Shown here: positions 1-64,000 of the stretch, one piece after another
Layout of the letters: each line of letters begins with the position of its first letter
How positions within the stretch are numbered: position 1 is the stretch's first letter
Assembly: GCA_017478025.1 (NCBI GenBank)
Contig: JAFVGZ010000027.1
Location: 186,001 to 250,000, forward strand
DNA from: Prevotella sp.
GTDB taxonomy: Bacteria > Bacteroidota > Bacteroidia > Bacteroidales > Bacteroidaceae
Length of the DNA: 64,000 nucleotides
Direction of reading: 5' to 3'
Notes under the pieces: model-generated
The model's input: the letters and a program-made list of their open reading frames with translations, nothing else
Told to the model about the DNA's origin: nothing
Database searches by the model: none
Position numbers and translations under genes: made by a program

Positions 1-645
1 TACAAGAAGGTAAACTTTGCTGTGAACCGTTCCTCTGGTCTTGTTTCCAACATCCGCGTCAAGGGCGATCCCTACCGCATGAACTGGGTTCAGGAGTACC
101 GTGACACCCTCGATCCCATGAGCCGTGCCTACCTCTGGGGTCAGGCGGTGAACATGCAGAAGCATGATCCGCAGAACCCAGTGAAGATTTCAAACACTGC
201 CCGCCGCTGGACCACCAGCGAAGACATGGGGGAAGTCTTTACGTTCAAGAACGAATCGAAGGTGCCTTACGATATGTCTAACATGCGCATTGCAGTGCCA
301 TTCAACTGCAATCCCGATGTGGGCTCAAGCAAACACCATCGCTGCGACATCACCGTGTCGCTCAACGACGGCAACAAGACCTACGTGAAGGCAGTGCGCC
401 AGAGCGGGAAAGCCCCACACATAGCACTCATCGTAGAGAAGGGCACCATAGGGCGCTATGAGATGCTGGAGGTAGAAAAGCCTAACAGCGAAAACAACGG
501 ACGCTACGTCCTCACCTTCTACCCCGAGAGCTACATCCTAAAACCAGGCAAGTCATACACCCTGCAGTGGACTATCTTCGTATATAACGACGAGGAGGAG
601 TTCAACAAAGAGTTGAAGAACCACGGCTGGAAAGCAAAGAAGTAA
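1..645 (+). CDS. Unknown protein, C-terminal part (cut by window start)
   Basis: The reading frame is open from the first base, so the gene begins before the window and the GTG at position 22 is only an internal in-frame codon. About 214 residues are visible. They are rich in short beta-strand-like stretches with aromatic residues (for example the segments ending VLTFYPESYILKPGKSYTL and TLQWTIFVYNDEEE), which suggests a beta-sandwich C-terminal domain. I do not recognise the family. There is no membrane segment or sorting tail in the visible part, and the protein ends in a basic run (HGWKAKK). The stop codon is followed directly by a hairpin plus 9-bp minisatellite element (646-782). Confidence 0.6.
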   Translation, partial: YKKVNFAVNRSSGLVSNIRVKGDPYRMNWVQEYRDTLDPMSRAYLWGQAVNMQKHDPQNPVKISNTARRWTTSEDMGEVFTFKNESKVPYDMSNMRIAVPFNCNPDVGSSKHHRCDITVSLNDGNKTYVKAVRQSGKAPHIALIVEKGTIGRYEMLEVEKPNSENNGRYVLTFYPESYILKPGKSYTLQWTIFVYNDEEEFNKELKNHGWKAKK

Positions 646-782
646 CCCCCTTCCAAAGGGGAAGGAGACCGGAAATACTGGAAATACTGGAAATACCGGA
701 GACCCCGGAACATCCGGAATATCCAGAATATCCGGAATATCCGGAATATCCGGAGAAACCGGAAACTCCGGAAACTCCGTAA
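646..782. repeat. Composite SG element, copy A (3' end of upstream gene)
   Basis: This begins immediately after the stop codon at 645. It has a CCTTCC/GGAAGG inverted repeat, then GAGACCGGAA, then roughly a dozen 9-bp units of the form CCGGAAnnn or CCGGAnnnn. Compared with the other copies in the window it is in reverse orientation (hairpin first, then minisatellite). It fills most of the gap before leuS. Confidence 0.85.
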
Positions 783-857
783 AAACCGCTATCAATAAAG
801 AGATAAGTGTCAAGTGGTCTGCCACTGTGTGACAGACATAAAATAATAATAACTCCA

Positions 858-3725
858 ATGGAATATAATTTTCAGGAAATAGAAAAGAAATGGTTCGACT
901 ATTGGACCTCGAACAAGACCTACAAGGTCGTTGAAGACACCACCAAGAAGAAGTTCTACGTACTCAACATGTTCCCTTACCCCAGTGGTGCGGGACTTCA
1001 TGTGGGTCACCCTCTGGGCTATATCGCCAGCGATATCTATGCCCGCTACAAGCGTCTGCAGGGCTATAACGTGCTCAATCCAATGGGCTATGATGCCTAT
1101 GGCCTGCCCGCTGAGCAGTATGCCATACAGACCGGCCAGCACCCCGAGGTGACGACGGTGCAGAACATCAAGCGCTACCGCGAGCAGCTGGACAAGATCG
1201 GCTTCTCCTTTGACTGGGACCGCGAGGTGCGTACATGCGACCCTGTCTATTATAAGTGGACGCAGTGGGCCTTCCAAAAGATGTTCAACTCTTTCTTCTG
1301 CCTGAAAGAACAGAAGGCGATGCCTATAGAGACCCTCATCAAGCGTTTTGAGACCAAGGGCACACAGGGCGACGACGGCAACACCATCAAGGTGGCATGC
1401 AGCGAAGAACTCTCCTTCACCGCAGAGGAGTGGAACTCCTGGGACGCCAAGAAACAGAGCGACGTGCTGATGAACTATCGCCTTGCCTTCATGGGCGAGA
1501 CGATGGTGAACTGGTGCGCCGGCCTGGGTACGGTGCTTGCCAACGATGAGGTTGTCGATGGCGTCAGCGTGCGCGGCGGCTTCCCCGTAGAGCAAAAGAA
1601 GATGCGTCAGTGGTGCCTGCGTGTCAGTGCCTACGCACAGCGCCTGCTCGACGGACTGGAGACGATACAGTGGAGCGAGTCTATCAAGGAGACCCAGCGC
1701 AACTGGATAGGACGCTCAGAAGGCACAGAGGTGGAGTTCCAGGTAGCGGACTCAACCAAGTCCTTCACCATCTTCACCACCCGTGCCGACACGATGTTTG
1801 GCGTCACCTTCATGGTCTTGGCACCTGAGAGCGACCTGGTGAAGGAGCTTACTACACCCGAGCAGCAGGCCGAGGTGGAGAAGTATGTGAAGTATGTGGC
1901 AGGCCGCACGGAGCGCGAGCGTCAGATAGACCACAAGGTGACGGGCGTCTTCTCAGGCTCATACGCCATCAACCCATTCACGGGCGAGAAGAATCCTATC
2001 TGGATTTCAGAGTATGTCCTGGCTGGCTACGGCACTGGTGCCATCATGGCCGTACCCGCCCACGACAGCCGCGACTATGCTTTCGCTAAGCATTTCAACC
2101 TGCCTATCATACCGCTCATCGAGGGTGCGGACGTCTCTGAGGAGTCATACGACGCCAAAGAGGGCATCGTAAGCAACTCTCCCGCACCGGGCAAGCAGTC
2201 CGTCAGCTACGACGGTGAGGCGTTGTCACTCAACGGACTGACGGTGAAGGAGGCTATACAGGCTACTAAGGTATTCGTGGAGAAGCACCACATAGGCCGC
2301 GTGAAGGTGAACTATCGCCTCCGCGATGCTATCTTCTCACGTCAGCGCTATTGGGGCGAGCCGTTCCCCGTATATCACAAGAACGGCATCCCGCAGATGA
2401 TCCCTGAGGATTGTCTGCCTATAGAGCTGCCGCAGGTGGATAAGTTCCTGCCTACCGAGACGGGTGAGCCGCCATTGGGCAATGCTACCGTATGGGCATG
2501 GGACGAGGAGAACCGCTGCATCGTGGAGAACTCAAAGATAGACAACAAGACCGTCTTCCCGCTTGAGCTCTACACCATGCCGGGCTTTGCAGGCTCTTCG
2601 GCCTACTACCTGCGCTATATGGACCCTCACAACAACGAGGCCCTCGTAAGCCAGGAGGCCGACGCTTACTGGCAGAACGTGGATCTCTACGTGGGCGGCA
2701 GCGAGCACGCCACAGGCCACCTCATATACTCACGCTTCTGGAATAAGTTCCTCTTCGACCTCGGCGTGAGCTGCAAGGAGGAGCCGTTCCAAAAGCTCAT
2801 CAACCAGGGAATGATACAGGGACGCTCTAACTTCGTGTATAGAGTGAAGGACACCAACACCTTCGTATCGTTCGACAAGAAGGATCAGTACGACGTGACA
2901 CCTATCCATGTGGATGTGAATATCGTCTCTGGTGACGTCCTCGACATTGAAGCCTTCAAGCAGTGGAGACCAGAATACAACGATGCTGAGTTCATCCTCA
3001 ACGATGATGGTAAGTATGTATGCGGCTGGGCAGTGGAGAAGATGTCCAAGTCTATGTTCAATGTGGTGAACCCCGACATGATTGTGGAGCGTTACGGTGC
3101 CGACACGCTGCGCCTCTATGAGATGTTCCTCGGCCCTGTGGAGCAGTCAAAGCCCTGGGATACCAACGGTATTGACGGCTGCCACCGCTTCCTCAAGAAG
3201 TTCTGGGGACTGTTCTACGACCGCGAGGGCCGCTTCCTGCCAGAGGATGTGAAGCCTACGGCAGAGCAGGAGAAGTCGCTCCACAAGCTCATCAAGAAGG
3301 TGACACAGGACATCGAGCAGTTCTCTTACAACACCTCCATCTCGGCCTTTATGATTGCCGTGAGCGAACTGCAGCAGTGCCGCAGCCGTGAGGTGCTCCG
3401 TCAGCTCGTGATACTCATCGCTCCGTTCGCTCCGTTTATCGCCGAGGAGCTGTATCATACACTCTCCGGTAGCGACGCAGGCAGTGTCTTTGACGCTCAG
3501 TGGCCTGCATGGGACGAGGAAAAGATGAAGGACAGCGAGATTACGATGCCCGTACAGTTCTGCGGCAAGACGCGCTTCACCATGCAGGTGCCCGCCGATG
3601 CCACAAAGGAACAGGTGGAGCAGATGGCTCTCGCCGACGAACGCACAGCAAAATACACCGACGGCAAGCAAATCGTCAAGACCATCGTGGTACCCAAGAA
3701 GATTATCAATATCGTGGTAAAGTAA
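858..3725 (+). CDS. leuS: Leucyl-tRNA synthetase
   Basis: Class I aminoacyl-tRNA synthetase that charges tRNA-Leu with leucine in the cytoplasm. The HIGH-type signature HVGH is at about residues 48-51 and KMSKS at about 728-732. The CP1 editing domain is present ([13 protein letters not shown] near residue 310 and the following [15 protein letters not shown] segment), so the enzyme should hydrolyse mischarged tRNA. The C-terminal anticodon-binding region ([18 protein letters not shown]) is intact. Length is 955 aa, slightly longer than the E. coli enzyme and usual for Bacteroidota. I chose the ATG at 858 because the conserved start [12 protein letters not shown] begins there; the frame is open to 807, but those 17 residues are not typical of the family. 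No Shine-Dalgarno sequence precedes it. It converges with the glycosyltransferase gene, with an inverted-repeat terminator between. Confidence 0.97.
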
Positions 3726-3759
3726 GTTTCGCTCCGTCCTTGGAGTTATAAGAATTCTT

Positions 3760-3835
3760 AAGGAGTTAGAAGGAGTTAGAGGACATTACTATATATAGTA
3801 TAAAACACTTGTCCTCTATCTCCTTCTAACTCCTT
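3760..3835. terminator. Inverted repeat between convergent genes, likely two-way terminator
   Basis: A 25-bp arm (3760-3784, AAGGAGTTAGAAGGAG...) pairs with 3811-3835 with one mismatch, around an AT-rich loop. The arms are built from the GGAGTTAGAA/TTCTAACTCC minisatellite, which continues to about 3890. It lies between the ends of leuS (+) and the glycosyltransferase gene (-), where a bidirectional terminator is expected. There is no long T-run. Confidence 0.55.
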
Positions 3836-3880
3836 TTATTTATCTTCTTCTAACTCCTTCTATCTCCTTCTATCTCCTTC

Positions 3881-5146
3881 TTACCCCTTTGAGGTAACCG
3901 CCTTTACTATTTCTTCTGGTGTTATGCTGTTCAGGCAGCGGTAGTCACTGTAGCGGCACGGCTTGCTGCCGTATATAGAGCACGGACGGCATGGCAGGTC
4001 TTTCTGTACACAGTCCTCTGCCCTCTGTCCCCAACCGAGGAAGCCGGCATAAGGGTGTGTAGCACCCCATACACTCACCACGCGCGTCCCAACGAGCGAC
4101 GCCAGGTGCATATTGGCAGAATCCATAGACAGCATAACATCAAGCCCGCGCATCAGCTCCAGCTCAGCGGCGAGACCGGAAGTCCGGCCTACAGCCCCCA
4201 CCCGGCCTCCCCCTGGGGGGAGGGGACGGGAAGCACCGGAATAACTGGAAAGACCGGAATGTCCGGAAACTCCGGAATATCCGGAATATCCGGAAAAACC
4301 GGAACCACCGTCTTTACTGATTACATCCCTCGCCAGCTCCACATTACTATATTTCTGCGCCCATGCGCGCATAATGTCCTCCTCTTCGCCTTTGCCTCCG
4401 AAGAGCACCACGCGCCCACTGTGGCTCAGCATCTCCACGACCTGCTCCATCTTCTCTATGGGGTAAATCTTTCCCTTATGCGCCGCAAACGGGGCAACGC
4501 CAAAGGCAGTCCGACCTGCAGCCCACTCCCGGCCTCCCCCTGAGGGGAGGTGAACGGAATCAACGGAATAACTGGAAAGACCGGAATGTCCGGAAACTCC
4601 GGAATATCCGGAAAAACCGGAATATCCGGAAAAACCGGAATCACTGGAAAAACCGGAATCACTGGAAAGACCGGAAAAACCGGAACCGCCGGATAATCCG
4701 GAGAAATCTCCCCCCCACAGGGCCTCCGCATAGTTCTCGAAGCTTGTCGGCAACTGCCTGAGGACCTTCTTTCCGGGCTCTGCCGTCAGCTGTCGGCGGT
4801 CGCTGCGGTGCTTGTCTATGACACGCACCTCATAGCCTCTGAGCCTGAAATACTGCCTCAGCACCTTCGTGCGAAGCACGTCATGAGCATCCACGATGCG
4901 GTCAAAGTGCATCGCATGTAGTTCCTTAAAAAGTCTGAAAAGCCCCATAATGCCTCTGTATTGCGTTTTCACGGCTCTGCCGAGGAAACTTACGTTCGGG
5001 GCAATATCCTCGAACAGCGGGGCGCAAAACGGCACTGAGAGCACCGTCACGCTATCCTCCGGATGCTGCAGTGCATACTCTCTAACCACCGGCGACAGCA
5101 TCGCTACATCGCCTAAGGCACTGAAACGCATTACGAGAACGTTCAT
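3881..5146 (-). CDS. GT9-family glycosyltransferase (heptosyltransferase-like) with two repeat insertions
   Basis: Related to ADP-heptose:LPS heptosyltransferases (WaaC/WaaF, GT9), which add sugars to lipopolysaccharide core at the inner membrane. The N-terminus [17 protein letters not shown] is the GT9 first strand and glycine loop. The C-terminal half has the family block [21 protein letters not shown] and a Cys-rich tail ([17 protein letters not shown]). The coding sequence is interrupted in frame by two Ser/Gly-rich repeat segments: about residues 147-212, between the two Rossmann domains, and about 278-323, just before the donor-binding block. Without them the protein would be about 310-320 aa, close to a compact GT9 enzyme. 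It lies 64 bp downstream of a DUF4254 gene on the same strand, a common Bacteroidota pairing. Sugar donor and acceptor cannot be read from sequence. Confidence 0.88.
4178..4315. repeat. Composite SG element, copy B, inside the GT9 gene
   Basis: On the + strand it reads tail (CAGCCCCCACCCGG), hairpin CCTCCCC...GGGGAGG, then CCGGAA-type 9-bp units. Read from the gene (minus strand) it encodes about 45 residues of the form [17 protein letters not shown] followed by [10 protein letters not shown]. It is in frame, without stops, and sits in a loop between conserved GT9 blocks. Confidence 0.9.
4511..4708. repeat. Composite SG element, copy C, inside the GT9 gene
   Basis: Same orientation as copy B and longer, with about 16 units of 9 bp. 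It encodes about 66 residues rich in SGFSGYSG and ends in [13 protein letters not shown], the translation of the CCTCCCCCTGAGGGGAGG hairpin and tail. It lies between the N- and C-terminal Rossmann domains of the glycosyltransferase. Confidence 0.9.
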
Positions 5147-5210
5147 TAAATTAAGAATTAAGAATTCAAAATTCAGAATTAATTATGCATTCTGCATTTT
5201 GCATTTTTAA
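5147..5210. repeat. AT-rich minisatellite spacer
   Basis: Short gap between the DUF4254 and GT9 genes made of TTAAGAATTAAGAATTCAAA-type and TTATGCATTCTGCATTTTGC-type repeats. Similar AT-rich spacers recur at 18130, 35400, 54880, 55865 and 57640. Confidence 0.7.
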
Positions 5211-5813
5211 TTATGCATTCTTATATAGTACCGGATTTGTTGCCGGATCGTTATACATCTTCATCTGCCTATAAACCTTCATATACTTATGTCCGGCGGC
5301 GATGTCGGCCAGCAGTTGGTCTATGGCGGTGGAGAGGTCTCTCTCCTGCTCCAGCAGCACGTTGAGCTTGCCCTGACACGTAGCGCGGTGCTCTTCTGTG
5401 GCGTCCTCACGCTCCACCTGTTCGCGCATGTGCCATATCTTCAGCTGCAGGATAGAGAGGCGGTCAATGGCCCATGCCGGCGACTCAGTATTGATTGTGG
5501 CGTCGCTCTGCACCGTCACGTCCTTATAGCGCTCGCGGAAGTACGTATCGATATCCTCCACCATATCCGTGCGCACCTGGTTTGACTTGTCTATCCTGCG
5601 CTTCAGCGCCAGCGCCTCGACGGGGTCTATCTGCGGATCGCGGATGATATCCTCGAGGTGCCACTGCACCGCATCGACCCAACACTTATCATACAGCGTG
5701 GCCTCGATGGTGCCTACGTAGTGTGGGTTCTTCTTCTCTGCATCGACATTGTCGGTGACGTGATAGTCGGCAATAGCCTGACGGAAAATAGTATTGGCAA
5801 ACTCTGTAAACAT
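5211..5813 (-). CDS. DUF4254 family protein
   Basis: A 200-aa cytoplasmic, helix-rich protein without signal peptide. The N-terminal part (MFTEFANTIFRQAIADYHVTD, then NPHYVGTIEATLYDKCWVDAVQWHLEDIIRDP) and the later segment ESPAWAIDRLSILQLKIWHM match what I know of the Bacteroidota DUF4254 family, whose genes usually lie beside LPS glycosyltransferase genes. Biochemical function is unknown. It is the first gene of a probable two-gene operon with the GT9 gene and has a clear promoter upstream (5837-5868). The charged C-terminal helices (EREDATEEHRATCQGKLNVL) suggest a coiled-coil or protein-binding role, which is inference. Confidence 0.85.
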   Translation of the reverse strand: MFTEFANTIFRQAIADYHVTDNVDAEKKNPHYVGTIEATLYDKCWVDAVQWHLEDIIRDPQIDPVEALALKRRIDKSNQVRTDMVEDIDTYFRERYKDVTVQSDATINTESPAWAIDRLSILQLKIWHMREQVEREDATEEHRATCQGKLNVLLEQERDLSTAIDQLLADIAAGHKYMKVYRQMKMYNDPATNPVLYKNA

Positions 5814-5836
5814 AGTCTTTCTTAGGGATTTTGGTG

Positions 5837-5868
5837 CAAATTTACTACTTTTTGCTCAATAAAACAAA
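5837..5868 (-). promoter_or_regulatory. Bacteroidota promoter for the DUF4254-GT9 operon
   Basis: On the minus strand TTTG (5865-5868) is followed after 20 bp by TAAATTTG (5837-5844), matching the Bacteroidota -33/-7 consensus. It lies about 25 bp upstream of the DUF4254 start codon. Confidence 0.75.
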
Positions 5869-5954
5869 TTTCTTCGCACATTGTTGCGGTATAAACGGTA
5901 ACAATCCCCACTATAAGCCCCGTAAAGGCCCCCCATGTGCACGGCGAGCCATGA

Positions 5955-5975
5955 CCCTGCGGGCAAACCGCAGGG
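5955..5975. repeat. GGGCAC-flanked palindrome
   Basis: CCCTGCGG (5955-5962) and CCGCAGGG (5968-5975) enclose a 5-nt loop and are followed by CACTC. This is one of about ten copies of a palindrome family in the window whose stem sequence changes between copies while pairing is kept. Confidence 0.8.
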
Positions 5976-5993
5976 CACTCGAAGGCACGCTAA

Positions 5994-6037
5994 AAGGCGC
6001 AACAAGGGCACCGGTAAGGCGCAACAAGGGCACCGGT
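5994..6037. repeat. Tandem 22-bp direct repeat
   Basis: Two exact head-to-tail copies of a 22-bp unit (AAGGCGCAACAAGGGCACC...), followed by a partial third. It lies in the 400-bp gap between the DUF4254 gene and the small gene, where I see no coding sequence. Confidence 0.8.
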
Positions 6038-6119
6038 AAGGCGTTAAAGGGGAACGGAAGAGGCGCAGCAGGCGCACCGAAAGCGGTGCAAAAAGCAGCA
6101 CCGCAGGGATAAGGACAGA

Positions 6120-6160
6120 AAAACGCCTGACTTGTTTCAAGTAGAGAAACACGCCAGGCG
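6120..6160 (-). terminator. Rho-independent terminator after the small gene
   Basis: Read on the minus strand, CGCCTG (6155-6160) pairs with CAGGCG (6124-6129), with an inner GTTTC/GAAAC pairing, and a TTTTT run follows. It lies about 60 bp downstream of the 31-codon gene. Confidence 0.65.
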
Positions 6161-6222
6161 CGGTATTTAAAGCGGGTTTTGTCTTAGATTGATTGCCCCC
6201 TATGATAAGGAGCGGATCTCTA

Positions 6223-6318
6223 TTACTTCTGGTGCATCAGTGAAGTGCAACCACAGATGGTAGATACGCCTACCATAGAGACCATGATCATCATTGCTAC
6301 ATTTGTAAACATAATCAT
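6223..6318 (-). CDS. Small hydrophobic peptide, 31 aa
   Basis: A short gene in an otherwise empty 860-bp gap. The product MIMFTNVAMMIMVSMVGVST followed by ICGCTSLMHQK has one hydrophobic stretch covering residues 3-21, then two cysteines, so it may be a membrane peptide or a very short lipoprotein-like peptide. An AGAGAAAGGAAA ribosome-binding site lies just before the ATG at 6318, a promoter lies at 6427-6457 and a terminator at 6120-6160, so it looks like an independent transcription unit of about 300 nt. The frame extends upstream to 6453, but that would start inside the promoter. It could alternatively be a small RNA with a chance frame. Short hydrophobic peptides of this kind are known in Bacteroidota, but I cannot assign a family. 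Confidence 0.5.
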   Translation of the reverse strand: MIMFTNVAMMIMVSMVGVSTICGCTSLMHQK

Positions 6319-6426
6319 TTTCCTTTCTCTGCTTTTAGTTGTTGTTTTTGTTAACTTTACTACCGCGCATCTCCTTCGCGCGGCTTTTAAATTAATTTCT
6401 ATGCTTTCTCCTTTCGTTTGCGATTG

Positions 6427-6457
6427 CAAAATTACGGCTTTCTGTGTGCGCACACAA
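6427..6457 (-). promoter_or_regulatory. Bacteroidota promoter for the small gene
   Basis: On the minus strand ATTG (6454-6457) and TAATTTTG (6427-6434) are spaced by about 20 bp. The predicted transcript starts about 100 nt upstream of the 31-codon frame. Confidence 0.6.
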
Positions 6458-6674
6458 TTATTTCTCGATAATTCTTCATTATTTTGCGATTTAGTTGATA
6501 TACCTCAACCAAACCCCTAAAAAAGGGGTGTTTTTAGCCCTTTTTTGAGTGTTTTCATGGTTTTATATAAGCTGTAATGGATTGATAAACATCAATCGAA
6601 GAGGGTAGTAATAAGGAGACACAAATGTCTTCTAACTCCCTCTATCTCCCTATAACTCCTTCTAACTCCCTTCA

Positions 6675-7373
6675 TTATCTGAATATCCTAGTCATGCTAC
6701 GGGGGTCTGAGAGTTCCTCTATGGCACCGTTATTAAAATACCATGCGGCGTCCGTAGTGCGCTGCGCCACGTCCAGGTCGTGAGTAGAGATGAGGATCGC
6801 CTTGCCCTGCTCGTGGGCCAGGGAGCGCAGCATGAGCATTGTTTCCTCCTTCGAGGGGTAGTCAAGGAAGGCTGTCGGCTCATCGAGCAGTATGACGGGT
6901 GTCTGCTGCGCAATGGCTTTGGCTATCATCGCCTTCTGTTTCTCGCCGTCTGAGATCTCGTTGATGAGCCTGTGGGCGTACTGCTCAGGCGGCAGACCGG
7001 CAAGCTTCATGGCCTCGGTCACTATCTCGTTGTCTCTCTCATTGAGCACTCCGAAGAATCCCGTGTATGGTGACCGGCCCAGTCCCACCATATCACGCAC
7101 GCGCATACCTTGTATGTTGATACGCTCTGTGAGCACCACGGCAATGTCGCGCTGCGTCAGCAGAGGGCTCTCCTTGCCGTCCTCTACCACCATGATGTCG
7201 CCGCCAAGGGGCGGCAGCAGACCCGCGACGGTCTTCAGCAGCGTTGACTTACCAGTGCCGTTGCGACCTATGAGGCACGTCAGCTCTCCGGCACGCAACC
7301 GCGCTGCAAGCCCTTCAGCCACTACATGACCACTATAACCTATCGACAAACCACGAAGCTCTACGTATCTCAT
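6675..7373 (-). CDS. ABC transporter ATP-binding protein (siderophore/haem/cobalamin type)
   Basis: A 232-aa ATPase subunit, the cytoplasmic motor of an importer of the FecE/BtuD type. Walker A is GRNGTGKST (residues 36-44), Walker B ILLDEP (161-166), the D-loop region follows (TAFLDYPSKE), and the switch histidine is in ISTHDLDVA. The signature motif is ISDGEKQ (about 140-146) rather than canonical LSGGQ, a known variant in this group. No permease or binding-protein genes lie beside it, so its partners must be elsewhere. It is 90 bp downstream of pckA on the same strand with a strong hairpin between, and I saw no own promoter, so it may depend on read-through. Its 3' end is followed by a TCTAACTCC minisatellite (6630-6670). 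Confidence 0.88.
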   Translation of the reverse strand: MRYVELRGLSIGYSGHVVAEGLAARLRAGELTCLIGRNGTGKSTLLKTVAGLLPPLGGDIMVVEDGKESPLLTQRDIAVVLTERINIQGMRVRDMVGLGRSPYTGFFGVLNERDNEIVTEAMKLAGLPPEQYAHRLINEISDGEKQKAMIAKAIAQQTPVILLDEPTAFLDYPSKEETMLMLRSLAHEQGKAILISTHDLDVAQRTTDAAWYFNNGAIEELSDPRSMTRIFR

Positions 7374-7391
7374 TACTCATCCATTCTAAGA

Positions 7392-7424
7392 GCGCCCCGC
7401 AGATTGTGTTATTCTGCGGGGCGC
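7392..7424 (-). terminator. Hairpin between pckA and the ABC gene
   Basis: A perfect 12-bp stem, GCGCCCCGCAGA (7392-7403) with TCTGCGGGGCGC (7413-7424), and a 9-nt loop. It lies 40 bp past the pckA stop. There is no clear T-run on the minus strand, so it may attenuate rather than fully terminate. Confidence 0.6.
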
Positions 7425-7463
7425 ATGCTTATATATATACTTATATTATTGTACAGTATCGGT

Positions 7464-9077
7464 TTAGAGCTTTGGACCGGCTGCTACGAGAGCCTTGCCT
7501 GCCTCGTTGCCTTCGTACTTGCCGAAGTTCTTAATGAAGCGTGCTGCGAGGTCCTTAGCCTTCTCCTCCCACTGTGCTGCGTCAGCGTATGTGTCGCGTG
7601 GGTCGAGGATGTTGGTATCTACGCCTTCCAGCTCTGTTGGCACCTCAAAGTCGAAGTATGGGATCTTCTTTGTAGGAGCCTTGAGGATAGCGCCACCGAG
7701 GATTGCGTCGATGATGCCGCGGGTATCCTTGATAGAGATACGCTTGCCGGTACCGTTCCAACCAGTGTTTACGAGGTAAGCCTTAGCGCCGCTCTTCTCC
7801 ATCTTCTTCACGAGCTCCTCAGCATACTTTGTTGGGTGCAGCTCGAGGAATGCCTGACCGAAGCAAGCAGAGAATGTAGGTGTTGGCTCTGTGATGCCGC
7901 GCTCTGTACCTGCCAGCTTAGCGGTGAAGCCAGAGAGGAAGTAGTACTTTGTCTGCTCTGGAGTGAGGATAGATACTGGAGGCAGAACGCCGAATGCGTC
8001 GGCAGAGAGGAAGATAACGTTCTTTGCCTCTGGGCCTGCGCTCTTGCCGTTCACCTTCTGAGCAATCTTCTCGATGTGGTCGATAGGATAAGATACGCGG
8101 GTGTTCTCGGTCACGCTCTTGTCGGCGAAGTCAATCTTGCCCTCAGCATCAACGGTAACGTTCTCCAGCAGTGCGTCGCGACGGATAGCGTTATAGATGT
8201 CTGGCTCGCTCTCCTTGTCGAGGTTGATAACCTTAGCATAGCAGCCGCCCTCGAGGTTGAACACGCCCTCGTCGTCCCAGCCGTGCTCGTCATCACCGAT
8301 GAGCAGACGCTTTGGATCGGTAGAGAGAGTGGTCTTACCTGTACCAGAGAGACCGAAGAAGATAGCGGTGTTCTTACCCTCCATATCGGTGTTGGCAGAG
8401 CAGTGCATAGAAGCGATGCCCTGCAGAGGCAGGTAGTAGTTCTGCATAGAGAACATACCCTTCTTCATCTCACCGCCGTACCATGTGTTGATGATCACCT
8501 GCTCGCGGCTGGTGGTGTTGAAGGCAACGCAGGTCTCTGAGTTCAGACCCAGCTCCTTGTAGTTCTCTACCTTTGCCTTAGATGCGTTATAGATTACGAA
8601 GTTTGGCTCAAAGTTCTTCAGCTCCTCCTCGGTAGGCTGGATGAACATATTCTTTACGAAGTGTGCCTGCCAAGCCACCTCAACGATGAAGCGTACAGCG
8701 AGGCGTGTTGCTGCGTTGGCACCGCAGAATGCATCTACCACGTAGAGCTCCTTATTGCACAGCTCCTTGATAGCGATTTCCTTTACCTTGCCCCATACCT
8801 CTTCGCTCATGGGGTGGTTATCGTTCTTGTAGCCCTCGGTGGTCCACCATACCTTGTCGTGGCTCTGGGCATCATCAACGATGTACTTATCCTTAGGAGA
8901 GCGTCCAGTGTAGATACCGGTCATCACGTTGACGGCGTTCAGCTCGGTGTTCACACCCTTGTCATAACCTGTCAGGCTTGCCTTTGTCTCCTCCTCAAAG
9001 AGGTACTCATAACTTGGATTGTGTGCAATCACCGTACTGCCGGTGATGCCATACTGTGTCAGATCTAATGTTGCCAT
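7464..9077 (-). CDS. pckA: Phosphoenolpyruvate carboxykinase (ATP)
   Basis: Converts oxaloacetate and ATP to phosphoenolpyruvate, CO2 and ADP, or runs in the reverse, CO2-fixing direction that succinate-forming Bacteroidota use during fermentation. At 537 aa it has normal length. The kinase-1a (P-loop) motif [11 protein letters not shown] is near residue 240, followed by the metal-binding segment [19 protein letters not shown]. The substrate-binding Arg segment GRSPKDKY (about 57-64) and the adenine-binding C-terminal segment ([19 protein letters not shown]) are present. It has its own promoter (9184-9214) and is followed by a strong hairpin. Nothing is missing or unusual. Confidence 0.97.
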
Positions 9078-9183
9078 TACTTTAATTGATCCTTTCTCTG
9101 ATTTTAATGTTATGGATAAATGTTAACTGTTCTTTGCATTCCTTGCATAAAATCGACGGTTATCCAATGCGCCAATTTGGGTG

Positions 9184-9214
9184 CAAAGTTAGCAAAAAAA
9201 CGTCATACAGCAAA
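9184..9214 (-). promoter_or_regulatory. Bacteroidota promoter for pckA
   Basis: On the minus strand TTTG (9211-9214), a 19-bp spacer and TAACTTTG (9184-9191) match the consensus closely. The start codon is about 105 bp downstream, leaving an untranslated leader with no obvious structure. Confidence 0.8.
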
Positions 9215-9239
9215 GTTTTTATACCTTATTTAATCAAAA

Positions 9240-9428
9240 ACACATCATTTAAGATATAAAAAGAAGCATTTTGACAACCGGGATTGTCAAAATTACGAAT
9301 TAATGAATTAACAAATTCTTGCTCCACGATGTTACGCAAGCGTCACAAAGTGCCGAGCGAACAAATTGTCGTTACATCGACATGACGACATATCGATATA
9401 ACGACAACCTCTATATCCCTTCACCTTG
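9240..9428. other. Gap with minisatellite fragments
   Basis: AT-rich DNA between pckA and the phosphatase stop. It contains a GAATTAATGAATTAACAAATT repeat at about 9295-9318, a fragment (GCGTCACAAAGTGCCGAGCG, 9340-9359) of the interlocked-palindrome family, and an ACGACA/ATATCGATAT tandem at 9364-9408. No gene is visible. Confidence 0.6.
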
Positions 9429-11051
9429 TTATTCCACAAAGCTCTCCAGTTTCTTCAGGCAATAGTCCTTCACGTCCTGCCATTTGTAGTAGCAGCCCTC
9501 CACAGGTGTCAGCTGCGGCATGACGGTCTCTTCCTCATTAAGGAGGATCTTCACGAGGATGGGCTTATCAGGCTCTCCAGTCTTCCCGGATTTTCTGGAT
9601 ACTCCGGTCTTTCCGGATACTCCGGACTTTCCGGTCTTTCCAGATACTCCGGACATTCCGGTCTCCTCCCCCTTGGGGGAGGCTGGGAGGGGGCTTGAGG
9701 CTGGGAGGGGGCTCCTTTTATAAAACACCATCTGTATATTGCTTCCCATTGGGAATATCCTGTTGTCGTGCCATCCGTTGGCGGCGAGGTCTTCAAGGTC
9801 GGCGTACTGCTCTCCGTAGCCGTTGAGATTCAGGAAGCAGACAGTAGGCATCACCACCACCTCATGTCCGAACCGCAGCGAAGCCGCCAATGGCCTCTTC
9901 ACACTCTCTCCAAGCAAACCCTCATCTCTCATCTCTCTTCCCTCAGCCACCGTGCCCGCCAGTTCTTTGCCAAGCAAAGCGTCACCGCTCGGCACTTGTG
10001 ACGCTTTGCTCTGCAAAGAAGTGCCGAGCGCTCCGGCGGGGTCAGCAGCCAACAGCGCCAGACACGAGTCCGCCGTATTGATGATATTCTTTATCAGGTT
10101 TCTCTGGAAGAACACCTGTCTGCCTCCTGTCAGTGGCGATGGGCCATGCGTCACATACCAGCCGGCGTTCTTTATCAGCCAGATGTTATACAGCTCCTCA
10201 TCGGTGAAGTATTCCGTCATCGGCATACGGTGGCGCAGCTCCGTGCTCTGCATGTCCGCCACCACCTTCCATATATCCACGGCAGCAAACTTCCATGGGT
10301 CTCTCACCGCCTCGCGCCAGTAGCTCTCTTCCCTGAAGAGCGAGTTCATCAGGCGCTGCGGGTCATAGTGGCGCTTCTCAAAGGCTGTCTGCAGGCTGTC
10401 TGCCGCCGAACCCTTTGGTCGGCGCTCCTTACGCAGCTGCTCGTCGTTGTAGTTCAGGTAGTATTTATCAGCCTCCGAAGCGTCCATCGCTATCTCCAAC
10501 TGAGGGTTCAGCCCCTTCAGCGTCATCGTCTCATTGGCCATCGACAGTATGCAGCGTATCACGGGCGTGCTGCGGGCGTCTATCTTCTTGTTGCCGCTGA
10601 AGATCTCAGGGAAGTTCCTATACATCCTCTCCGCTATCTGCTGGTGCTGCTGTGCCCCGCGCAGTGTCAGCTCGTCGGTGTGACCGCGTGCGTCACGGCG
10701 TATGGTGTCTAACTGTCCTAACAGTCGGCAGCCCAACGGTGTCAGTATACCCTTCTCGTCTGCCTCCTTCAGCACCTCATAGGGATGCTCATAGACGTTC
10801 TTGCCTATCAGATAGCGCGACCCATGCCTACCGTAATGACTCATATAGCACGCCTCATACCCTGCCGGAGCAGGCGTCAGCACACCGCTCGGAGACTGGT
10901 AGGCCGTATAGTTATCGCCATACAACTCACGGTTTACCTTCATCTCACCCTCCAGCGCGCGCACATCAAACACCCCAGGACCACAAACACTCTGAGCCGC
11001 CGCCGACATACCGCACAGCAGCAACAACGAAACAAACATCTTTCTGTACAT
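9429..11051 (-). CDS. Histidine-type acid phosphatase (phytase/MINPP-like) with repeat insertions
   Basis: Exported histidine phosphatase of branch 2, a family that removes phosphate from inositol phosphates and other esters. The signal peptide is MYRKMFVSLLLLCGMSAAAQ. The catalytic RHG motif is in SHYGRHGSRY (about residues 72-81), and the proton-donor region is LRFGHEVVVMPTVCFLNLNG, where the usual HD/HAE is HEV. Two in-frame insertions interrupt the distal half: about 337-370 (SLQSKASQVPSGDALLGKE, from the interlocked-palindrome element) and about 443-495 (SPLPASPKGEETGMSGVSGK..., from the SG element). Both fall in surface-loop positions, before and after the HE motif. Unbroken by stops at 540 aa, it is longer than related enzymes. 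Promoter at 11138-11168. The substrate is not determined by sequence. Confidence 0.85.
   Translation of the reverse strand: MYRKMFVSLLLLCGMSAAAQSVCGPGVFDVRALEGEMKVNRELYGDNYTAYQSPSGVLTPAPAGYEACYMSHYGRHGSRYLIGKNVYEHPYEVLKEADEKGILTPLGCRLLGQLDTIRRDARGHTDELTLRGAQQHQQIAERMYRNFPEIFSGNKKIDARSTPVIRCILSMANETMTLKGLNPQLEIAMDASEADKYYLNYNDEQLRKERRPKGSAADSLQTAFEKRHYDPQRLMNSLFREESYWREAVRDPWKFAAVDIWKVVADMQSTELRHRMPMTEYFTDEELYNIWLIKNAGWYVTHGPSPLTGGRQVFFQRNLIKNIINTADSCLALLAADPAGALGTSLQSKASQVPSGDALLGKELAGTVAEGREMRDEGLLGESVKRPLAASLRFGHEVVVMPTVCFLNLNGYGEQYADLEDLAANGWHDNRIFPMGSNIQMVFYKRSPLPASSPLPASPKGEETGMSGVSGKTGKSGVSGKTGVSRKSGKTGEPDKPILVKILLNEEETVMPQLTPVEGCYYKWQDVKDYCLKKLESFVE
9566..9722. repeat. Composite SG element, copy D, inside the phosphatase gene
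   Basis: Ten or more 9-bp units (CTCCGGTCTTTCCGGATA type), then TCCGGTCTCC, the hairpin TCCCCCTTGGGGGAGG and a doubled GAGGCTGGGAGGGGGCT tail. It is inverted relative to the gene and is read as SPLPASPKGEETG followed by SG/TG repeats. Confidence 0.9.
9973..10030. repeat. Interlocked-palindrome element, copy 1
   Basis: Two inverted repeats are interleaved. AGCAAAGCGTCAC (9973-9985) pairs with GTGACGCTTTGCT (9998-10010), and CGCTCGGCACTT (9986-9997) pairs with AAGTGCCGAGCG (10019-10030). This is the topology of an H-type pseudoknot with 13- and 12-bp stems. It lies in frame inside the phosphatase gene. A second full copy is at 23845-23901 and partial ones at 9340 and 41041. Confidence 0.85.
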
Positions 11052-11137
11052 ATTTACTATGCTCTTATTTTATTTTTGAATGATTAATCCCACAAATTGC
11101 ACTAATTACTCCCTGCACATCATAACCAGTGCGAATG

Positions 11138-11168
11138 CAAAGGTAAGGATAATTATTGAAATAACAAA
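11138..11168 (-). promoter_or_regulatory. Bacteroidota promoter for the phosphatase gene
   Basis: On the minus strand TTTG (11165-11168), a 19-bp spacer and TACCTTTG (11138-11145), about 87 bp upstream of the start codon. Confidence 0.75.
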
Positions 11169-11256
11169 AAAAATGTACTTTTCCCTTTCATTAGCGTCCA
11201 GTAATCCCTCTCTCCTCCCAGGGGGAGAGATGCCCTGAGGGCAGAGTGGGGGCTAT

Positions 11257-11640
11257 TGTGCATAACTCTGTGGAAAACTGCTGTAATAATTTAATCAAAA
11301 ACCCGTTGTTATCCCCAATGGAATGGCCTGTTGTTTCGGTTCGTGGATAACGGAGGGGGTTATTATCCTGTTCAAAACACATTTTCCACCGATGAAATGG
11401 GGGAAAATTGAGGTGTTCTAATAGTAGGTCTTTTACTCGGTAATAGCAGGTCTATTACTCCCTGATAGTAGGTCTTTTACATGGTAATAGTAGGTCTTTT
11501 ACTGCAGGTATCGAGAGGGGTGATTTTTATCCTTTCCAGGGAAGGTTTTCCACTTTTCAACAGTATTTCTTCTTATTCTTATTTTTTTTAAATTTAGAAA
11601 AGAGAAAATAAAAAGAATAAAGGTGTGTGGAAAAGATGAG
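11257..11640. other. Candidate replication origin (DnaA-box-like cluster, AT tract, iteron-like repeats)
   Basis: DnaA-box-like 9-mers (consensus TTATNCACA) occur at 11257-11265 (TGTGCATAA, exact on the minus strand), 11269-11277 (TGTGGAAAA), 11309-11317 (TTATCCCCA), 11342-11350 (CGTGGATAA), 11382-11390 (TTTTCCACC), 11546-11554 (TTTTCCACT) and 11626-11634 (TGTGGAAAA). An AT-rich tract follows at about 11560-11620. The region contains four 22-bp direct repeats and lies between divergent genes; most genes for about 7 kb left and 10 kb right run away from it. No dnaA or rep gene is nearby, which is normal for Bacteroidota origins. This is inference from motifs only. Confidence 0.45.
11419..11506. 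repeat. Four 22-bp direct repeats with TAGGTCTTTTAC core
   Basis: Exact 22-bp period without spacers: units at 11419, 11441, 11463 and 11485. The core GTAGGTCTTTTAC is conserved and the last four bases vary. The same unit recurs as two direct copies plus one inverted at 39694-39755. Confidence 0.85.
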
Positions 11641-11805
11641 GGGTGGAGGAAGATGGAAGATGGATGATGGATGAGGGTTGGCTCTGCTGGTTGCAAAGTT
11701 ACTGTTTTCTTACGAGACGGACAAGCGAACAGTGTCGGTTTGTGAGGTTTTTTGGGCATTTTGGCATTGGTGAGTAGGTCAAAATAACATATTTTTGCAT
11801 TTTTT

Positions 11806-11837
11806 CTTGCATAATTCAAAAGTTAGTTGTAATTTTG
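11806..11837 (+). promoter_or_regulatory. Promoter of the toxin-antitoxin operon
   Basis: CTTG (11806-11809), a 20-bp spacer and TAATTTTG (11830-11837). The surrounding 50 bp (TTTTTCTTGCATA, then TCAAAA and GTA) closely resembles the tRNA-Ala promoter at 28990-29037. Confidence 0.7.
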
Positions 11838-11942
11838 TCCCGAAATGCCTAATTTATATAATAGGTACGTGGAGAAAAGCAATGATACTACGAGAAAAAG
11901 AACAAACAAAATCATATTATTAACCAACAAAACAAAAAGCTT

Positions 11943-12164
11943 ATGAAGGAAAGGGAAGTTACAGCGATGGAGCGTTTCAAGACTGCTTTGCATCATAAGC
12001 AGGGTGTGCGGGAGTATGCTGTTCCTTATACGATAGAGGAGTTGCACAGTCGCATTGCCCAGGCGGAGCGGGAGGCAGCTGCTGGCTTAGGACAGGAGAG
12101 CGAGGCTATGTTCCGTGAGTTGGATGAGATATTCTTGCGTGAAGAAGTGGAGGTCAATGCTTGA
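11943..12164 (+). CDS. Antitoxin of a RelE/ParE-type module (probable)
   Basis: A small 73-aa acidic, helical protein (TIEELHSRIAQAEREAAAGL...MFRELDEIFLREEVEV). It ends 3 bp before a RelE/ParE-like toxin gene, the usual order for type II modules, and I assign it from that position; the sequence itself is not one I recognise. The N-terminal half would be expected to bind DNA and the C-terminal helix to wrap the toxin. Translation may start at 11943, or at the internal ATG at 11967 (MERFKTALHHKQ). The leader is A-rich (AACAAAACAAAAAGCTT) with no Shine-Dalgarno sequence, and the same leader precedes the gene at 12552. Confidence 0.7.
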   Translation: MKEREVTAMERFKTALHHKQGVREYAVPYTIEELHSRIAQAEREAAAGLGQESEAMFRELDEIFLREEVEVNA

Positions 12165-12167
12165 GTT

Positions 12168-12518
12168 ATGAAAGTAATATGGATGCCTATAGCAAAGGCT
12201 GAATTGCTTTCCACTGCAAGGTACATACGAAAAGAGTTTGGAATAAGTGCCCGTATAGCATTCATGGAAAGAGTGCATCAGGCAAATACAATGTTAGGTT
12301 TTAATCCTTATATAGGAAAAAAGGAACCTTTACTGGAACAGCTGAACGAAGAATATCGCAGCTATGTATTGAATAAAATAAACAAAATAGTTTACATGGT
12401 ATTTGATGACCACATAAAGGTATATGACTTCTGGGATGTAAGGCGCGAGCCAAATTACCTGGTGAAAAATAACCCCAAAAACAAATACAAACAACAAAAT
12501 AAACTATTAACATTTTAA
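12168..12518 (+). CDS. RelE/ParE-family toxin
   Basis: A 116-aa protein with the RelE/ParE fold pattern: an N-terminal strand (MKVIWMPIAKAELLSTARYI), a helix with FGISARIAFMERV, then GFNPYIGKKEPLL and EYRSYVLNKINKIVYMVFDDHIKVYDFWDVRREP, where the conserved Arg and the final DFWDVRR strand are typical of the family. ParE members poison gyrase and RelE members cleave mRNA; the sequence does not decide which. It is translated with the antitoxin (3-bp gap). The last 20 residues (NNPKNKYKQQNKLLTF) are an AT-rich extension beyond the usual family end. The next gene starts 33 bp downstream on the same strand. Confidence 0.85.
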   Translation: MKVIWMPIAKAELLSTARYIRKEFGISARIAFMERVHQANTMLGFNPYIGKKEPLLEQLNEEYRSYVLNKINKIVYMVFDDHIKVYDFWDVRREPNYLVKNNPKNKYKQQNKLLTF

Positions 12519-12551
12519 TTAACTTAACTAACAAACAAAAAACAAAAGCTT

Positions 12552-15500
12552 ATGAAAAAGATTTTTTCTCTTTTGGGGCTGCTGATTTGTGTGATGAGTG
12601 CATGGGGTACACTGACTCCTGTTTCTATATCATACAGTTCTACCAGCACCACTGACGGTTGGAGTACTGGTACAGGAGGAAGATTTGTACCTGCCATTCT
12701 TAACAACGATGCAGACGGTTACTTCCTTTCTGTTGATCAGGGCAGTCGTAACAATAATGGTGCTACTGTAACAGGTAATGTTATCAGTGGCAAGGCTGAG
12801 GCTGGTGACGATTTCACTGTAACATTTGATTTGAGAATCAGTAGTTCAAGTAATCAGACAAGCACTGAGTTCAAAATTTTAGATGCAACAAATGGTGCTA
12901 ATATATTCTCTCTGAAAGAGACGGGCACATGGGCTACAACATGGATTATCAACGGAGATGGTACCAAGACAGTAACTCTGCCAAACTCTAACAAGGCAGG
13001 TGGTAGCAACACCATTACCGATGTACCTTGGTATTCTGTGAAGGTTTGTCGTAAGGGTACATCTACCTACCTCACTATCTCTGATAAGGCCAGTGGTGAT
13101 GCAATTCTGACTAAGGAAGCTATTGCTACACAAAGCGAAAACGGTGGTTTGGGTAACATCCAGTTTGTTTCTTCACGTTACCTTGCTAACTTTGCTATCA
13201 ACAACATCGTTGTTCGTGCTATTCAGGATGGTGACGCTCCTGCAGGCCCTCCTTATTCCATCAACTATAAGTTGGGCAGCACAATTGTTAAGACAGAAAG
13301 CGGTGAGGCTCCTGTTGGTGATAAGGTAAATGCAAAGTCTCCTTTCACTGTTGATAATCAGAAGTACTACATCGTTGACGGTGCTCAGACAGAGTTCACC
13401 ATCGCAAATAGCGGCAATAACTTCGATGTTGCTGTTCGTAAGGCAGATAATTTCAGTTATACTGTCAATGCCGTTGCCGGTTCTATGAGCACGGTTATTG
13501 CTCAAGGTACTGTTGTTGAGGGTGAGTCTGCTTCTGTAGCATATCCTCAGTACGTTAATGTTAATGGTACGCTCTATAAGTCAACTAAGCAGGGCAGCAA
13601 CCCTTGGTGGGGTGTGAATGTTACTCCTACATCTGACAACTTTGTATATAACATCAACTATACTCAGGCAGCTACCGGCATCGTATTCTGCTCTGAGGCG
13701 GAGAAGTTTGCAGGTGCTACAGTAGTGACTACTGGTAATGCTGATATCCGTTGCTCTGACAAGGCCGGCGGTTTCTTTGCTGATGCTAACGGCGGTGTTG
13801 TGACAACTCTGCAGCCTGGTGTATATAAGCTCTTCACATCTGTATGGGGCAACGCAGGTACAACTATCACTTTCAAGGCTGGTGAGAAGACTATCCTCGA
13901 GGCTGAGACAAAGGGTTACATTCAGGACTACAACACTGACGAGTTCATAATCTCTGAGCCTACAGACATCATCATGGTAGGTGGTACAAGTGGTAATGCT
14001 CCAAAGATTGCTGACTTCGTATATATCCAGAAGACTGCCGACTACGTAGCAACTGAAAATCTCACCATCAATGATGCTGAGATTACTATCGGTCAGAACA
14101 CTCAGATGACAGCTACTCTGAATCCAAACAATGCTTCAAATAAGACTCTGACATGGACAATTAAGGAAAGTAATTCAATCGATAAGGGTGAGGCTGAGAT
14201 TGACGCTGCTACTGGTGAGATTACACCTCTCAAGGCTGGTCTTATCGCTGTTGAGGTTACTAACGGCGAGAAGACTGACACTAAGGAGTTCACCATCGCT
14301 CCTGCTGAGTTTGACGTTACTATTACCGGCGCTCCTCAGGAGGCACAGGTATTCGTTGGTGATGATGCATCTGTTGAGAATAAGCTGTATGTTTCTACCA
14401 AGGCTGGTTATGACGACATGCAGAACACTTCTCGACTGCAGCCTGTAGGCAGCGTGACAGCTACTGAAATTCCTACCTATATCTACACTATCACTGTTGA
14501 CAAGAAGAAGAAGACCATCGACGTGATTTATGAGGAGGATATCGAGGTTACAGCAATGAACTTTGAGGTGGTTGACCAGCGTATCGCTCAGGGTAACTCT
14601 CGCATTCCGCAGATTATTTACTCTCCTGCTGACGCATCGTTCAAGACTGCTAAGTGGACTTCTTCTAACCCAGAGGTAGCTACTGTTGATGAGAACACTG
14701 GTCTTGTGACAGCTATCTCAGAGGGTGAGACAACTATCACCGCTGAGTGGAGTGAGAACGAGTCTCACGGCACCAACATCAGCGCTCAGATGACTCTGAC
14801 CGTTGATAAGGGTCTGGTGATTGACCGCATCGTATATGATGAGATGAACGACGCTACTGCTGAGGTGATGGGTTACTATCACCCACTGGACGGCGATACA
14901 CTGTTCCTGCCTGCTGCCATCGAGAGCAACGGCCGCATGATCCCTGTTTCATTCATCAAGCAGGAGGCTTTCATCGGCAGCAACCTGAAGAGCATCGTTA
15001 TCCCTGGCAGCGTGAAGACTATCGATCACCGCGCTCTGATGTACAGCAACACTCACAATGCATACGAGGAGCTGCCTGAGGACGGTCTGGAGTCTGCATT
15101 CCTCATGGAGGGTGTTGAGGTAATGCGCGACCGCATCTTCCACGGCAATAAGTACATGAAGAAGGTATTCCTGCCTTCTACTCTGACTGACATAGGCTTC
15201 TACAGCTTCTTCGGCACAGCTATTGAGGACGTTTACTTCGGCGGTACTGAGGAGCAGTGGAACGCTCTGAAGAACCTGGAGAACGCTAAGCTGCCTGAGA
15301 CAGCTAAGATTCACTTCAACAGCAACTTCACAGCAGCCTTCATCAACAGCATCGAGGTAGAGGAAGACTACGTAGAGATAGCAGTTGGTGAGGAGTATGA
15401 AATTGAGGCAAGCATCATCCCAGAGGAGATTGCTCCTGTTGTAGCTCTGACCTACACTTCTTCTAACGAGGAGGTAGCAACTGTTGACGAGGAGGGTGTT

Positions 15501-16421
15501 GTCACCGGTATCGCTGACGGCTATGTTACTATCACCGTTTCTGCCGGCGAAGGCGTAGAGGCTAAGGTACGCGTTAAGGTAGGTGACGCTCAGCAGGAAA
15601 GAGAGAACGTACTGACCATGGACTTTGAGGACGGTGAAGTAGCTGACTACTGGGCACTGGCAATCGCTGAGAGCCAGCTCGTAGAGCCAACAGCTGAGGG
15701 CAGCACCGGACGTGCAGCAGCTGTCGTTTCAGGTAGCGACCGCGGTGACTATGTGAAGGTAAATGCAGACCTCGAGGGTGCTACGAAGTATGAGGTAGCA
15801 ATGGATCTGCTGCTCTACAAGTCTCCAAAGACCACACAGTTCAGCGTACTCAACGCAAGCTCATGGGACACATGGACAACCAACTGGGGTATGTTCTGGA
15901 AGGACACCAAGGCACAGTCTCACAACCCATTCCTCTTCAACCTGGATATTGCTGGCAATAGCAATACCGCAAACGTCAATATCGACATCGATGCTGAGGG
16001 CAACGGCGTTGCAGCACAGCAGACATGGGACTTCGAGAACGGCGTATGGTACACACTGACACTCGCTGTTGACGTTAATGCACACACTGTAGATTACGTT
16101 ATCGCACCAAAGTCTGACCTGACAGCAGTAGCCGTTTCTGGCACTTACACCGCTCCAGCAGACGAGATGATGCAGATTAAGGGTATCTACGAGCGTAACG
16201 GACGTTACAACTACAGCCCAGGCGCTATTGCTATCGACAACGTAATCGTTGACGTAACAGAGCGTGGCTTCGTAGAGGGTCAGGGTGGCAACCAGGCTAC
16301 CGGCATCAGCGAGGCTAAGGCAGAGAAGAGCGTGAAGAACGGTAAGTACGTAGAGAACGGACAGATTGTTATCTACATCGACGGCAAGAAGTTCAACGCT
16401 GCTGGCCAACAGGTGAAGTAA
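12552..16421 (+). CDS. Large exported Ig-like (Big_2) and BspA-type leucine-rich-repeat protein
   Basis: A 1289-aa surface or secreted protein. Signal peptide MKKIFSLLGLLICVMSAWG. An N-terminal jelly-roll-like domain (about 25-225) is followed by beta-rich segments to about 490, then Big_2 Ig-like domains at about 500-585 and 665-755 (the second with WTSSNPEVATVDENTGLVTA), a BspA/LRR_5 segment at about 760-926 (LKSIVIPGSVKTIDHRAL, FLPSTLTDIGFYSFFG), a third Big_2 domain at about 930-1013 (TYTSSNEEVATVDEEGVVTG), and a C-terminal LamG/carbohydrate-binding-like domain at about 1017-1240. The last 25 residues (GQIVIYIDGKKFNAAGQQVK) resemble the tails of two amylolytic-locus proteins and may be a sorting or anchoring signal. 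It probably binds glycans or host surfaces. A strong terminator follows. Confidence 0.8.
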   Translation: MKKIFSLLGLLICVMSAWGTLTPVSISYSSTSTTDGWSTGTGGRFVPAILNNDADGYFLSVDQGSRNNNGATVTGNVISGKAEAGDDFTVTFDLRISSSSNQTSTEFKILDATNGANIFSLKETGTWATTWIINGDGTKTVTLPNSNKAGGSNTITDVPWYSVKVCRKGTSTYLTISDKASGDAILTKEAIATQSENGGLGNIQFVSSRYLANFAINNIVVRAIQDGDAPAGPPYSINYKLGSTIVKTESGEAPVGDKVNAKSPFTVDNQKYYIVDGAQTEFTIANSGNNFDVAVRKADNFSYTVNAVAGSMSTVIAQGTVVEGESASVAYPQYVNVNGTLYKSTKQGSNPWWGVNVTPTSDNFVYNINYTQAATGIVFCSEAEKFAGATVVTTGNADIRCSDKAGGFFADANGGVVTTLQPGVYKLFTSVWGNAGTTITFKAGEKTILEAETKGYIQDYNTDEFIISEPTDIIMVGGTSGNAPKIADFVYIQKTADYVATENLTINDAEITIGQNTQMTATLNPNNASNKTLTWTIKESNSIDKGEAEIDAATGEITPLKAGLIAVEVTNGEKTDTKEFTIAPAEFDVTITGAPQEAQVFVGDDASVENKLYVSTKAGYDDMQNTSRLQPVGSVTATEIPTYIYTITVDKKKKTIDVIYEEDIEVTAMNFEVVDQRIAQGNSRIPQIIYSPADASFKTAKWTSSNPEVATVDENTGLVTAISEGETTITAEWSENESHGTNISAQMTLTVDKGLVIDRIVYDEMNDATAEVMGYYHPLDGDTLFLPAAIESNGRMIPVSFIKQEAFIGSNLKSIVIPGSVKTIDHRALMYSNTHNAYEELPEDGLESAFLMEGVEVMRDRIFHGNKYMKKVFLPSTLTDIGFYSFFGTAIEDVYFGGTEEQWNALKNLENAKLPETAKIHFNSNFTAAFINSIEVEEDYVEIAVGEEYEIEASIIPEEIAPVVALTYTSSNEEVATVDEEGVVTGIADGYVTITVSAGEGVEAKVRVKVGDAQQERENVLTMDFEDGEVADYWALAIAESQLVEPTAEGSTGRAAAVVSGSDRGDYVKVNADLEGATKYEVAMDLLLYKSPKTTQFSVLNASSWDTWTTNWGMFWKDTKAQSHNPFLFNLDIAGNSNTANVNIDIDAEGNGVAAQQTWDFENGVWYTLTLAVDVNAHTVDYVIAPKSDLTAVAVSGTYTAPADEMMQIKGIYERNGRYNYSPGAIAIDNVIVDVTERGFVEGQGGNQATGISEAKAEKSVKNGKYVENGQIVIYIDGKKFNAAGQQVK

Positions 16422-16450
16422 TAACTCTCTCTAAACAAGAACGATAAACG

Positions 16451-16491
16451 ATGGAGGGCATCCTAAAGGTGGATGTCCTCCATTATTTTTA
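16451..16491 (+). terminator. Rho-independent terminator
   Basis: A 13-bp stem (16451-16463 with 16471-16483, ATGGAGG.../...CCTCCAT, one G-T pair), a 7-nt loop, then TATTTTT. It lies 30 bp past the stop of the large exported protein gene. Confidence 0.9.
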
Positions 16492-16513
16492 ACAAAAAAA
16501 AATTGCGAAAAGA

Positions 16514-16545
16514 CTTGCAAATAGATGCAGAATATATTAACTTTG
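16514..16545 (+). promoter_or_regulatory. Promoter of the M15 peptidase gene
   Basis: CTTG (16514-16517), a 20-bp spacer and TAACTTTG (16538-16545), about 120 bp upstream of the start codon at 16668. Confidence 0.7.
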
Positions 16546-16667
16546 CACTCGGAAATCAGATGAAAAACACTGGTTATCCTATAAGGTGAAAAAAGAATCA
16601 ACCTTGACATGAAGAAACTTACTTAATATATATATAATAGTATAAACACATAACAATAATCTAATCC

Positions 16668-17180
16668 ATGACAAGTATTCAGATGGCAATGGAAGAACCG
16701 CGTCATCCTATGACGGTTATTGCCTTTAGCGACCCTTCCGACATTCAGTTATCGGAGCATTTCCGCCTCAGTGAGTTCACCCGCAGTGCAGTGGCAATAC
16801 GCCACGACATAGACAACACGCCCGACATAGAAGACATAGAGGCGTTGCAGTGTCTCTGCATCCACGTGCTGGAACCGCTGCGCAAGAAGTTCGGCGTGCT
16901 GAAGATCACGAGCGGATACCGCTCTCCGATGCTGAATGCGAAGGTAAGGGGCGCACAAAACTCCCAACACATGAAGGGCCAGGCGGCAGACCTCTTTGTA
17001 AGCAGCAACGAGGTGGCACGCAAGTACTATGACTTCATTCGCAAGAACCTGGAGTATGACCAGCTACTGCTCGAGATGAAAACCGTCCGCGGAGTGGGCT
17101 ACGTGCACTGCATCCACGTCAGCTACAACAACGAAGGCGAGAACCGCCGCCAGGCAATCTCAAACTACAGGGTGAAGTAA
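16668..17180 (+). CDS. M15-family (D-Ala-D-Ala carboxypeptidase-like) metallopeptidase
   Basis: A 170-aa protein with the Peptidase_M15_3 pattern: SEHFRLSEFTRSAVA near the N-terminus, LKITSGYRSPMLNAKVRGA, then the zinc motif SQHMKGQAADLF (His and Asp ligands, about residues 101-111) and the second His in VHCIHVSY near 145. Such enzymes cut peptidoglycan peptides, and in Bacteroidota they often stand beside HU-like genes, as here. There is no signal peptide, so export would need another route or lysis, as for phage-derived endolysins. Start alternatives are 16668 and 16683 (MAMEEP). Related domains occur in phage and in chromosomal islands; no other phage gene is visible. Confidence 0.8.
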   Translation: MTSIQMAMEEPRHPMTVIAFSDPSDIQLSEHFRLSEFTRSAVAIRHDIDNTPDIEDIEALQCLCIHVLEPLRKKFGVLKITSGYRSPMLNAKVRGAQNSQHMKGQAADLFVSSNEVARKYYDFIRKNLEYDQLLLEMKTVRGVGYVHCIHVSYNNEGENRRQAISNYRVK

Positions 17181-17274
17181 AGCCCCCTCCCTCAACTCCC
17201 CTCCAGTCCCCTCGTTTCCCGAGGGGCAGAAACCCCCAAGGGGGAGGGAAGTGAGCGGAAAGAAATTTGATGGC

Positions 17275-17542
17275 TTGAAAGAAATTGGAATAATAGGAAT
17301 AATATGCTCGCGCATGAGGGATAAAGTACAGAAATTATTAGACTACGAGCTTTGCTCGCCTGAGCACCTATGATAAGAAAGAAATGAGCGAAGATTTAAT
17401 ATAATTAGCTCGCGCAGTTGGGCTATCCAGTAACATAAATTATAATAACAATAATAGTTTCTGTTCGAAAAAACTCAGCTTATTTTCTTTATTTTCCTTT
17501 CAGTCCGCATGGCATTATTCTTATTATTCCAATTTCTTTCAA
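17275..17542. mobile_element. MITE-like element with 29-bp terminal inverted repeats (candidate)
   Basis: The left arm at 17275-17303 (TTGAAAGAAATTGGAATAAT...) is the reverse complement of 17514-17542 with a single mismatch over 29 bp. The 210-bp interior has no reading frame but contains GC-rich CTCGCGCA motifs (17308 and 17410) and short inverted repeats. No target-site duplication is obvious. It could be a non-autonomous transposable element or a structured transcript. It occupies most of the gap between the M15 peptidase and HU genes. Confidence 0.5.
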
Positions 17543-17660
17543 TCCCTCCCTACAATTTCTTTCAATAGATACACGCTAATTAGCAATTCTTTGAAATAAC
17601 GTTATTTTTTTTGTTTTTCATTCATTTATTCATTAACCTTTTAATTTTTTTATTACCATT

Positions 17661-18086
17661 ATGGCAGGAATCATTCAGTATGTAACTTATCAGGACAACC
17701 GTAAGGAAGTAGGCACTCACCTTTACTATGGCCGTGCCGTTCACAACACCACTATCGGCACCGAGCAGCTGGCCGACCGCATACAGCGCTCTTGCACGCT
17801 GAAGGTGTCAGACATCGTGGCATGTCTGAAGGAGCTCTCAGAGGTCATCAAGGACGAGCTGGGCAACTCTAACCGCGTCCACATCGACGGACTGGGCACG
17901 TTCTACGTGAATGTGAAGTCTCTCGGCGCAGAGAGCGAGGAGGAGTTCACCGCCACCGAGAACATCACCGGCTTCCGCGTGAAGTTCCTCCCCGAAGGCA
18001 AGAAGGACACCGCTACGGGTAAGATCACCCGCAACTGGCTCCAGGACCTGAAGGTGCAGAAGGCAACCGGATTTGTGAAGGCGTAA
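17661..18086 (+). CDS. HU-like DNA-binding protein (Bacteroidota HU-HIG type)
   Basis: A 141-aa basic nucleoid-type protein. The N-terminal start MAGIIQYVTYQDNRKEVGTHLYYGRAV and the central SCTLKVSDIVACLKELSEVI...VHIDGLGTFYVNVKS give the HU/IHF fold, with GLGTF corresponding to the conserved GFGTF turn. The C-terminal part (FRVKFLPEGKKDTATGKITR) is the extended DNA-contacting arm region seen in the long Bacteroidota HU family rather than in 90-aa HU. It probably bends or coats DNA. It lies 480 bp after the M15 peptidase, a frequent arrangement in this phylum. Its leader is AT-rich with no Shine-Dalgarno site. Confidence 0.88.
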   Translation: MAGIIQYVTYQDNRKEVGTHLYYGRAVHNTTIGTEQLADRIQRSCTLKVSDIVACLKELSEVIKDELGNSNRVHIDGLGTFYVNVKSLGAESEEEFTATENITGFRVKFLPEGKKDTATGKITRNWLQDLKVQKATGFVKA

Positions 18087-18300
18087 ACCTCACCCCCCGA
18101 CCCCCTCTCCAAGGGGCGAGGGGGGGAAATTAAGAATTAAGAATTCAAAATTCAAAATTAAGGCCCCCTACCGGCTCCCCCCGAGGGGGAGAGGGATTAT
18201 CGACAACTCCCTCCCCCAGGGGAGGGCTGGGGTGGGGCTTTAATTCTTAATTCCTCCCCCTCCCCCAGGGGAGGGTTGGGGCTTAATTGTTAAAAAATGT
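18087..18300. repeat. Cluster of CCTCCCC/GGGGAGG hairpins and AT repeats
   Basis: The gap before secDF holds three or four GC-rich palindromes of the CTCCCCC(A/GA)GGGG type (about 18098-18125, 18170-18192, 18208-18240, 18255-18290), separated by TTAAGAATTAAGAATTCAAA-type sequence. They are the same hairpins that end the SG elements, here without the minisatellite. No gene is visible. Confidence 0.75.
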
Positions 18301-18318
18301 AGCATTATTGTGGAAAAG

Positions 18319-18350
18319 TTTCCGTATATCACAGAAAATGTGTACCTTTG
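18319..18350 (+). promoter_or_regulatory. Promoter of secDF
   Basis: TTTC (18319-18322), a 20-bp spacer and TACCTTTG (18343-18350), about 95 bp before the start codon. The -33 box is imperfect. Confidence 0.6.
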
Positions 18351-18445
18351 CAGGCATTATGCGTATTGCGCGCATATGCGCACGTGTATAGAGGTGTATA
18401 ATAGCGTATATACAGTAATAAAAAAAATAAAAACTTAATCACAAA

Positions 18446-21400
18446 ATGCAAAACAAAGGAATTGTAATTGTTACGGCCATTCTGCTGACACTTGCAAGTA
18501 TTTTCTACCTTTCGTTCTCTGCCGCCACGAAGTATTATGACTCTGAGGCGGAGAAGCTCGGCGATCCTATCGCTGCGCAGAACTATAAGGACTCAGTGAA
18601 GTACCTGGGAGTTTATTCTTACCAGCAGTGCTTGGAAACGCAGATTGGTCTTGGTCTGGACCTGAAGGGCGGTATGAACGTCATTCTGGAGATCAGTGTG
18701 CCTGACGTTATTGACGTGCTGGCTGACCACAAGACAGATGCCGCTTACCAGAAGTCTCTGGCTGAGGCAAAGAAGGAAGAGGAGTCAAGTCAGAAGGACT
18801 TCATCACACTCTTCATCAACGCTTACAAGAAGAATGCCCCAGGCCACCGTCTGGCTGAGATCTTCGCTACACAGCAGCTGAAGGGCAAGGTTTCTACACA
18901 GTCAACAGACGAAGAGGTGGAGCGTGCACTGCGCACAGAGCTGCAGAGCGCTATCGACAACTCGTACAACGTAGTGCGCAACCGTATCGATAAGTTCGGT
19001 GTCGTACAGCCAAACATCCAGAAGCTGGAGGGACAGGAAGGCCGTCTGATGGTCGAGATGCCTGGCGTGAAGGAGCCGGAGCGCGTGCGTAAGCTGCTGC
19101 AGGGCTCTGCAAATCTCGAGTTCTGGGAGACCTACAACGCACAGGACGTGATGTCTTATCTCCAGCAGATAGACACCCGCCTGGCCAACATCGCTTCAGG
19201 CAAGAAGGACACTGCTGCCGTTGACACCGCTGCCGTAGCTCAGGCTGCAGAGGCACAGGCTGCCGACACCACCGCTAAGGAGGCTGCGCAGGATAAGTTC
19301 CAGCTGAAGAAGGAGGGCAAGGGCGCCGCTGCTGCTGCTGACAAGGCCGCAGAGAACGACGAGAAGGCCATTGCCGAGGCAAAGAAGCAGCACCCGCTGT
19401 TCGCCATCTTCCAGCCCGTGCAGGGACAGAGCCTCTCTGTTGTGGGTTACGCTCACGAGCGTGACACCGCTGACGTGAACAAGGCTATCTATGGCGAGGA
19501 GGCTAAGAAGATCCTGCCAAGCGACGTGAAGCTGCTCTGGTCTGCCAAGGCTGTAGAGGGCACAAAGAATATCTTTGAGCTCCACGCACTGAAGGTTACC
19601 TCTACCAGCGGACGTGCTCCTCTGGAGGGTGACGTAGTGACCGACGCAAAGGACGAGTTTGACAACTTCGGTCGTCCATGCGTCAGCATGTCTATGAACA
19701 ATGAGGGCTCACGCCTGTGGGCTCAGCTGACAAAGCAGAACGTGGGCAAGGCTATCGCCATCGTCCTCGACGGCGTGGTATATTCCGCTCCACGTGTGAA
19801 CGGCGAAATCAGCGGCGGTAACTCACAGATCACCGGTAACTTCACCATCGAAGATACAAAGGACCTGGCAAACACTCTGAAGTCTGGTCGTATGCCGGCT
19901 CCCGCACGCATCGTGCAGGAAGAGGTCGTAGGTCCTACACTCGGTGCACAGTCCATCCAGCAGGGTATCATCTCATTCATCATCGCCTTCGTGCTGCTGA
20001 TGATCTATATGCTCTGCATGTATGACCTCATCCCGGGCATGATGGCCAACCTGGCTCTGCTCGTGAACATCTTCTTCACACTGGGTATATTGACCAGCTT
20101 CCAGGCAGCGCTGACCATGTCAGGTATCGCCGGTATGGTCCTCTCACTCGGTACGGCAGTGGATGCCAACGTGCTTATCTATGAGCGTATCAAGGAGGAG
20201 CTGAAGGGCGGTCTGGGTCTGAAGCAGGCTCTCGCCGCTGGTTACAGCAACGCTTTCTCAGCCATCTTCGACTCTAACCTCACATCTATCATCACCGGTG
20301 TAATCCTCTATGTATTCGGTACAGGCCCAATCCGCGGCTTCGCTACAACATGGATCATCGGTATCATCTGCTCATTCTTCACCGCTGTGTTCCTCACACG
20401 TCTGGTTTATGAGAACCGTCTGAACAACGACAAGTGGCTGAACCAGAACTTCACCACACGCTTCTCACGCAACCTGCTGCAGAACACCGACGTGAAGTTC
20501 ATGTCACTCTATAAGAAGACCTTCACATTTGTAGCTTGCGCTATCGTGGTGTTCGTTGTCAGCTTCGCCGTTCGCGGTCTGTCACAGTCTATCGACTTCA
20601 CCGGTGGCCGCAACTATGTGGTAACCTTCGACAAGGCAGTACAGCCTGAGGAGGTGCGCGGCACAGTGGCACAGGCCTTCGAGGGCTTCAATACCAGCGT
20701 TATCGCACTGGGTACCGACAACAAGACCGTACGTATCTCTACGAACTACAAAATTGAGTCTAACGACCCATCAGTAGATGACGAGGCCGAGACCATCCTG
20801 TATAACGCACTGAAGAAAGAGGGCGTGGTGAACCAGGCAAGTGTAGAGGCCTTCAAGAACCCAGACGTTCGCGAGGGAGGCTCTATCATCTCATCACAGA
20901 AGGTAGGTCCGTCAGTGGCTAAGGACATCACATACGGCGCTATCATCAGCGTCCTCATAGCACTCGTGGCTATCTTCCTCTACATCCTCCTGCGCTTCCG
21001 CAACGTGGCATTCTCTGTCGGTTCTACATGCGCACTGGCTGTCGATACCATCGTGGTGCTCGGCATCTACTCACTCTGCTGGGGATGGATGCCATTCTCA
21101 CTGGAGATAGACCAGACATTCATCGGTGCTATCCTGACCGTGATAGGTTACTCTATCAACGATAAGGTGGTGGTATTCGACCGCATACGTGAGAACCTGA
21201 AGCTGCATCCGAAGTGGGACGCACAGACAACGTTCAACCGTTCTATCAACCAGACACTGGCCCGTACGGTGAACACCTCGCTGTCAACACTCATCGTGCT
21301 GCTCTGTATCTTCTTCCTCGGCGGTGACTCTATCCGCTCATTCTCATTCGCAATGATCCTCGGTGTAGTATTCGGTACACTGTCATCAATCTTCGTGGCA

Positions 21401-21469
21401 GCTCCGATAGCATACCTCACACTGGGTAAGCACATAGAGAACCGTCTGGAGCAGCAGGCTGAAGAGTAA
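18446..21469 (+). CDS. secDF: SecDF protein-export membrane protein (fused SecD and SecF)
   Basis: A 1007-aa inner-membrane RND-type protein that uses the proton gradient to pull preproteins released by SecYEG. The SecD half has the D1 motif GLGLDLKGGMNVILEI (about 70-85), a large periplasmic P1 domain with an Ala/Lys-rich segment (about 250-310), and the membrane block with GTAVDANVLIYERIKEEL. The SecF half begins near residue 690 with its own TM helix, DFTGGRNYVVTF, and ends with GYSINDKVVVFDRIRENL. Fusion of SecD and SecF is standard in Bacteroidota. The Ala-rich insertion in P1 (AAVAQAAEAQAADTTAKEAA) is low-complexity. A 20-bp-stem terminator follows, and the many exported proteins in this window would depend on this pathway. 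Confidence 0.96.
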   Translation: MQNKGIVIVTAILLTLASIFYLSFSAATKYYDSEAEKLGDPIAAQNYKDSVKYLGVYSYQQCLETQIGLGLDLKGGMNVILEISVPDVIDVLADHKTDAAYQKSLAEAKKEEESSQKDFITLFINAYKKNAPGHRLAEIFATQQLKGKVSTQSTDEEVERALRTELQSAIDNSYNVVRNRIDKFGVVQPNIQKLEGQEGRLMVEMPGVKEPERVRKLLQGSANLEFWETYNAQDVMSYLQQIDTRLANIASGKKDTAAVDTAAVAQAAEAQAADTTAKEAAQDKFQLKKEGKGAAAAADKAAENDEKAIAEAKKQHPLFAIFQPVQGQSLSVVGYAHERDTADVNKAIYGEEAKKILPSDVKLLWSAKAVEGTKNIFELHALKVTSTSGRAPLEGDVVTDAKDEFDNFGRPCVSMSMNNEGSRLWAQLTKQNVGKAIAIVLDGVVYSAPRVNGEISGGNSQITGNFTIEDTKDLANTLKSGRMPAPARIVQEEVVGPTLGAQSIQQGIISFIIAFVLLMIYMLCMYDLIPGMMANLALLVNIFFTLGILTSFQAALTMSGIAGMVLSLGTAVDANVLIYERIKEELKGGLGLKQALAAGYSNAFSAIFDSNLTSIITGVILYVFGTGPIRGFATTWIIGIICSFFTAVFLTRLVYENRLNNDKWLNQNFTTRFSRNLLQNTDVKFMSLYKKTFTFVACAIVVFVVSFAVRGLSQSIDFTGGRNYVVTFDKAVQPEEVRGTVAQAFEGFNTSVIALGTDNKTVRISTNYKIESNDPSVDDEAETILYNALKKEGVVNQASVEAFKNPDVREGGSIISSQKVGPSVAKDITYGAIISVLIALVAIFLYILLRFRNVAFSVGSTCALAVDTIVVLGIYSLCWGWMPFSLEIDQTFIGAILTVIGYSINDKVVVFDRIRENLKLHPKWDAQTTFNRSINQTLARTVNTSLSTLIVLLCIFFLGGDSIRSFSFAMILGVVFGTLSSIFVAAPIAYLTLGKHIENRLEQQAEE

Positions 21470-21518
21470 ACCCCCACCATCTCCCCCCAAGGGGGAGGGA
21501 CGTGGACAAAAGTGATAA

Positions 21519-21566
21519 AACAAAACGAAGGAAGGACGTAACGATGCGTCCTTCCTTCGTTTTGTT
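21519..21566. terminator. Two-way terminator after secDF
   Basis: A perfect 20-bp stem (21519-21538 with 21547-21566; AACAAAACGAAGG.../...CCTTCGTTTTGTT) and an 8-nt loop. A/T-rich ends on both sides allow termination in either direction between secDF (+) and the DUF5020 gene (-). A CTCCCCCCAAGGGGGAGG palindrome lies just before it and another at 21625-21655. Confidence 0.9.
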
Positions 21567-21656
21567 AATCCTTCTCTCCTTATTTATATATATACGCGTA
21601 CGCGCGAGCAAGGGCTCTTCGGTGCTCCTCCCCCTTGGGGGGAGGTCGGGAGGGGG

Positions 21657-22379
21657 TTACAGATTAAACTTCACGGCGAGTGTTGGGTTCCAGAAGAAGG
21701 TCTGTGTGCTGTTGGGGTCACTGTTATATACGAAGTTGTTGGAGAACTCCCACTCGGTGCCTATGGAGAAATGCTTGGTGAAGTTATACCATAACTGCGG
21801 CTCTGAGAGTATGACGAGGCAGCCGTGTCCGTTAGCCTTCTCACCGCGCCAGAAGTCGATGAAGCCTGCGAAGGTAAGCTTTCTGTTGCAGAAATTCAGC
21901 CCCCATACGCCGGTGAGCTGGGCAGAGGCGTAGGAGCGAGTGTTGTCGTAGCTCTTGAAGAACTGCTTGTACATCAGCTGCACGCTGTAGGTCTTGGAGA
22001 AGTCGGCATTGTGGCCATTCCATGCGGCACCCACGAGGGCTGCCTGCTGGAAGCTGCCGTTGCGGCTCAGGCCGCCGTCATACTCCACATGGGCTGCAAA
22101 GGGTGACTGCTTGCCCAGATTGAACTCACGAGATATCTCCGTATAGGCACTCTCGAAGAAACGGCTCGACAGGTCGGCATCCACGAAATAGTACCATGAG
22201 CCAAGCTTATCGGCCTTAAACTGTTCCAGGGTTATCGTTACCTTAGAGCGGCTTGCCTCGGCGCCGGTGTAGATATTGCGGCCAAAGTCATAGTGCAGCT
22301 GGATGTTCTGAGCCTGTGCGGTGTTGACGAGTGAAAACGAAAGAGAGATGATTGCGATGGCGAATAGGATTCTTTTCAT
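21657..22379 (-). CDS. DUF5020 outer-membrane protein (nucleoside-porin-like)
   Basis: A 240-aa exported protein with signal peptide MKRILFAIAIISLSFSLVNTAQAQ and alternating, aromatic-rich strands (LGSWYYFVDADLSSRFF, AHVEYDGGL, FWNPTLAVKFNL) ending in a hydrophobic-aromatic strand, as expected of a small outer-membrane beta-barrel of the Tsx-like kind. The family is DUF5020 as I recognise it. It lies 14 bp downstream of an NCS2 purine permease, so it probably forms the outer-membrane step for purine bases. The frame is open to 22898, but the upstream part overlaps the permease gene antiparallel to its codons and is not real; the ATG at 22379 begins a normal signal peptide. Confidence 0.82.
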   Translation of the reverse strand: MKRILFAIAIISLSFSLVNTAQAQNIQLHYDFGRNIYTGAEASRSKVTITLEQFKADKLGSWYYFVDADLSSRFFESAYTEISREFNLGKQSPFAAHVEYDGGLSRNGSFQQAALVGAAWNGHNADFSKTYSVQLMYKQFFKSYDNTRSYASAQLTGVWGLNFCNRKLTFAGFIDFWRGEKANGHGCLVILSEPQLWYNFTKHFSIGTEWEFSNNFVYNSDPNSTQTFFWNPTLAVKFNL

Positions 22380-22393
22380 TGTTGTTTTGTTGA

Positions 22394-23779
22394 TTATGGG
22401 TTGATAGTTGAACCCGATGGAGAACCATCGGGAACTGTGGCTAGTTTTTCTGTTGGGGTCGGTTTGTCCTTTTTTTCGGGGTTTACGTTCTCTTTGTTCG
22501 GCAGGATAAGATTGAGCAATACTGCGAGTATGAACACTACTGCCACACAGTTCTCGGCAAAGATGGTGCGGAATATCTGCGGGAAGATGGTGAACATGCC
22601 TGATGCCTGGGTGAAGCCGAGGCCGATGCTGAGCGACAGGGATACGACAATCATATTGCGATTGGAGAATCCGCACCTTGACATCATTCCGAAACCGGCA
22701 AACATTATGGAGCCGAACATCATGATGGAGCAGCCTCCGAGTACTGCCTGCGGGATGGTTGTGAGCACCATGCCGATGGCCGGGAAGATGCCACCGAGTA
22801 TCATGATGCAGGCACCGGTGGCAATGGCGAAACGGTTTACGACGCCCGACATGGCTGCCAGTCCCACGTTTTGGCTGAACGAGGTGATGGGCGTACACCC
22901 AAAGAGGCCTGCCAAGCTACTCACGAAGCCGTCGCACGATATGCTGGCACCCATCTCCTCCTTGTGCGGATTGCGATGCAGGGCACCGTTGCACAGGGCA
23001 CTCGTGTCGCCGATGGTCTCTGTGGCAGATACCAGGTAGATAGCTATGACAGAGAGTATGGCGCCCAGCTCAAACTCAGGCTTGAAGGGCAGGAACTGTG
23101 GCAGTGAGATAAAGCTCATGCCCTCCATGCTGTGGAAGTGTACCATCCCCATGCAGGCGGCAAGGATATAGCCCGCAATGAGTCCGAAGAGCACTGACAG
23201 CGAGCGGAAGAAACCCTTGGCAAACACTTGGAATCCCAGGCAGACGAGGAGGGTGAAGGAGCCAACAATCCAGTTCTGCAGCGAACCGAAGTCCTCTGCT
23301 CCCACGCCGCCGGCGAAGGAGTTGGCACCGATGGGCAGCAGCGAGAAGCCGATGGCCGTCACCACTGTGGCTGCCACCAAGTGGGGAACCAGCTTAATCC
23401 AATACTTGGCAAAGAGACCGAGCAGGCCCTCCACCAGACCGCCGATAATCACGGCGCCTATCAGCACACCCATGCCTTGGGATGTGGCGATAAAGATATT
23501 GAGCGACAGAAAGGTGAAGCTGATGCCCATGACGATGGGCAGACGCGAGCCGATGCGCCAGATAGGGTAGAGCTGTATGAGCGTGCCGATGCCGGCTATC
23601 ACCATACAGTTCTGAATGAGCACCGCGCTCAGTTGTGGGCTTATACCCACTACATTGGCAAGGATAATGATTGGGGTGATGTTGCTGACAAACATTGCCA
23701 ACACGTGTTGCAGGCCAAACGGTACGGCTTGCAACAGTGGCATTCTTCCGTCAATGTGATAAAGAGTGGAGTCTTTCAT
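22394..23779 (-). CDS. NCS2-family purine (xanthine/uric acid) permease
   Basis: A 461-aa inner-membrane transporter with about 14 helices, of the nucleobase-cation symporter-2 family. The N-terminal block PLLQAVPFGLQHVLAMFVSNITPIIIL is diagnostic, and the substrate-site region SATETIGDTSALCNG and the downstream TSFSQNVGLAAMSGV are present. The linked xpt gene makes xanthine or guanine the likely cargo. The C-terminal tail TVPDGSPSGST is encoded by a copy of the GGGCAC-type palindrome (22413-22432), so the repeat has extended or replaced the original end. It is followed 14 bp later by the DUF5020 gene. Confidence 0.9.
   Translation of the reverse strand: MKDSTLYHIDGRMPLLQAVPFGLQHVLAMFVSNITPIIILANVVGISPQLSAVLIQNCMVIAGIGTLIQLYPIWRIGSRLPIVMGISFTFLSLNIFIATSQGMGVLIGAVIIGGLVEGLLGLFAKYWIKLVPHLVAATVVTAIGFSLLPIGANSFAGGVGAEDFGSLQNWIVGSFTLLVCLGFQVFAKGFFRSLSVLFGLIAGYILAACMGMVHFHSMEGMSFISLPQFLPFKPEFELGAILSVIAIYLVSATETIGDTSALCNGALHRNPHKEEMGASISCDGFVSSLAGLFGCTPITSFSQNVGLAAMSGVVNRFAIATGACIMILGGIFPAIGMVLTTIPQAVLGGCSIMMFGSIMFAGFGMMSRCGFSNRNMIVVSLSLSIGLGFTQASGMFTIFPQIFRTIFAENCVAVVFILAVLLNLILPNKENVNPEKKDKPTPTEKLATVPDGSPSGSTINP
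22413..22432. repeat. Palindrome forming the permease C-terminal codons
   Basis: CCCGATGG, AGAA, CCATCGGG followed by AACTGTGGCT. It is a member of the palindrome family with a different but self-complementary stem, and is translated as part of TVPDGSPSGS. Confidence 0.8.
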
Positions 23780-24029
23780 ATTAGGATGAGGGTTGATGGT
23801 TGAGGGTTGATGGTTGATGGGGGAGGGATGAATCCTGTGGAGCTCTCGGCACTTCTTTGCGGAGCAAAGCCGTCACAAGTGCCGAGCGGTGACGCTTTGC
23901 TTGGCAAAGAACCGCAGGGCACGGTGGCTATAGGTGCGGTTCGCTCAAAGGGCACGGTGGCTATAGGTGCGGTGGACTTAAAGGGCACGGTGGCTATAGG
24001 TGCGGTGGGCTCAAAGGGCGCAGTGGGGG
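23780..24029. repeat. Repeat-filled gap between xpt and permease genes
   Basis: Contains a GGGTTGATGGTTGAGG minisatellite (23790-23822), a full copy of the interlocked-palindrome element (23845-23901), a half copy of the GGGCAC palindrome (23912-23925) and three copies of a roughly 30-bp direct repeat (GGGCACGGTGGCTATAGGTG, about 23918-24005). No gene. Confidence 0.8.
23845..23901. repeat. Interlocked-palindrome element, copy 2 (reverse orientation)
   Basis: CTCGGCACTT (23845-23854) pairs with AAGTGCCGAG (23877-23886), and AGCAAAGCCGTCAC (23863-23876) pairs with GTGACGCTTTGCT (23889-23901, one extra base). It is almost exactly the reverse complement of copy 1, although here it is intergenic. 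Confidence 0.85.
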
Positions 24030-24659
24030 TTATTCTGTGGTTTTCTTTTTCAGTTTTGTGTTAGCGTGTGAGGGCGCCGGCTGTTCGCGGAAGCGGATGG
24101 TTTGTGTTTCCCAGTCCATCTCATCTACTATGGCGATAGACTCCAGATGGTAGCCCTCCTCGCGCAGTATGCGTCCGCCCTTCTGCTGGCCCTTCTCCAC
24201 GGCAATGCCTATGCCTGCCACCTCGCCGCCAGCCTGGTGCACCAAGTCAATGAGGGCATGCATAGCCTGACCGTCGGCAAGGAAGTCATCCACTATCAGC
24301 ACGCGGTCAGTGGAGTGCAGATAGGGCTTAGAGACAAACACATTGTTCATCTTCTTGTGGGTGAACGAATAGGCCTGCGACACGTATTTGTCGTCGGTGC
24401 TGTTTGCCGTCTCGCTTTTCTTGGCAAACACCACAGGCACGTCATACACATCGCCTAGCATTGTGGCGATGGCGATGCCGCTCGCCTCGATGGTCAGAAT
24501 TTTGTTTACAGGCACATTACGAAAGCGTCGCTTCAGCTCATAGGCTATCTGACGCATGATGTCAATGTCAATCTGATGGTTCAGGAAATTGTCTATCTTC
24601 AGGATATTACCCTGCCTGATGTTACCATCGGATAAAATTTTCTCTTCAAGAAAGTTCAT
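24030..24659 (-). CDS. xpt: Xanthine phosphoribosyltransferase
   Basis: Salvages xanthine (and guanine) to the nucleotide with PRPP in the cytoplasm. At 209 aa it is slightly longer than the 190-aa norm because of a basic tail (ANTKLKKKTTE). The PRPP-binding motif VLIVDDFLADGQA is at residues 120-132, and the N-terminal start MNFLEEKILSDG and the ILTIEASGIAIA block fit Xpt rather than Apt. It is the first gene of the nucleobase set, with permease and DUF5020 protein downstream. A TACCTTTG -7 element lies at 24749-24756 on the minus strand with no convincing -33 box. I see no purine riboswitch in the leader. Confidence 0.93.
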   Translation of the reverse strand: MNFLEEKILSDGNIRQGNILKIDNFLNHQIDIDIMRQIAYELKRRFRNVPVNKILTIEASGIAIATMLGDVYDVPVVFAKKSETANSTDDKYVSQAYSFTHKKMNNVFVSKPYLHSTDRVLIVDDFLADGQAMHALIDLVHQAGGEVAGIGIAVEKGQQKGGRILREEGYHLESIAIVDEMDWETQTIRFREQPAPSHANTKLKKKTTE

Positions 24660-24807
24660 AGTTTTAGTTATTGGATGTTAGAGATTATGTTCAGCTATTA
24701 GGTGGAAGGCCGAGGTCTTTGCCTCGATACCAAAAGGTATTTCCAGTGCAAAGGTACAAATATATCTTCAAAATAGCACAATAAAGAACACACTTTCTTG
24801 TTTTTCC

Positions 24808-24838
24808 TTTGTTGTTTCAGAAAAAAATCATAACTTTG
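24808..24838 (+). promoter_or_regulatory. Promoter of miaB
   Basis: TTTG (24808-24811), a 19-bp spacer and TAACTTTG (24831-24838), a full match to the Bacteroidota consensus, 46 bp before the start codon. Confidence 0.8.
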
Positions 24839-24883
24839 TGGCGGTTATGGATACATATCCGTAAAATCACTTTGAAGAGAAAA

Positions 24884-26341
24884 ATGAAGAAATTACATAT
24901 AGAGACATACGGTTGTCAGATGAATGTTGCCGACAGCGAGGTGGTTGCCAGCATCATGCAGATGGCCGGCTACGAGCTGTGCGACGACATTGATGCTGCC
25001 GATGCGGTGTTTCTGAACACCTGCTCTGTGCGCGATAATGCAGAGCAGAAGATCTATCACCGCCTTGAGGCGCTGCACCGCGAGAATGTGAACCGCGGGC
25101 GCTCACTGTCTCAACCCTCATCGCTCACCGCTTCGCCCTCACCCCTCACTCCTCACCCCTCATCACCACGCATTCTCGGCGTGCTGGGCTGCATGGCTGA
25201 GCGTGTGAAGGACACGCTGATAAGCGACCATCATGCAGACCTCGTGGCGGGACCGGACTCCTATCTCTCGTTGCCGCACCTCATTGCCGCCTGCGAACAG
25301 GGGCAGAAGGCCATAGACACCGAGCTGTCGGTGACGGAGACCTATCGCGACGTGATGCCGCAGAGGGCACACGGCATGCATATATCAGGCTTTGTCAGCA
25401 TCATGCGTGGATGTAATAACTTCTGCCATTACTGCATAGTGCCCTATACACGTGGCCGGGAGCGCAGCAGGGATGTGGATTCAATCCTCAACGAGTGCCG
25501 CGACCTGGCTGCACGGGGATATAAGGAACTGACCCTGCTGGGGCAGAATGTGAACTCGTATAGGGTGAGCCCCGTTGAAGAGTCTGCGATAATATCGCAG
25601 ACACAACAACAACAGCTACAACAGCCACAACAACAACAGCCATCACAACAGGAGGACATCACCTTCCCGCGTCTGTTGGCGATGGTGGCCGAGGCTGTGC
25701 CTCAGATGCGTGTGCGCTTCACCACCAGTCACCCTAAGGATATGAGCGACGATACGCTGAGGGTCATAGCCAAATACCCCAACGTGTGCAAGCATATACA
25801 CCTGCCGGTGCAGAGCGGCAGCAACAAGATACTGCGGCTAATGAACAGGAAATATACCCGCGAATGGTACCTGGACCGCATCGCTGCCATCAAGCGTATC
25901 GTGCCCGACTGTGCCATCACTACCGACCTCTTTGTGGGCTACCACGATGAGACGGAGGAAGACCATCAGCAGTCACTCTCGCTGATGAGGGAGGTGGGAT
26001 ATGCCGCCGCATTCATGTTCAAGTACAGCGAGCGCCCCGGCACATACGCCTCAAAGCATCTGCCGGACAATGTGCCTGAGGATGAGAAGATACGCCGACT
26101 CAACGAGATGATAGCACTGCAGAACGAACTCTCTGCCGCAAGCAACAAGGCCGATGAAGGAAAGACATTCGACGTGCTGGTGGAGAACTACAGCAAGCGC
26201 AGCCGCGAGCAGCTATGCGGGCGCACCAGTCAGAACAAGATGGTGGTGTTTGACAAAGGCAGCCACCACATAGGCGAGACGGTAAAGGTACGCATCACCG
26301 GCTCCACATCAGCCACTCTGCTCGGAGAAGAGGTAAGCTAA
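24884..26341 (+). CDS. miaB: tRNA-2-methylthio-N6-dimethylallyladenosine synthase, with two low-complexity insertions
   Basis: Radical-SAM methylthiotransferase that modifies A37 of tRNAs reading U-starting codons. The N-terminal UPF0004 domain has Cys11 (ETYGCQMN), LNTCSVRDNAEQ and GVLGCMAER for one Fe-S cluster. The radical-SAM motif is MRGCNNFCHYCIVPYTRGRERS, and the TRAM domain closes the protein (VRITGSTSATLLGEEV). The ATG at 24884 gives the standard start. Two in-frame insertions are present: about residues 70-95 (SLTASPSPLTPHPSSP, from a CTCACCCCTCA-type repeat) before the third Cys, and about 229-257 (a palindrome followed by a Gln-rich run, SQTQQQQLQQPQQQQ) in the linker after the Fe-S motif. 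All catalytic residues remain, so activity is expected. Confidence 0.94.
   Translation: MKKLHIETYGCQMNVADSEVVASIMQMAGYELCDDIDAADAVFLNTCSVRDNAEQKIYHRLEALHRENVNRGRSLSQPSSLTASPSPLTPHPSSPRILGVLGCMAERVKDTLISDHHADLVAGPDSYLSLPHLIAACEQGQKAIDTELSVTETYRDVMPQRAHGMHISGFVSIMRGCNNFCHYCIVPYTRGRERSRDVDSILNECRDLAARGYKELTLLGQNVNSYRVSPVEESAIISQTQQQQLQQPQQQQPSQQEDITFPRLLAMVAEAVPQMRVRFTTSHPKDMSDDTLRVIAKYPNVCKHIHLPVQSGSNKILRLMNRKYTREWYLDRIAAIKRIVPDCAITTDLFVGYHDETEEDHQQSLSLMREVGYAAAFMFKYSERPGTYASKHLPDNVPEDEKIRRLNEMIALQNELSAASNKADEGKTFDVLVENYSKRSREQLCGRTSQNKMVVFDKGSHHIGETVKVRITGSTSATLLGEEVS
25582..25602. repeat. Palindrome inside miaB
   Basis: GTCTGCGAT (25582-25590), AAT, ATCGCAGAC (25594-25602), followed by a CAACAA-type microsatellite. 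The same palindrome with matching flanks is intergenic at 35371-35391. It is in frame in miaB. Confidence 0.8.
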
Positions 26342-26460
26342 GGGATGTGCGCCTCACGGCAGCACAAAGCTATGACACACAGTATAAAGCTTACCGCCAG
26401 GACGTGCGCCTCACGGCGTTACGTAACGCTGCACCATCTATTACATAGCGATTTGTCAGT

Positions 26461-28554
26461 TTGGAATACAAGGGTAAAATAATATCACGTGTAAAGGGCA
26501 TACCGACGTTGCTTTTGGCCTCTCTGCTGCTCATCATCCTGCAGGGTGCGTCTCACTATGCGGACCTGAATCAAGATGAGATAGAGGCACAGAAACTGAT
26601 GAGTTGTGAGCTCAAAATTATGGAGCTCAACATCCTCTCTGAGTTGGATGAGGCTGAGTTGGTTATGGATGGGATGGCGACGAACATCAAACATCATATC
26701 CGCACGCCGAGGATGATATTCAACGACACGCAAAGTGCATTGATGGAGTCAGACATTATCCAGGCTATAGCGGTTGGCTTTAAGCCCAACTATTTCCCAA
26801 ACATGGGATATTGGTTTGAGCCGCGCTGCGTACGTGTCGGTGATCAGTTGATAACAGAGCAGATCGGCGGGCCTGATCACGACTATTTCAACATGGAGTG
26901 GTACAAGATAGGACTCACCAACACACGAGGCCCTATAAGGTGGACGAAGCCCTACTTTGACAGTTCTCAGAACAACATACCGCTGATGTCGCTGGCATGG
27001 CCGCTTGAGGATCATGATACAATCGTGGGTGTTCTCTGCATGGATGTCACGCTGATGTCGCTGAAAAAAATGCTCGAGTATGCAAAACCCTACAAAGGTT
27101 CTGTCTGCCAGCTGCTTGATGAAAATGGAAAACTGCTGGTATCCTCAGACAGAATAGAGTTAGACAGTAGCAAATACTTAATCGGAGTGAAGAATATGGC
27201 GGGTCACGGACTGCGCGTGAAACTGGCTTGCCCCAAGTCTGCGATCTACGGACACAGCCGTGTGAAGAACACCATCAAACTCGTGATCATTATGTCAGCC
27301 CTGCTGTTGATAGCCTACATCACAAGGCGCAGCATCTACAACATCATCAGTCTCAATGCTGCCGAGCAGAAGCAGCATGACATGAAGAACGAGATGCGCA
27401 TTGCCCACAATATCCAGATGAGCATACTGCGGCGTGATTTCCCCGACAATCTCTCTGCCACACTATTGCCGATGCAGGAGGTGGGCGGCGACCTCTATGA
27501 CTTCTACCAGCGCGATGACGTGCTCTATTTCATCATCGGCGACGTCAGCGGCAAAGGCGTTCCTGCTGCCATGATGATGTCATCGACCGTAAACCTCTTC
27601 CGCATGGCAGCACAGCACTACAGCACACCGGTAGAGATAGTCAGCCAAATCAACAGCGTGCTCTCTGAGCGAAACCCCAGCATGATGTTCGTCACCGCCT
27701 TTGTGGGTAAGCTTGACATGAAGCACGGACTGCTGACCTACTGTAATGCCGGCCATAATCCACCGATATTGAACGGTGAACTGCTCAACACAGACCCCGA
27801 CATTCCTATAGGCTACGACGCCCGTTTCGAGTTTCATCAGCGCGGGGCGCTATTCCCCGAAGGCTCGCGCATAATGCTCTACACGGACGGCATTACCGAG
27901 ATACGCAATACAGACCAGCAATTCATGGGCACCAAGCGACTGCTCAATATCGTCAGGGAACACCGGGGAGAGGTTACGCAGGAGTTGGAAAAGCACATCT
28001 TGGAGCAGACGGAGCAGTTTGCACTCTCCGGTGACGGCGATATCCCACCATCGGGCGAGGCACAGCGCCGTGATGACTTGACACTCATGTGCATAGCCAA
28101 CAATATGGCAGCAGAATCGCCTGCGCTGGTCATCAGAAACGATGTGGATGAGCTGACACGCGTCAAAGCACTAGTGAGCGACTACTGCCAGAGCTTGAAC
28201 TGCGACAGACGTCAGACACGCAAGATAATGCTGGCAATAGAAGAGGCCGTCGCCAACGTCATCAACTACGCATACCCCAAAGGCGCGCAGGGACTCATAG
28301 AGATAGATATCACTGCCATGCAAGCCACAACAGCACAGACGGGCGACATCACAATAGTTATATCAGACAATGGACAGCCGTTCAACCCATTGGACTATCA
28401 CGGCAAAGACGTGGATCAGGTCATAGACGACCGTCAGATTGGCGGGCTGGGAATACATCTATACCAGCAAATCATGGACAGTGTCATATACAATCGCAAA
28501 GACAATAAAAATATACTAACCCTTTCAAAAAACATCACGATAAATGGAAATTAA
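26461..28554 (+). CDS. Membrane sensor PP2C phosphatase with fused anti-sigma-type kinase domain (RsbU/RsbW-like)
   Basis: A 697-aa signalling protein. TM1 (about 13-32), an extracytoplasmic Cache-like sensor (about 40-270, with GYWFEPRCVRVGD and VGVLCMDVTL), TM2 (about 273-290), a SpoIIE/PP2C phosphatase domain (about 310-545; metal-binding Asp in VGGDLYDFY and GDVSGKGVPAAMMM, and YTDGITEI), then a HATPase_c domain (about 570-695; N-box EEAVANVINYAYP and GGLGIHLYQQIMD). It probably senses an envelope signal and controls the phosphorylation state of the STAS protein encoded next, in a partner-switching pathway. An in-frame TAG at 26446 means the start must lie after it, and TTG at 26461 is the only codon that keeps TM1. 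The stop overlaps the next start by 11 bp. Confidence 0.88.
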   Translation: MEYKGKIISRVKGIPTLLLASLLLIILQGASHYADLNQDEIEAQKLMSCELKIMELNILSELDEAELVMDGMATNIKHHIRTPRMIFNDTQSALMESDIIQAIAVGFKPNYFPNMGYWFEPRCVRVGDQLITEQIGGPDHDYFNMEWYKIGLTNTRGPIRWTKPYFDSSQNNIPLMSLAWPLEDHDTIVGVLCMDVTLMSLKKMLEYAKPYKGSVCQLLDENGKLLVSSDRIELDSSKYLIGVKNMAGHGLRVKLACPKSAIYGHSRVKNTIKLVIIMSALLLIAYITRRSIYNIISLNAAEQKQHDMKNEMRIAHNIQMSILRRDFPDNLSATLLPMQEVGGDLYDFYQRDDVLYFIIGDVSGKGVPAAMMMSSTVNLFRMAAQHYSTPVEIVSQINSVLSERNPSMMFVTAFVGKLDMKHGLLTYCNAGHNPPILNGELLNTDPDIPIGYDARFEFHQRGALFPEGSRIMLYTDGITEIRNTDQQFMGTKRLLNIVREHRGEVTQELEKHILEQTEQFALSGDGDIPPSGEAQRRDDLTLMCIANNMAAESPALVIRNDVDELTRVKALVSDYCQSLNCDRRQTRKIMLAIEEAVANVINYAYPKGAQGLIEIDITAMQATTAQTGDITIVISDNGQPFNPLDYHGKDVDQVIDDRQIGGLGIHLYQQIMDSVIYNRKDNKNILTLSKNITINGN

Positions 28555-28843
28555 AATCGAAAAACATGAGAATGAGGTGGTAGTGCTGCTCAATGGCGAA
28601 CTTGACACCGTTGCCACCACAAACATGAGTGAGGAGTTGAACCGCGTCACCGACCTGGCAAGCCAAAATATCATCATCGATTGCAAAGACCTGGAGTACG
28701 TCAGCTCATCAGGACTTCGCTTCTTCATGCAGCTGAAGAAAAACAGTGAGCAGAGTGGAGGCTCCGTCACCATACGCAACCTCAACGAAGACGTGGAAGA
28801 CATCTTCCGCCTCAGCGGCTTCCACCATATCTTCAATATCTGA
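28544..28843 (+). CDS. STAS-domain anti-sigma factor antagonist (RsbV-like)
   Basis: A 99-aa single STAS domain. The conserved phosphorylation site is in the SSSGLRF motif (Ser56 by alignment with RsbV/SpoIIAA, inferred). N-terminal strand VVVLLNGELDTVATTNM and IIDCKDLEYVSSSGL are typical. It overlaps the phosphatase/kinase gene by 11 bp, so the two are translationally coupled and probably form a switch pair. Bacteroidota lack SigB, so the final target may be an ECF sigma factor or another effector not present here. Confidence 0.9.
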   Translation: MEIKIEKHENEVVVLLNGELDTVATTNMSEELNRVTDLASQNIIIDCKDLEYVSSSGLRFFMQLKKNSEQSGGSVTIRNLNEDVEDIFRLSGFHHIFNI

Positions 28844-28985
28844 ATTGAGAGTTGAGAATTGAGAGTTGAGAATTATGATTACTGCATTCTAACTGAGGTT
28901 CTTTTGCTGTCTCAGTGAGGATTTATGCTGTCTCAGTGAGGTTCTTATGTAATCGTAACTCTCACTTCTCACTTCTCAACTCTCA
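28844..28985. repeat. Minisatellite gap before tRNA-Ala
   Basis: TTGAGAGTTGAGAATTGAGA-type repeats (28848-28875), then two copies of a 21-22-bp unit containing GCTGTCTCAGTGAGG (about 28908-28945), then CTCACTTCTCACTTCTCAAC (28962-28985). No gene. Confidence 0.7.
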
Positions 28986-29002
28986 ATTTTTATTTGCTTT
29001 TT

Positions 29003-29034
29003 CTTGCATATCTCAAAACTTAATCGTACCTTTG
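29003..29034 (+). promoter_or_regulatory. Promoter of tRNA-Ala
   Basis: CTTG (29003-29006), a 20-bp spacer and TACCTTTG (29027-29034). The start of transcription would be about 15-20 bp before the mature tRNA. Confidence 0.75.
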
Positions 29035-29061
29035 TCCCCGATAATGCGATTATCACACACT

Positions 29062-29135
29062 GGGGCATTAGCTCATCTGGCTAGAGCGTTTGACTGGCAG
29101 TCAAGAGGTGGCAGGTTCGAGTCCTGTATGCTCCA
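29062..29135 (+). tRNA. tRNA-Ala (anticodon GGC)
   Basis: A complete cloverleaf: acceptor GGGGCAT/ATGCTCC with the alanine-identity G3-U70 wobble, D-stem GCTC/GAGC, anticodon stem TTTGA/TCAAG with loop CTGGCAG (anticodon 29096-29098), T-stem GCAGG/CCTGT with loop TTCGAGT, and discriminator A. CCA is not encoded. It has its own promoter and terminator. Confidence 0.96.
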
Positions 29136-29158
29136 CGCTAAACAAAGAGTACATACAA

Positions 29159-29205
29159 CAACGCAAAACAGGGCGTACCAGCAATGGTGCGCCCTATTTG
29201 CGTTG
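29159..29205 (+). terminator. Hairpin after tRNA-Ala
   Basis: A near-perfect 21-22-bp stem (29159-29180 with 29185-29205; CAACGCAAA...GGGCG / GCGCCC...TTTGCGTTG) with a GCAA loop, 24 bp past the tRNA. The loop-proximal half is GC-rich and the base AT-rich. Confidence 0.8.
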
Positions 29206-29626
29206 GTATATGTGCGGTGACCGTTATTTCCTAATTTCGGCGATACGTCACCAAAACAGAGTTTTTTCTTTCAATTCTCTTCTCATTCCTGTACCCTCCC
29301 TATGAGAGCATTCGCAAATACGCGATTCTTCTACGTCACCCAAATCGACACTTCCCAAACACAAAAACGCCCTGTTTATTGGGGTTTCAGAAGATTAGTA
29401 TTCTGCGAAATGTTAAAACAGTCGAAATCAGGAAATAATATTAAAAACTATATGGTAGAGTAGCATATCATTTTGGAAGTACTATCAATCGTATAGATTT
29501 GGAATAGATCAGCACATCACGATTTCAATTCTTCATTTAATAGTAGATTATTGGTAAGGTATAGTTATCATACGCAACAAAAAAACAGGTCACATCTATT
29601 TTAGTGCGTACTATCATCTATATGCA
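29206..29626. other. Intergenic gap without visible gene
   Basis: A 420-bp AT-rich stretch between the tRNA terminator and the stop of the last gene of the exported-protein cluster. I find no convincing coding frame, tRNA, promoter pair or repeat array. Confidence 0.6.
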
Positions 29627-30730
29627 TTATTTTAGCTCTCTTATAAGCATTCCAGGGTAGAAATCACCACCTGAAACTTTCTTGAAGGTTGTGAATGTGA
29701 GGTGCGATTCTTTTTTTTCTTCTTCTGCCATATATCTGTTATCTTTTATCTTACCCTCTTCAGGCTGTATAATGCCTACATGATGGAATGTCATTATGCC
29801 GTTCTTGTCTGTTTCCTTCTCAAGGACTTCATATTGTTGCTTGGTATTAACGCCTTCCTTCAGCCCTATATCTGCTTGTATGGGGTCAGTGGATAATAGT
29901 GGAGCCCTAATCGCGAAATCGTGGTACTCCCTTTGCAACTTCATTATATTGATGTCAAGGCATCTGGCTACAACTCTTTCAATGAGTTTGGACTGTGTGA
30001 TATAGCATGACTCCTCACCATAGGAAGTCTCAGCTTTTGCACGATAGATGAAATCATACGAACCCTGATTTACGAAGTCATTAGTACCGTTGAAATATTT
30101 TTCATAGAAGGAGTAAAGTGTTTCCTTGTTCCAGTTCAACTGGAAGATATATGTGGTTATAGTTACATCAAACTTATGTAAGTCTTCAGTGTTTGTGAAA
30201 TCTTTCTCTTTGTTGCTATATTTGCCTGTATAGCAAATGTCACTCATCAGAAGATATGTGTTAGGGATAAGATTCTCTCCTGCATCCTGTAGTATGGCAT
30301 TGCCTCTGATGGACTTTGAGGCTAGGATGCAATCCATAGTATTGGCATTGTACAGACCACGCTCACTTACAAGGTCCATACTGAATCGTCCTGTTGTCTT
30401 GTCCCATAGAAACCATTTGGCAATAGCACGGTTTCCTAATTTTGTCTGGCGTATGAAGGAAGCGATGTATTCTTGCTGGTCGGAGAATTCCTGGGTAGCA
30501 AATTTCACGACCTTTACGCCGAGACTGTGATCATTGAAGCGGTGGGAGAGGGGTATTCTTTTGAATGCGCTGGCTATCTCTTCGTTAAACATATACATAG
30601 GGTGCTCTATCATCATGTGGATGACAGAACACCTCTGATATCTTTCTACCGCGTCGGACTGACCGTAAGCCATCGCCGTGCAGAGGGCAGAGACTATCAG
30701 CAATGTATATTTTAGCTTTAGAAGTCCCAT
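29627..30730 (-). CDS. Exported protein of unknown function, paralogue of 35424-36644
   Basis: A 367-aa protein with signal peptide MGLLKLKYTLLIVSALCTAMAYGQ. It is clearly homologous along its length to the product at 35424-36644. Shared blocks are RFNDHSLGVKVV (KFNDHNLSVKVL), MDLVSERGLYNA (MELVKERGLYNA), RGNAILQDAGENLIPNTYLL (RGMAMLQDAGEELIGNTFVI), the Arg-Glu-Tyr segment after the second third (LQREYHDFAIRAPLLS), and the end TTFKKVSGGDFYPGMLIREL (TTFRKVSGGEFSKGMLIREM). No catalytic motif is apparent. The conserved GLKEGV and NRYMAEEE regions suggest a beta-rich C-terminal domain. It overlaps the upstream gene by 13 bp, so the two are co-translated. Function unknown; an envelope role is likely from the signal peptide and neighbours. 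Confidence 0.85.
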   Translation of the reverse strand: MGLLKLKYTLLIVSALCTAMAYGQSDAVERYQRCSVIHMMIEHPMYMFNEEIASAFKRIPLSHRFNDHSLGVKVVKFATQEFSDQQEYIASFIRQTKLGNRAIAKWFLWDKTTGRFSMDLVSERGLYNANTMDCILASKSIRGNAILQDAGENLIPNTYLLMSDICYTGKYSNKEKDFTNTEDLHKFDVTITTYIFQLNWNKETLYSFYEKYFNGTNDFVNQGSYDFIYRAKAETSYGEESCYITQSKLIERVVARCLDINIMKLQREYHDFAIRAPLLSTDPIQADIGLKEGVNTKQQYEVLEKETDKNGIMTFHHVGIIQPEEGKIKDNRYMAEEEKKESHLTFTTFKKVSGGDFYPGMLIRELK

Positions 30731-31683
30731 TCTTCATCAATGGAGAATACTACTTCTCTGTTTACCTGCGTAGGATACATATTGTGTTTCAGCAGATATG
30801 CATGGTTTTCCTTATAGAAGTCCGTCAGCAGAGTCATGCTGGCAGCGCGCTTTCGCAGGCTGCTCTCTGAGTTGGAAGAGATTTTTATGTCTGCGGGTAG
30901 GGCAAATTCAGCATCGTCAACAACCCTTTCCTTTATATCGGTCAGTTTAATCATGCAGTAACCCTTAACATCTGTGCTGGGCGCAACGTTGGTACCGGCA
31001 ATTTTTGACATCTTCTTGTAAACACTACGTTTGATTTTATCGCTCACACCATTCATGGCGTTTCCGATTATGTTTGTCACTTTCCATACGGTCTTACCAA
31101 TGACGCCGTCTGTTTCTACGCCCCGCATAACCATTGCGGTATAAGCTTTGGGCATGATGAATGATGAAAAGGCATAGATGTCAAAGTCGGTGCTTGCCGA
31201 TGCATTTTCTATACGACCCTTCACATAGTCGGCAGTCCTGTCCATAAGTGTCGCTGTGCCTTCGTTTTCAAATCGGTATAGTGTAGGCGTCACCTTAACC
31301 CCCAAATACGATATTCCGTCTTTGGAATAGGTGTTCAGCATACATTGAGCATATTCGCTAAATTGATCAAAGTGAATGCCCTTGTTTATAAGGTCGCTAT
31401 ATATAGTAACCCCATTTCCGTCTATCAATGTATGAACGTGTGTACATTCATCTATAAACAACAACTTGTCACCTTTAATAATATACCTCGTATTGCGTGC
31501 ACCATTATACGACATACCGAATGAGGTGTTAACGACCATTTCGTTGTAATTCTCTTCAGAGCGATATTGCAACTCTCCTTCAAAGACTCTCTTGTCAGCA
31601 TTGCTTTTATTCCCGTCAGTTTGGGCTGATGCTACAAGGGCTGATAGAAGAAATAGAGCAAAAGTAATAATCTTCTTGTTCAT
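30718..31683 (-). CDS. Exported protein of unknown function
   Basis: A 321-aa protein with signal peptide MNKKIITFALFLLSALVASAQ. The N-terminal half (FEGELQYRSEENYNEM, TRYIIKGDKLLFIDE, LIDGNGVTIYSD) resembles the beta-strand pattern of exported DUF4412/GLPGLI-like proteins of this phylum, but I would not assign it. The rest is mixed alpha/beta with a basic mid-section (SDKIKRSVYKKMSKIAG). Its start is separated from the gene before it by a strong hairpin (31706-31746), so it may be a second transcriptional unit with the overlapping gene at 29627. Confidence 0.8.
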   Translation of the reverse strand: MNKKIITFALFLLSALVASAQTDGNKSNADKRVFEGELQYRSEENYNEMVVNTSFGMSYNGARNTRYIIKGDKLLFIDECTHVHTLIDGNGVTIYSDLINKGIHFDQFSEYAQCMLNTYSKDGISYLGVKVTPTLYRFENEGTATLMDRTADYVKGRIENASASTDFDIYAFSSFIMPKAYTAMVMRGVETDGVIGKTVWKVTNIIGNAMNGVSDKIKRSVYKKMSKIAGTNVAPSTDVKGYCMIKLTDIKERVVDDAEFALPADIKISSNSESSLRKRAASMTLLTDFYKENHAYLLKHNMYPTQVNREVVFSIDEEWDF

Positions 31684-31705
31684 GATGAATGTATAGCTTT
31701 AATAA

Positions 31706-31746
31706 GAAAACCGTTGCTCCAGAATAACTCCGGAGCAACGGTTTTT
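31706..31746. terminator. Hairpin inside the exported-protein cluster
   Basis: A 15-bp stem (31706-31720 with 31732-31746; GAAAACCGTTGCTCC / GGAGCAACGG...) and an 11-nt loop, flanked by A/T-rich ends. It probably ends or attenuates the transcript coming from 39.3 kb. Confidence 0.8.
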
Positions 31747-31749
31747 CTT

Positions 31750-32682
31750 TTATCTTAACCACATAAGGTTTGTCGTAGTGGGTTTCTGGCCTCTGCCGTA
31801 TGCTACGCCGACGGCGCGGGCTGCGGAGATGCGCTCGTGTTCCAGCTTTATCTGGTCGTTATACTTCTGTCGCATCTCAAAGTCGATGTCGCTGCGCACC
31901 TGTTTCTTCACCTCTGCCATGAATTTTGTGGCCTCCTTATAGCAGGCTGCTTCGGGGTCTATCTGTGCCAGCATAGCGCATACTTCCTCGGCTGTTATCT
32001 GGTCTTGTCCGGCTGCCCAGATGGCTTTGGCGCGGTTCAGCAGGTAGAGGTTCACGCGGTTGAGGTTCTTTGTGTATAGCTGCAGGCCGTACTTGGATGC
32101 TGCTTCGCCGCCCTTGGAGCACACGGGGATGGAGAGCACCTGCATCAGTGCTGCCTCGTATTGCTGCTGTGCCTCAAGGCGCTTGGCCTCCTTGATGATG
32201 TTATTGTACTGCGTGTCATAGTAATTCATCATGCTGGCCTTGCCGCGATTGATGAGGTTCTTTATCTCGGCGTTGCCGGCACTGATGCCACGGAAGGCGT
32301 TGATATAGCTCTTCACCTCTCCGGTGCCCACACCGTTGAGGGTGATGTATGCGGTGCCAAACTTCTTCTGCGTGTATGTGTCGGCCATATAGAAGGTCAT
32401 TCCCAGATTATAGACGGTCTGTATCGGCGGTCCGGGGTGGTTGCTCTTGTCCAGCACGTCACAGTGCACGGTGAGGATGAACGGTGTGAGCGGCGACTCG
32501 CTGACGAGTCCGCTCTCCGTTGCCATGCGGCTGAGCGACTGATATAGCACGGTGCGGGCTGCTGCCGGTACGTTGGTGAAGTCCTCGTCAAGCTCAATAG
32601 AGATTGGCATGACGCACTCTTGCGCATGGACGCTGACCGTCAGCGACAGCAAGAGCGAGGATAGCATATACTTTATTTTCAT
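31750..32682 (-). CDS. Exported helical-repeat protein, possibly LPP20/CsgG-like N-domain
   Basis: A 310-aa protein; the ATG at 32682 starts the signal peptide MKIKYMLSSLLLSLTVSVHAQ (the frame is open to 32730). The N-terminal half (PISIELDEDFTNVPAAARTVLYQSLSR, PFILTVHCDVLDKS, FGTAYITLNGVGTGEVKSYIN) has the strand-helix pattern of the LPP20/FlgT/CsgG group of outer-membrane assembly proteins, where a short alpha/beta domain computes conserved strands of the type FILT.. and AYITLNG... This is a structural guess. The C-terminal half (IIKEAKRLEAQQQYEAALMQV, EEVCAMLAQIDPEAACYKEA) is helical and TPR-like. It ends with a Gly-Arg tail (VAYGRGQKPTTTNLMWLR). Fifty-four bp after the DUF6175 gene. Confidence 0.8.
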   Translation of the reverse strand: MKIKYMLSSLLLSLTVSVHAQECVMPISIELDEDFTNVPAAARTVLYQSLSRMATESGLVSESPLTPFILTVHCDVLDKSNHPGPPIQTVYNLGMTFYMADTYTQKKFGTAYITLNGVGTGEVKSYINAFRGISAGNAEIKNLINRGKASMMNYYDTQYNNIIKEAKRLEAQQQYEAALMQVLSIPVCSKGGEAASKYGLQLYTKNLNRVNLYLLNRAKAIWAAGQDQITAEEVCAMLAQIDPEAACYKEATKFMAEVKKQVRSDIDFEMRQKYNDQIKLEHERISAARAVGVAYGRGQKPTTTNLMWLR

Positions 32683-32736
32683 AGTCTTTTTCCTTATTTT
32701 AATGGTTGGGGTAGCTAATCCCCCCTTCATTGGTTT

Positions 32737-33690
32737 TTATTTTTCGCCAAAGACGAGCAGGCATCTTCCCAGTCCGCGGTTGATGGTCTTTACGGTGATG
32801 TTGTATGGCGCAGCGCCGAGGAAGCGTGCCAGGTCGCGTGCGAAGCCGTAGGTGTCCTGTGCCATGCCGTTCTGCTTATAGAGCGGTATGCGCACCTGCT
32901 CGTAGAGTATCATCGTCTCCGTGGCGTCTGACTTGCTGAAGCGGTGGTTCACACAGTTGTCAGCCAGCCAGTTGTCTATCACTTCATTGAGTTCGTAGCC
33001 ATTGTATTCCTTTTCAAAGTCCACGGTGCTGCTGTCAAAGATACGCATGTCAAGCACCACCTCGCGTCCGTTCTCCAGCAGGTCATCAAAGTGCTCCTGC
33101 AGGCGGGCGGCAAAGGCATCCATGTGGTCCTGCACAGCCTCTTCAAGCAGCACTGGCAGTTCAGCAGAGAATGATCCCGTGCCAGTGCCCTCAGCGCCCG
33201 CCACCTGCTTGTTGCTGTAGGCATCCAGGGCGCGCAGGTTGTAGGTTATGCTGCTCTTGGGACCTAAGGTATTCACCGTCCAGTCTATCTCAAGGATTAT
33301 GTCGGCCTTTGCCGTGCGGCGCAGGCGGTCCAGCGGGCTCTCGGTGATGGCAGAGCCGCTGCGCTTGCTCGTGATGAGACGGTCCTCGGCAGAGAGGTTG
33401 TTGATGCTCTTCACGTTCTGCTGAAGGTCCTTCAGCGGAAAGCCGCGGTCGGCCATCAGGATATTAATCTTTGAGATTACGGCGTTCAGCTGTTTGTCTG
33501 TCGATACGGCAGCCTTGTAATCGGGTATCTGTTCCGGTGTCCCTTGGTTGTCAAAGGTCTGCTCGAAGCCGTGCTCCTTGCACCATGCGTCGCTGGGCAC
33601 CACCATGAGGGTAGGCTTCTTGGCCTGCCCCATTGCCGACACCGTGCACAGCGTCAGCAGCATTATGGATAATAGATGTCTTAGTTTCAT
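32737..33690 (-). CDS. Exported DUF6175-like protein
   Basis: A 317-aa protein with signal peptide MKLRHLLSIMLLTLCTVSAMGQ. The start of the mature region (KPTLMVVPSDAWCKEHGFEQTF), then YKAAVSTDKQLNAVISKINILMADRGFPLKDLQ, then AKADIILEIDWTVNTLG and the end INRGLGRCLLVFGEK match my memory of the Bacteroidota DUF6175 family, whose fold is close to CsgG and the TolB N-domain: a solvent-exposed alpha/beta unit that measures or assembles other envelope proteins. The specific function is unknown. It is 16 bp after the gene at 33707. Confidence 0.75.
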   Translation of the reverse strand: MKLRHLLSIMLLTLCTVSAMGQAKKPTLMVVPSDAWCKEHGFEQTFDNQGTPEQIPDYKAAVSTDKQLNAVISKINILMADRGFPLKDLQQNVKSINNLSAEDRLITSKRSGSAITESPLDRLRRTAKADIILEIDWTVNTLGPKSSITYNLRALDAYSNKQVAGAEGTGTGSFSAELPVLLEEAVQDHMDAFAARLQEHFDDLLENGREVVLDMRIFDSSTVDFEKEYNGYELNEVIDNWLADNCVNHRFSKSDATETMILYEQVRIPLYKQNGMAQDTYGFARDLARFLGAAPYNITVKTINRGLGRCLLVFGEK

Positions 33691-33706
33691 ATCGTTTTCT
33701 CTTTTG

Positions 33707-34180
33707 TCAGTCTATAACATTATCTGCTTTCAGTCGTGCCTTCAGTTCTGCCCTCAGCACGCGAATGGTGAGGTCGTATGAGTATCCCAGTTTGTCTTTC
33801 ACCTTGCCTCCGGAGCGCTTCTTGGTGTCGCGCAGTGATACATACTGCTTGTATGCCCCGTTGTCGGCAAAGAAAATGTTGAAATAGTCCTCATAGCGCT
33901 CTCTGGCATTCACCTCGGTTACGAGCGGACGCATGTTGCAGCCTGCATCGGCCCCGTCGCGTATGCCGTCGAATATCACTGCCCACACGGCATTCTTCAT
34001 GGCCTGCTCCTTGGCATCGGCACGGTTGCGGCCATAGCCCTGCACGCGGAGGGTCTGCGAGCCGTCCAGCTCCACGCCCATACAGCGTATGGAGGAGCGT
34101 GCATATACCGTCTGGCGCTGCTGTGCTTCAGCAGTTATGACAGCAAGCATCGTAAGTAGTATCAGAAGTGTTCTCTTCAT
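33707..34180 (-). CDS. Exported small protein, LPP20/FlgT-N-like (paralogue of 34874-35341)
   Basis: A 157-aa protein; signal peptide MKRTLLILLTMLAVITAEAQ starts at the ATG at 34180 (the frame is open to 34228). The segment LRVQGYGRNRADAKEQAMKN followed by AVWAVIFDGI is the classic glycine-strand plus helix of the LPP20/FlgT-N fold. The middle RYEDYFNIFFADNGAYKQYVS matches the related gene at 34874 (FCNEFFASDGQCQNFAS). The C-terminal LGYSYDLTIRVLRAELKARL is the final strand plus helix. Probably an envelope assembly component. Gap of 37 bp to the preceding barrel gene. Confidence 0.8.
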   Translation of the reverse strand: MKRTLLILLTMLAVITAEAQQRQTVYARSSIRCMGVELDGSQTLRVQGYGRNRADAKEQAMKNAVWAVIFDGIRDGADAGCNMRPLVTEVNARERYEDYFNIFFADNGAYKQYVSLRDTKKRSGGKVKDKLGYSYDLTIRVLRAELKARLKADNVID

Positions 34181-34217
34181 ATTCGTTATATGTTTTGGTT
34201 GTTTGGAGAAAAAGATG

Positions 34218-34793
34218 TCAGAACTCATAGCCCAGCTTCAGGCCCACGTAGCTGTATGCCGTGTTCTTTTTCGTGTAGTCCCTGAAGCAGTTGAGCGAGT
34301 AGCTGAGTCCTATCTGGAAGTTATTGCGCAGGCCTCCGAAGCTGTATCCCACCGTTGGGCTGACGAAGAAGCCTTCGTTGGTCATTCCGCCGATGTTCAC
34401 AGACCAGAACGGCACGCCGTCGCGGTCGTATGTGGCCATGAAGTTGCCGCGCGCGTTGGCAAAGATGGGCACGCCGAACTTATTGTCCGTATCCCTCACC
34501 TGGGCGTTGTGAACGTACATTCTGACGCCCACGCCGGCACCGACGCGCAGAAATTCGCTGAACCGGTAGCCGCCGGTCCATGTCAGTGTGGCAAACTGTG
34601 CGTTGGTCCTGTTGGCCATCACGCTGCTGCCGCCTTCGGCTTCAAAGACGTGCCAGAAGCCCTTATCTACTCCCATGTTGGTCTTATAGGGCCGCTGCTG
34701 GGGCTTCTCGGGCAGCTTCACGTCGCGATACTGGGCCGATGCCGTGAGCACCACGACGGCGGCGAGGAGAGTTGTAAGGAGTATTCTTTTCAT
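34218..34793 (-). CDS. Exported beta-barrel-like outer-membrane protein
   Basis: A 191-aa protein with signal peptide MKRILLTTLLAAVVVLTASAQ. The mature part alternates polar and aromatic/hydrophobic residues (TLTWTGGYRFSEFLRVGAGV, VGYSFGGLRNNFQIGLSYS), and the last strand YSYVGLKLGYEF ends in Phe, the usual outer-membrane barrel signal for BAM insertion. It is about the size of an 8-stranded barrel of the OmpW/PorT type. Thirty-seven bp separate it from the LPP20-like gene. Confidence 0.82.
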   Translation of the reverse strand: MKRILLTTLLAAVVVLTASAQYRDVKLPEKPQQRPYKTNMGVDKGFWHVFEAEGGSSVMANRTNAQFATLTWTGGYRFSEFLRVGAGVGVRMYVHNAQVRDTDNKFGVPIFANARGNFMATYDRDGVPFWSVNIGGMTNEGFFVSPTVGYSFGGLRNNFQIGLSYSLNCFRDYTKKNTAYSYVGLKLGYEF

Positions 34794-34873
34794 AGGTTGG
34801 TGTTCTTTTATCGTTTAGTAATCTATGTTCCCGCCCCTGCACAGGGCTATACGGGATGATGGAAATGACGCAA

Positions 34874-35341
34874 TCAGAAGCCTGACGAGAGCGACCGTAC
34901 CACGCCGGCCTTCTCCAGTTCCTTGCGCAGCGAGGTCTTGTCCACCTGCAGTATGGCTCCGCACTTGTAGCCCTTCGGGGTCTTCACGCGGTCGTAAGAG
35001 CCTGCCACGACGGATGCGAAGTTCTGGCACTGGCCGTCAGAGGCAAAGAACTCATTGCAGAAGGCGGCATTGTCGGCCTCTGCCGTGGGCTTTGCCATAG
35101 CAGGCTGCCGCGCGCCGCTGTTATTGCCGCTGCATCCGCGGAACACTATGCCATGCACGGCGCAACGCTTCAGGTCGGCATCCTTGGCATTCTTCGTATA
35201 TACATACACCTTCACCAGCACGGTGCCCTCGGTTCCCGAACCGGCACCGGTGATGTCATATTGGGGCAACTTGTCGCCCTTGGCCATCGCCCCTGCCACC
35301 GTGAGCAGGAGCATAACCATAATGCTGAGTATCTGTTTCAT
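34874..35341 (-). CDS. Exported small protein, paralogue of 33707-34180
   Basis: A 155-aa protein; the ATG at 35341 begins the signal peptide MKQILSIMVMLLLTVAGAMA. The Lys/Asp-rich strand and helix (VLVKVYVYTKNAKDADLKRC, then AVHGIVFRGC), then NAAFCNEFFASDGQCQNFASVVAG, correspond in order to the 33707 product. It has five cysteines, three of them in the middle, which the paralogue largely lacks, so it may be disulfide-bonded. The end is GYKCGAILQVDKTSLRKELE. Confidence 0.8.
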   Translation of the reverse strand: MKQILSIMVMLLLTVAGAMAKGDKLPQYDITGAGSGTEGTVLVKVYVYTKNAKDADLKRCAVHGIVFRGCSGNNSGARQPAMAKPTAEADNAAFCNEFFASDGQCQNFASVVAGSYDRVKTPKGYKCGAILQVDKTSLRKELEKAGVVRSLSSGF

Positions 35342-35370
35342 CTTTTTATTGTGTGTAGTTAATGATGGGT

Positions 35371-35391
35371 GTCTGCGATGGTATCGCAGAC
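35371..35391. repeat. Palindrome (same family as in miaB)
   Basis: GTCTGCGAT (35371-35379), GGT, ATCGCAGAC (35383-35391), between the genes at 35424 and 35341. The reverse-complement flanks (GTTGGAGA) match the miaB copy (GTTGAAGA). AT-rich TTATGAATTATGCATTATG repeats follow at 35403-35425. Confidence 0.8.
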
Positions 35392-35423
35392 TCTCCAACG
35401 GATTATGAATTATGCATTATGAA

Positions 35424-36644
35424 TTACTTTGTCATTTCCCTTATCAGCATTCCTTTTGAGAATTCGCCTCCGCTGACTTTGCGGAATGTGGTGTACCCCA
35501 GTGTGGCACCGGCAGCACCCTCTTCAACAGCCATGAAACGGTTGTCCCAGATGAGGTTGTTGATGGGCTCTATCACGCCCACACGGTTATACTTGTGCTT
35601 GCCGTTCTCTAACTCCACAAGCTCCAGCACCTCAAACCTTGACTTTGCTGTCACGCCCTCTTTCATGCCCACGTAGGCTGTCAGCGGCTCTACAGAAACC
35701 AGTGGCGACTTGGTGCGGAACTCCTCATACTCGCGCTGCAGGTCTACCACATTCTCGTCAATGGCACGCTGGCACGCCTTGCGCACCATCACGAGTGGCT
35801 CGTTCTCATTGATGCCGAGGAACGATGTGTTGCCGCCGCTGCTCTCCACCTTGCCCACGTAGGTGAGGTGATAGCTGTCGCGGGCCTTGTCAAAGTTGGC
35901 ACATTTCTTTGCATCGGGCTGTGCGGCGTACTGCTCCTGATAGAACAGGGTGGCCTGCTCCTCGTTCCAGTCTAAGCGATAGAGGAAGGTGTTGATCTTC
36001 ACCTTGAAGCCCTTGACGCTCTCCACCATGTCGCTGACATTGTCAACGAGATTGCTGACATTGACCCCGGCGAAGGCACCTGCCAGACCTCCGGCAACGC
36101 GCAGTATGCCGCCAATGGTCTTGGATCTCTGCTCTTTGTCCACATAGCGGATGTCGTTGACGATGACGAATGTGTTGCCTATGAGCTCCTCTCCTGCATC
36201 CTGCAGCATTGCCATGCCACGGGCTGAGCGGGCTGCGAGTTGTTTATCAAACTCGGTAGCGTTGTACAGTCCGCGCTCCTTTACCAGCTCCATGTCACAC
36301 TGGCCCGTGAAATAGTCACGGTTGAACCATCGTCCCACGAGGCGACTCGCCACGCGGTTGTCGTCCAGGAACTGTGTGATGACGGGGTTCTCGCGCTCCT
36401 TATTGGCACCCGCGAGTTTCTTGTCCATGTTCAGAACCTTGACGCTCAGGTTATGGTCGTTGAACTTGTCGGGCACGGGAATCTGCATAAACGCTTCCCT
36501 AATCTCGTTGGCAAACTTCTGCTCCGTGTGGTTCACTAACAGCGAGTATATGGAACTGCGGCGATAGTTGGATTCCAGAGCCTGGGCCTGTATTGTCACT
36601 GACAGCATCAGGGCGATGCCCAGTAGGATATATCTTGTTTTCAT
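35424..36644 (-). CDS. Exported protein of unknown function, paralogue of 29627-30730
   Basis: A 406-aa protein with signal peptide MKTRYILLGIALMLSVTIQAQ (the ATG at 36653, MYAMKT, is an alternative start). It shares blocks along its whole length with the 29627 product (see there) and adds a small Gly/Ala/Val-rich insertion around residues 185-215 (GGILRVAGGLAGAFAGVNVS, NLVDNVSDMV) that may be an amphipathic or membrane-touching segment. End: RKVSGGEFSKGMLIREMTK. Function unknown; a gene duplicated at both ends of the same cluster suggests two components of one complex. Confidence 0.85.
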   Translation of the reverse strand: MKTRYILLGIALMLSVTIQAQALESNYRRSSIYSLLVNHTEQKFANEIREAFMQIPVPDKFNDHNLSVKVLNMDKKLAGANKERENPVITQFLDDNRVASRLVGRWFNRDYFTGQCDMELVKERGLYNATEFDKQLAARSARGMAMLQDAGEELIGNTFVIVNDIRYVDKEQRSKTIGGILRVAGGLAGAFAGVNVSNLVDNVSDMVESVKGFKVKINTFLYRLDWNEEQATLFYQEQYAAQPDAKKCANFDKARDSYHLTYVGKVESSGGNTSFLGINENEPLVMVRKACQRAIDENVVDLQREYEEFRTKSPLVSVEPLTAYVGMKEGVTAKSRFEVLELVELENGKHKYNRVGVIEPINNLIWDNRFMAVEEGAAGATLGYTTFRKVSGGEFSKGMLIREMTK

Positions 36645-36685
36645 TGCGTACATAGTATTACTATTAGAATGTGTGTTATTGCAGG

Positions 36686-38470
36686 TTAATAATTCCAATC
36701 ATCTTCGTCAATGACCGACTGTAGGTCGTATGAGCGGTACTTTCGAGTCACTTGCAGCATGATGTTCTTCTTCTCCGACTCAGTCAGCTGGCGGTCGCCG
36801 TACTTTGCTATCTCCTTGGCAACGGCATCGCTGTAGTAGGTGGGTACAGGCCTGTCCATCACCACAACGTCATTGGTGTTGATGAGGACGCCGAACATCA
36901 CTTGTGAAGATCCAGATTTGGTTGGGTTCTGGACAATCTTGGTTATGAGATTGGCGATTGCCCCCTCCTGAAGTGGCGTTGTGGCGTTGGGATCACGTAG
37001 CAGTGCACGGTTCAACTGTGTGTCCTCCACCTTCATGTCTGTGGGGATGACCAGTGCCATGCCGTCCTTGAAGTTGTTTGCGTTCTTGTATCCTACAGAG
37101 TAGAGGCGGCTTGTGGCCGTGTTGTAGTGATAGTAGAGTGAGTCAGCGTCCTGTACCCATACGTGGGTAGCATCATTAGTATCGGGTATCTTGATGTTAA
37201 CGAAGTTGGTGGGCACGTACTTTACGTTCGTCGGCGACACGGCACCCCATTTCCCGTTACTCTTCACAGGGATGAAGTCCTTGTAGTTGCCCAGTGCGTA
37301 GTCATATTCAAACGGTACGACGGTGGAGCCTGAACGGTTTACGACGCCGTACTTCTCACCCTTCTTAACGCTGAAGACCTCGGTAGTACCTTCATAATTG
37401 GGGAAAATGATGTCATCAAATCCTGAGAGCGATGTGAGGCTGTTGTTGTTCTCGTCAAACACATCCCATTTGCCTGTAGCAGTCTTTGCTGCCCACAACT
37501 TTGTCTCGGGATTGTGCTTCACTGCTGCATAACCCTCGCGCACCGTCTTGCCCGTGCGGTCTATGAAGTACCACGGAGTACTGCCCGACAGGCTGCTTAC
37601 TGCTGCCACCTCGCCAAAGAAGTCGGTGGGACGCCAGTTTTTCACATTCCTCACAGCATCGGGGCTGACGCTGAGAACCTCAAAGCTCTTGCCGGTTGCA
37701 ATGTTGTAGTAGCCGTAGTTATATGACTTCTTGTCGAAGGCATAGTATCTCACCATATCGTTCTTAGGCATCATAACCTGGTTATAGATACCGTTCTTCA
37801 GCAGTTCGCGTCCGTTCCTGTCCAGGATGCCTGCCTTGGAGTCGGTAACCTTGTTGTTATAGCCAAGGAACGAGCAGTCTGTCACAAGCGTGTCGCCGAT
37901 GTAGTGAGCCTTGCCGTTAAGCATCTTTGTTGCGTTGTCTGATGCTGCTGTGCTTGAGAACTCATACAGACCTTGGTACTTCGGCTCTATGATGATGGTG
38001 CCATTGGAGTCGATGATGCCATATTTTGCACCGTTAAGGTATGACTTCGCACCGTCAGGCATCTGCTTGCCGCCAGTGGCTATCAGAGCCTTGCCATAGC
38101 AGTTGGGTTTGGAGAGGTAGGAATACTTCACTTCAAGCACTATGGTGCCGCTATGGTTAGCCAGACCCATCTCCTTATCGTCTTTCAGAAGGAAAAGGTC
38201 TTTAGTCCAGTCCGTAATTTGAGTGTATTTCGTCGGGAGTACCTCCTTGCCGCGAGTGTCGATGATACCATACTTGCCGGAGTTGCAAACGATGGCAATA
38301 CCGTCACGGAATGGTTGCGCACTCTCATACTTGCATTTGATAACTTCGTTGCCGCTCAGGTCAGCAAATCCTACCTTGCCCTTTTCATTGACCTTAATCT
38401 TGAGGTCCTGGGCTTCAGCATATGTCGCTGCACACACGGCAAACAGAAATATGAGGCTCTTTAATTTCAT
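36686..38470 (-). CDS. Exported WG-repeat protein
   Basis: A 594-aa protein with signal peptide MKLKSLIFLFAVCAATYAEAQ and about ten WG-type repeats (each about 35-50 residues, with G-W/F/Y-G-I/V-I/V-D-x-x-G cores: GKVGFADLSGNEVIKCKYES, GKYGIIDTRGKEVLPTKYTQ, AKYGIIDSNGTIIIEPKYQG, EKYGVVNRSGSTVVPFEYDY). The repeats form a beta-propeller-like or solenoid ligand-binding array, whose ligands are generally unknown. The C-terminal 120 residues are helical. It lies 51 bp after the lead gene and 41 bp before the 36644 gene. Confidence 0.88.
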   Translation of the reverse strand: MKLKSLIFLFAVCAATYAEAQDLKIKVNEKGKVGFADLSGNEVIKCKYESAQPFRDGIAIVCNSGKYGIIDTRGKEVLPTKYTQITDWTKDLFLLKDDKEMGLANHSGTIVLEVKYSYLSKPNCYGKALIATGGKQMPDGAKSYLNGAKYGIIDSNGTIIIEPKYQGLYEFSSTAASDNATKMLNGKAHYIGDTLVTDCSFLGYNNKVTDSKAGILDRNGRELLKNGIYNQVMMPKNDMVRYYAFDKKSYNYGYYNIATGKSFEVLSVSPDAVRNVKNWRPTDFFGEVAAVSSLSGSTPWYFIDRTGKTVREGYAAVKHNPETKLWAAKTATGKWDVFDENNNSLTSLSGFDDIIFPNYEGTTEVFSVKKGEKYGVVNRSGSTVVPFEYDYALGNYKDFIPVKSNGKWGAVSPTNVKYVPTNFVNIKIPDTNDATHVWVQDADSLYYHYNTATSRLYSVGYKNANNFKDGMALVIPTDMKVEDTQLNRALLRDPNATTPLQEGAIANLITKIVQNPTKSGSSQVMFGVLINTNDVVVMDRPVPTYYSDAVAKEIAKYGDRQLTESEKKNIMLQVTRKYRSYDLQSVIDEDDWNY

Positions 38471-38521
38471 AGAATAGGTATTGTTTAGGTTTTGAATAGA
38501 TATTGTCGGGTGGTAAGAAAA

Positions 38522-39292
38522 TTAGAATTCGTGTACGGCACAGGTCTTCAGCCCATTGATCAGTTTAGTTGTCTCTATGGAGCCGTAGGAGAATTTTGTC
38601 GTCTTGATCTTGTCAACGATCTCGTAGTGTTCTTTCACCTTAAATCCACCCTCAGCCCAGCGTACCAAAGCTCTGAATCCCCATTTCGGATCTTTGAGCG
38701 AAGAGGATCTTATGCCGCAAAATGCAATACGATACAAAATGTCTTGAACCAATGGGTCGGAGCATTTTTCTTTTGCGTTGTTGATAATTGCTTTTACAGA
38801 AAAAGAATTTCCCTCTCCTAAGCCACCGACATAGAACTTGGCAAACTTCTCCAGCTCGTTGTCACCAGGGATAAACCAACCGTCGCCCAGGAAGGCAGCA
38901 AAATCCTGACCCTTGAAGATGGAGAGGTCCAGGTTGTTCTTCTTGCAATAGTCTGCTATTGCCATACGATTATACTTTCCGTCATCGGTCAGGAGACTTG
39001 CCAAATCCTCACGGTAGGCATCCATCTCCTTAGATTTTACCTTTATCTTCTCCTTTTCAGGGAGAGCCAGTCGCAGCGCTTTCTCTTCAGCCAGGTTTCC
39101 CTTTTTAGCCAGTTTCTTGGCGTCCTTTTCGTCCATCTTGTAGAACGACATCACGAGTCCGTGCTCGCCGCTTTCATCCAGATAAAAGACAAAGCCGGGT
39201 ACACCGCCTATCTCCATGTAGTCACCAAGCTGCTGAGCCTGAACTAACATTGTACACATCATAATACAAAACACTAACAGAATTCTTTTCAT
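38522..39292 (-). CDS. Exported protein, lead gene of the cluster
   Basis: A 256-aa protein with signal peptide MKRILLVFCIMMCTMLVQAQ. The start of the mature region (MEIGGVPGFVFYLDESGEHG, then LVMS) and the later DGWFIPGDNELEKFAKFYVG resemble the DUF1566/Lcl-type surface domain, where a GxVFYxDxxGxHGLV strand and a WxLPSxxEL motif occur in this order. A charged helix lies between them (KKLAKKGNLAEEKALRLALP). Promoter at 39540-39571, with a leader of about 245 nt. Specific function unknown. Confidence 0.78.
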   Translation of the reverse strand: MKRILLVFCIMMCTMLVQAQQLGDYMEIGGVPGFVFYLDESGEHGLVMSFYKMDEKDAKKLAKKGNLAEEKALRLALPEKEKIKVKSKEMDAYREDLASLLTDDGKYNRMAIADYCKKNNLDLSIFKGQDFAAFLGDGWFIPGDNELEKFAKFYVGGLGEGNSFSVKAIINNAKEKCSDPLVQDILYRIAFCGIRSSSLKDPKWGFRALVRWAEGGFKVKEHYEIVDKIKTTKFSYGSIETTKLINGLKTCAVHEF

Positions 39293-39539
39293 AGGACGTT
39301 TTTCATCAGTGGTCTATAATCCCCGGATTCAACCCTTTTGTTTGGTTAGTATGGAACATGTGCGGCAATTTTCTTTTGCGCACACTATAAAGAAGACGTG
39401 GGGACTGCCCTAACGCACTATTGACATCTGTCTTTCCCGCTTGTCCATTTGGAGATGGAGAGGTGGGAATGAGATGAAAGCGCTAAGGACGAACTTCTTT
39501 AGATGTGTCTTAATATATGTTTAAGTTAATTTCTGGCGG

Positions 39540-39571
39540 TAAAATTACGATTTTTTTACAAAACACGCAAG
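39540..39571 (-). promoter_or_regulatory. Promoter of the exported-protein cluster
   Basis: On the minus strand CTTG (39568-39571), a 20-bp spacer and TAATTTTA (39540-39547), within TTTTTCTTGCGTG, similar to the promoters of tRNA-Ala and the toxin-antitoxin operon. The leader to the start codon is about 245 nt and contains a few short inverted repeats. Confidence 0.65.
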
Positions 39572-39660
39572 AAAAATAGAAAAAAAAATAAAAATTCTTG
39601 AGGTGTTCGGGCTATTTTTGGACTTTGCTGTTTTTGATGACAAGGAAATGCCGACTTTCA

Positions 39661-39755
39661 CTCTGCCATTTTGGCAGAGTAACTTTTGCGTTGTAAAAGT
39701 AGGTCTTTTAGGCGGTAATAGTAGGTCTTTTACCCGGTAAAAGACCTACTATTGC
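39661..39755. repeat. Hairpin plus second cluster of the 22-bp unit
   Basis: A perfect hairpin CTCTGCCA, TTT, TGGCAGAG at 39661-39679 is followed by two direct 22-bp units (39694, 39716) and one inverted (39738-39755), so GTAGGTCTTTTAC...GTAAAAGACCTAC forms a palindrome centred near 39736. The core is identical to that at 11419-11506. Confidence 0.85.
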
Positions 39756-39854
39756 AATGCACTGATAATCAAGGTGTTTGATGGTGCCATTTTGTCAGTT
39801 GGCACTTTGTGGGGTGGCAGGCGGTTGGTGGGTATTCGGTGCGGTGGGGAGGGC

Positions 39855-40034
39855 GGATTATCCGGAGTTTCCGGCAGTTCCGGATTATCCGGATGATCCG
39901 GATAATCTGGTTTCTCCGGTCTTTCCGGTTTTTCCGGATTATCCGGTTTTCTCCGGATATTCTGGAATTTCCGGCGGTTCCGGGCTCCTCCCCCAGGGGG
40001 GAGGTTGGGAAGGGGCTTGAGGTTGGGAGGGGGC
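39855..40034. repeat. Composite SG element, copy E (abuts 3' end of the SusA-like gene)
   Basis: About 13 units of 9 bp (TTATCCGGA/TTTCCGG type), then TCCGGGCTCC, the hairpin CTCCCCCAGGGGGGAGG, and two GGCTTGAGGTTGGGA-type tails. It ends about 10 bp before the stop codon of the gene at 40044. Confidence 0.9.
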
Positions 40035-40043
40035 TGTAGGCGG

Positions 40044-42611
40044 TCAGAACTCTAAGAGGAGAGTCTGTCGGGGTGAGAGCTTGATGTCCTGTGTGATGTC
40101 GTAGCTGCGGCCAGAGGTTACTTCACGAGCGGAGATGGGGGCAGGGGCTGCGGTGCATGATGCAGGGGCAGTGGCGGTTGAGGCTTCGGCGGTTGAGGCA
40201 GTGGCTGATGCGGTTGAGGCCGGGGCTGAAGAGGCTGCTGCTGGCCATAGCTCGCGGTAGCGGTCAGCGTGGAAGGTCTGTGGCTTGTCGGTGCCGTTGA
40301 GGATGAGGAGGACAGATGGGGAGGGGTGGTGCGGATTGTTCGGAGTTCCCGGGATTGACGGTTTTCCCGGATTTCCCTGCGGAGAACCGCAGGGCACGGT
40401 GGCTGCTGGGCAGGTTGCTGCTGCTGAGCAGGTTGCTGCTGCTGGGCAGGTGGCTGCTGCTGGGCAGGTAGCTGCTGCTGGGCATTTGGCTGCTGCTGGG
40501 CAGGCGGGGGTGTGGGCTATGACATAGACTCCTTCGTAGGGGAGGAATTGTGTCTGGCGGCCTTCGGTGACGGTGGTGTTTGTCTGGCGCCAGTGGAGGA
40601 TTGCGCTGAGCCAGTTGAACATGTTGTTCTCCTCGCTGGTGCGGCCCTCTTTGGTGAAGGCGTTGCGGGTGTCACCGGGGAAGCCGCCGGGGAAGTCCTG
40701 TCTGACGTTGCCGTCGGTGATGGCCTTGGTGCCGTTCATCATGATCTCTGTGCCGTAGTAGATCTGCGGTATGCGGTTGATGGTGAGCAGCAGTGCCAGT
40801 CCCTGCTTGAGCATCAGGGAGTCCTTTCCGTCTCCGAGGAAGCGGTCGGTGTCGTGGTTGTCAAGGAAGGCGAGGACGCTCCGCGGGTTGGGGTAGAGGT
40901 AGTCATAGACGAAGGTGTTATAGACGCGGTTCATGCCTCCTCCCCATTGGCCGGTCTCCTCGTGCTTGGCGGTGTTCAGGCGGTCAAAGAAGGTGAAGTC
41001 CATGACGGTGTTGAGGTAGGTGTTGGGCTTTCCCTGCGGAGCGCTCGGCACTTGTGACGCTTTGCTCAGCAAAGAACCGCAGGGCACAGCGGCTGCTGAG
41101 CAGGGGGCAGAACTGCAGGGCACAGCGGCTGCTGAGCATGGAGCAGAACCGCAGGGCGCGGTGGCTGTTGAGCATGGAGCAGATACGCATGGGGCGGTGG
41201 CAGGGGTAGAAGGGTTTCCGTATAGTCCGGAGTTTCCGGTTTTTCCGGAATATCCGGGATTACCCGCAGTTCCGGTCTCCTCCCCCTTGGGGGAGGCTGG
41301 GAGGGGGCTGCTGGGGAGGGGGCTGCTGGAGAGGGGGCTGCTCATCATATATTGCGGGGTGATGCGTGAGTCTTTCTGCAGGGCTGCGGTGAAGGCGGGC
41401 TCTGTGACCCATGACTCTCCCACGACGTTGAAGTTGGGGTATTCCTCGTTCAGCTCTTTCATCCATGATGCCATGCCGGTGGCGTCGGCGTAAGGGTAGG
41501 TGTCCATTCTGATGCCGTCGATGCCGATGGTTTCTATCCACCAGATAGAGTTCTGTATGAGGTATCGCATGACGTGCGTATTGCGCTGGTTGAGGTCGGG
41601 CATGGAGGGCACGAACCATCCATCCACGGTCTCACGCAGGTCTATGCGCGATGCGTAGGGGTCCATGACGGTTGACAGTTTATAGTTGGTCTGCAGGTAG
41701 AGCTTGTTGATGCCTCCGGCGTATGTGGTGGATTGTCCTTCTGCCGTTGTTGCCGGTGCCTCCTTAGGCGCGCTGAGCCATTCAGGTGCGTTGAGCCAGT
41801 CGTGTGACGGCAGATCACTGAGCCATGGGTGCTCCATGCCGCAGTGGTTGAAAATCATGTCCATGACAACCTTCAGCCCTTTCTGGTGTGCCTCGTCGCA
41901 GAGGCGGCGGTACTCGTCGTTGGTACCGAAGCGTGGATCTACCTTATAATAGTCCGTGGTGGCATAGCCGTGATATGTGGAGCTGCCGTTGTGGTCGGGT
42001 GAGTCATTCTCCAGTACGGGTGTGAGCCATAGCGCCGTCACGCCGAGGTCGCAGAAATAGTCCAGGTGCTGGCGTATGCCCTCCAGGTTGCCGCCGTGCC
42101 TCAGGGAAGGCTGTGAGCGGTCCACGGCGTATTTTGTCTTCATCACCACGCCGCCACTCTTCTTACCCTTCGCTGTGCGTTCGGGCTGTCCCTGTGCAAA
42201 GCGGTCGGGCATGAGCATATAGAGCACGTCCTTGTTGGAGAAGCCTATGCGCTCCTCGCCTGCCTTCTCACGTTTCTTCAGCGGGTAGCGTATGGTGGTG
42301 GACTTACCGCGCGAGCCCTTTGGGAAGGTGATACGCAGCTGCATCTCGCCCGGCTGTGCCCCGCTGAGGTTGAGATAGACGAGCAGGTAGTTGGGTGAGT
42401 CGAGCCGCACAAGCGAGTCGATGGTGACGCCAGGATAGTCGGTGCTGACGCTGGCTTCGCGTATGCCGTTGCCGGTGAGCATCAGCTGCAGGGTGGGGTT
42501 CTTCATGCCTGCGTACCAGTTGGCCGGTTCGATGCGTGTGACTGTGGAGGCCGCATGTGATGCCATGACGGACAGGCAAAGGGTAATGATGAGTGATGTA
42601 AGCTGTTTCAT
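40044..42611 (-). CDS. GH13 SusA-like periplasmic neopullulanase, expanded by repeat insertions
   Basis: Hydrolyses maltooligosaccharides and pullulan fragments in the periplasm. Signal peptide MKQLTSLIITLCLSVMASHA, an N-terminal neopullulanase/cyclomaltodextrinase-type domain, then the GH13 barrel: substrate Asp region GLKVVMDMIFNHCG, nucleophile in GIDGIRMDTY (about 369), acid/base in VVGESWV (about 397), stabiliser in FLDNHDTD (about 585). At 855 aa it is about 240 aa longer than SusA. Most of the excess is repeat-derived: about 422-528 (SPLPASPKGEETGTAGNPG..., then SAPCSAAAVPCSSAPC...), inside the barrel between acid/base and stabiliser; about 704-760 (CPAAATCPAAATCPAAATC and TVPCGSPQG); and about 788-828 (AST/ASA-rich). 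All catalytic residues remain. It is the last gene of the starch locus. Confidence 0.9.
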   Translation of the reverse strand: MKQLTSLIITLCLSVMASHAASTVTRIEPANWYAGMKNPTLQLMLTGNGIREASVSTDYPGVTIDSLVRLDSPNYLLVYLNLSGAQPGEMQLRITFPKGSRGKSTTIRYPLKKREKAGEERIGFSNKDVLYMLMPDRFAQGQPERTAKGKKSGGVVMKTKYAVDRSQPSLRHGGNLEGIRQHLDYFCDLGVTALWLTPVLENDSPDHNGSSTYHGYATTDYYKVDPRFGTNDEYRRLCDEAHQKGLKVVMDMIFNHCGMEHPWLSDLPSHDWLNAPEWLSAPKEAPATTAEGQSTTYAGGINKLYLQTNYKLSTVMDPYASRIDLRETVDGWFVPSMPDLNQRNTHVMRYLIQNSIWWIETIGIDGIRMDTYPYADATGMASWMKELNEEYPNFNVVGESWVTEPAFTAALQKDSRITPQYMMSSPLSSSPLPSSPLPASPKGEETGTAGNPGYSGKTGNSGLYGNPSTPATAPCVSAPCSTATAPCGSAPCSAAAVPCSSAPCSAAAVPCGSLLSKASQVPSAPQGKPNTYLNTVMDFTFFDRLNTAKHEETGQWGGGMNRVYNTFVYDYLYPNPRSVLAFLDNHDTDRFLGDGKDSLMLKQGLALLLTINRIPQIYYGTEIMMNGTKAITDGNVRQDFPGGFPGDTRNAFTKEGRTSEENNMFNWLSAILHWRQTNTTVTEGRQTQFLPYEGVYVIAHTPACPAAAKCPAAATCPAAATCPAAATCSAAATCPAATVPCGSPQGNPGKPSIPGTPNNPHHPSPSVLLILNGTDKPQTFHADRYRELWPAAASSAPASTASATASTAEASTATAPASCTAAPAPISAREVTSGRSYDITQDIKLSPRQTLLLEF
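40128..40260. repeat. Ala/Ser/Thr-coding short repeat in the SusA-like gene
   Basis: Imperfect GCGGTTGAGGC and GCAGTGGC units, encoding about 40 residues of A/S/T near the C-terminal domain. The repeat keeps the frame. Confidence 0.6.
40375..40505. repeat. Palindrome and 18-bp tandem repeat in the SusA-like gene
   Basis: The palindrome CCCTGCGG, AGAA, CCGCAGGG (40375-40394) is followed by GGTGGCTGCTGCTGGGCA-type 18-bp repeats, six or more copies up to about 40505, encoding (C-P-A-A-A-T)n on the minus strand, with a cysteine per unit. Confidence 0.85.
41032..41195. repeat. Nested palindrome and 36-bp tandem repeats in the SusA-like gene
   Basis: The stem CCCTGCGG (41032-41039)/CCGCAGGG (41077-41084) contains in its loop a fragment (CGCTCGGCACTTGTGACGC...) of the interlocked-palindrome element. 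Three degenerate copies of a 36-bp GCAGGGCACAGCGGCTGC-type unit follow to about 41195. Confidence 0.8.
41216..41342. repeat. Composite SG element, copy F, inside the SusA-like gene
   Basis: About six 9-bp units, TCCGGTCTCC, hairpin TCCCCCTTGGGGGAGG, and three GGGAGGGGGCTGCTG-type tails, inverted relative to the gene. Read as SPLPSSPLPASPKGEETG followed by GNPGYSGKTGNSG. Confidence 0.9.
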
Positions 42612-42649
42612 AGGTGGTTAGTAGGGTGTTTGAGGGCACCTCATAGAGG

Positions 42650-42740
42650 CGCATATAATTAAATAACTCGTTAATTTGATAACTCGTTAATTTGTTATTT
42701 CGTTAATTCGTTAATTTGTTAATTTGTTAATTCGTTAATT
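42650..42740. repeat. GTTAATTTGTTAATTCG minisatellite overlapping the pullulanase stop
   Basis: An 8-9-bp AT-rich tandem in the gap between the pullulanase and SusA-like genes. On the minus strand it supplies the last codons and stop of the pullulanase gene (GAA TTA ACG AAT TAA). Confidence 0.8.
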
Positions 42741-45069
42741 CGACCAGTATCTGTGCTGTCTGTGGCGGTATGGTGATATTGCCGCCCTTTGAGCGACGCG
42801 GTGCGTCAGGCGGTGTGGTGTCGCTGCTTGATGTGACGATAAACCACTTGCCGCGTGGTATCTGTTGCTTCACGGCGCGCTGGTTGCTGTTGAGTATCAC
42901 GATGATATTGCTCCATGTGTCGCCTACGGCCTTGCCGTTCAGTTGCCATGCTATGACGTTGCTCTGCTTGGTGGGCAGGAATTTGAGGTACGCCATCACG
43001 GCCTCCGGCGATGTGAGTCGGAATGCGGGGTGTGCCTTACGCATGGCGATGAGGCTCTGTATGTATTGGAACACGTCGTGGTGCTGCGTCTTCAGCGTCC
43101 AGTCAATGGCGTTGATGCTGTCGGGCGAGGCGTATGAGTTGTGCACGCCCTTCTTGTCGCGCATTATCTCGTCGCCGCACCAGATGAACGGCACGCCCTG
43201 CGATGTGAGCACTGCGGTGTATGCCAGCTTCTGCAGCCGTGCGAGCGCGTCGGGGGTAGGGTTGGGTAGAGTCACTTTCAGACGGTCTGCCAGGCACATG
43301 TCATCGTGGCAGGAGACGTAGCTGATCATCTCCGTAGGCTTTGCCGCCCATGCCTCGTGGCTGTAGTTCACGCGGCTGAAGTCCACGTCGGGGTGGAATA
43401 TGGCGCCCACGATGCCGAACTTCACGCTCTCCTCGTTGCCGCTCTTTCCTATGAGGAACGCTCCCTCACGGTCATCCTGCCATCCGCCGCGCAGTCCGTC
43501 GCGCATCTCGTCGCCAAAGGCTGCTATGCCTCCCAACTTTGCGGTGTTTGCCTTCATTGCCAGCTGGTCGCTGGGCAGCGCGGGGCTCTCTGCCGCCCAT
43601 CCCTCGCCATAGATGACCACGTTGGGGTCTATGGCCTGCGCCGCCTCGCGTATGGCGTTCATGGTCTCTATGTCGTGGATGCCCATGAGGTCAAAGCGGA
43701 AGCCGTCGATGTGGTATTCGCGCATCCAGTAGAGCACCGACTCCACCATGAACTTGCGCATCATGGGGCGCTCGCTGGCTGTCTCGTTGCCGCAGCCGGA
43801 GCCATTGGCGGGGATAGCGGAGGGGTAGGTTTCTCCGGATAATCCGGCAGTTCCGGATATTTCGGAGGTTCCGGTTTCTCCGGTCTTTCCGGAGTTTCCG
43901 GGATTACCGGCAGTTCCGGTCTCCTCCCCTATGGGGGAGGTTGGGAGGGGGCTTTTATATCGGAAGAAATACCCCGGTGCTGTGAGGTGGAAAGGGCTGC
44001 GCTCCAGGTCGAAGACATGGTTATAGACCACGTCCATGACTACTCGCAGGCCGGCGTTGTGCATGGCCATCACCATCTCCTTGAATTCGCGGATGCGTGT
44101 CTCTGGTGTGGCGGCATCGGTGGAGTAGCTGCCTTCGGGCACGTTATAGTTCACGGGGTCGTAGCCCCAGTTGTAGCTGACCTGCGCCGTGCGACCACCG
44201 CCTCCGATGGCGAGGCCTGTGCGCTCGTCGATGGAGCCGAAATCGTATGACGGCAGGAGGTGTACGTGTGTGACACCCAGCTCGCGGAGATGGTCCAGGC
44301 CGGTGGAGAGACCCGTCGGAGAGCCGACGGGCACGGTGGCTGGGGCTTCGGATTTTCCAGATTTTCCGGATTTTCCGGGGTTACCGGCAGTTCCAGTCTC
44401 CTCCTCCTTGGGGGAGGCTGAGAGGGGGCTGGCTGTTGTGCCGCTTTCTGTGAGTGCCAGGAACTTTCCCTTGTTGGTGATGCCGCTGGAGGGGTGCACG
44501 GAGAAGTCGCGGTGGTGCATCTCATAAATGATGGCGTTGCGCTGTCCGCCTGTGGATGGTGATATGTCGATATCCCATCCTACGGGGTTGGTGGTGCGGA
44601 GGTTGGTGATATATGCGCGCTGACCGTTCATGCTGACCGCCTTGGCAAAGATGCCCGGCGACTCGCTGAGCCATTGCCCTGCTGCCTTCACGCGGAAGGT
44701 GTAGTAGGTGCCTTTGAGGTCGCGGCCCTCAACGGTGGCAGTCCATGTGCCGTCAGGCTGCGGGGAGAGGGGGAGCACCTGGGGGGCGGTGGGCCCCGTC
44801 GGAGAGCCGACGGGCACGGTGGCAGTTCCGGATATTCCGGGGGTTCCGGTTTCTCCGGTCTTTCCGGATATTCCGGAGGCTGCTCCGTAGAGGATGACTT
44901 GTACGGAGTCGGCTTTGGGGCTCCAAAGGCAGAAGCGCGTGGCGGCGGGGGTGTATGTCATTTCTTCTATGGGCCCTGTGGGGACGGGCCATGACTGCAT
45001 GTCATCGGTGTTGGAGGCACTAAGGGACATCGTAGCTGCAAGCATAAGAAAAGCAAGGGGTTGTCTCAT
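42727..45069 (-). CDS. pulA: Type I pullulanase (GH13) with three repeat insertions
   Basis: Debranches starch by cutting alpha-1,6 links. N-terminal signal peptide MRQPLAFLMLAATMSLSA, an N-terminal beta domain (about 30-140), then the catalytic barrel: the pullulanase signature YNWGYDP (about 301), nucleophile in GFRFDLMG (about 458), acid/base in VIYGEGW (about 486), stabiliser in SCHDD (about 590). At 780 aa, three insertions account for roughly 130 residues: about 61-91 (GISGKTGETGTPGISG then TVPVGSPTGP), about 210-252 (SPLSASPKEEETGTAGNPG then TVPVGSPTGL) and about 368-425 (SPLPTSPIGEETGTAGNPG...). They fall in loops, two of them in the barrel before the nucleophile. The C-terminal codons come from an AT-rich repeat. 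Confidence 0.92.
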   Translation of the reverse strand: MRQPLAFLMLAATMSLSASNTDDMQSWPVPTGPIEEMTYTPAATRFCLWSPKADSVQVILYGAASGISGKTGETGTPGISGTATVPVGSPTGPTAPQVLPLSPQPDGTWTATVEGRDLKGTYYTFRVKAAGQWLSESPGIFAKAVSMNGQRAYITNLRTTNPVGWDIDISPSTGGQRNAIIYEMHHRDFSVHPSSGITNKGKFLALTESGTTASPLSASPKEEETGTAGNPGKSGKSGKSEAPATVPVGSPTGLSTGLDHLRELGVTHVHLLPSYDFGSIDERTGLAIGGGGRTAQVSYNWGYDPVNYNVPEGSYSTDAATPETRIREFKEMVMAMHNAGLRVVMDVVYNHVFDLERSPFHLTAPGYFFRYKSPLPTSPIGEETGTAGNPGNSGKTGETGTSEISGTAGLSGETYPSAIPANGSGCGNETASERPMMRKFMVESVLYWMREYHIDGFRFDLMGIHDIETMNAIREAAQAIDPNVVIYGEGWAAESPALPSDQLAMKANTAKLGGIAAFGDEMRDGLRGGWQDDREGAFLIGKSGNEESVKFGIVGAIFHPDVDFSRVNYSHEAWAAKPTEMISYVSCHDDMCLADRLKVTLPNPTPDALARLQKLAYTAVLTSQGVPFIWCGDEIMRDKKGVHNSYASPDSINAIDWTLKTQHHDVFQYIQSLIAMRKAHPAFRLTSPEAVMAYLKFLPTKQSNVIAWQLNGKAVGDTWSNIIVILNSNQRAVKQQIPRGKWFIVTSSSDTTPPDAPRRSKGGNITIPPQTAQILVELTN
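43828..43955. repeat. Composite SG element, copy G, inside pullulanase
   Basis: About ten 9-bp units (TCCGGATATTTCGGAGG type), TCCGGTCTCC, hairpin CCTCCCCTATGGGGGAGG, GTTGGGAGGGGGCT tail. Inverted relative to the gene. Confidence 0.9.
44312..44432. repeat. Palindrome followed by composite SG element, copy H, inside pullulanase
   Basis: CCCGTCGG (44312-44319), AGAG, CCGACGGG (44324-44331), then CACGGTGGCTGG, then from 44345 five 9-bp units, hairpin TCCTCCTTGGGGGAGG and a GCTGAGAGGGGGCT tail. The two repeat families are joined directly. Confidence 0.88.
44795..44885. repeat. Palindrome joined to SG minisatellite, copy I, inside pullulanase
   Basis: CCCGTCGG, AGAG, CCGACGGG (44795-44814) and CACGGTGGC run straight into six 9-bp units (44822-44880), without the GC-rich hairpin. 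Read as GISGKTGETGTPGISG then TVPVGSPTGP. Confidence 0.85.
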
Positions 45070-45124
45070 GATGGTAATGGTCTTGAGGTGATTGCCGGTG
45101 GGGGTGGTTATTGCGGGCGGCGGT

Positions 45125-45229
45125 CATCGCGGGGAAACCGCGATGCACTCTGTTAAGGGGCGGTGATGGTGGTGGCGGGCGGTGATGGTGGTGATGGCGG
45201 GTGATGGTCATCGCGGGGAAACCGCGATG
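45125..45229. repeat. Two copies of a palindrome in a direct repeat (gap before pullulanase)
   Basis: CATCGCGG, GGAAA, CCGCGATG at 45125-45145 and 45209-45229, each followed by CACTCT(G/A)TTAAGGGGCGG, within a roughly 80-bp duplicated segment. The rest of the gap is GGTGATGGTGGTGATGGCGG-type repeat. No gene. Confidence 0.8.
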
Positions 45230-45288
45230 CACTCTATTAAGGGGCGGGGGCGGTGGTGATGGCGAGGCGGGGGCATTGCGGGCGGTGG

Positions 45289-49867
<4,579 letters not shown>

Positions 49868-49893
49868 AGGTTAGTATGGGTTATATTGTTAGG

Positions 49894-51204
49894 TTAGCGG
49901 ATTTGTTTTCCCTCCAGCGTGTAGCGCTGTCCGTCGGCTTTCTCTATGTAGATATGCTGTCCGTCGGTGACGGTGCGTACTGTCGCAGCCCCGCTTTTGG
50001 CAGCTGTCTTGGCATTGGTGATGCCTGAAGCATCGGCAGAGAGGAAGTCTTTCATCAGGTACTGCACCATGCCGGCTTCGGCTTTCAGTGGCCAGTGCTC
50101 CTTCTTGGTCGTCTCACCCGGCCACCACAAGCCGCGGTCTATCCATGCTCCCAAGACAACGTCGGTGTATCCTGTCCAGTCTGAGGCGCCATAGCCACAG
50201 CCGGCCTCCTCTGGGAACCAGTAGGAGTAGCCCTCCACCTGCGGATAGTTCTTGAGAGCATCAAGGAGATCCTTCACGAATTTATACTGTCCGTCGACTG
50301 ATGCGGGCCAGATGCTGCGCGTGTCGTAGTTGATGCCGCTGCTGGGCCAATACTGGAAATAGTAGGCAGACTCCACTATCTGCACCTTCTTGGATGGGAA
50401 GGTAGTGGCGAGACTATTGAGCGCCAGCTTCAGCTTGCTGAGGTTTTCGTGCCAGAAGGGGTAGTATGACAGGCCTATGACATCGAAATCCACGCCGCCG
50501 TTGATGAGCTTATTATAATAATAGGTATTGTAACCCGAGTTGGATGGGCGGTCGGTGTGAATGATAATCTGCGCTTTGGGGCACTGTGCGCGCACGGCAT
50601 TGCAGCCCGCCTTGAGCAGTCCGAGGTAGCCGTTCCAGTTGTCACCGGATCTATCGTAGGGAGCTACCTTTATGTCGCAGAGGCCATACATTATCTCGTT
50701 GCCCACCTGCACGAAGTCCGGCGTGGCGTTGTTGGCATTGAGATGCTTCAGGCAGTCGGTGGTATATTCGCCCAGTTTCTGTGCCATAGCAGCGTCCGAG
50801 AGGCCCTTCCAAGCGGCGGGAGCCTGTATGTGAGTGGCATCTACCCACGTGTCGCTATAGTGGAAGTCAAGCATGAACTTGGCTCCGGCAGCCTTGATGC
50901 GCTTACCCAGGGCGGTGACATAGTCCAGATCCTGGCACACGGCGGGGTCAATGCTCTTGCCGTCGTTGCTCATGCGGTTAGGATTGACAAAGAGACGCAC
51001 GCGGAAAGTGTTCCATCCGCACTCCTGCACGAGCCACGTGATGAGGTCGGGGATAGCCTGACCGTTGCCGTCAAGATACACGTCGCCGGCTTTTTCGTAT
51101 TGTGGCAGCAGCGAGATGTCACCGCCAACGTATTTGCCTACACCTTCAGCCGATGCCGTCAGCATGGCAAAGAGTAACAGGGGAAGAAGTAAAATTCGTT
51201 TCAT
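49894..51204 (-). CDS. GH53 arabinogalactan endo-beta-1,4-galactanase
   Basis: A 436-aa exported enzyme with signal peptide MKRILLLPLLLFAMLTASA. The clan-A barrel starts GVGKYVGGDISLLPQYE. KFMLDFHYSDTWVDATHIQA is the GH53 signature, the acid/base Glu is in FVQVGNEIMYGL (about 170) and the nucleophile in VQIVESAYYF (about 278). It normally degrades galactan side chains of pectin, so its position between the amylase and MalQ genes of a starch locus is unexpected. The C-terminal tail (TDGQHIYIEKADGQRYTLEG) resembles those of the amylase downstream and the large exported protein at 12552. No repeat insertions. Confidence 0.9.
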   Translation of the reverse strand: MKRILLLPLLLFAMLTASAEGVGKYVGGDISLLPQYEKAGDVYLDGNGQAIPDLITWLVQECGWNTFRVRLFVNPNRMSNDGKSIDPAVCQDLDYVTALGKRIKAAGAKFMLDFHYSDTWVDATHIQAPAAWKGLSDAAMAQKLGEYTTDCLKHLNANNATPDFVQVGNEIMYGLCDIKVAPYDRSGDNWNGYLGLLKAGCNAVRAQCPKAQIIIHTDRPSNSGYNTYYYNKLINGGVDFDVIGLSYYPFWHENLSKLKLALNSLATTFPSKKVQIVESAYYFQYWPSSGINYDTRSIWPASVDGQYKFVKDLLDALKNYPQVEGYSYWFPEEAGCGYGASDWTGYTDVVLGAWIDRGLWWPGETTKKEHWPLKAEAGMVQYLMKDFLSADASGITNAKTAAKSGAATVRTVTDGQHIYIEKADGQRYTLEGKQIR

Positions 51205-51327
51205 TATGATATAAGTATGTATGTTTTATTTGATGTTTTGAAAGTATTCTGTTTTGGCTTTATAAGTTAGTAATAGTCTTTTTTACATTTATGGAACACG
51301 TCTGCGAGGTGTCATCACAGTGCTATT

Positions 51328-53124
51328 CTACCGTCTCTTACCGTCGAGAGTATAGCGTGTGCCGTCCGGCTGCTCTATGAAGAGGCCCTGCCCGTTGGCT
51401 ATCACGCGTGCCTTTCCGTTGCCGTCAGCAGTTGCCGGTGCGTCAATATGGCTGATGCCGGTGGTGGATGTCACGTCGGTATAGGCCACCTTGTCGCCGC
51501 TGATGGTGGCGGTGAAGTATTTATCTGTCGTCAGGCGATGGATGTTGGAGGTCTGCGGCTTGTTGTTTCCTTGGTTGAAGATGATGTTGACGTAATAGTC
51601 GGCAGAGGTGATGGAGAATGTCTGGTAGTACCATGTCTTGCCGTCCACCTGCTTTGTCTGCGTCATCTGCTTGCCGGGCCATGAGCCGAGCAACTGTGTG
51701 TCCTTGCCAACCCACGCATAGAAATAGAGCGGCGAGAAGTCTGCCGAGCAGTAGATGGTGATGTCATAGGGCGTGAAGGCCGTGCCTTTCTCCTCTTCCT
51801 CTATGCGTGCCTTGGTGGCATCCCAGTCGGCGTAGGCGGCAGAATTGATGTAAAGACAGTAGTCCGTGCCTGAGCACAGCAGGCGGTAGTCTGCGTCGGG
51901 TGCGTAGTCCGTGGGTTTAGAACCCACTACACACAGCAGCGAACCCTTCGTGCCGGTGGTCTTAACGGCATAGTTGGAGGCGGTGCTGCGCAGCAGTTCA
52001 TAGTTGCTTGTGTTCTGTATGCCTGCCAGTCGGCGTGCCTCTATCATCAGTTTGATGTCCTTCTTGTAGCTCAGCCAGTGGCGGTAGAACACGCATGGCG
52101 TGCCCGGCATGGAGAGCAGGAAGGCGTTGGCGGCGGTGACATTTGTGGTTATGGGTGCGTTGTTCTCGCCCGGTGTGTCGCGCATATCGTGATTATCTAC
52201 GAAGGTCACGGCATACTGCCTATAGGCCGGAGTCTGTATGAGCGGCTTGCCGTCAGCACCCTGTGTGGCAGCAGAGAGGTTGGCCCAGTTGCCTGTGCTT
52301 ATGGCGTTGCGCATGCAATAGCGGAACGGGAAGTCGAAGGCGGCGCTGGTAGGTGTGCCGTCAGTGCCCTTAGTGCCGTCTATCCAATTCTTTATGGTAC
52401 CCGTGCCGCTCCAGTTCTCGCCCACGGAGAAGGTGGGGTGGGAGGCGTTGTTATAGTCGGTGATATATGAAGCGCTGTAGCCTTTCACCATGTCATAGCG
52501 GAAGCCGCAGTAGCCCAGGTCGTTGAGCAGGAACTGCTCGTAGGCCTTGACGATAGCGTTCACGTTCTGGCTCTTGTGGTCCAGGTCGCGGCATCCGCCG
52601 TCGTTGTCGCCGGTGTCATTGTTGGTGCTCAGGCCCGTAGCCTGGCTGCTTATCTCGTCGTTACGGCAGATGTCGCTGCTCAGCAGGCTGTATGTCGTGC
52701 CGTTGTATGTCTCACTGAAGAAGGCGTTGTACGGCTGTGTGCCGTTGTCGGCGTGGTGGTTCACCACTACGTCGGCGATAATGCCAGTCCCTTTCTGCTT
52801 AAAGGTCTGTATCATGCTGCGCAGCTGGCCTTCTGTGCCAAAGCTGCTGTTCTGATTGAAGAAGTACGCGGGATAGTATCCCATGTTGCCTCCGATGGAA
52901 TTGGCATTAGCGCTTGGTGGTGCCCAGATGAGTGAGAAATAGGGTGCGAGGTCGTCGGCCTGGCTCTCAAGGTAGCTCCACTGCGAGTCAGCATACGAGT
53001 CCCAATAGAAACCCTGCAGCATCACGCCGCCATAATTCGCCGGCCATCCCTGCGCTTTTGACTGAAGAGAGAATAATGATAATGAGAGCAGAATGACTGC
53101 TGTCAGCGAAGCTATATGTTTCAT
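51328..53124 (-). CDS. GH13 alpha-amylase with C-terminal starch-binding module
   Basis: A 598-aa exported endo-amylase. Signal peptide MKHIASLTAVILLSLSLFSLQSKAQ. The barrel starts YGGVMLQGFYWDSYADSQW, with NHHADNGTQ near Asp, nucleophile in CGFRYDMVKGY (about 211), acid/base in TFSVGENWSG (about 236) and stabiliser in FVDNHDMRDT (about 311). Residues about 470-560 (SPLYFYAWVGKDTQLLGSWP, WYYQTFSI, VNIIFNQGNNKPQTSNI) form a CBM26-type module that binds starch. The last residues (GQGLFIEQPDGTRYTLDGKR) share the tail noted at 49894 and 12552. Probably surface or periplasmic. Confidence 0.92.
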   Translation of the reverse strand: MKHIASLTAVILLSLSLFSLQSKAQGWPANYGGVMLQGFYWDSYADSQWSYLESQADDLAPYFSLIWAPPSANANSIGGNMGYYPAYFFNQNSSFGTEGQLRSMIQTFKQKGTGIIADVVVNHHADNGTQPYNAFFSETYNGTTYSLLSSDICRNDEISSQATGLSTNNDTGDNDGGCRDLDHKSQNVNAIVKAYEQFLLNDLGYCGFRYDMVKGYSASYITDYNNASHPTFSVGENWSGTGTIKNWIDGTKGTDGTPTSAAFDFPFRYCMRNAISTGNWANLSAATQGADGKPLIQTPAYRQYAVTFVDNHDMRDTPGENNAPITTNVTAANAFLLSMPGTPCVFYRHWLSYKKDIKLMIEARRLAGIQNTSNYELLRSTASNYAVKTTGTKGSLLCVVGSKPTDYAPDADYRLLCSGTDYCLYINSAAYADWDATKARIEEEEKGTAFTPYDITIYCSADFSPLYFYAWVGKDTQLLGSWPGKQMTQTKQVDGKTWYYQTFSITSADYYVNIIFNQGNNKPQTSNIHRLTTDKYFTATISGDKVAYTDVTSTTGISHIDAPATADGNGKARVIANGQGLFIEQPDGTRYTLDGKRR

Positions 53125-53129
53125 GTTTG

Positions 53130-53280
53130 TCGAATTAACGAATTAACGAATTAACGAATTATCAAATTAGCAAATTAACGAATTAACAAATTAATAAATC
53201 AACGTTGTCATTATCGCATGATAAAGTTTATGAGTAATCATAATTCGTCAACTTGTTAATTTGTTAATTCGTTAATTAGG
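53130..53280. repeat. GAATTAACGAATTAAC minisatellite (gap before the amylase gene)
   Basis: Head-to-tail 8-9-bp units at 53130-53200, and in inverse at 53245-53278 (GTTAATTTGTTAATTCG), so the gap between the susF-like and amylase genes can form a long AT-rich hairpin. Confidence 0.75.
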
Positions 53281-53289
53281 TATAGAGTC

Positions 53290-54867
53290 TTATTGCGCTA
53301 CGAAGAAGTAGTGACCGGTGATGTCATTGAAGTAGATGTTGTATGTTCCGGGCTCGAATGGGATATTGTCGCCTCTGTCAGACTGTGCGTATGGGAAGCC
53401 CTTGTCGCCCTTGCCCCAGTCTTTCACATCCCATGATCCGTTGGCACGGAACTTGACACCCCATGAGCATGACTCTATCGTCACGTTCAGTGCATACCAC
53501 AGGTGTGTGTCATTGCCGCTATCGTTCTCTACCTTTGTGAGGAAGATGTCGTTGTTCCAGTCGTCGTTGCCGCCGACAAGGCCAATCTTCTCGTATGTGG
53601 CAGGGTTCTGGTCAGCGCACTTGATCCACTCGTATGTCATGTTCTCCATGTCACAGTTCAGCGTGTAGTAACCAGCCTCTGGTGATGCGAGGTTACCGTC
53701 GTTGTCGGTGTTCCAGCAGAGCTTGCCTGCAGGTGCGGTGTCGCCGTTGACAGCTGTGCCGATAGCCTTGCCCTTGTCCCAGTTGCCGAAGTTCTCAGCT
53801 GGCCACATGCGCATATCCCATGCTCCGGTGAAGTATGAGGTGAGCGTTACGGTGTTGCTTGAGGTTGGGAACATTGCGCTGACCTTCGTGCCGGCGTTCC
53901 ATTTGGTCACGGTGCCTACACAGTAGTATTCAGGTATGGCGCTGATGCCCTTGATAGTGTAGGTCATGTCGAGCAGGTTGATGGTGATGCGGTAAGAGAC
54001 GTAGTCAGCGCTCTCTATGAGATGCCATGACTGTGTGCCGTTGATGCACTTGCCTTCTGTGCCTTCATCATTCTGCACTTCAGGGCAGATGCTGGTCTTG
54101 TTGGCACCCTCCATATCCCAGTTGATAGAGCCGTCGACATTGAATGATGACTCGCCGGCTATGCGGAACCAGTGCCAGTAAGCATCGGCAGCAGGTATTA
54201 CGGCAGATATGATAGGATCGTCATAGAAGCTCTGGCCGCTTGCGTTGCTGAACTGATACTGCTTGCTCGTTGTCAGTTCACCGATGTACCAGTATGCCGA
54301 CTCGAACTTCACAGCGTCAGGTGTGTAGCTGATGGCGTTGAGCGGGAAGTACTTGCCGCCCTCGCTGCCCACGGTGGCTACGGTGGTCTTGTTTGTCACC
54401 GTCATAACCTTTGTGGCCAGATAGATGGTCTGCGTGTCAGGCTTGCGCGTAATCTTGTCGCTATAGAGCTTGGAGAGTGTCGATGGCGAGATACTGATGT
54501 AGTTGTTCGCATCAAAATAGGCGTTCTCTACCTCATAGATGTCGCTCGTGGCATCGTCAAAAGAGGCCGAAGTGCTCATGAAGACCTTGGGCTGCAGCGT
54601 GGTGTTGGCGGGCATCTTGCCTGTTGCCACGCTCACCTGTGCCACGTTCAGCTGCTCCTTGTCGGTGCCGTCCTCGTTCAGATAGTCAGCTATATTGATG
54701 CTGGTAGGGCCGGCAGGGGTCACTGTGACGTCCGACACCTCCAACGTGCTCTCCGGAAGGTTCACTGTAAGCTCGTTCGATACAGTGTAGTCCTCGGTGC
54801 AGGCCGTCATAAAGAGGGCCAACAGAGCCATTAGACTTATACTTATTCTTTTCATATTCTTGTGCAT
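53290..54867 (-). CDS. SusF/SusE-type surface starch-binding lipoprotein (longer)
   Basis: A 525-aa lipoprotein: MHKNMKRISISLMALLALFM followed by the lipobox TAC. N-terminal SusE/SusF-type Ig domain (about 25-150), then beta-sandwich starch-binding-like repeats (AYWYIGELTTSKQYQF, EYYCVGTVTKWNAGTKVSAM, KIGLVGGNDDWNNDIFLTKV), each with the aromatic and Gly-Asn-Asp pattern of SusF carbohydrate sites. C-terminal EPGTYNIYFNDITGHYFFVA. It holds starch on the cell surface near SusCD. The true start may be the ATG at 54855 (MKRISI); the longer leader MHKNMK is shared with the next gene. Confidence 0.85.
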   Translation of the reverse strand: MHKNMKRISISLMALLALFMTACTEDYTVSNELTVNLPESTLEVSDVTVTPAGPTSINIADYLNEDGTDKEQLNVAQVSVATGKMPANTTLQPKVFMSTSASFDDATSDIYEVENAYFDANNYISISPSTLSKLYSDKITRKPDTQTIYLATKVMTVTNKTTVATVGSEGGKYFPLNAISYTPDAVKFESAYWYIGELTTSKQYQFSNASGQSFYDDPIISAVIPAADAYWHWFRIAGESSFNVDGSINWDMEGANKTSICPEVQNDEGTEGKCINGTQSWHLIESADYVSYRITINLLDMTYTIKGISAIPEYYCVGTVTKWNAGTKVSAMFPTSSNTVTLTSYFTGAWDMRMWPAENFGNWDKGKAIGTAVNGDTAPAGKLCWNTDNDGNLASPEAGYYTLNCDMENMTYEWIKCADQNPATYEKIGLVGGNDDWNNDIFLTKVENDSGNDTHLWYALNVTIESCSWGVKFRANGSWDVKDWGKGDKGFPYAQSDRGDNIPFEPGTYNIYFNDITGHYFFVAQ

Positions 54868-54921
54868 TAAATAATTACGAATTATGCATTACGAATCATG
54901 CATTAAGCATTATGCATTGCA

Positions 54922-55863
54922 TTAGTTGTCGGGAGTAAACTTAAATTCTACCTTGTTGGTATTCATGTTCACTGTGATGTCCAGTGTTCCGGCCGATGCT
55001 ACATCAAACTTATAGTTGCCTTCATAGCGTCCGTCAGTCAGTATCTTTCCTTTGTACTTGCCGTTGCTGTCCCACTGGCAGTCGATGTTGGACTTCAGAC
55101 CTATGGAGCTGTCGGTATCCCATCCTGTCAGCTCTGTGTAGAAGCGGAACTGTATGTAGTCTCCATCCTGACGGTCTATGTGGAATGAAGCCTTGTAGAT
55201 GCCTGTTTCCACGCCTGTCTCATCGATGCGCCAGTTGTCATAGAACTCCTTGTTGTCTGCTGATGGCTGCTGCCATCCGGTGATGTTGCCGCAGAGATAG
55301 ATCCATCCCGGCTCCTCTACCACAGCGTATGACTGTACGTGTTGCAGGTAAACGGGGTTGGAGAATACTCCTGTGCCCTCTACGTCCTCGCCCACGCCGC
55401 TGCGTATGTTGCCATAGAGGCGGATGGCGATGGTGCGAACACCCATATCCACGTAGTCTTCGATGGTCTCAAAGCCGTCCACGTTACTGATGGCCATAGC
55501 CACTTCTTTGGCACTCACGTCGGCACTCCACACGGTGTAAGGGGTTTTGAGGAACTTAGGGGCGCCGTTCTTGTCCACATTCCACTTCACGGTGCCGTCG
55601 TCCTGCTTCACGCCCACCTGGAACCTGTAGGTTGCCAGGGCGCTGTAGCCAAAGTCCGGTTCTGACCATGTGAACGACAGTGTGCCCTTATCGGTCAACT
55701 CAATGTATTGGTTTGCAATGGCCGGCGTGTTGAGCACAAGCTCTGACGGGGCCTTGTTTGCTATAGGGTTTGAGTCGTTATCGTCTGAGCAGGCCGTCAG
55801 CAGACCCACACATCCGAGTACGAACGCAAACATTCTCATTATATTTTTCATATTCTTGTGCAT
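54922..55863 (-). CDS. SusE-type surface starch-binding lipoprotein (shorter)
   Basis: A 313-aa lipoprotein, MHKNMKNIMRMFAFVLGCVG then LLTAC lipobox. SusE-like N-domain (PSELVLNTPAIANQYIELTD, then LSFTWSEPDFGYSALATYRF), a middle strand-rich region, and one C-terminal binding-like module (EEPGWIYLCGNITGWQQPSA). It is about 75 aa shorter than SusE of B. thetaiotaomicron. The alternative start is the ATG at 55851. Leader and first codons are almost identical to those of the susF-like gene, separated by the same ATGCAT/AATTAT repeats. Confidence 0.82.
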   Translation of the reverse strand: MHKNMKNIMRMFAFVLGCVGLLTACSDDNDSNPIANKAPSELVLNTPAIANQYIELTDKGTLSFTWSEPDFGYSALATYRFQVGVKQDDGTVKWNVDKNGAPKFLKTPYTVWSADVSAKEVAMAISNVDGFETIEDYVDMGVRTIAIRLYGNIRSGVGEDVEGTGVFSNPVYLQHVQSYAVVEEPGWIYLCGNITGWQQPSADNKEFYDNWRIDETGVETGIYKASFHIDRQDGDYIQFRFYTELTGWDTDSSIGLKSNIDCQWDSNGKYKGKILTDGRYEGNYKFDVASAGTLDITVNMNTNKVEFKFTPDN

Positions 55864-55898
55864 TAATTATTAATTATGAATTCTGCATTCTGCATTAA

Positions 55899-57614
55899 TC
55901 AGTATCCGTAGATCTGTGTCAGGTTAGAGTTTGCGTCTATCTCTGATGTAGGGATAGGATATACGTTGCGGTACTCGTCAAAGTTTATGCCGCTTGCTAC
56001 GCCGCCTTTAAACTCCCAGATGTATGTGGCCTGCTGTCCTCCGAACTGGTGGAATCGTATGAGATCGACACGTCTCATGCCCTCGAGGTACATCTCTCTG
56101 GCGCGCTCGTCGAGCATGTTGTCCATTGTCAGCGTCTCTATTGGAGAAGTATTGGCGCGCTCGCGGAGCTCGTTGACTGCGTCAATAGCCTCTTCTGTCA
56201 TTCCTAAGCGGAGCAGTGCCTCGGCCTTGTTCAGCACAGTCTCGCCATAGCGGAAGAGCAGGAAGTCTGTATCTACGTAGTAGGTGTCGTGTGGGCTGGC
56301 TCCGGTAGAGTAGTTGTTGTTCCACTTTACTGATGCTACGCCAGAGAAGTCGGTGTTCTTGCCCAGGCTTGCAGAGCGTGAGGTGTAGGTGATGGAACCG
56401 TCTTCCTCAACCTTCTCCTCCAGTCCGCAGAATAGTGCGCGGTCGTCGCCTGCTGCCTCGCGGATCTCAGCTGCTGTCTTGCCTTCGGTACCGTCGGCAT
56501 CACACAGTCTGTTGACGAATGTAGGACGGCAGCGCATGCCGGCCCAGGTGTTGCCTGTGGTGCCTGCTGTCTCACCGGTTACGGTACGCAGGTTAGCGTT
56601 CCAGTGACATGCGATGAAGAAGAGTGAGCCACCCCATCCGTTGGTTGTCTTACCGTCTTGCATCAGTGGCAGGATAGCCTCTGTCTGTGCGCCGTTAGAT
56701 CCATTGTCGCCCATGAAGAGCAGATCGTAGCCGTGGTAGTTGCCTACGGTCTTGGTGCACAGACTATAGCCGGCAGCGGCAATCTGGTCTGACAGCTTCA
56801 CTACTTCCTGAAGGTTGGCCTGATACTTTGCATCACTGTCATCCATGCTCAGGTAGATGTTTGAGTTCAGCAGCAGGCGGCTCTTGAGGAACCATACTGA
56901 AGCCTTGTCAACGCGACCGTAGTCAGCCTCGGTGTCGGTGTTGGGCTTAGCATCTATGAGGTCGGCCTCACAGTCATCCAGCTCTGCCATAATCCAGGCA
57001 TAGAGGTTCTTGCGGCCTGTAGTGAGCATCTCCTTGCGGTCGGTGATCTCCTCACCGTTCATAGCATGAGCCTGCACGGGATTCTCGGTGCTTGCCAGGC
57101 TGCTCTCATCGATGAATGGAGGATCTCCGAAGAAGTCCATCAACAGATAATAATGGTACGCGCGTAGGAAGCGCACCTCAGCCACCTGAGTGGATCTGTC
57201 GCCCTCGCCCACTTCCTTGAGGAACTTGTTGCAGAACGTGATGTTAGACATGATGCGATAGTACAGGAACTTCAGTGAGGCGTGTCCCGGCTCCCACTGG
57301 TTGTAGCCTATCTCCACGATGCCGCCGTCACTCCACCAGCAGATGCTCTCGTCGGTGGGCAGCTCGTTGAAGTTGTAGATGTTACGTATGAGTGTTGACT
57401 TACCTGCATCGTCGATGCTGAAGTCGGCAGCACCGTCGTTACCTTCCATGATCAGGCCGGCATAGCACTTGGTGTATAGTCCATCCAGATTCGCTTCTGT
57501 CTCCACCGTCGGGTCGATGTTGCCCTTGTCAAGGTCATTGACGCAGGAGGTCATGCCTGCCGTCAGCAATAGCGCTGCTGCGGGTATGATGTTTTTGAAT
57601 ATATTCTTTTTCAT
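55899..57614 (-). CDS. susD: SusD/RagB-family starch-binding lipoprotein
   Basis: A 571-aa surface lipoprotein that caps the SusC channel and delivers starch oligosaccharides. Signal and lipobox MKKNIFKNIIPAAALLLTAG then MTSC. TPR-type helices (FLRAYHYYLLMDFFGDPPFI, a SusD signature) and the conserved C-terminal segment LLFRYGETVLNKAEALLRLG plus ERAREMYLEGMRRVDLIRF. Residues of the starch arc cannot be placed exactly but several aromatics (WWSDGG, GYNQWEPGH) lie in the expected region. The longer alternative ATG at 57629 is possible. It follows susC by 61 bp of AT-rich repeat. Confidence 0.93.
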   Translation of the reverse strand: MKKNIFKNIIPAAALLLTAGMTSCVNDLDKGNIDPTVETEANLDGLYTKCYAGLIMEGNDGAADFSIDDAGKSTLIRNIYNFNELPTDESICWWSDGGIVEIGYNQWEPGHASLKFLYYRIMSNITFCNKFLKEVGEGDRSTQVAEVRFLRAYHYYLLMDFFGDPPFIDESSLASTENPVQAHAMNGEEITDRKEMLTTGRKNLYAWIMAELDDCEADLIDAKPNTDTEADYGRVDKASVWFLKSRLLLNSNIYLSMDDSDAKYQANLQEVVKLSDQIAAAGYSLCTKTVGNYHGYDLLFMGDNGSNGAQTEAILPLMQDGKTTNGWGGSLFFIACHWNANLRTVTGETAGTTGNTWAGMRCRPTFVNRLCDADGTEGKTAAEIREAAGDDRALFCGLEEKVEEDGSITYTSRSASLGKNTDFSGVASVKWNNNYSTGASPHDTYYVDTDFLLFRYGETVLNKAEALLRLGMTEEAIDAVNELRERANTSPIETLTMDNMLDERAREMYLEGMRRVDLIRFHQFGGQQATYIWEFKGGVASGINFDEYRNVYPIPTSEIDANSNLTQIYGY

Positions 57615-57675
57615 AGTGTTAATATGCATTGCGCATTATTGATTATGAATTATGCATTCAGTGTTATGCATTGTG

Positions 57676-60600
57676 TTAGAAGTTCAGACTCAGTCCTACG
57701 AGGAAGGTTCTGGAGCGTGGATATACGCTTGTCTCCTTGCCTGAGGTCTGCTCTGGGTCAAGACCTTTGTATTTTGTGATAGTGAAGACATTGGTGCATG
57801 AACCATAGATGCGACCGGAGATACCCTTGTAGCCTGCTGACTTGAAGAGGTTCTCGAAGTTGTAGCCCAGTGTGATGTTGTCACACTTCAGGTAGCTGGC
57901 GTTCTGCACGAAGTAGTCTGACAGTGAGTAGTTGTATGAGCTCCATCCCAGTGCTACGATATCGGCTGTAGAGTTCTCATAGTAGCCCTTCGGGTTGTAG
58001 AGCACTGCAGAGTTGACCTTGCCTCCCGTGATGCCGTTATATACGTAGTTGCCCAGGCTGAAGCGGAAGTTCGTTCCGAGGTCCCAGTTCTTGTAGCTCA
58101 GTTTCAGTGCGAAACCGCCGTTCCAAGGTGCTGCGATGTTCTTGTAGAAGTAGCGGTCGTCGTCGTTGATCTTTCCGTCGCCGTTGCGATCCACGTAGCA
58201 GCCCTGAATTGGCTTGCCGTTAGCGTCATATACCTGCTGATATACATAGAAGCTGTTGGCTGGCAGACCTACCTTGTGGTATGTGATAGCCTCGTTGGTG
58301 CCCACCTGCATACCGGCCTCTACCATGTCGCGTCCGCTATAGAGCTTGGTGATCTTGTTCTTGTTATAGCCTACGTTGAAGCTCATGTCCAGTATCCAGT
58401 CATTTGTCTGCACTGGCTTGCCGCCGATGGTGATTTCAACACCTGTGTTCTCCAGCTCACCCTCGTTCTTCAGCAGGGCGTTGTCCATGTTCAGACCTGT
58501 TGGGATGGTAGAGGTGTTGAGCAGGTCCTTGGTCTTACGGTAGTATCCGTCAACGCTCAGAGTGAGGCGGTTCTTGAACATACCGAAGTCGATACCCACG
58601 TTGTATGTTGTCGTTGTCTCCCAGGTGAGGTCCTCATTGTATGCCAGTGGCTTGTACATGATGCCGCTCAGACCTGCTATTGGGTAGTAGTAGTGGCTGT
58701 TGGTACTCCTCTTATATACTGCGGTGTAGTACTCCTTGCCGGTGTCCTGCTGACCTGTCTGTCCCCATCCGAGGCGCAGCTTGAGGTCTGAGATGTTGGT
58801 GACATCCTTCAGGAATGCCTCTTCGTTGGCTCTCCATGCGAAGGCTGCTGATGGGAAGAAGCCCCAGCGCTTGCCTTTTGCGAAACGGCTGGAACCGTCG
58901 CCACGGGCTGTGAAGGTGAAGAGGTAGCGCTCAGCAAAGCTGTAGTTCATACGTCCGTAGAAGCTGACGAGATAGGTCTGCCCCTTCCATACTGCAGGGT
59001 CGCTGGAGCGATACTCGGTGCCTGCCAGTGCATTGCCGTTGTCGTCGGTCTTCTCGCTGGTCATAGGATAGTAGCCCCAGTAGCTGGAGTCACCCCAGTA
59101 CTTCATGTGCTGGTGCTCGTAACCGCCCATGATGTCGAAGTGGTGCTTCTCGGTGAAGTCCTTATAGTACTGTACGTATGCCTGAAGAGTGGTGTTATAC
59201 TTCTTCTCCCTGTTCCATCCGTAGCTGCCATAGTAGAAACCGGCAAGCGATGTAGGCGACTGGTTGGTGTTCTCCTGACCCTGGGTGTATTCGCCAGCCA
59301 GATTCAGGTGCAGGCGCAGGTCCTCAAAGCCGTGGATCTTATAGTCAAACTCCAGGTTGCCCAACAGTGTGTTGTTGTAGCGAGAGAAGTCATACTGGTT
59401 GATCTGCTCCACAGGGTTGGCAGGAGCGTCGCTGTTCTTCACATACCGGAAGGCTGGGTCCTTGTAGTCATCGCTCCAATCTACCCACTCGAAGTATCCG
59501 CCGAAGTTGGCGTATCGGCTGTCGGTGCTGGTGATGTCGCGCGTAGGATCCATAGAGGTGGCACTGCCGATAGCGCTGGTGTTGCCCGGCTTGTTGTAGG
59601 AATAAGCGTACTTCGCGTTGACATTGATGTTCAGGTGATCGTCAAGCAGCGATGGGTTCAGCGTAAATCCTGCGGTGAAGCGGTTGTAGCTTGAGCCGCG
59701 CAGCGTACCCTGCTGGTCGGTGTAGCCTAATGACACGCGGTAAGGCATAGCCCACTTTGTGTTGCCCACGCCGCCGGCTACGGTCACGTTGTGGTCGGTG
59801 CTCACGCCGTTGCGGTAGATCTCGTCCTGCCAATTGGTGTTGGCAGTGCCCAGACCTGCTACTGCTTCAGACTCCAGACCATATCTGCTGGCGATGACGG
59901 AGCGATACTCGTCGCCGCTCATCAGGTTCAGCTTCTTGCCCACGGTGCTCACGCTCACGTTGCCGTTATACGTCACCTGAGGTGCCTGGTTCTTTCTGCC
60001 GCGCTTGGTGGTGATGATGATGACACCGTTAGAACCTCTGGAACCGTAGATGGCTGTTGCCGATGCGTCCTTCAGCACGGTGAATGACTCGATGTCGTTA
60101 GGGTTAACCAATGCCAGAGGGTTCGACACACCCTTTGTGCTGTTGGCATCCATAGGCAGACCGTCGATGACGATGAGCGGGCTGTTGTTGGCGCTCAGAG
60201 AGGCACCGCCACGAATGCGGATCTCTGCACCCTCACCGGGAGCACCGCTCGAGGTGTTCACGTTGACACCCGCAATCTTACCCTGGATCATCTCCTGAGC
60301 GTTGGTGATGAGACCGTGGTTCTTCTCGTCAGGCTTGATAGCGGTGACAGAGCCCGTCAGGTCGGTCTTCTTGGCTACGCCATAACCGATGACAACGACG
60401 TTCTCCAGCACTGCGGCATCGTCCTGCATCACCACCTCAACGGTAGGCTGCGCAGTCACAGTCTGAGTCTGATAGCCCACAAAACTCACTTGCAGGGAAG
60501 CTCCCTGCTTACATTTTAACGAGAATCTGCCCTCGTAGTCCGTCACGGTGCCGCCCTGTTCGCCTACTATGCGGACAGTAGCGCCAATGACATCCTCGCC

Positions 60601-60717
60601 GGCAGCGTCCTTCACGTGACCATTGACCGTAATCTGAGCCATGGCCGATACAGAAAGGAACATCACGAACAGTAGAGACAACGCCCTCTGTACGCATCCA
60701 AGTTTTTCCTGCTTCAT
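57676..60717 (-). CDS. susC: SusC-family TonB-dependent outer-membrane transporter
   Basis: A 1013-aa barrel for starch oligosaccharide uptake. The signal peptide is MKQEKLGCVQRALSLLFVMF..., then a carboxypeptidase-regulatory-like domain (ITVNGHVKDAAGEDVIGATV, about 30-110), the TonB box region (VVVIGYGVAKKTDLTGSV, about 118-135), the plug (IRIRGGASLSANNSPLIVID, SSTVLKDASATAIYGSRGSNG), and a 22-strand barrel ending SRTFLVGLSLNF. First gene of the starch locus; the next nine genes follow on the same strand with gaps of 25-220 bp. Promoter -7 element at 60985-60992. No susR or hybrid two-component regulator lies in the window. Confidence 0.96.
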   Translation of the reverse strand: MKQEKLGCVQRALSLLFVMFLSVSAMAQITVNGHVKDAAGEDVIGATVRIVGEQGGTVTDYEGRFSLKCKQGASLQVSFVGYQTQTVTAQPTVEVVMQDDAAVLENVVVIGYGVAKKTDLTGSVTAIKPDEKNHGLITNAQEMIQGKIAGVNVNTSSGAPGEGAEIRIRGGASLSANNSPLIVIDGLPMDANSTKGVSNPLALVNPNDIESFTVLKDASATAIYGSRGSNGVIIITTKRGRKNQAPQVTYNGNVSVSTVGKKLNLMSGDEYRSVIASRYGLESEAVAGLGTANTNWQDEIYRNGVSTDHNVTVAGGVGNTKWAMPYRVSLGYTDQQGTLRGSSYNRFTAGFTLNPSLLDDHLNINVNAKYAYSYNKPGNTSAIGSATSMDPTRDITSTDSRYANFGGYFEWVDWSDDYKDPAFRYVKNSDAPANPVEQINQYDFSRYNNTLLGNLEFDYKIHGFEDLRLHLNLAGEYTQGQENTNQSPTSLAGFYYGSYGWNREKKYNTTLQAYVQYYKDFTEKHHFDIMGGYEHQHMKYWGDSSYWGYYPMTSEKTDDNGNALAGTEYRSSDPAVWKGQTYLVSFYGRMNYSFAERYLFTFTARGDGSSRFAKGKRWGFFPSAAFAWRANEEAFLKDVTNISDLKLRLGWGQTGQQDTGKEYYTAVYKRSTNSHYYYPIAGLSGIMYKPLAYNEDLTWETTTTYNVGIDFGMFKNRLTLSVDGYYRKTKDLLNTSTIPTGLNMDNALLKNEGELENTGVEITIGGKPVQTNDWILDMSFNVGYNKNKITKLYSGRDMVEAGMQVGTNEAITYHKVGLPANSFYVYQQVYDANGKPIQGCYVDRNGDGKINDDDRYFYKNIAAPWNGGFALKLSYKNWDLGTNFRFSLGNYVYNGITGGKVNSAVLYNPKGYYENSTADIVALGWSSYNYSLSDYFVQNASYLKCDNITLGYNFENLFKSAGYKGISGRIYGSCTNVFTITKYKGLDPEQTSGKETSVYPRSRTFLVGLSLNF

Positions 60718-61069
60718 GTTCTCTTGGTTTTTGCTGGTTAGTTAGTTGAAAGAATATATACTTTAGTTAGTTAAGTTATATCAGAAGCTAGTTCTGCTCT
60801 TATACCTGTGCTTGGGGTTCTGTCAGTTATTATTGTTTATATTGTTTCTTTATATTGTTTCGCAAATGCGCCCCGTCGGGGGTCAGTTGTTCTTTGTTTG
60901 GTCAGTTCTCTCGTTAATAGGTCAAATGGGATAAGTGAGCATAATCCGTATCATCATCGCGGAACAACGCTTAATCATCCGGTGCAAAGTTAAGAGTTTT
61001 TACGTAAAGAATAAAAATTTTAATAAAGAAAAATACAATAAACTTGCAGCAATCGTTTGCAGCAGGGGT
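60718..61069. other. Gap upstream of susC
   Basis: The leader (about 265 nt) is AT-rich with no gene or clear structure. Around 60780-60860 there are TTAGTTAGTTAAG and ATTGTTTATATTGTTTC short repeats. The promoter lies at 60985-60992. Confidence 0.6.
60985..60992 (-). promoter_or_regulatory. Putative -7 element of the susC promoter
   Basis: TAACTTTG on the minus strand. At the expected -33 distance only a T-rich run exists (about 61013-61020), so the promoter is probably activator-dependent, as is usual for starch loci. Confidence 0.5.
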
Positions 61070-61222
61070 GAAAGCACCCCTCACGACCCCCTCACGCCCC
61101 CTTCCCAGCCTCCCCCTGAGGGGAGGAGCCCGGAAAATCCAGAATCTCCGGATAGTCCGGATTATCCGGAAAAACCGAATAATCCGGCCTCTCCGGCCTC
61201 TCCGGAGACTCCGGTCTCTCCG
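61070..61222. repeat. Composite SG element, copy J (abuts 3' end of the PL22 gene)
   Basis: Reverse orientation: tail CCCCCTTCCCAG, hairpin CCTCCCCCTGAGGGGAGG, then about twelve CCGGANNNN units to 61222, 6 bp before the stop codon of the gene at 61229. Confidence 0.9.
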
Positions 61223-61228
61223 GCTCAT

Positions 61229-62563
61229 TTACAGCTTTTTATATCGCTGCACCAGCTCTTCCGGCAGGCGCACTATGCAGATATTCATCGACTTTCCGTC
61301 TTCTGACAGCATTGCCGACTGTATCTCTATCTCCGTGCCGTCAGGCTTGAAGGTGGGATGCACATGGTCGCGCGCTGTGGTCTTGTGGCCTGCCGTCAGC
61401 AGTATGCGCTCACCCGTGTGGCGGTCTATGAGCCACAGCTCGCGGGCAAAGTCATCGCCTGCCACCCAATAGCCGTCCTGCGAGCCTGCCACATGCCAGA
61501 AGTTATCGCCTGGCACCTGTCCCTCCAGCGTCAGCTCGCGGGTGCGCATATTCACTACGGCAATGCCCGTAGCATACTCCTTAGTCCCCGACGGACCCCA
61601 GTCATCCGACGTGGCAAAGGACTCCAGACCCTCGATGGCCTTCTGCTCACCCTTGTTGATGGGCCGGTGGCCGATGATGGCTATCACCATCTCGTCAGCG
61701 CTGATCACTGCCTCATGCGTTACCCAGTCGTGCTCCGTCTCGCGGTAGATGGGTCTGAGGTTCGTGCCGTCGGCATTCACCATCCACGTGCGCTGCGGAG
61801 CCTTGCCGCCCGTCTCCCAGCAGAAGATGACTTCCCCCGGATGCCAGGGGTTGCCCTGTATGTGGCCCACCTTGAAATGCACCGCCACCACAGGCTCTGC
61901 CTTGCCCGTCGCAAGGTCCATCTTGCCGATGCCGCTGGGCCCGGCGCCCATCTTGCGAGGGCCGAAGTTGGGTGCTATCTGCTCCGTTATAGGGTATTTG
62001 CGCGCAAACTCCTTGTCAAGACGGAAATAAACAAACTCCTCGCTGCCGTCGAGAGCCATGTCACCCTCGCTGCACATCTCAATGGGGATGGTGCCGCAGA
62101 TGCGTTCGTAGGCTGTCTTCTTCTTCACCTTGCCCGCTTCGGAGTCTGCAAGGAGCTGCCCCAGGTTCACCTCCACCACGGCCATGCCCGTGCGCTTCCC
62201 ATTCTTGTCCCTCACATCGCGCATGTGATAGAGGTTCATGGACTTACGTGCCACGCAGAGCATGCCCGAGAAGCCGCCCTCCGTGACCTGCACAATGGTG
62301 CCTGTCTCTTCGTTGACGGCCATCGCCTCGCCCTTCACGCGGTCCGAACGGAAGATAACCCACTTACCGTCGGACGTCCATTGGTTGTGCGTCTGATAGA
62401 TTTTCGAATCGCCCGTGCCGCTCTTGCTGGTGAGGAACACCAGCTCCACGCCGGTCTTGGGGTCTGTGATGACCTTGCGCTCAGAAGGGAAACGCGTTCC
62501 CATCTGCGCCATCGCGGGGATGGCAAGAAATGCCGAAAGGCAGAGTGTGAAAAGCTGTTTCAT
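61229..62563 (-). CDS. PL22 oligogalacturonate lyase
   Basis: A 444-aa exported protein, signal peptide MKQLFTLCLSAFLAIPAMAQ. A seven-bladed propeller family that beta-eliminates digalacturonate and short pectin fragments. The family blocks THNQWTSDGKWVIFRSDR, IGKMDLATGKAEPVV, VGHIQGNPWHPGEVIFCWET, GGKAPQRTWMV and THEAVISADEMVIAI are present, with conserved histidines that in PL22 bind the metal (Mn). The presence of a signal peptide suggests a periplasmic enzyme, although many PL22 enzymes are cytoplasmic. Faces away from, but lies next to, the starch locus, and is followed 325 bp later by a GH105 gene of the same pathway. Confidence 0.9.
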   Translation of the reverse strand: MKQLFTLCLSAFLAIPAMAQMGTRFPSERKVITDPKTGVELVFLTSKSGTGDSKIYQTHNQWTSDGKWVIFRSDRVKGEAMAVNEETGTIVQVTEGGFSGMLCVARKSMNLYHMRDVRDKNGKRTGMAVVEVNLGQLLADSEAGKVKKKTAYERICGTIPIEMCSEGDMALDGSEEFVYFRLDKEFARKYPITEQIAPNFGPRKMGAGPSGIGKMDLATGKAEPVVAVHFKVGHIQGNPWHPGEVIFCWETGGKAPQRTWMVNADGTNLRPIYRETEHDWVTHEAVISADEMVIAIIGHRPINKGEQKAIEGLESFATSDDWGPSGTKEYATGIAVVNMRTRELTLEGQVPGDNFWHVAGSQDGYWVAGDDFARELWLIDRHTGERILLTAGHKTTARDHVHPTFKPDGTEIEIQSAMLSEDGKSMNICIVRLPEELVQRYKKL

Positions 62564-62887
62564 GTTTGTGGTTGTTGTTTAGGTTGTAGTTAATCCCTGC
62601 GGGAAAACCGCAGGGCACTCTGGCTATAGGTGTTCCCTCTTCTCTCCTCTTCCCTCTTCCCTCTTCCCTTTTCCCTCTTCCTAATCTCCCCCTCGCCTTT
62701 GGAGAGGGGGCCGGGGGGTGAGGTTATTCCCTCTTCCCTCCTAGGGTGCCTTGCGGTTTCCCCGCAAGGACTGTCGCTCATCTCTCCTCCCTCTTCCCTC
62801 TTCTTAATCTCCCCCTCGCCTTTGGAGAGGGGGCCGGGGGGTGAGGTTCCCCCCCTCCCTGAGCAGGGAGGGGCCGGGGGTGGGTCT
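62564..62887. repeat. Repeat-filled gap between PL22 and GH105 genes
   Basis: Contains GGGCAC-type palindromes CCCTGCGG, GAAAA, CCGCAGGG (62595-62615) and CCTTGCGG, TTTCC, CCGCAAGG (62749-62769, reversed), a TTCCCTC pyrimidine repeat (62636-62682 and 62785-62802) and two copies of a CTCCCCCTCGCCTTTGGAGA palindrome with GGGGGCCGGGGGGTGAGGTT tail (about 62687-62722 and 62808-62846). No gene. Confidence 0.8.
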
Positions 62888-64000
62888 TCAGTATCTTATC
62901 TTCCCGTCATAATTGAATATCGGCTCATTGGTGGGCACTTCCTGGTCGTAGAACTGCACGGCGGAGTCGTTCATCTTCGGGTGCTGGCTTTGGAGCAGGC
63001 GTATTATCTCTGCGCCGGCCCAGATGGTGGGGCCGTAGCCGTGGGCTGCCATCACGTGGACGGGGCGATGGGCATAGAAGGCGGCATCGAATGCCATGCC
63101 CGTGCCTACGCAGACCTGCTCCACCTGGCCCTTGCCGTTGACTGCCGACTGTACGGCCTGCCATCCTAAGAGCGCCACAGGTCCGAAGGCCTTCGCATCA
63201 AGCCATCCCTTGTTCACGCCGTGTGCCAGGCAATAGGTGTATATGGCTGTCGCTGAGGCTTCCAGATAGGTGTCGTTGCGGTCCAACAGCTGGTGCCAGA
63301 AGCCCGAATGGTGCTGCAGGGCTGCCAGTCCTGCGGCATGCTTGCCCAGCAGGTCGAGCAGCTGCGGGCGCTGCGGGTGGTCTGCGGGCAGCACATCGAG
63401 CACCTCACACAGTGTCAGGATAGCCCATCCGTTGGCCCTGCCCCAGAAGAAGGCGGGGTGGGGCTGCATATCCTCCACCCATCCGTGGCGGAAGAGGTTC
63501 TTCTCTGCCACCCACATGCGGCTGGCAAAGCTGAGAACCTGGCGTGCCGCCTCGTCATAATATCTTGTCTCGCCCGTCAGCTTGCCCATATAGGCCACTG
63601 CGGGGATGCCCATAAACATATCATCGAGCCACACCGTGTTCTTCTGCGGACGCAGGCGTGCGAAGGTGCCGTCGGCAAGGCGATACTCCTTGTTCAGGAT
63701 ATAGTCGGCATAATTGTCGATGAGCGGGCGCAGCGTGGCAGCCTTCATCGCCCCTGACAGCGACGCCTTGATCATGGAGCAGCACACGGCACCTGCATCG
63801 TCGAGGGCATGAGGCGCTATGATGCGGCGGATATTGACATCTATGGTCTTGCCGGCATCATGCAGCTTTTTATAATAAGGTGCTATCTCTGCCAGCAGTC
63901 CGTGGCGACGGGTCACGTAGTTCAGGTACGCCGTGTCGCCCGTCGCCTCGTATGCTGCCAGCACGCCAGAGTAGGTGACGCCCCACTCATAGCTGGTCAG
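62888..64000 (-). CDS. GH105 unsaturated rhamnogalacturonyl hydrolase (start cut by window end)
   Basis: The frame is open to the last base; 371 residues are visible. It is a six-helix-hairpin enzyme acting on the unsaturated uronic acid left by pectin lyases. SYEWGVTYSGVL near the cut end, WLDDMFMGIPAVAYMGKLTG (catalytic Asp region), HGWVEDMQPHPAFFWGRANG (second conserved aromatic/Asp region), and SATAIYTYCLAHGVNKGWLD fit family GH105. The GTG at 63964 is only an internal codon. Linked to PL22, so both belong to a pectin-fragment set that probably continues beyond the window. Confidence 0.9.
   Translation of the reverse strand: MTSYEWGVTYSGVLAAYEATGDTAYLNYVTRRHGLLAEIAPYYKKLHDAGKTIDVNIRRIIAPHALDDAGAVCCSMIKASLSGAMKAATLRPLIDNYADYILNKEYRLADGTFARLRPQKNTVWLDDMFMGIPAVAYMGKLTGETRYYDEAARQVLSFASRMWVAEKNLFRHGWVEDMQPHPAFFWGRANGWAILTLCEVLDVLPADHPQRPQLLDLLGKHAAGLAALQHHSGFWHQLLDRNDTYLEASATAIYTYCLAHGVNKGWLDAKAFGPVALLGWQAVQSAVNGKGQVEQVCVGTGMAFDAAFYAHRPVHVMAAHGYGPTIWAGAEIIRLLQSQHPKMNDSAVQFYDQEVPTNEPIFNYDGKIRY

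Follow-up and report, generated by a model that had tools for sequence, protein, structure and literature searches.

According to a review (PMC10969869), Rickettsia palindromic elements (RPE) are short dispersed repeats that lie in-frame in unrelated metabolic genes, apparently tolerated where the fold allows; each is some 150 bp long and encodes a conserved peptide. The 9-bp tandem arrays studied here resemble RPE in that they also lie in-frame within unrelated core genes and are missing in orthologues, as seen in alignments of MutS and GT9. They differ from RPE, as described there, in being variable in length, read in two frames and in both orientations, and found in another phylum. No wholly palindromic unit of ~150 bp with one conserved peptide, the criterion for RPE, was found in the 9-bp arrays. 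By analogy, the arrays would work like RPE, their nearest parallel, and appear to be a variant of the same kind of phenomenon, one that is not assigned to the RPE family.

Other described repeats are more distant. The BrickBuilt MITE of Porphyromonas gingivalis, which belongs to the Bacteroidales, holds tandem repeats, and the heptameric STRR of cyanobacteria are short-unit tandem arrays dispersed in the genome. The unit and the host of STRR are other than those of the 9-bp arrays. BrickBuilt is reported to be strictly intergenic (PMC10969869), whereas the 9-bp arrays also lie inside genes. A MITE is marked by terminal inverted repeats and a target-site duplication; the unit of tail and array has one constant end, its other end being the variable array, and by eye no duplication was seen. 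PARCEL is a mobile translated tandem repeat (PMC2996958), but it encodes an amphipathic motif of 25 residues, in ORFs that have no assigned function, whereas the 9-bp arrays form loops in core enzymes. No description of such arrays was found in the titles and abstract openings of literature on Prevotella and Bacteroidales repeats, REPs and in-frame repeat insertions, which does not establish their absence from print.

The window, the whole stretch of DNA that was analysed, is 64 kb long (G000:C41:186001-250000) and comes from a 2.93-Mb draft genome of 43 contigs that is 84.7% complete. The sequence TCCGGANNNTCCGGA has 72 matches in the window at up to two mismatches, against 1.87 expected from shuffles. 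With three exact CCGG as the array criterion, and a weak candidate at 40340-40379 excluded, 10 array clusters were counted, of which 7 are in genes and 3 are intergenic. The in-gene arrays are read as Ser-Gly (SG frame), and most adjoin a REP-like tail. The host genes and the arrays are listed below.

3881-5146, minus strand: glycosyltransferase family 9 (GT9) gene, 421 aa, two arrays
9429-11051, minus strand: histidine phosphatase gene, 540 aa, His_Phos_2 domain, one array
40044-42611, minus strand: cyclomaltodextrinase/alpha-amylase (SusA-like) gene, 855 aa, from domain matches, one array and other repeats
42727-45069, minus strand: pullulanase-type gene, 780 aa, alpha-amylase, pulA_all-beta and Pullul_strch_C domains, three arrays
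669-789, plus strand: intergenic array, between a gene end at 645 and a leucyl-tRNA-synthetase-like ORF opening at 807
4193-4311, plus strand: tail and array (4227-4311), antisense to the GT9 gene, SG frame (GFSGYSG reading)
4520-4701, plus strand: tail and array (4563-4701), antisense to the GT9 gene, SG frame
9577-9713, minus strand: array (9577-9661) and partly doubled tail, sense in the histidine phosphatase gene, SG frame
39853-40035, minus strand: intergenic array and doubled tail, just beyond the stop of 40044-42611
41218-41309, minus strand: array (41218-41275) and tail, sense in the SusA-like gene, SG frame
43826 to about 43953, minus strand: the copy under study, 9-bp array (43826-43919) and REP-like tail, sense in the pullulanase-type gene, SG frame
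44348-44430, minus strand: array (44348-44396) and tail, sense in the pullulanase-type gene, SG frame
44819-44876, minus strand: array without tail, pullulanase-type gene, SG frame
61096-61223, plus strand: intergenic tail and array, adjoining the stop of 61229-62563

The unit of the dispersed tandem repeat is TCCGGNNNN, and the REP-like unit of ~35 bp is AGCCCCCTCCCAnCCTCCCCCnnnGGGGGAGGAG. This tail adjoins six of the seven in-gene window arrays. Its outer end is constant (AGCCCC), followed by a hairpin (CCTCCCC-GGGGAGG) and then the array; copies of the tail also occur solo and doubled. The copy under study translates as SPLPTSPIGEETGTAGNPGNSGKTGETGTSEISGTAGLSGE. An earlier note, made from the window alone, had read all seven in-CDS copies in the Ser-Gly frame and in both orientations, and the translations of the four genes agree. 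The split in orientation that it described is also present: in GT9 both tail and array run antisense to the gene, whereas every other copy with a tail is in sense orientation. One array, at 44819-44876, lacks a tail. Its labels for the two amylase-type genes were swapped, because the Pfam domain matches place the pullulanase domains in 42727-45069 and identify 40044-42611 as the cyclomaltodextrinase/alpha-amylase, SusA-like gene.

Several other repeats lie in the same proteins. A hairpin repeat read as ATVPVGSPTG follows two arrays of the pullulanase-type gene (44880-44910 and 44310-44345). The SusA-like protein has 18-bp and 36-bp arrays (40392-40504 and 41073-41201) that give Cys- and Ala-rich stretches (CPAAAT...), and it shares with the protein encoded at 9429-11051 the string SKASQVPS, perhaps another translated repeat. 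A collagen-like function was considered from a Gly-X-Y pattern seen by eye and was rejected, as the Pfam matches (1e-5) include no collagen family.

Exact CCGG triples at 9-bp spacing occur at 102 places in the source genome, all of them covered by the stretches examined. With looser neighbours these places yield 27 arrays, 12 in the SG frame, 6 in the Pro-Glu (P-E) frame, none in the Arg (R) frame, and 9 intergenic; one of those scored as intergenic (C1:82944) is probably the P-E tail of a low-scoring gene. Genes were called by our own codon score with a cut-off, and the GT9 frame was assigned as SG by homology to relatives, because the codon score alone missed GT9. Eleven of the 12 SG arrays bear the tail (a tail variant in one of them), nine in sense and two, those of GT9, in antisense orientation, and all 11 in-gene tail-bearing copies are SG. 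The claim that only one frame is used thus holds for the window and for these 11 copies, but not for the six arrays of the same genome that read Pro-Glu.

Of 120 genomes in the genus, 63, among them the source genome, have a threefold TCCGG repeat with at most one mismatch; the count per genome ranges from 1 to about 200, which makes the distribution patchy. A pattern scan of genome contigs gave eight stretches, one from a Prevotellaceae MAG (UBA2718) and seven from unrelated records, these seven being taken as chance matches. The source organism is probably Prevotella. The congener sample comprised 77 stretches from ten genomes around listed places. For G040, G086, G099 and G071 the lists of places are complete at zero mismatches, and for G036, G105, G079, G001, G081 and G027 the arrays are those among the matches listed; one congener stretch (L170) held no array by the array criterion.

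The source genome and the ten congeners together gave 115 arrays among the matches listed: 39 SG in 35 genes, 22 P-E in 20 genes, a single Arg-frame array, and 53 intergenic, with one gene carrying both SG and P-E. The Arg-frame array (G036, L114) covers residues 10-33 of an ORF whose first codon is TTG; since the first Met lies only at about residue 43, the array probably precedes the true start. Six arrays below the cut-off would add three P, two SG and one R, the last in a 115-aa ORF with a score of 0.1. A tail-like motif was found within 70 bases of 9 of the 88 congener arrays among the matches listed. Since the congener arrays are mostly without it, joint movement of tail and array would be a feature of the source genome only.

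The hosts with Pfam matches are diverse. In the source genome they are MnmG, MetH (two arrays), MutS, GT9, the histidine phosphatase, the two amylase-type proteins, UvrA, a GluQ/GltX-type synthetase, a glycosyltransferase, an exonuclease, an OstA-like protein and a TPR protein. Those of the congeners include DNA polymerase III alpha (DnaE), HerA, MutY-type, RlmL-type, BipA, two topoisomerases, UvrB, MetH-type, a DbpA-type helicase, MutS, Mfd/TRCF, UvrD-type, MgsA-type, GH2, GH31, GH94, GyrA-type, ParC-type, FtsH-type (twice) and others. A few host proteins (L106, for example) had no clear Pfam family.

The in-CDS arrays are distributed very unevenly over the three frames. The ratio of 39 SG to 22 P-E to 1 R (n=62, among the matches listed) departs from one third each with p = 2.4e-8, from an expectation weighted by how open each frame is in intergenic arrays with p = 6e-11, and, when counted per gene, with p = 8e-10. 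Arrays in which all three frames are open show the same bias (25 SG, 11 P-E, 1 R; p = 8e-6). These tests assume independent arrays, and the arrays are partly non-independent, with three in one gene and two each in MetH and GT9. Frame use is therefore far from one third each, as the earlier note had expected, but Ser-Gly is not exclusive: P-E accounts for 22 of the 62 in-CDS arrays among the matches listed.

The same note had attributed the choice of frame to an absence of stops, which has the matter backwards. The SG frame of TCCGGANNNT contains a free codon able to be TAA, TAG or TGA, whereas in the perfect consensus a stop is impossible in either of the remaining frames. On the 106 strands of the 53 intergenic arrays among the matches listed, SG was open in 77, P in 96 and R in 100. 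Stop avoidance was rejected as the cause of the frame bias because intergenic strands have SG open less often than either of the other frames. The translated product is a better account than stops, because the Arg frame would carry a charge of about +0.3 to +0.4 per residue. The potential charge per residue is +0.32 to +0.42 in the R frame, 0.01 to 0.05 in SG and -0.15 to -0.22 in P, and in one orientation the R-frame peptides have 47% hydrophobic residues. The proposal of selection on the translated product is supported by the frame counts, though not for Ser-Gly alone.

Orientation is biased as well, and the supposed indifference of the element to orientation was not borne out. The variable bases of the coding strand are purine-rich in 28 of 36 untied SG arrays (p = 0.001) and in 45 of 57 untied SG and P-E in-CDS arrays (p = 1e-5); the purine-rich coding orientation is the more hydrophilic of the two readings. 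As for an element shaped to be harmless, the 9-bp period helps, but one of its frames is strongly basic. That this frame is all but absent from genes points to filtering after insertion, not to harmlessness by design.

Tandem arrays of all kinds were sorted by period in 587 kb of contigs from the source genome. Those with a period divisible by 3 lay in CDS in 60 cases, in intergenic DNA in 25 and at edges in 5, against 18, 87 and 43 for other periods (Fisher p = 7e-14 for period class versus CDS or intergenic location); the CDS in this count include unscored ORFs of at least 120 aa, which adds noise. The 9-bp class alone counted 11 in CDS and 8 intergenic. Arrays of 8 bp (CGAATTAA; window 42664-42742 and 53131-53204) are common, and 0 of 33 lie within CDS in the 587 kb. 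A 22-bp family with the core TAGGTCTTTTAC was also seen (window 11419-11503 and 39693-39743), and of 35 arrays with a period of 22 bp, 32 are intergenic.

Slippage within genes, by which an existing run of Ser-Gly or Pro-Glu codons would have expanded in place, with no dispersal and with a frame that reflects its origin, would fit a unit that is a codon multiple and congener arrays that mostly have no tail. It would also fit the positions of the two classes: among the matches listed, the array ends within 30 residues of the C terminus in 10 of 22 P-E arrays and in 2 of 39 SG arrays (p = 3e-4), so that SG arrays are internal and P-E arrays often terminal. We nevertheless consider slippage unlikely, since 53 of the 115 arrays among the matches listed are intergenic, a single DNA unit is translated in two frames that are unrelated to each other, and 11 in-gene copies of the source genome share a DNA tail outside the array. 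The codons also track the DNA unit and not gene usage. GGA makes up 0.81 of Gly codons in the SG arrays of the source genome and 0.22 in other genes, and the GAA share of Glu codons is 1.0 in SG arrays (n=13) and 0.91 in P arrays (n=23) against 0.27 in genes. The arrays are a DNA-level repeat rather than a codon choice; the shares of TCC and CCG are partly by construction, because CCGG was used to find the arrays.

The tail is REP-like in being a short GC-rich hairpin with one constant end and many intergenic copies, single or doubled, and the unit of tail and array might be a REP moved by a RAYT (Y1 tyrosine) transposase. Tail copies here, however, also lie inside genes, and PF01797 had no match in the source genome, while the control search was positive in 5 of 14 known genomes; with a genome that is 84.7% complete, this absence is weak. 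A GTAG or CGTC tag is reported as the rule for REP ends (PMC3733652), and neither tag was visible by eye in the tail copies. RAYT-driven movement seems quite unlikely on these grounds.

Comparison with orthologues shows the in-gene arrays to be lineage-specific insertions, which translate as Ser-Gly or Pro-Glu with next to none in the Arg frame. In MutS, residues from about 622 to 669 are extra and are missing in 27 of 28 aligned relatives; the closest relative, G001, has a short SGKTGNNGVSEKT at this position. Around the insert, the alignment with E. coli MutS runs to residue 603 and resumes at 608, just before the ATP-binding strand. The second GT9 insert is missing in 23 of 24 aligned relatives, the remaining one being G001; at the first GT9 site all relatives have a variable linker. 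A congener BipA has a 12-residue insert relative to the solved structure 4zcm, and the MnmG array lies between segments aligned to 3cp8.

Both GT9 sites of G001 are occupied by another repeat (SEELRVKSEE ... SLFTLHSSL), a family that is also found in MnmG and UvrA of the source genome. This second, heptameric family is translated both ways, as SEELRVKSEE or NSSLFTLHSSL, at the following sites.

L001:12777-15116: MnmG
L008:7440-10889: UvrA
C1:50169-57017: further site of the heptameric family
L057: GT9 of G001

The UvrA protein (L008:7440-10889) is rich in inserts, with GDVGVLARDKK several times, a solo tail read as SPLPTSPLGEETETTG, heptads and a P-E array.

That different repeat families sit at the same GT9 sites might suggest that the inserts behave like introns or are bypassed, so that the protein lacks them. 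If they were removed before translation, nothing would constrain their frame, length or orientation; all three are biased, which makes this explanation very improbable. An assembly or binning artefact is scarcely credible, although the genomes are drafts, given arrays in genes of seven further genomes in the SG or P frame and open frames with domain matches on either side in many hosts.

Among the intergenic arrays, 15 of the 53 among the matches listed have coding-like flanks on both sides, on one strand and within 70 bases. In 14 of these the upstream gene ends ahead of the array or within it, and the downstream ORF has a start beyond it; the fifteenth array (G086, L152) is less clear on its downstream side. 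No broken gene was found among the 53 by codon score and nearby frame, a limited test that would miss decayed genes, and this agrees with the earlier note, which had counted gene-breaking copies as evidence against its reading. Three variant-tail intergenic arrays (L005:3484, 5083 and 6055) have TAA after GAGAAC or GAGAGC, and a copy in the GluQ-type gene (L004:1-240) has TAC in place of this TAA.

Judged from sequence, the arrays are probably a dispersed tandem repeat, in the source genome often with a REP-like unit, that is filtered by selection at the protein level. The 9-bp repeat would spread across the genome, in the source genome often joined to the REP-like unit, and its insertion would favour no frame or orientation. 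Copies that add a strongly basic or hydrophobic stretch would then be lost through purifying selection at the protein level, and what survives would be neutral SG loops in the interior of enzymes and, often at C-termini, acidic P-E stretches. Some of the C-terminal P-E tails may not be insertions but common low-complexity sequence; FtsH-type tails occur in two congeners.

In-frame repeats in core genes were hitherto known mainly from Rickettsia. The present arrays, with many copies in several species, allow a comparison of frame, orientation, period and product in which the intergenic copies are a neutral yardstick, and protein-level filtering of inserted DNA therefore becomes countable. The arrays also show where MutS, MetH, BipA and other proteins tolerate insertions, and they carry a caution for annotators, namely that array-bearing proteins are not broken. 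A broader and more tentative possibility is that short tandem repeats of several families, together with protein-level selection, might give a steady supply of disordered linkers in the loops of essential enzymes, with unrelated repeats re-using permissive sites, neutral Ser-Gly stretches placed internally and acidic Pro-Glu stretches at the ends. If so, the genus would be a natural experiment on where core proteins tolerate insertions, and it might even exploit this supply.
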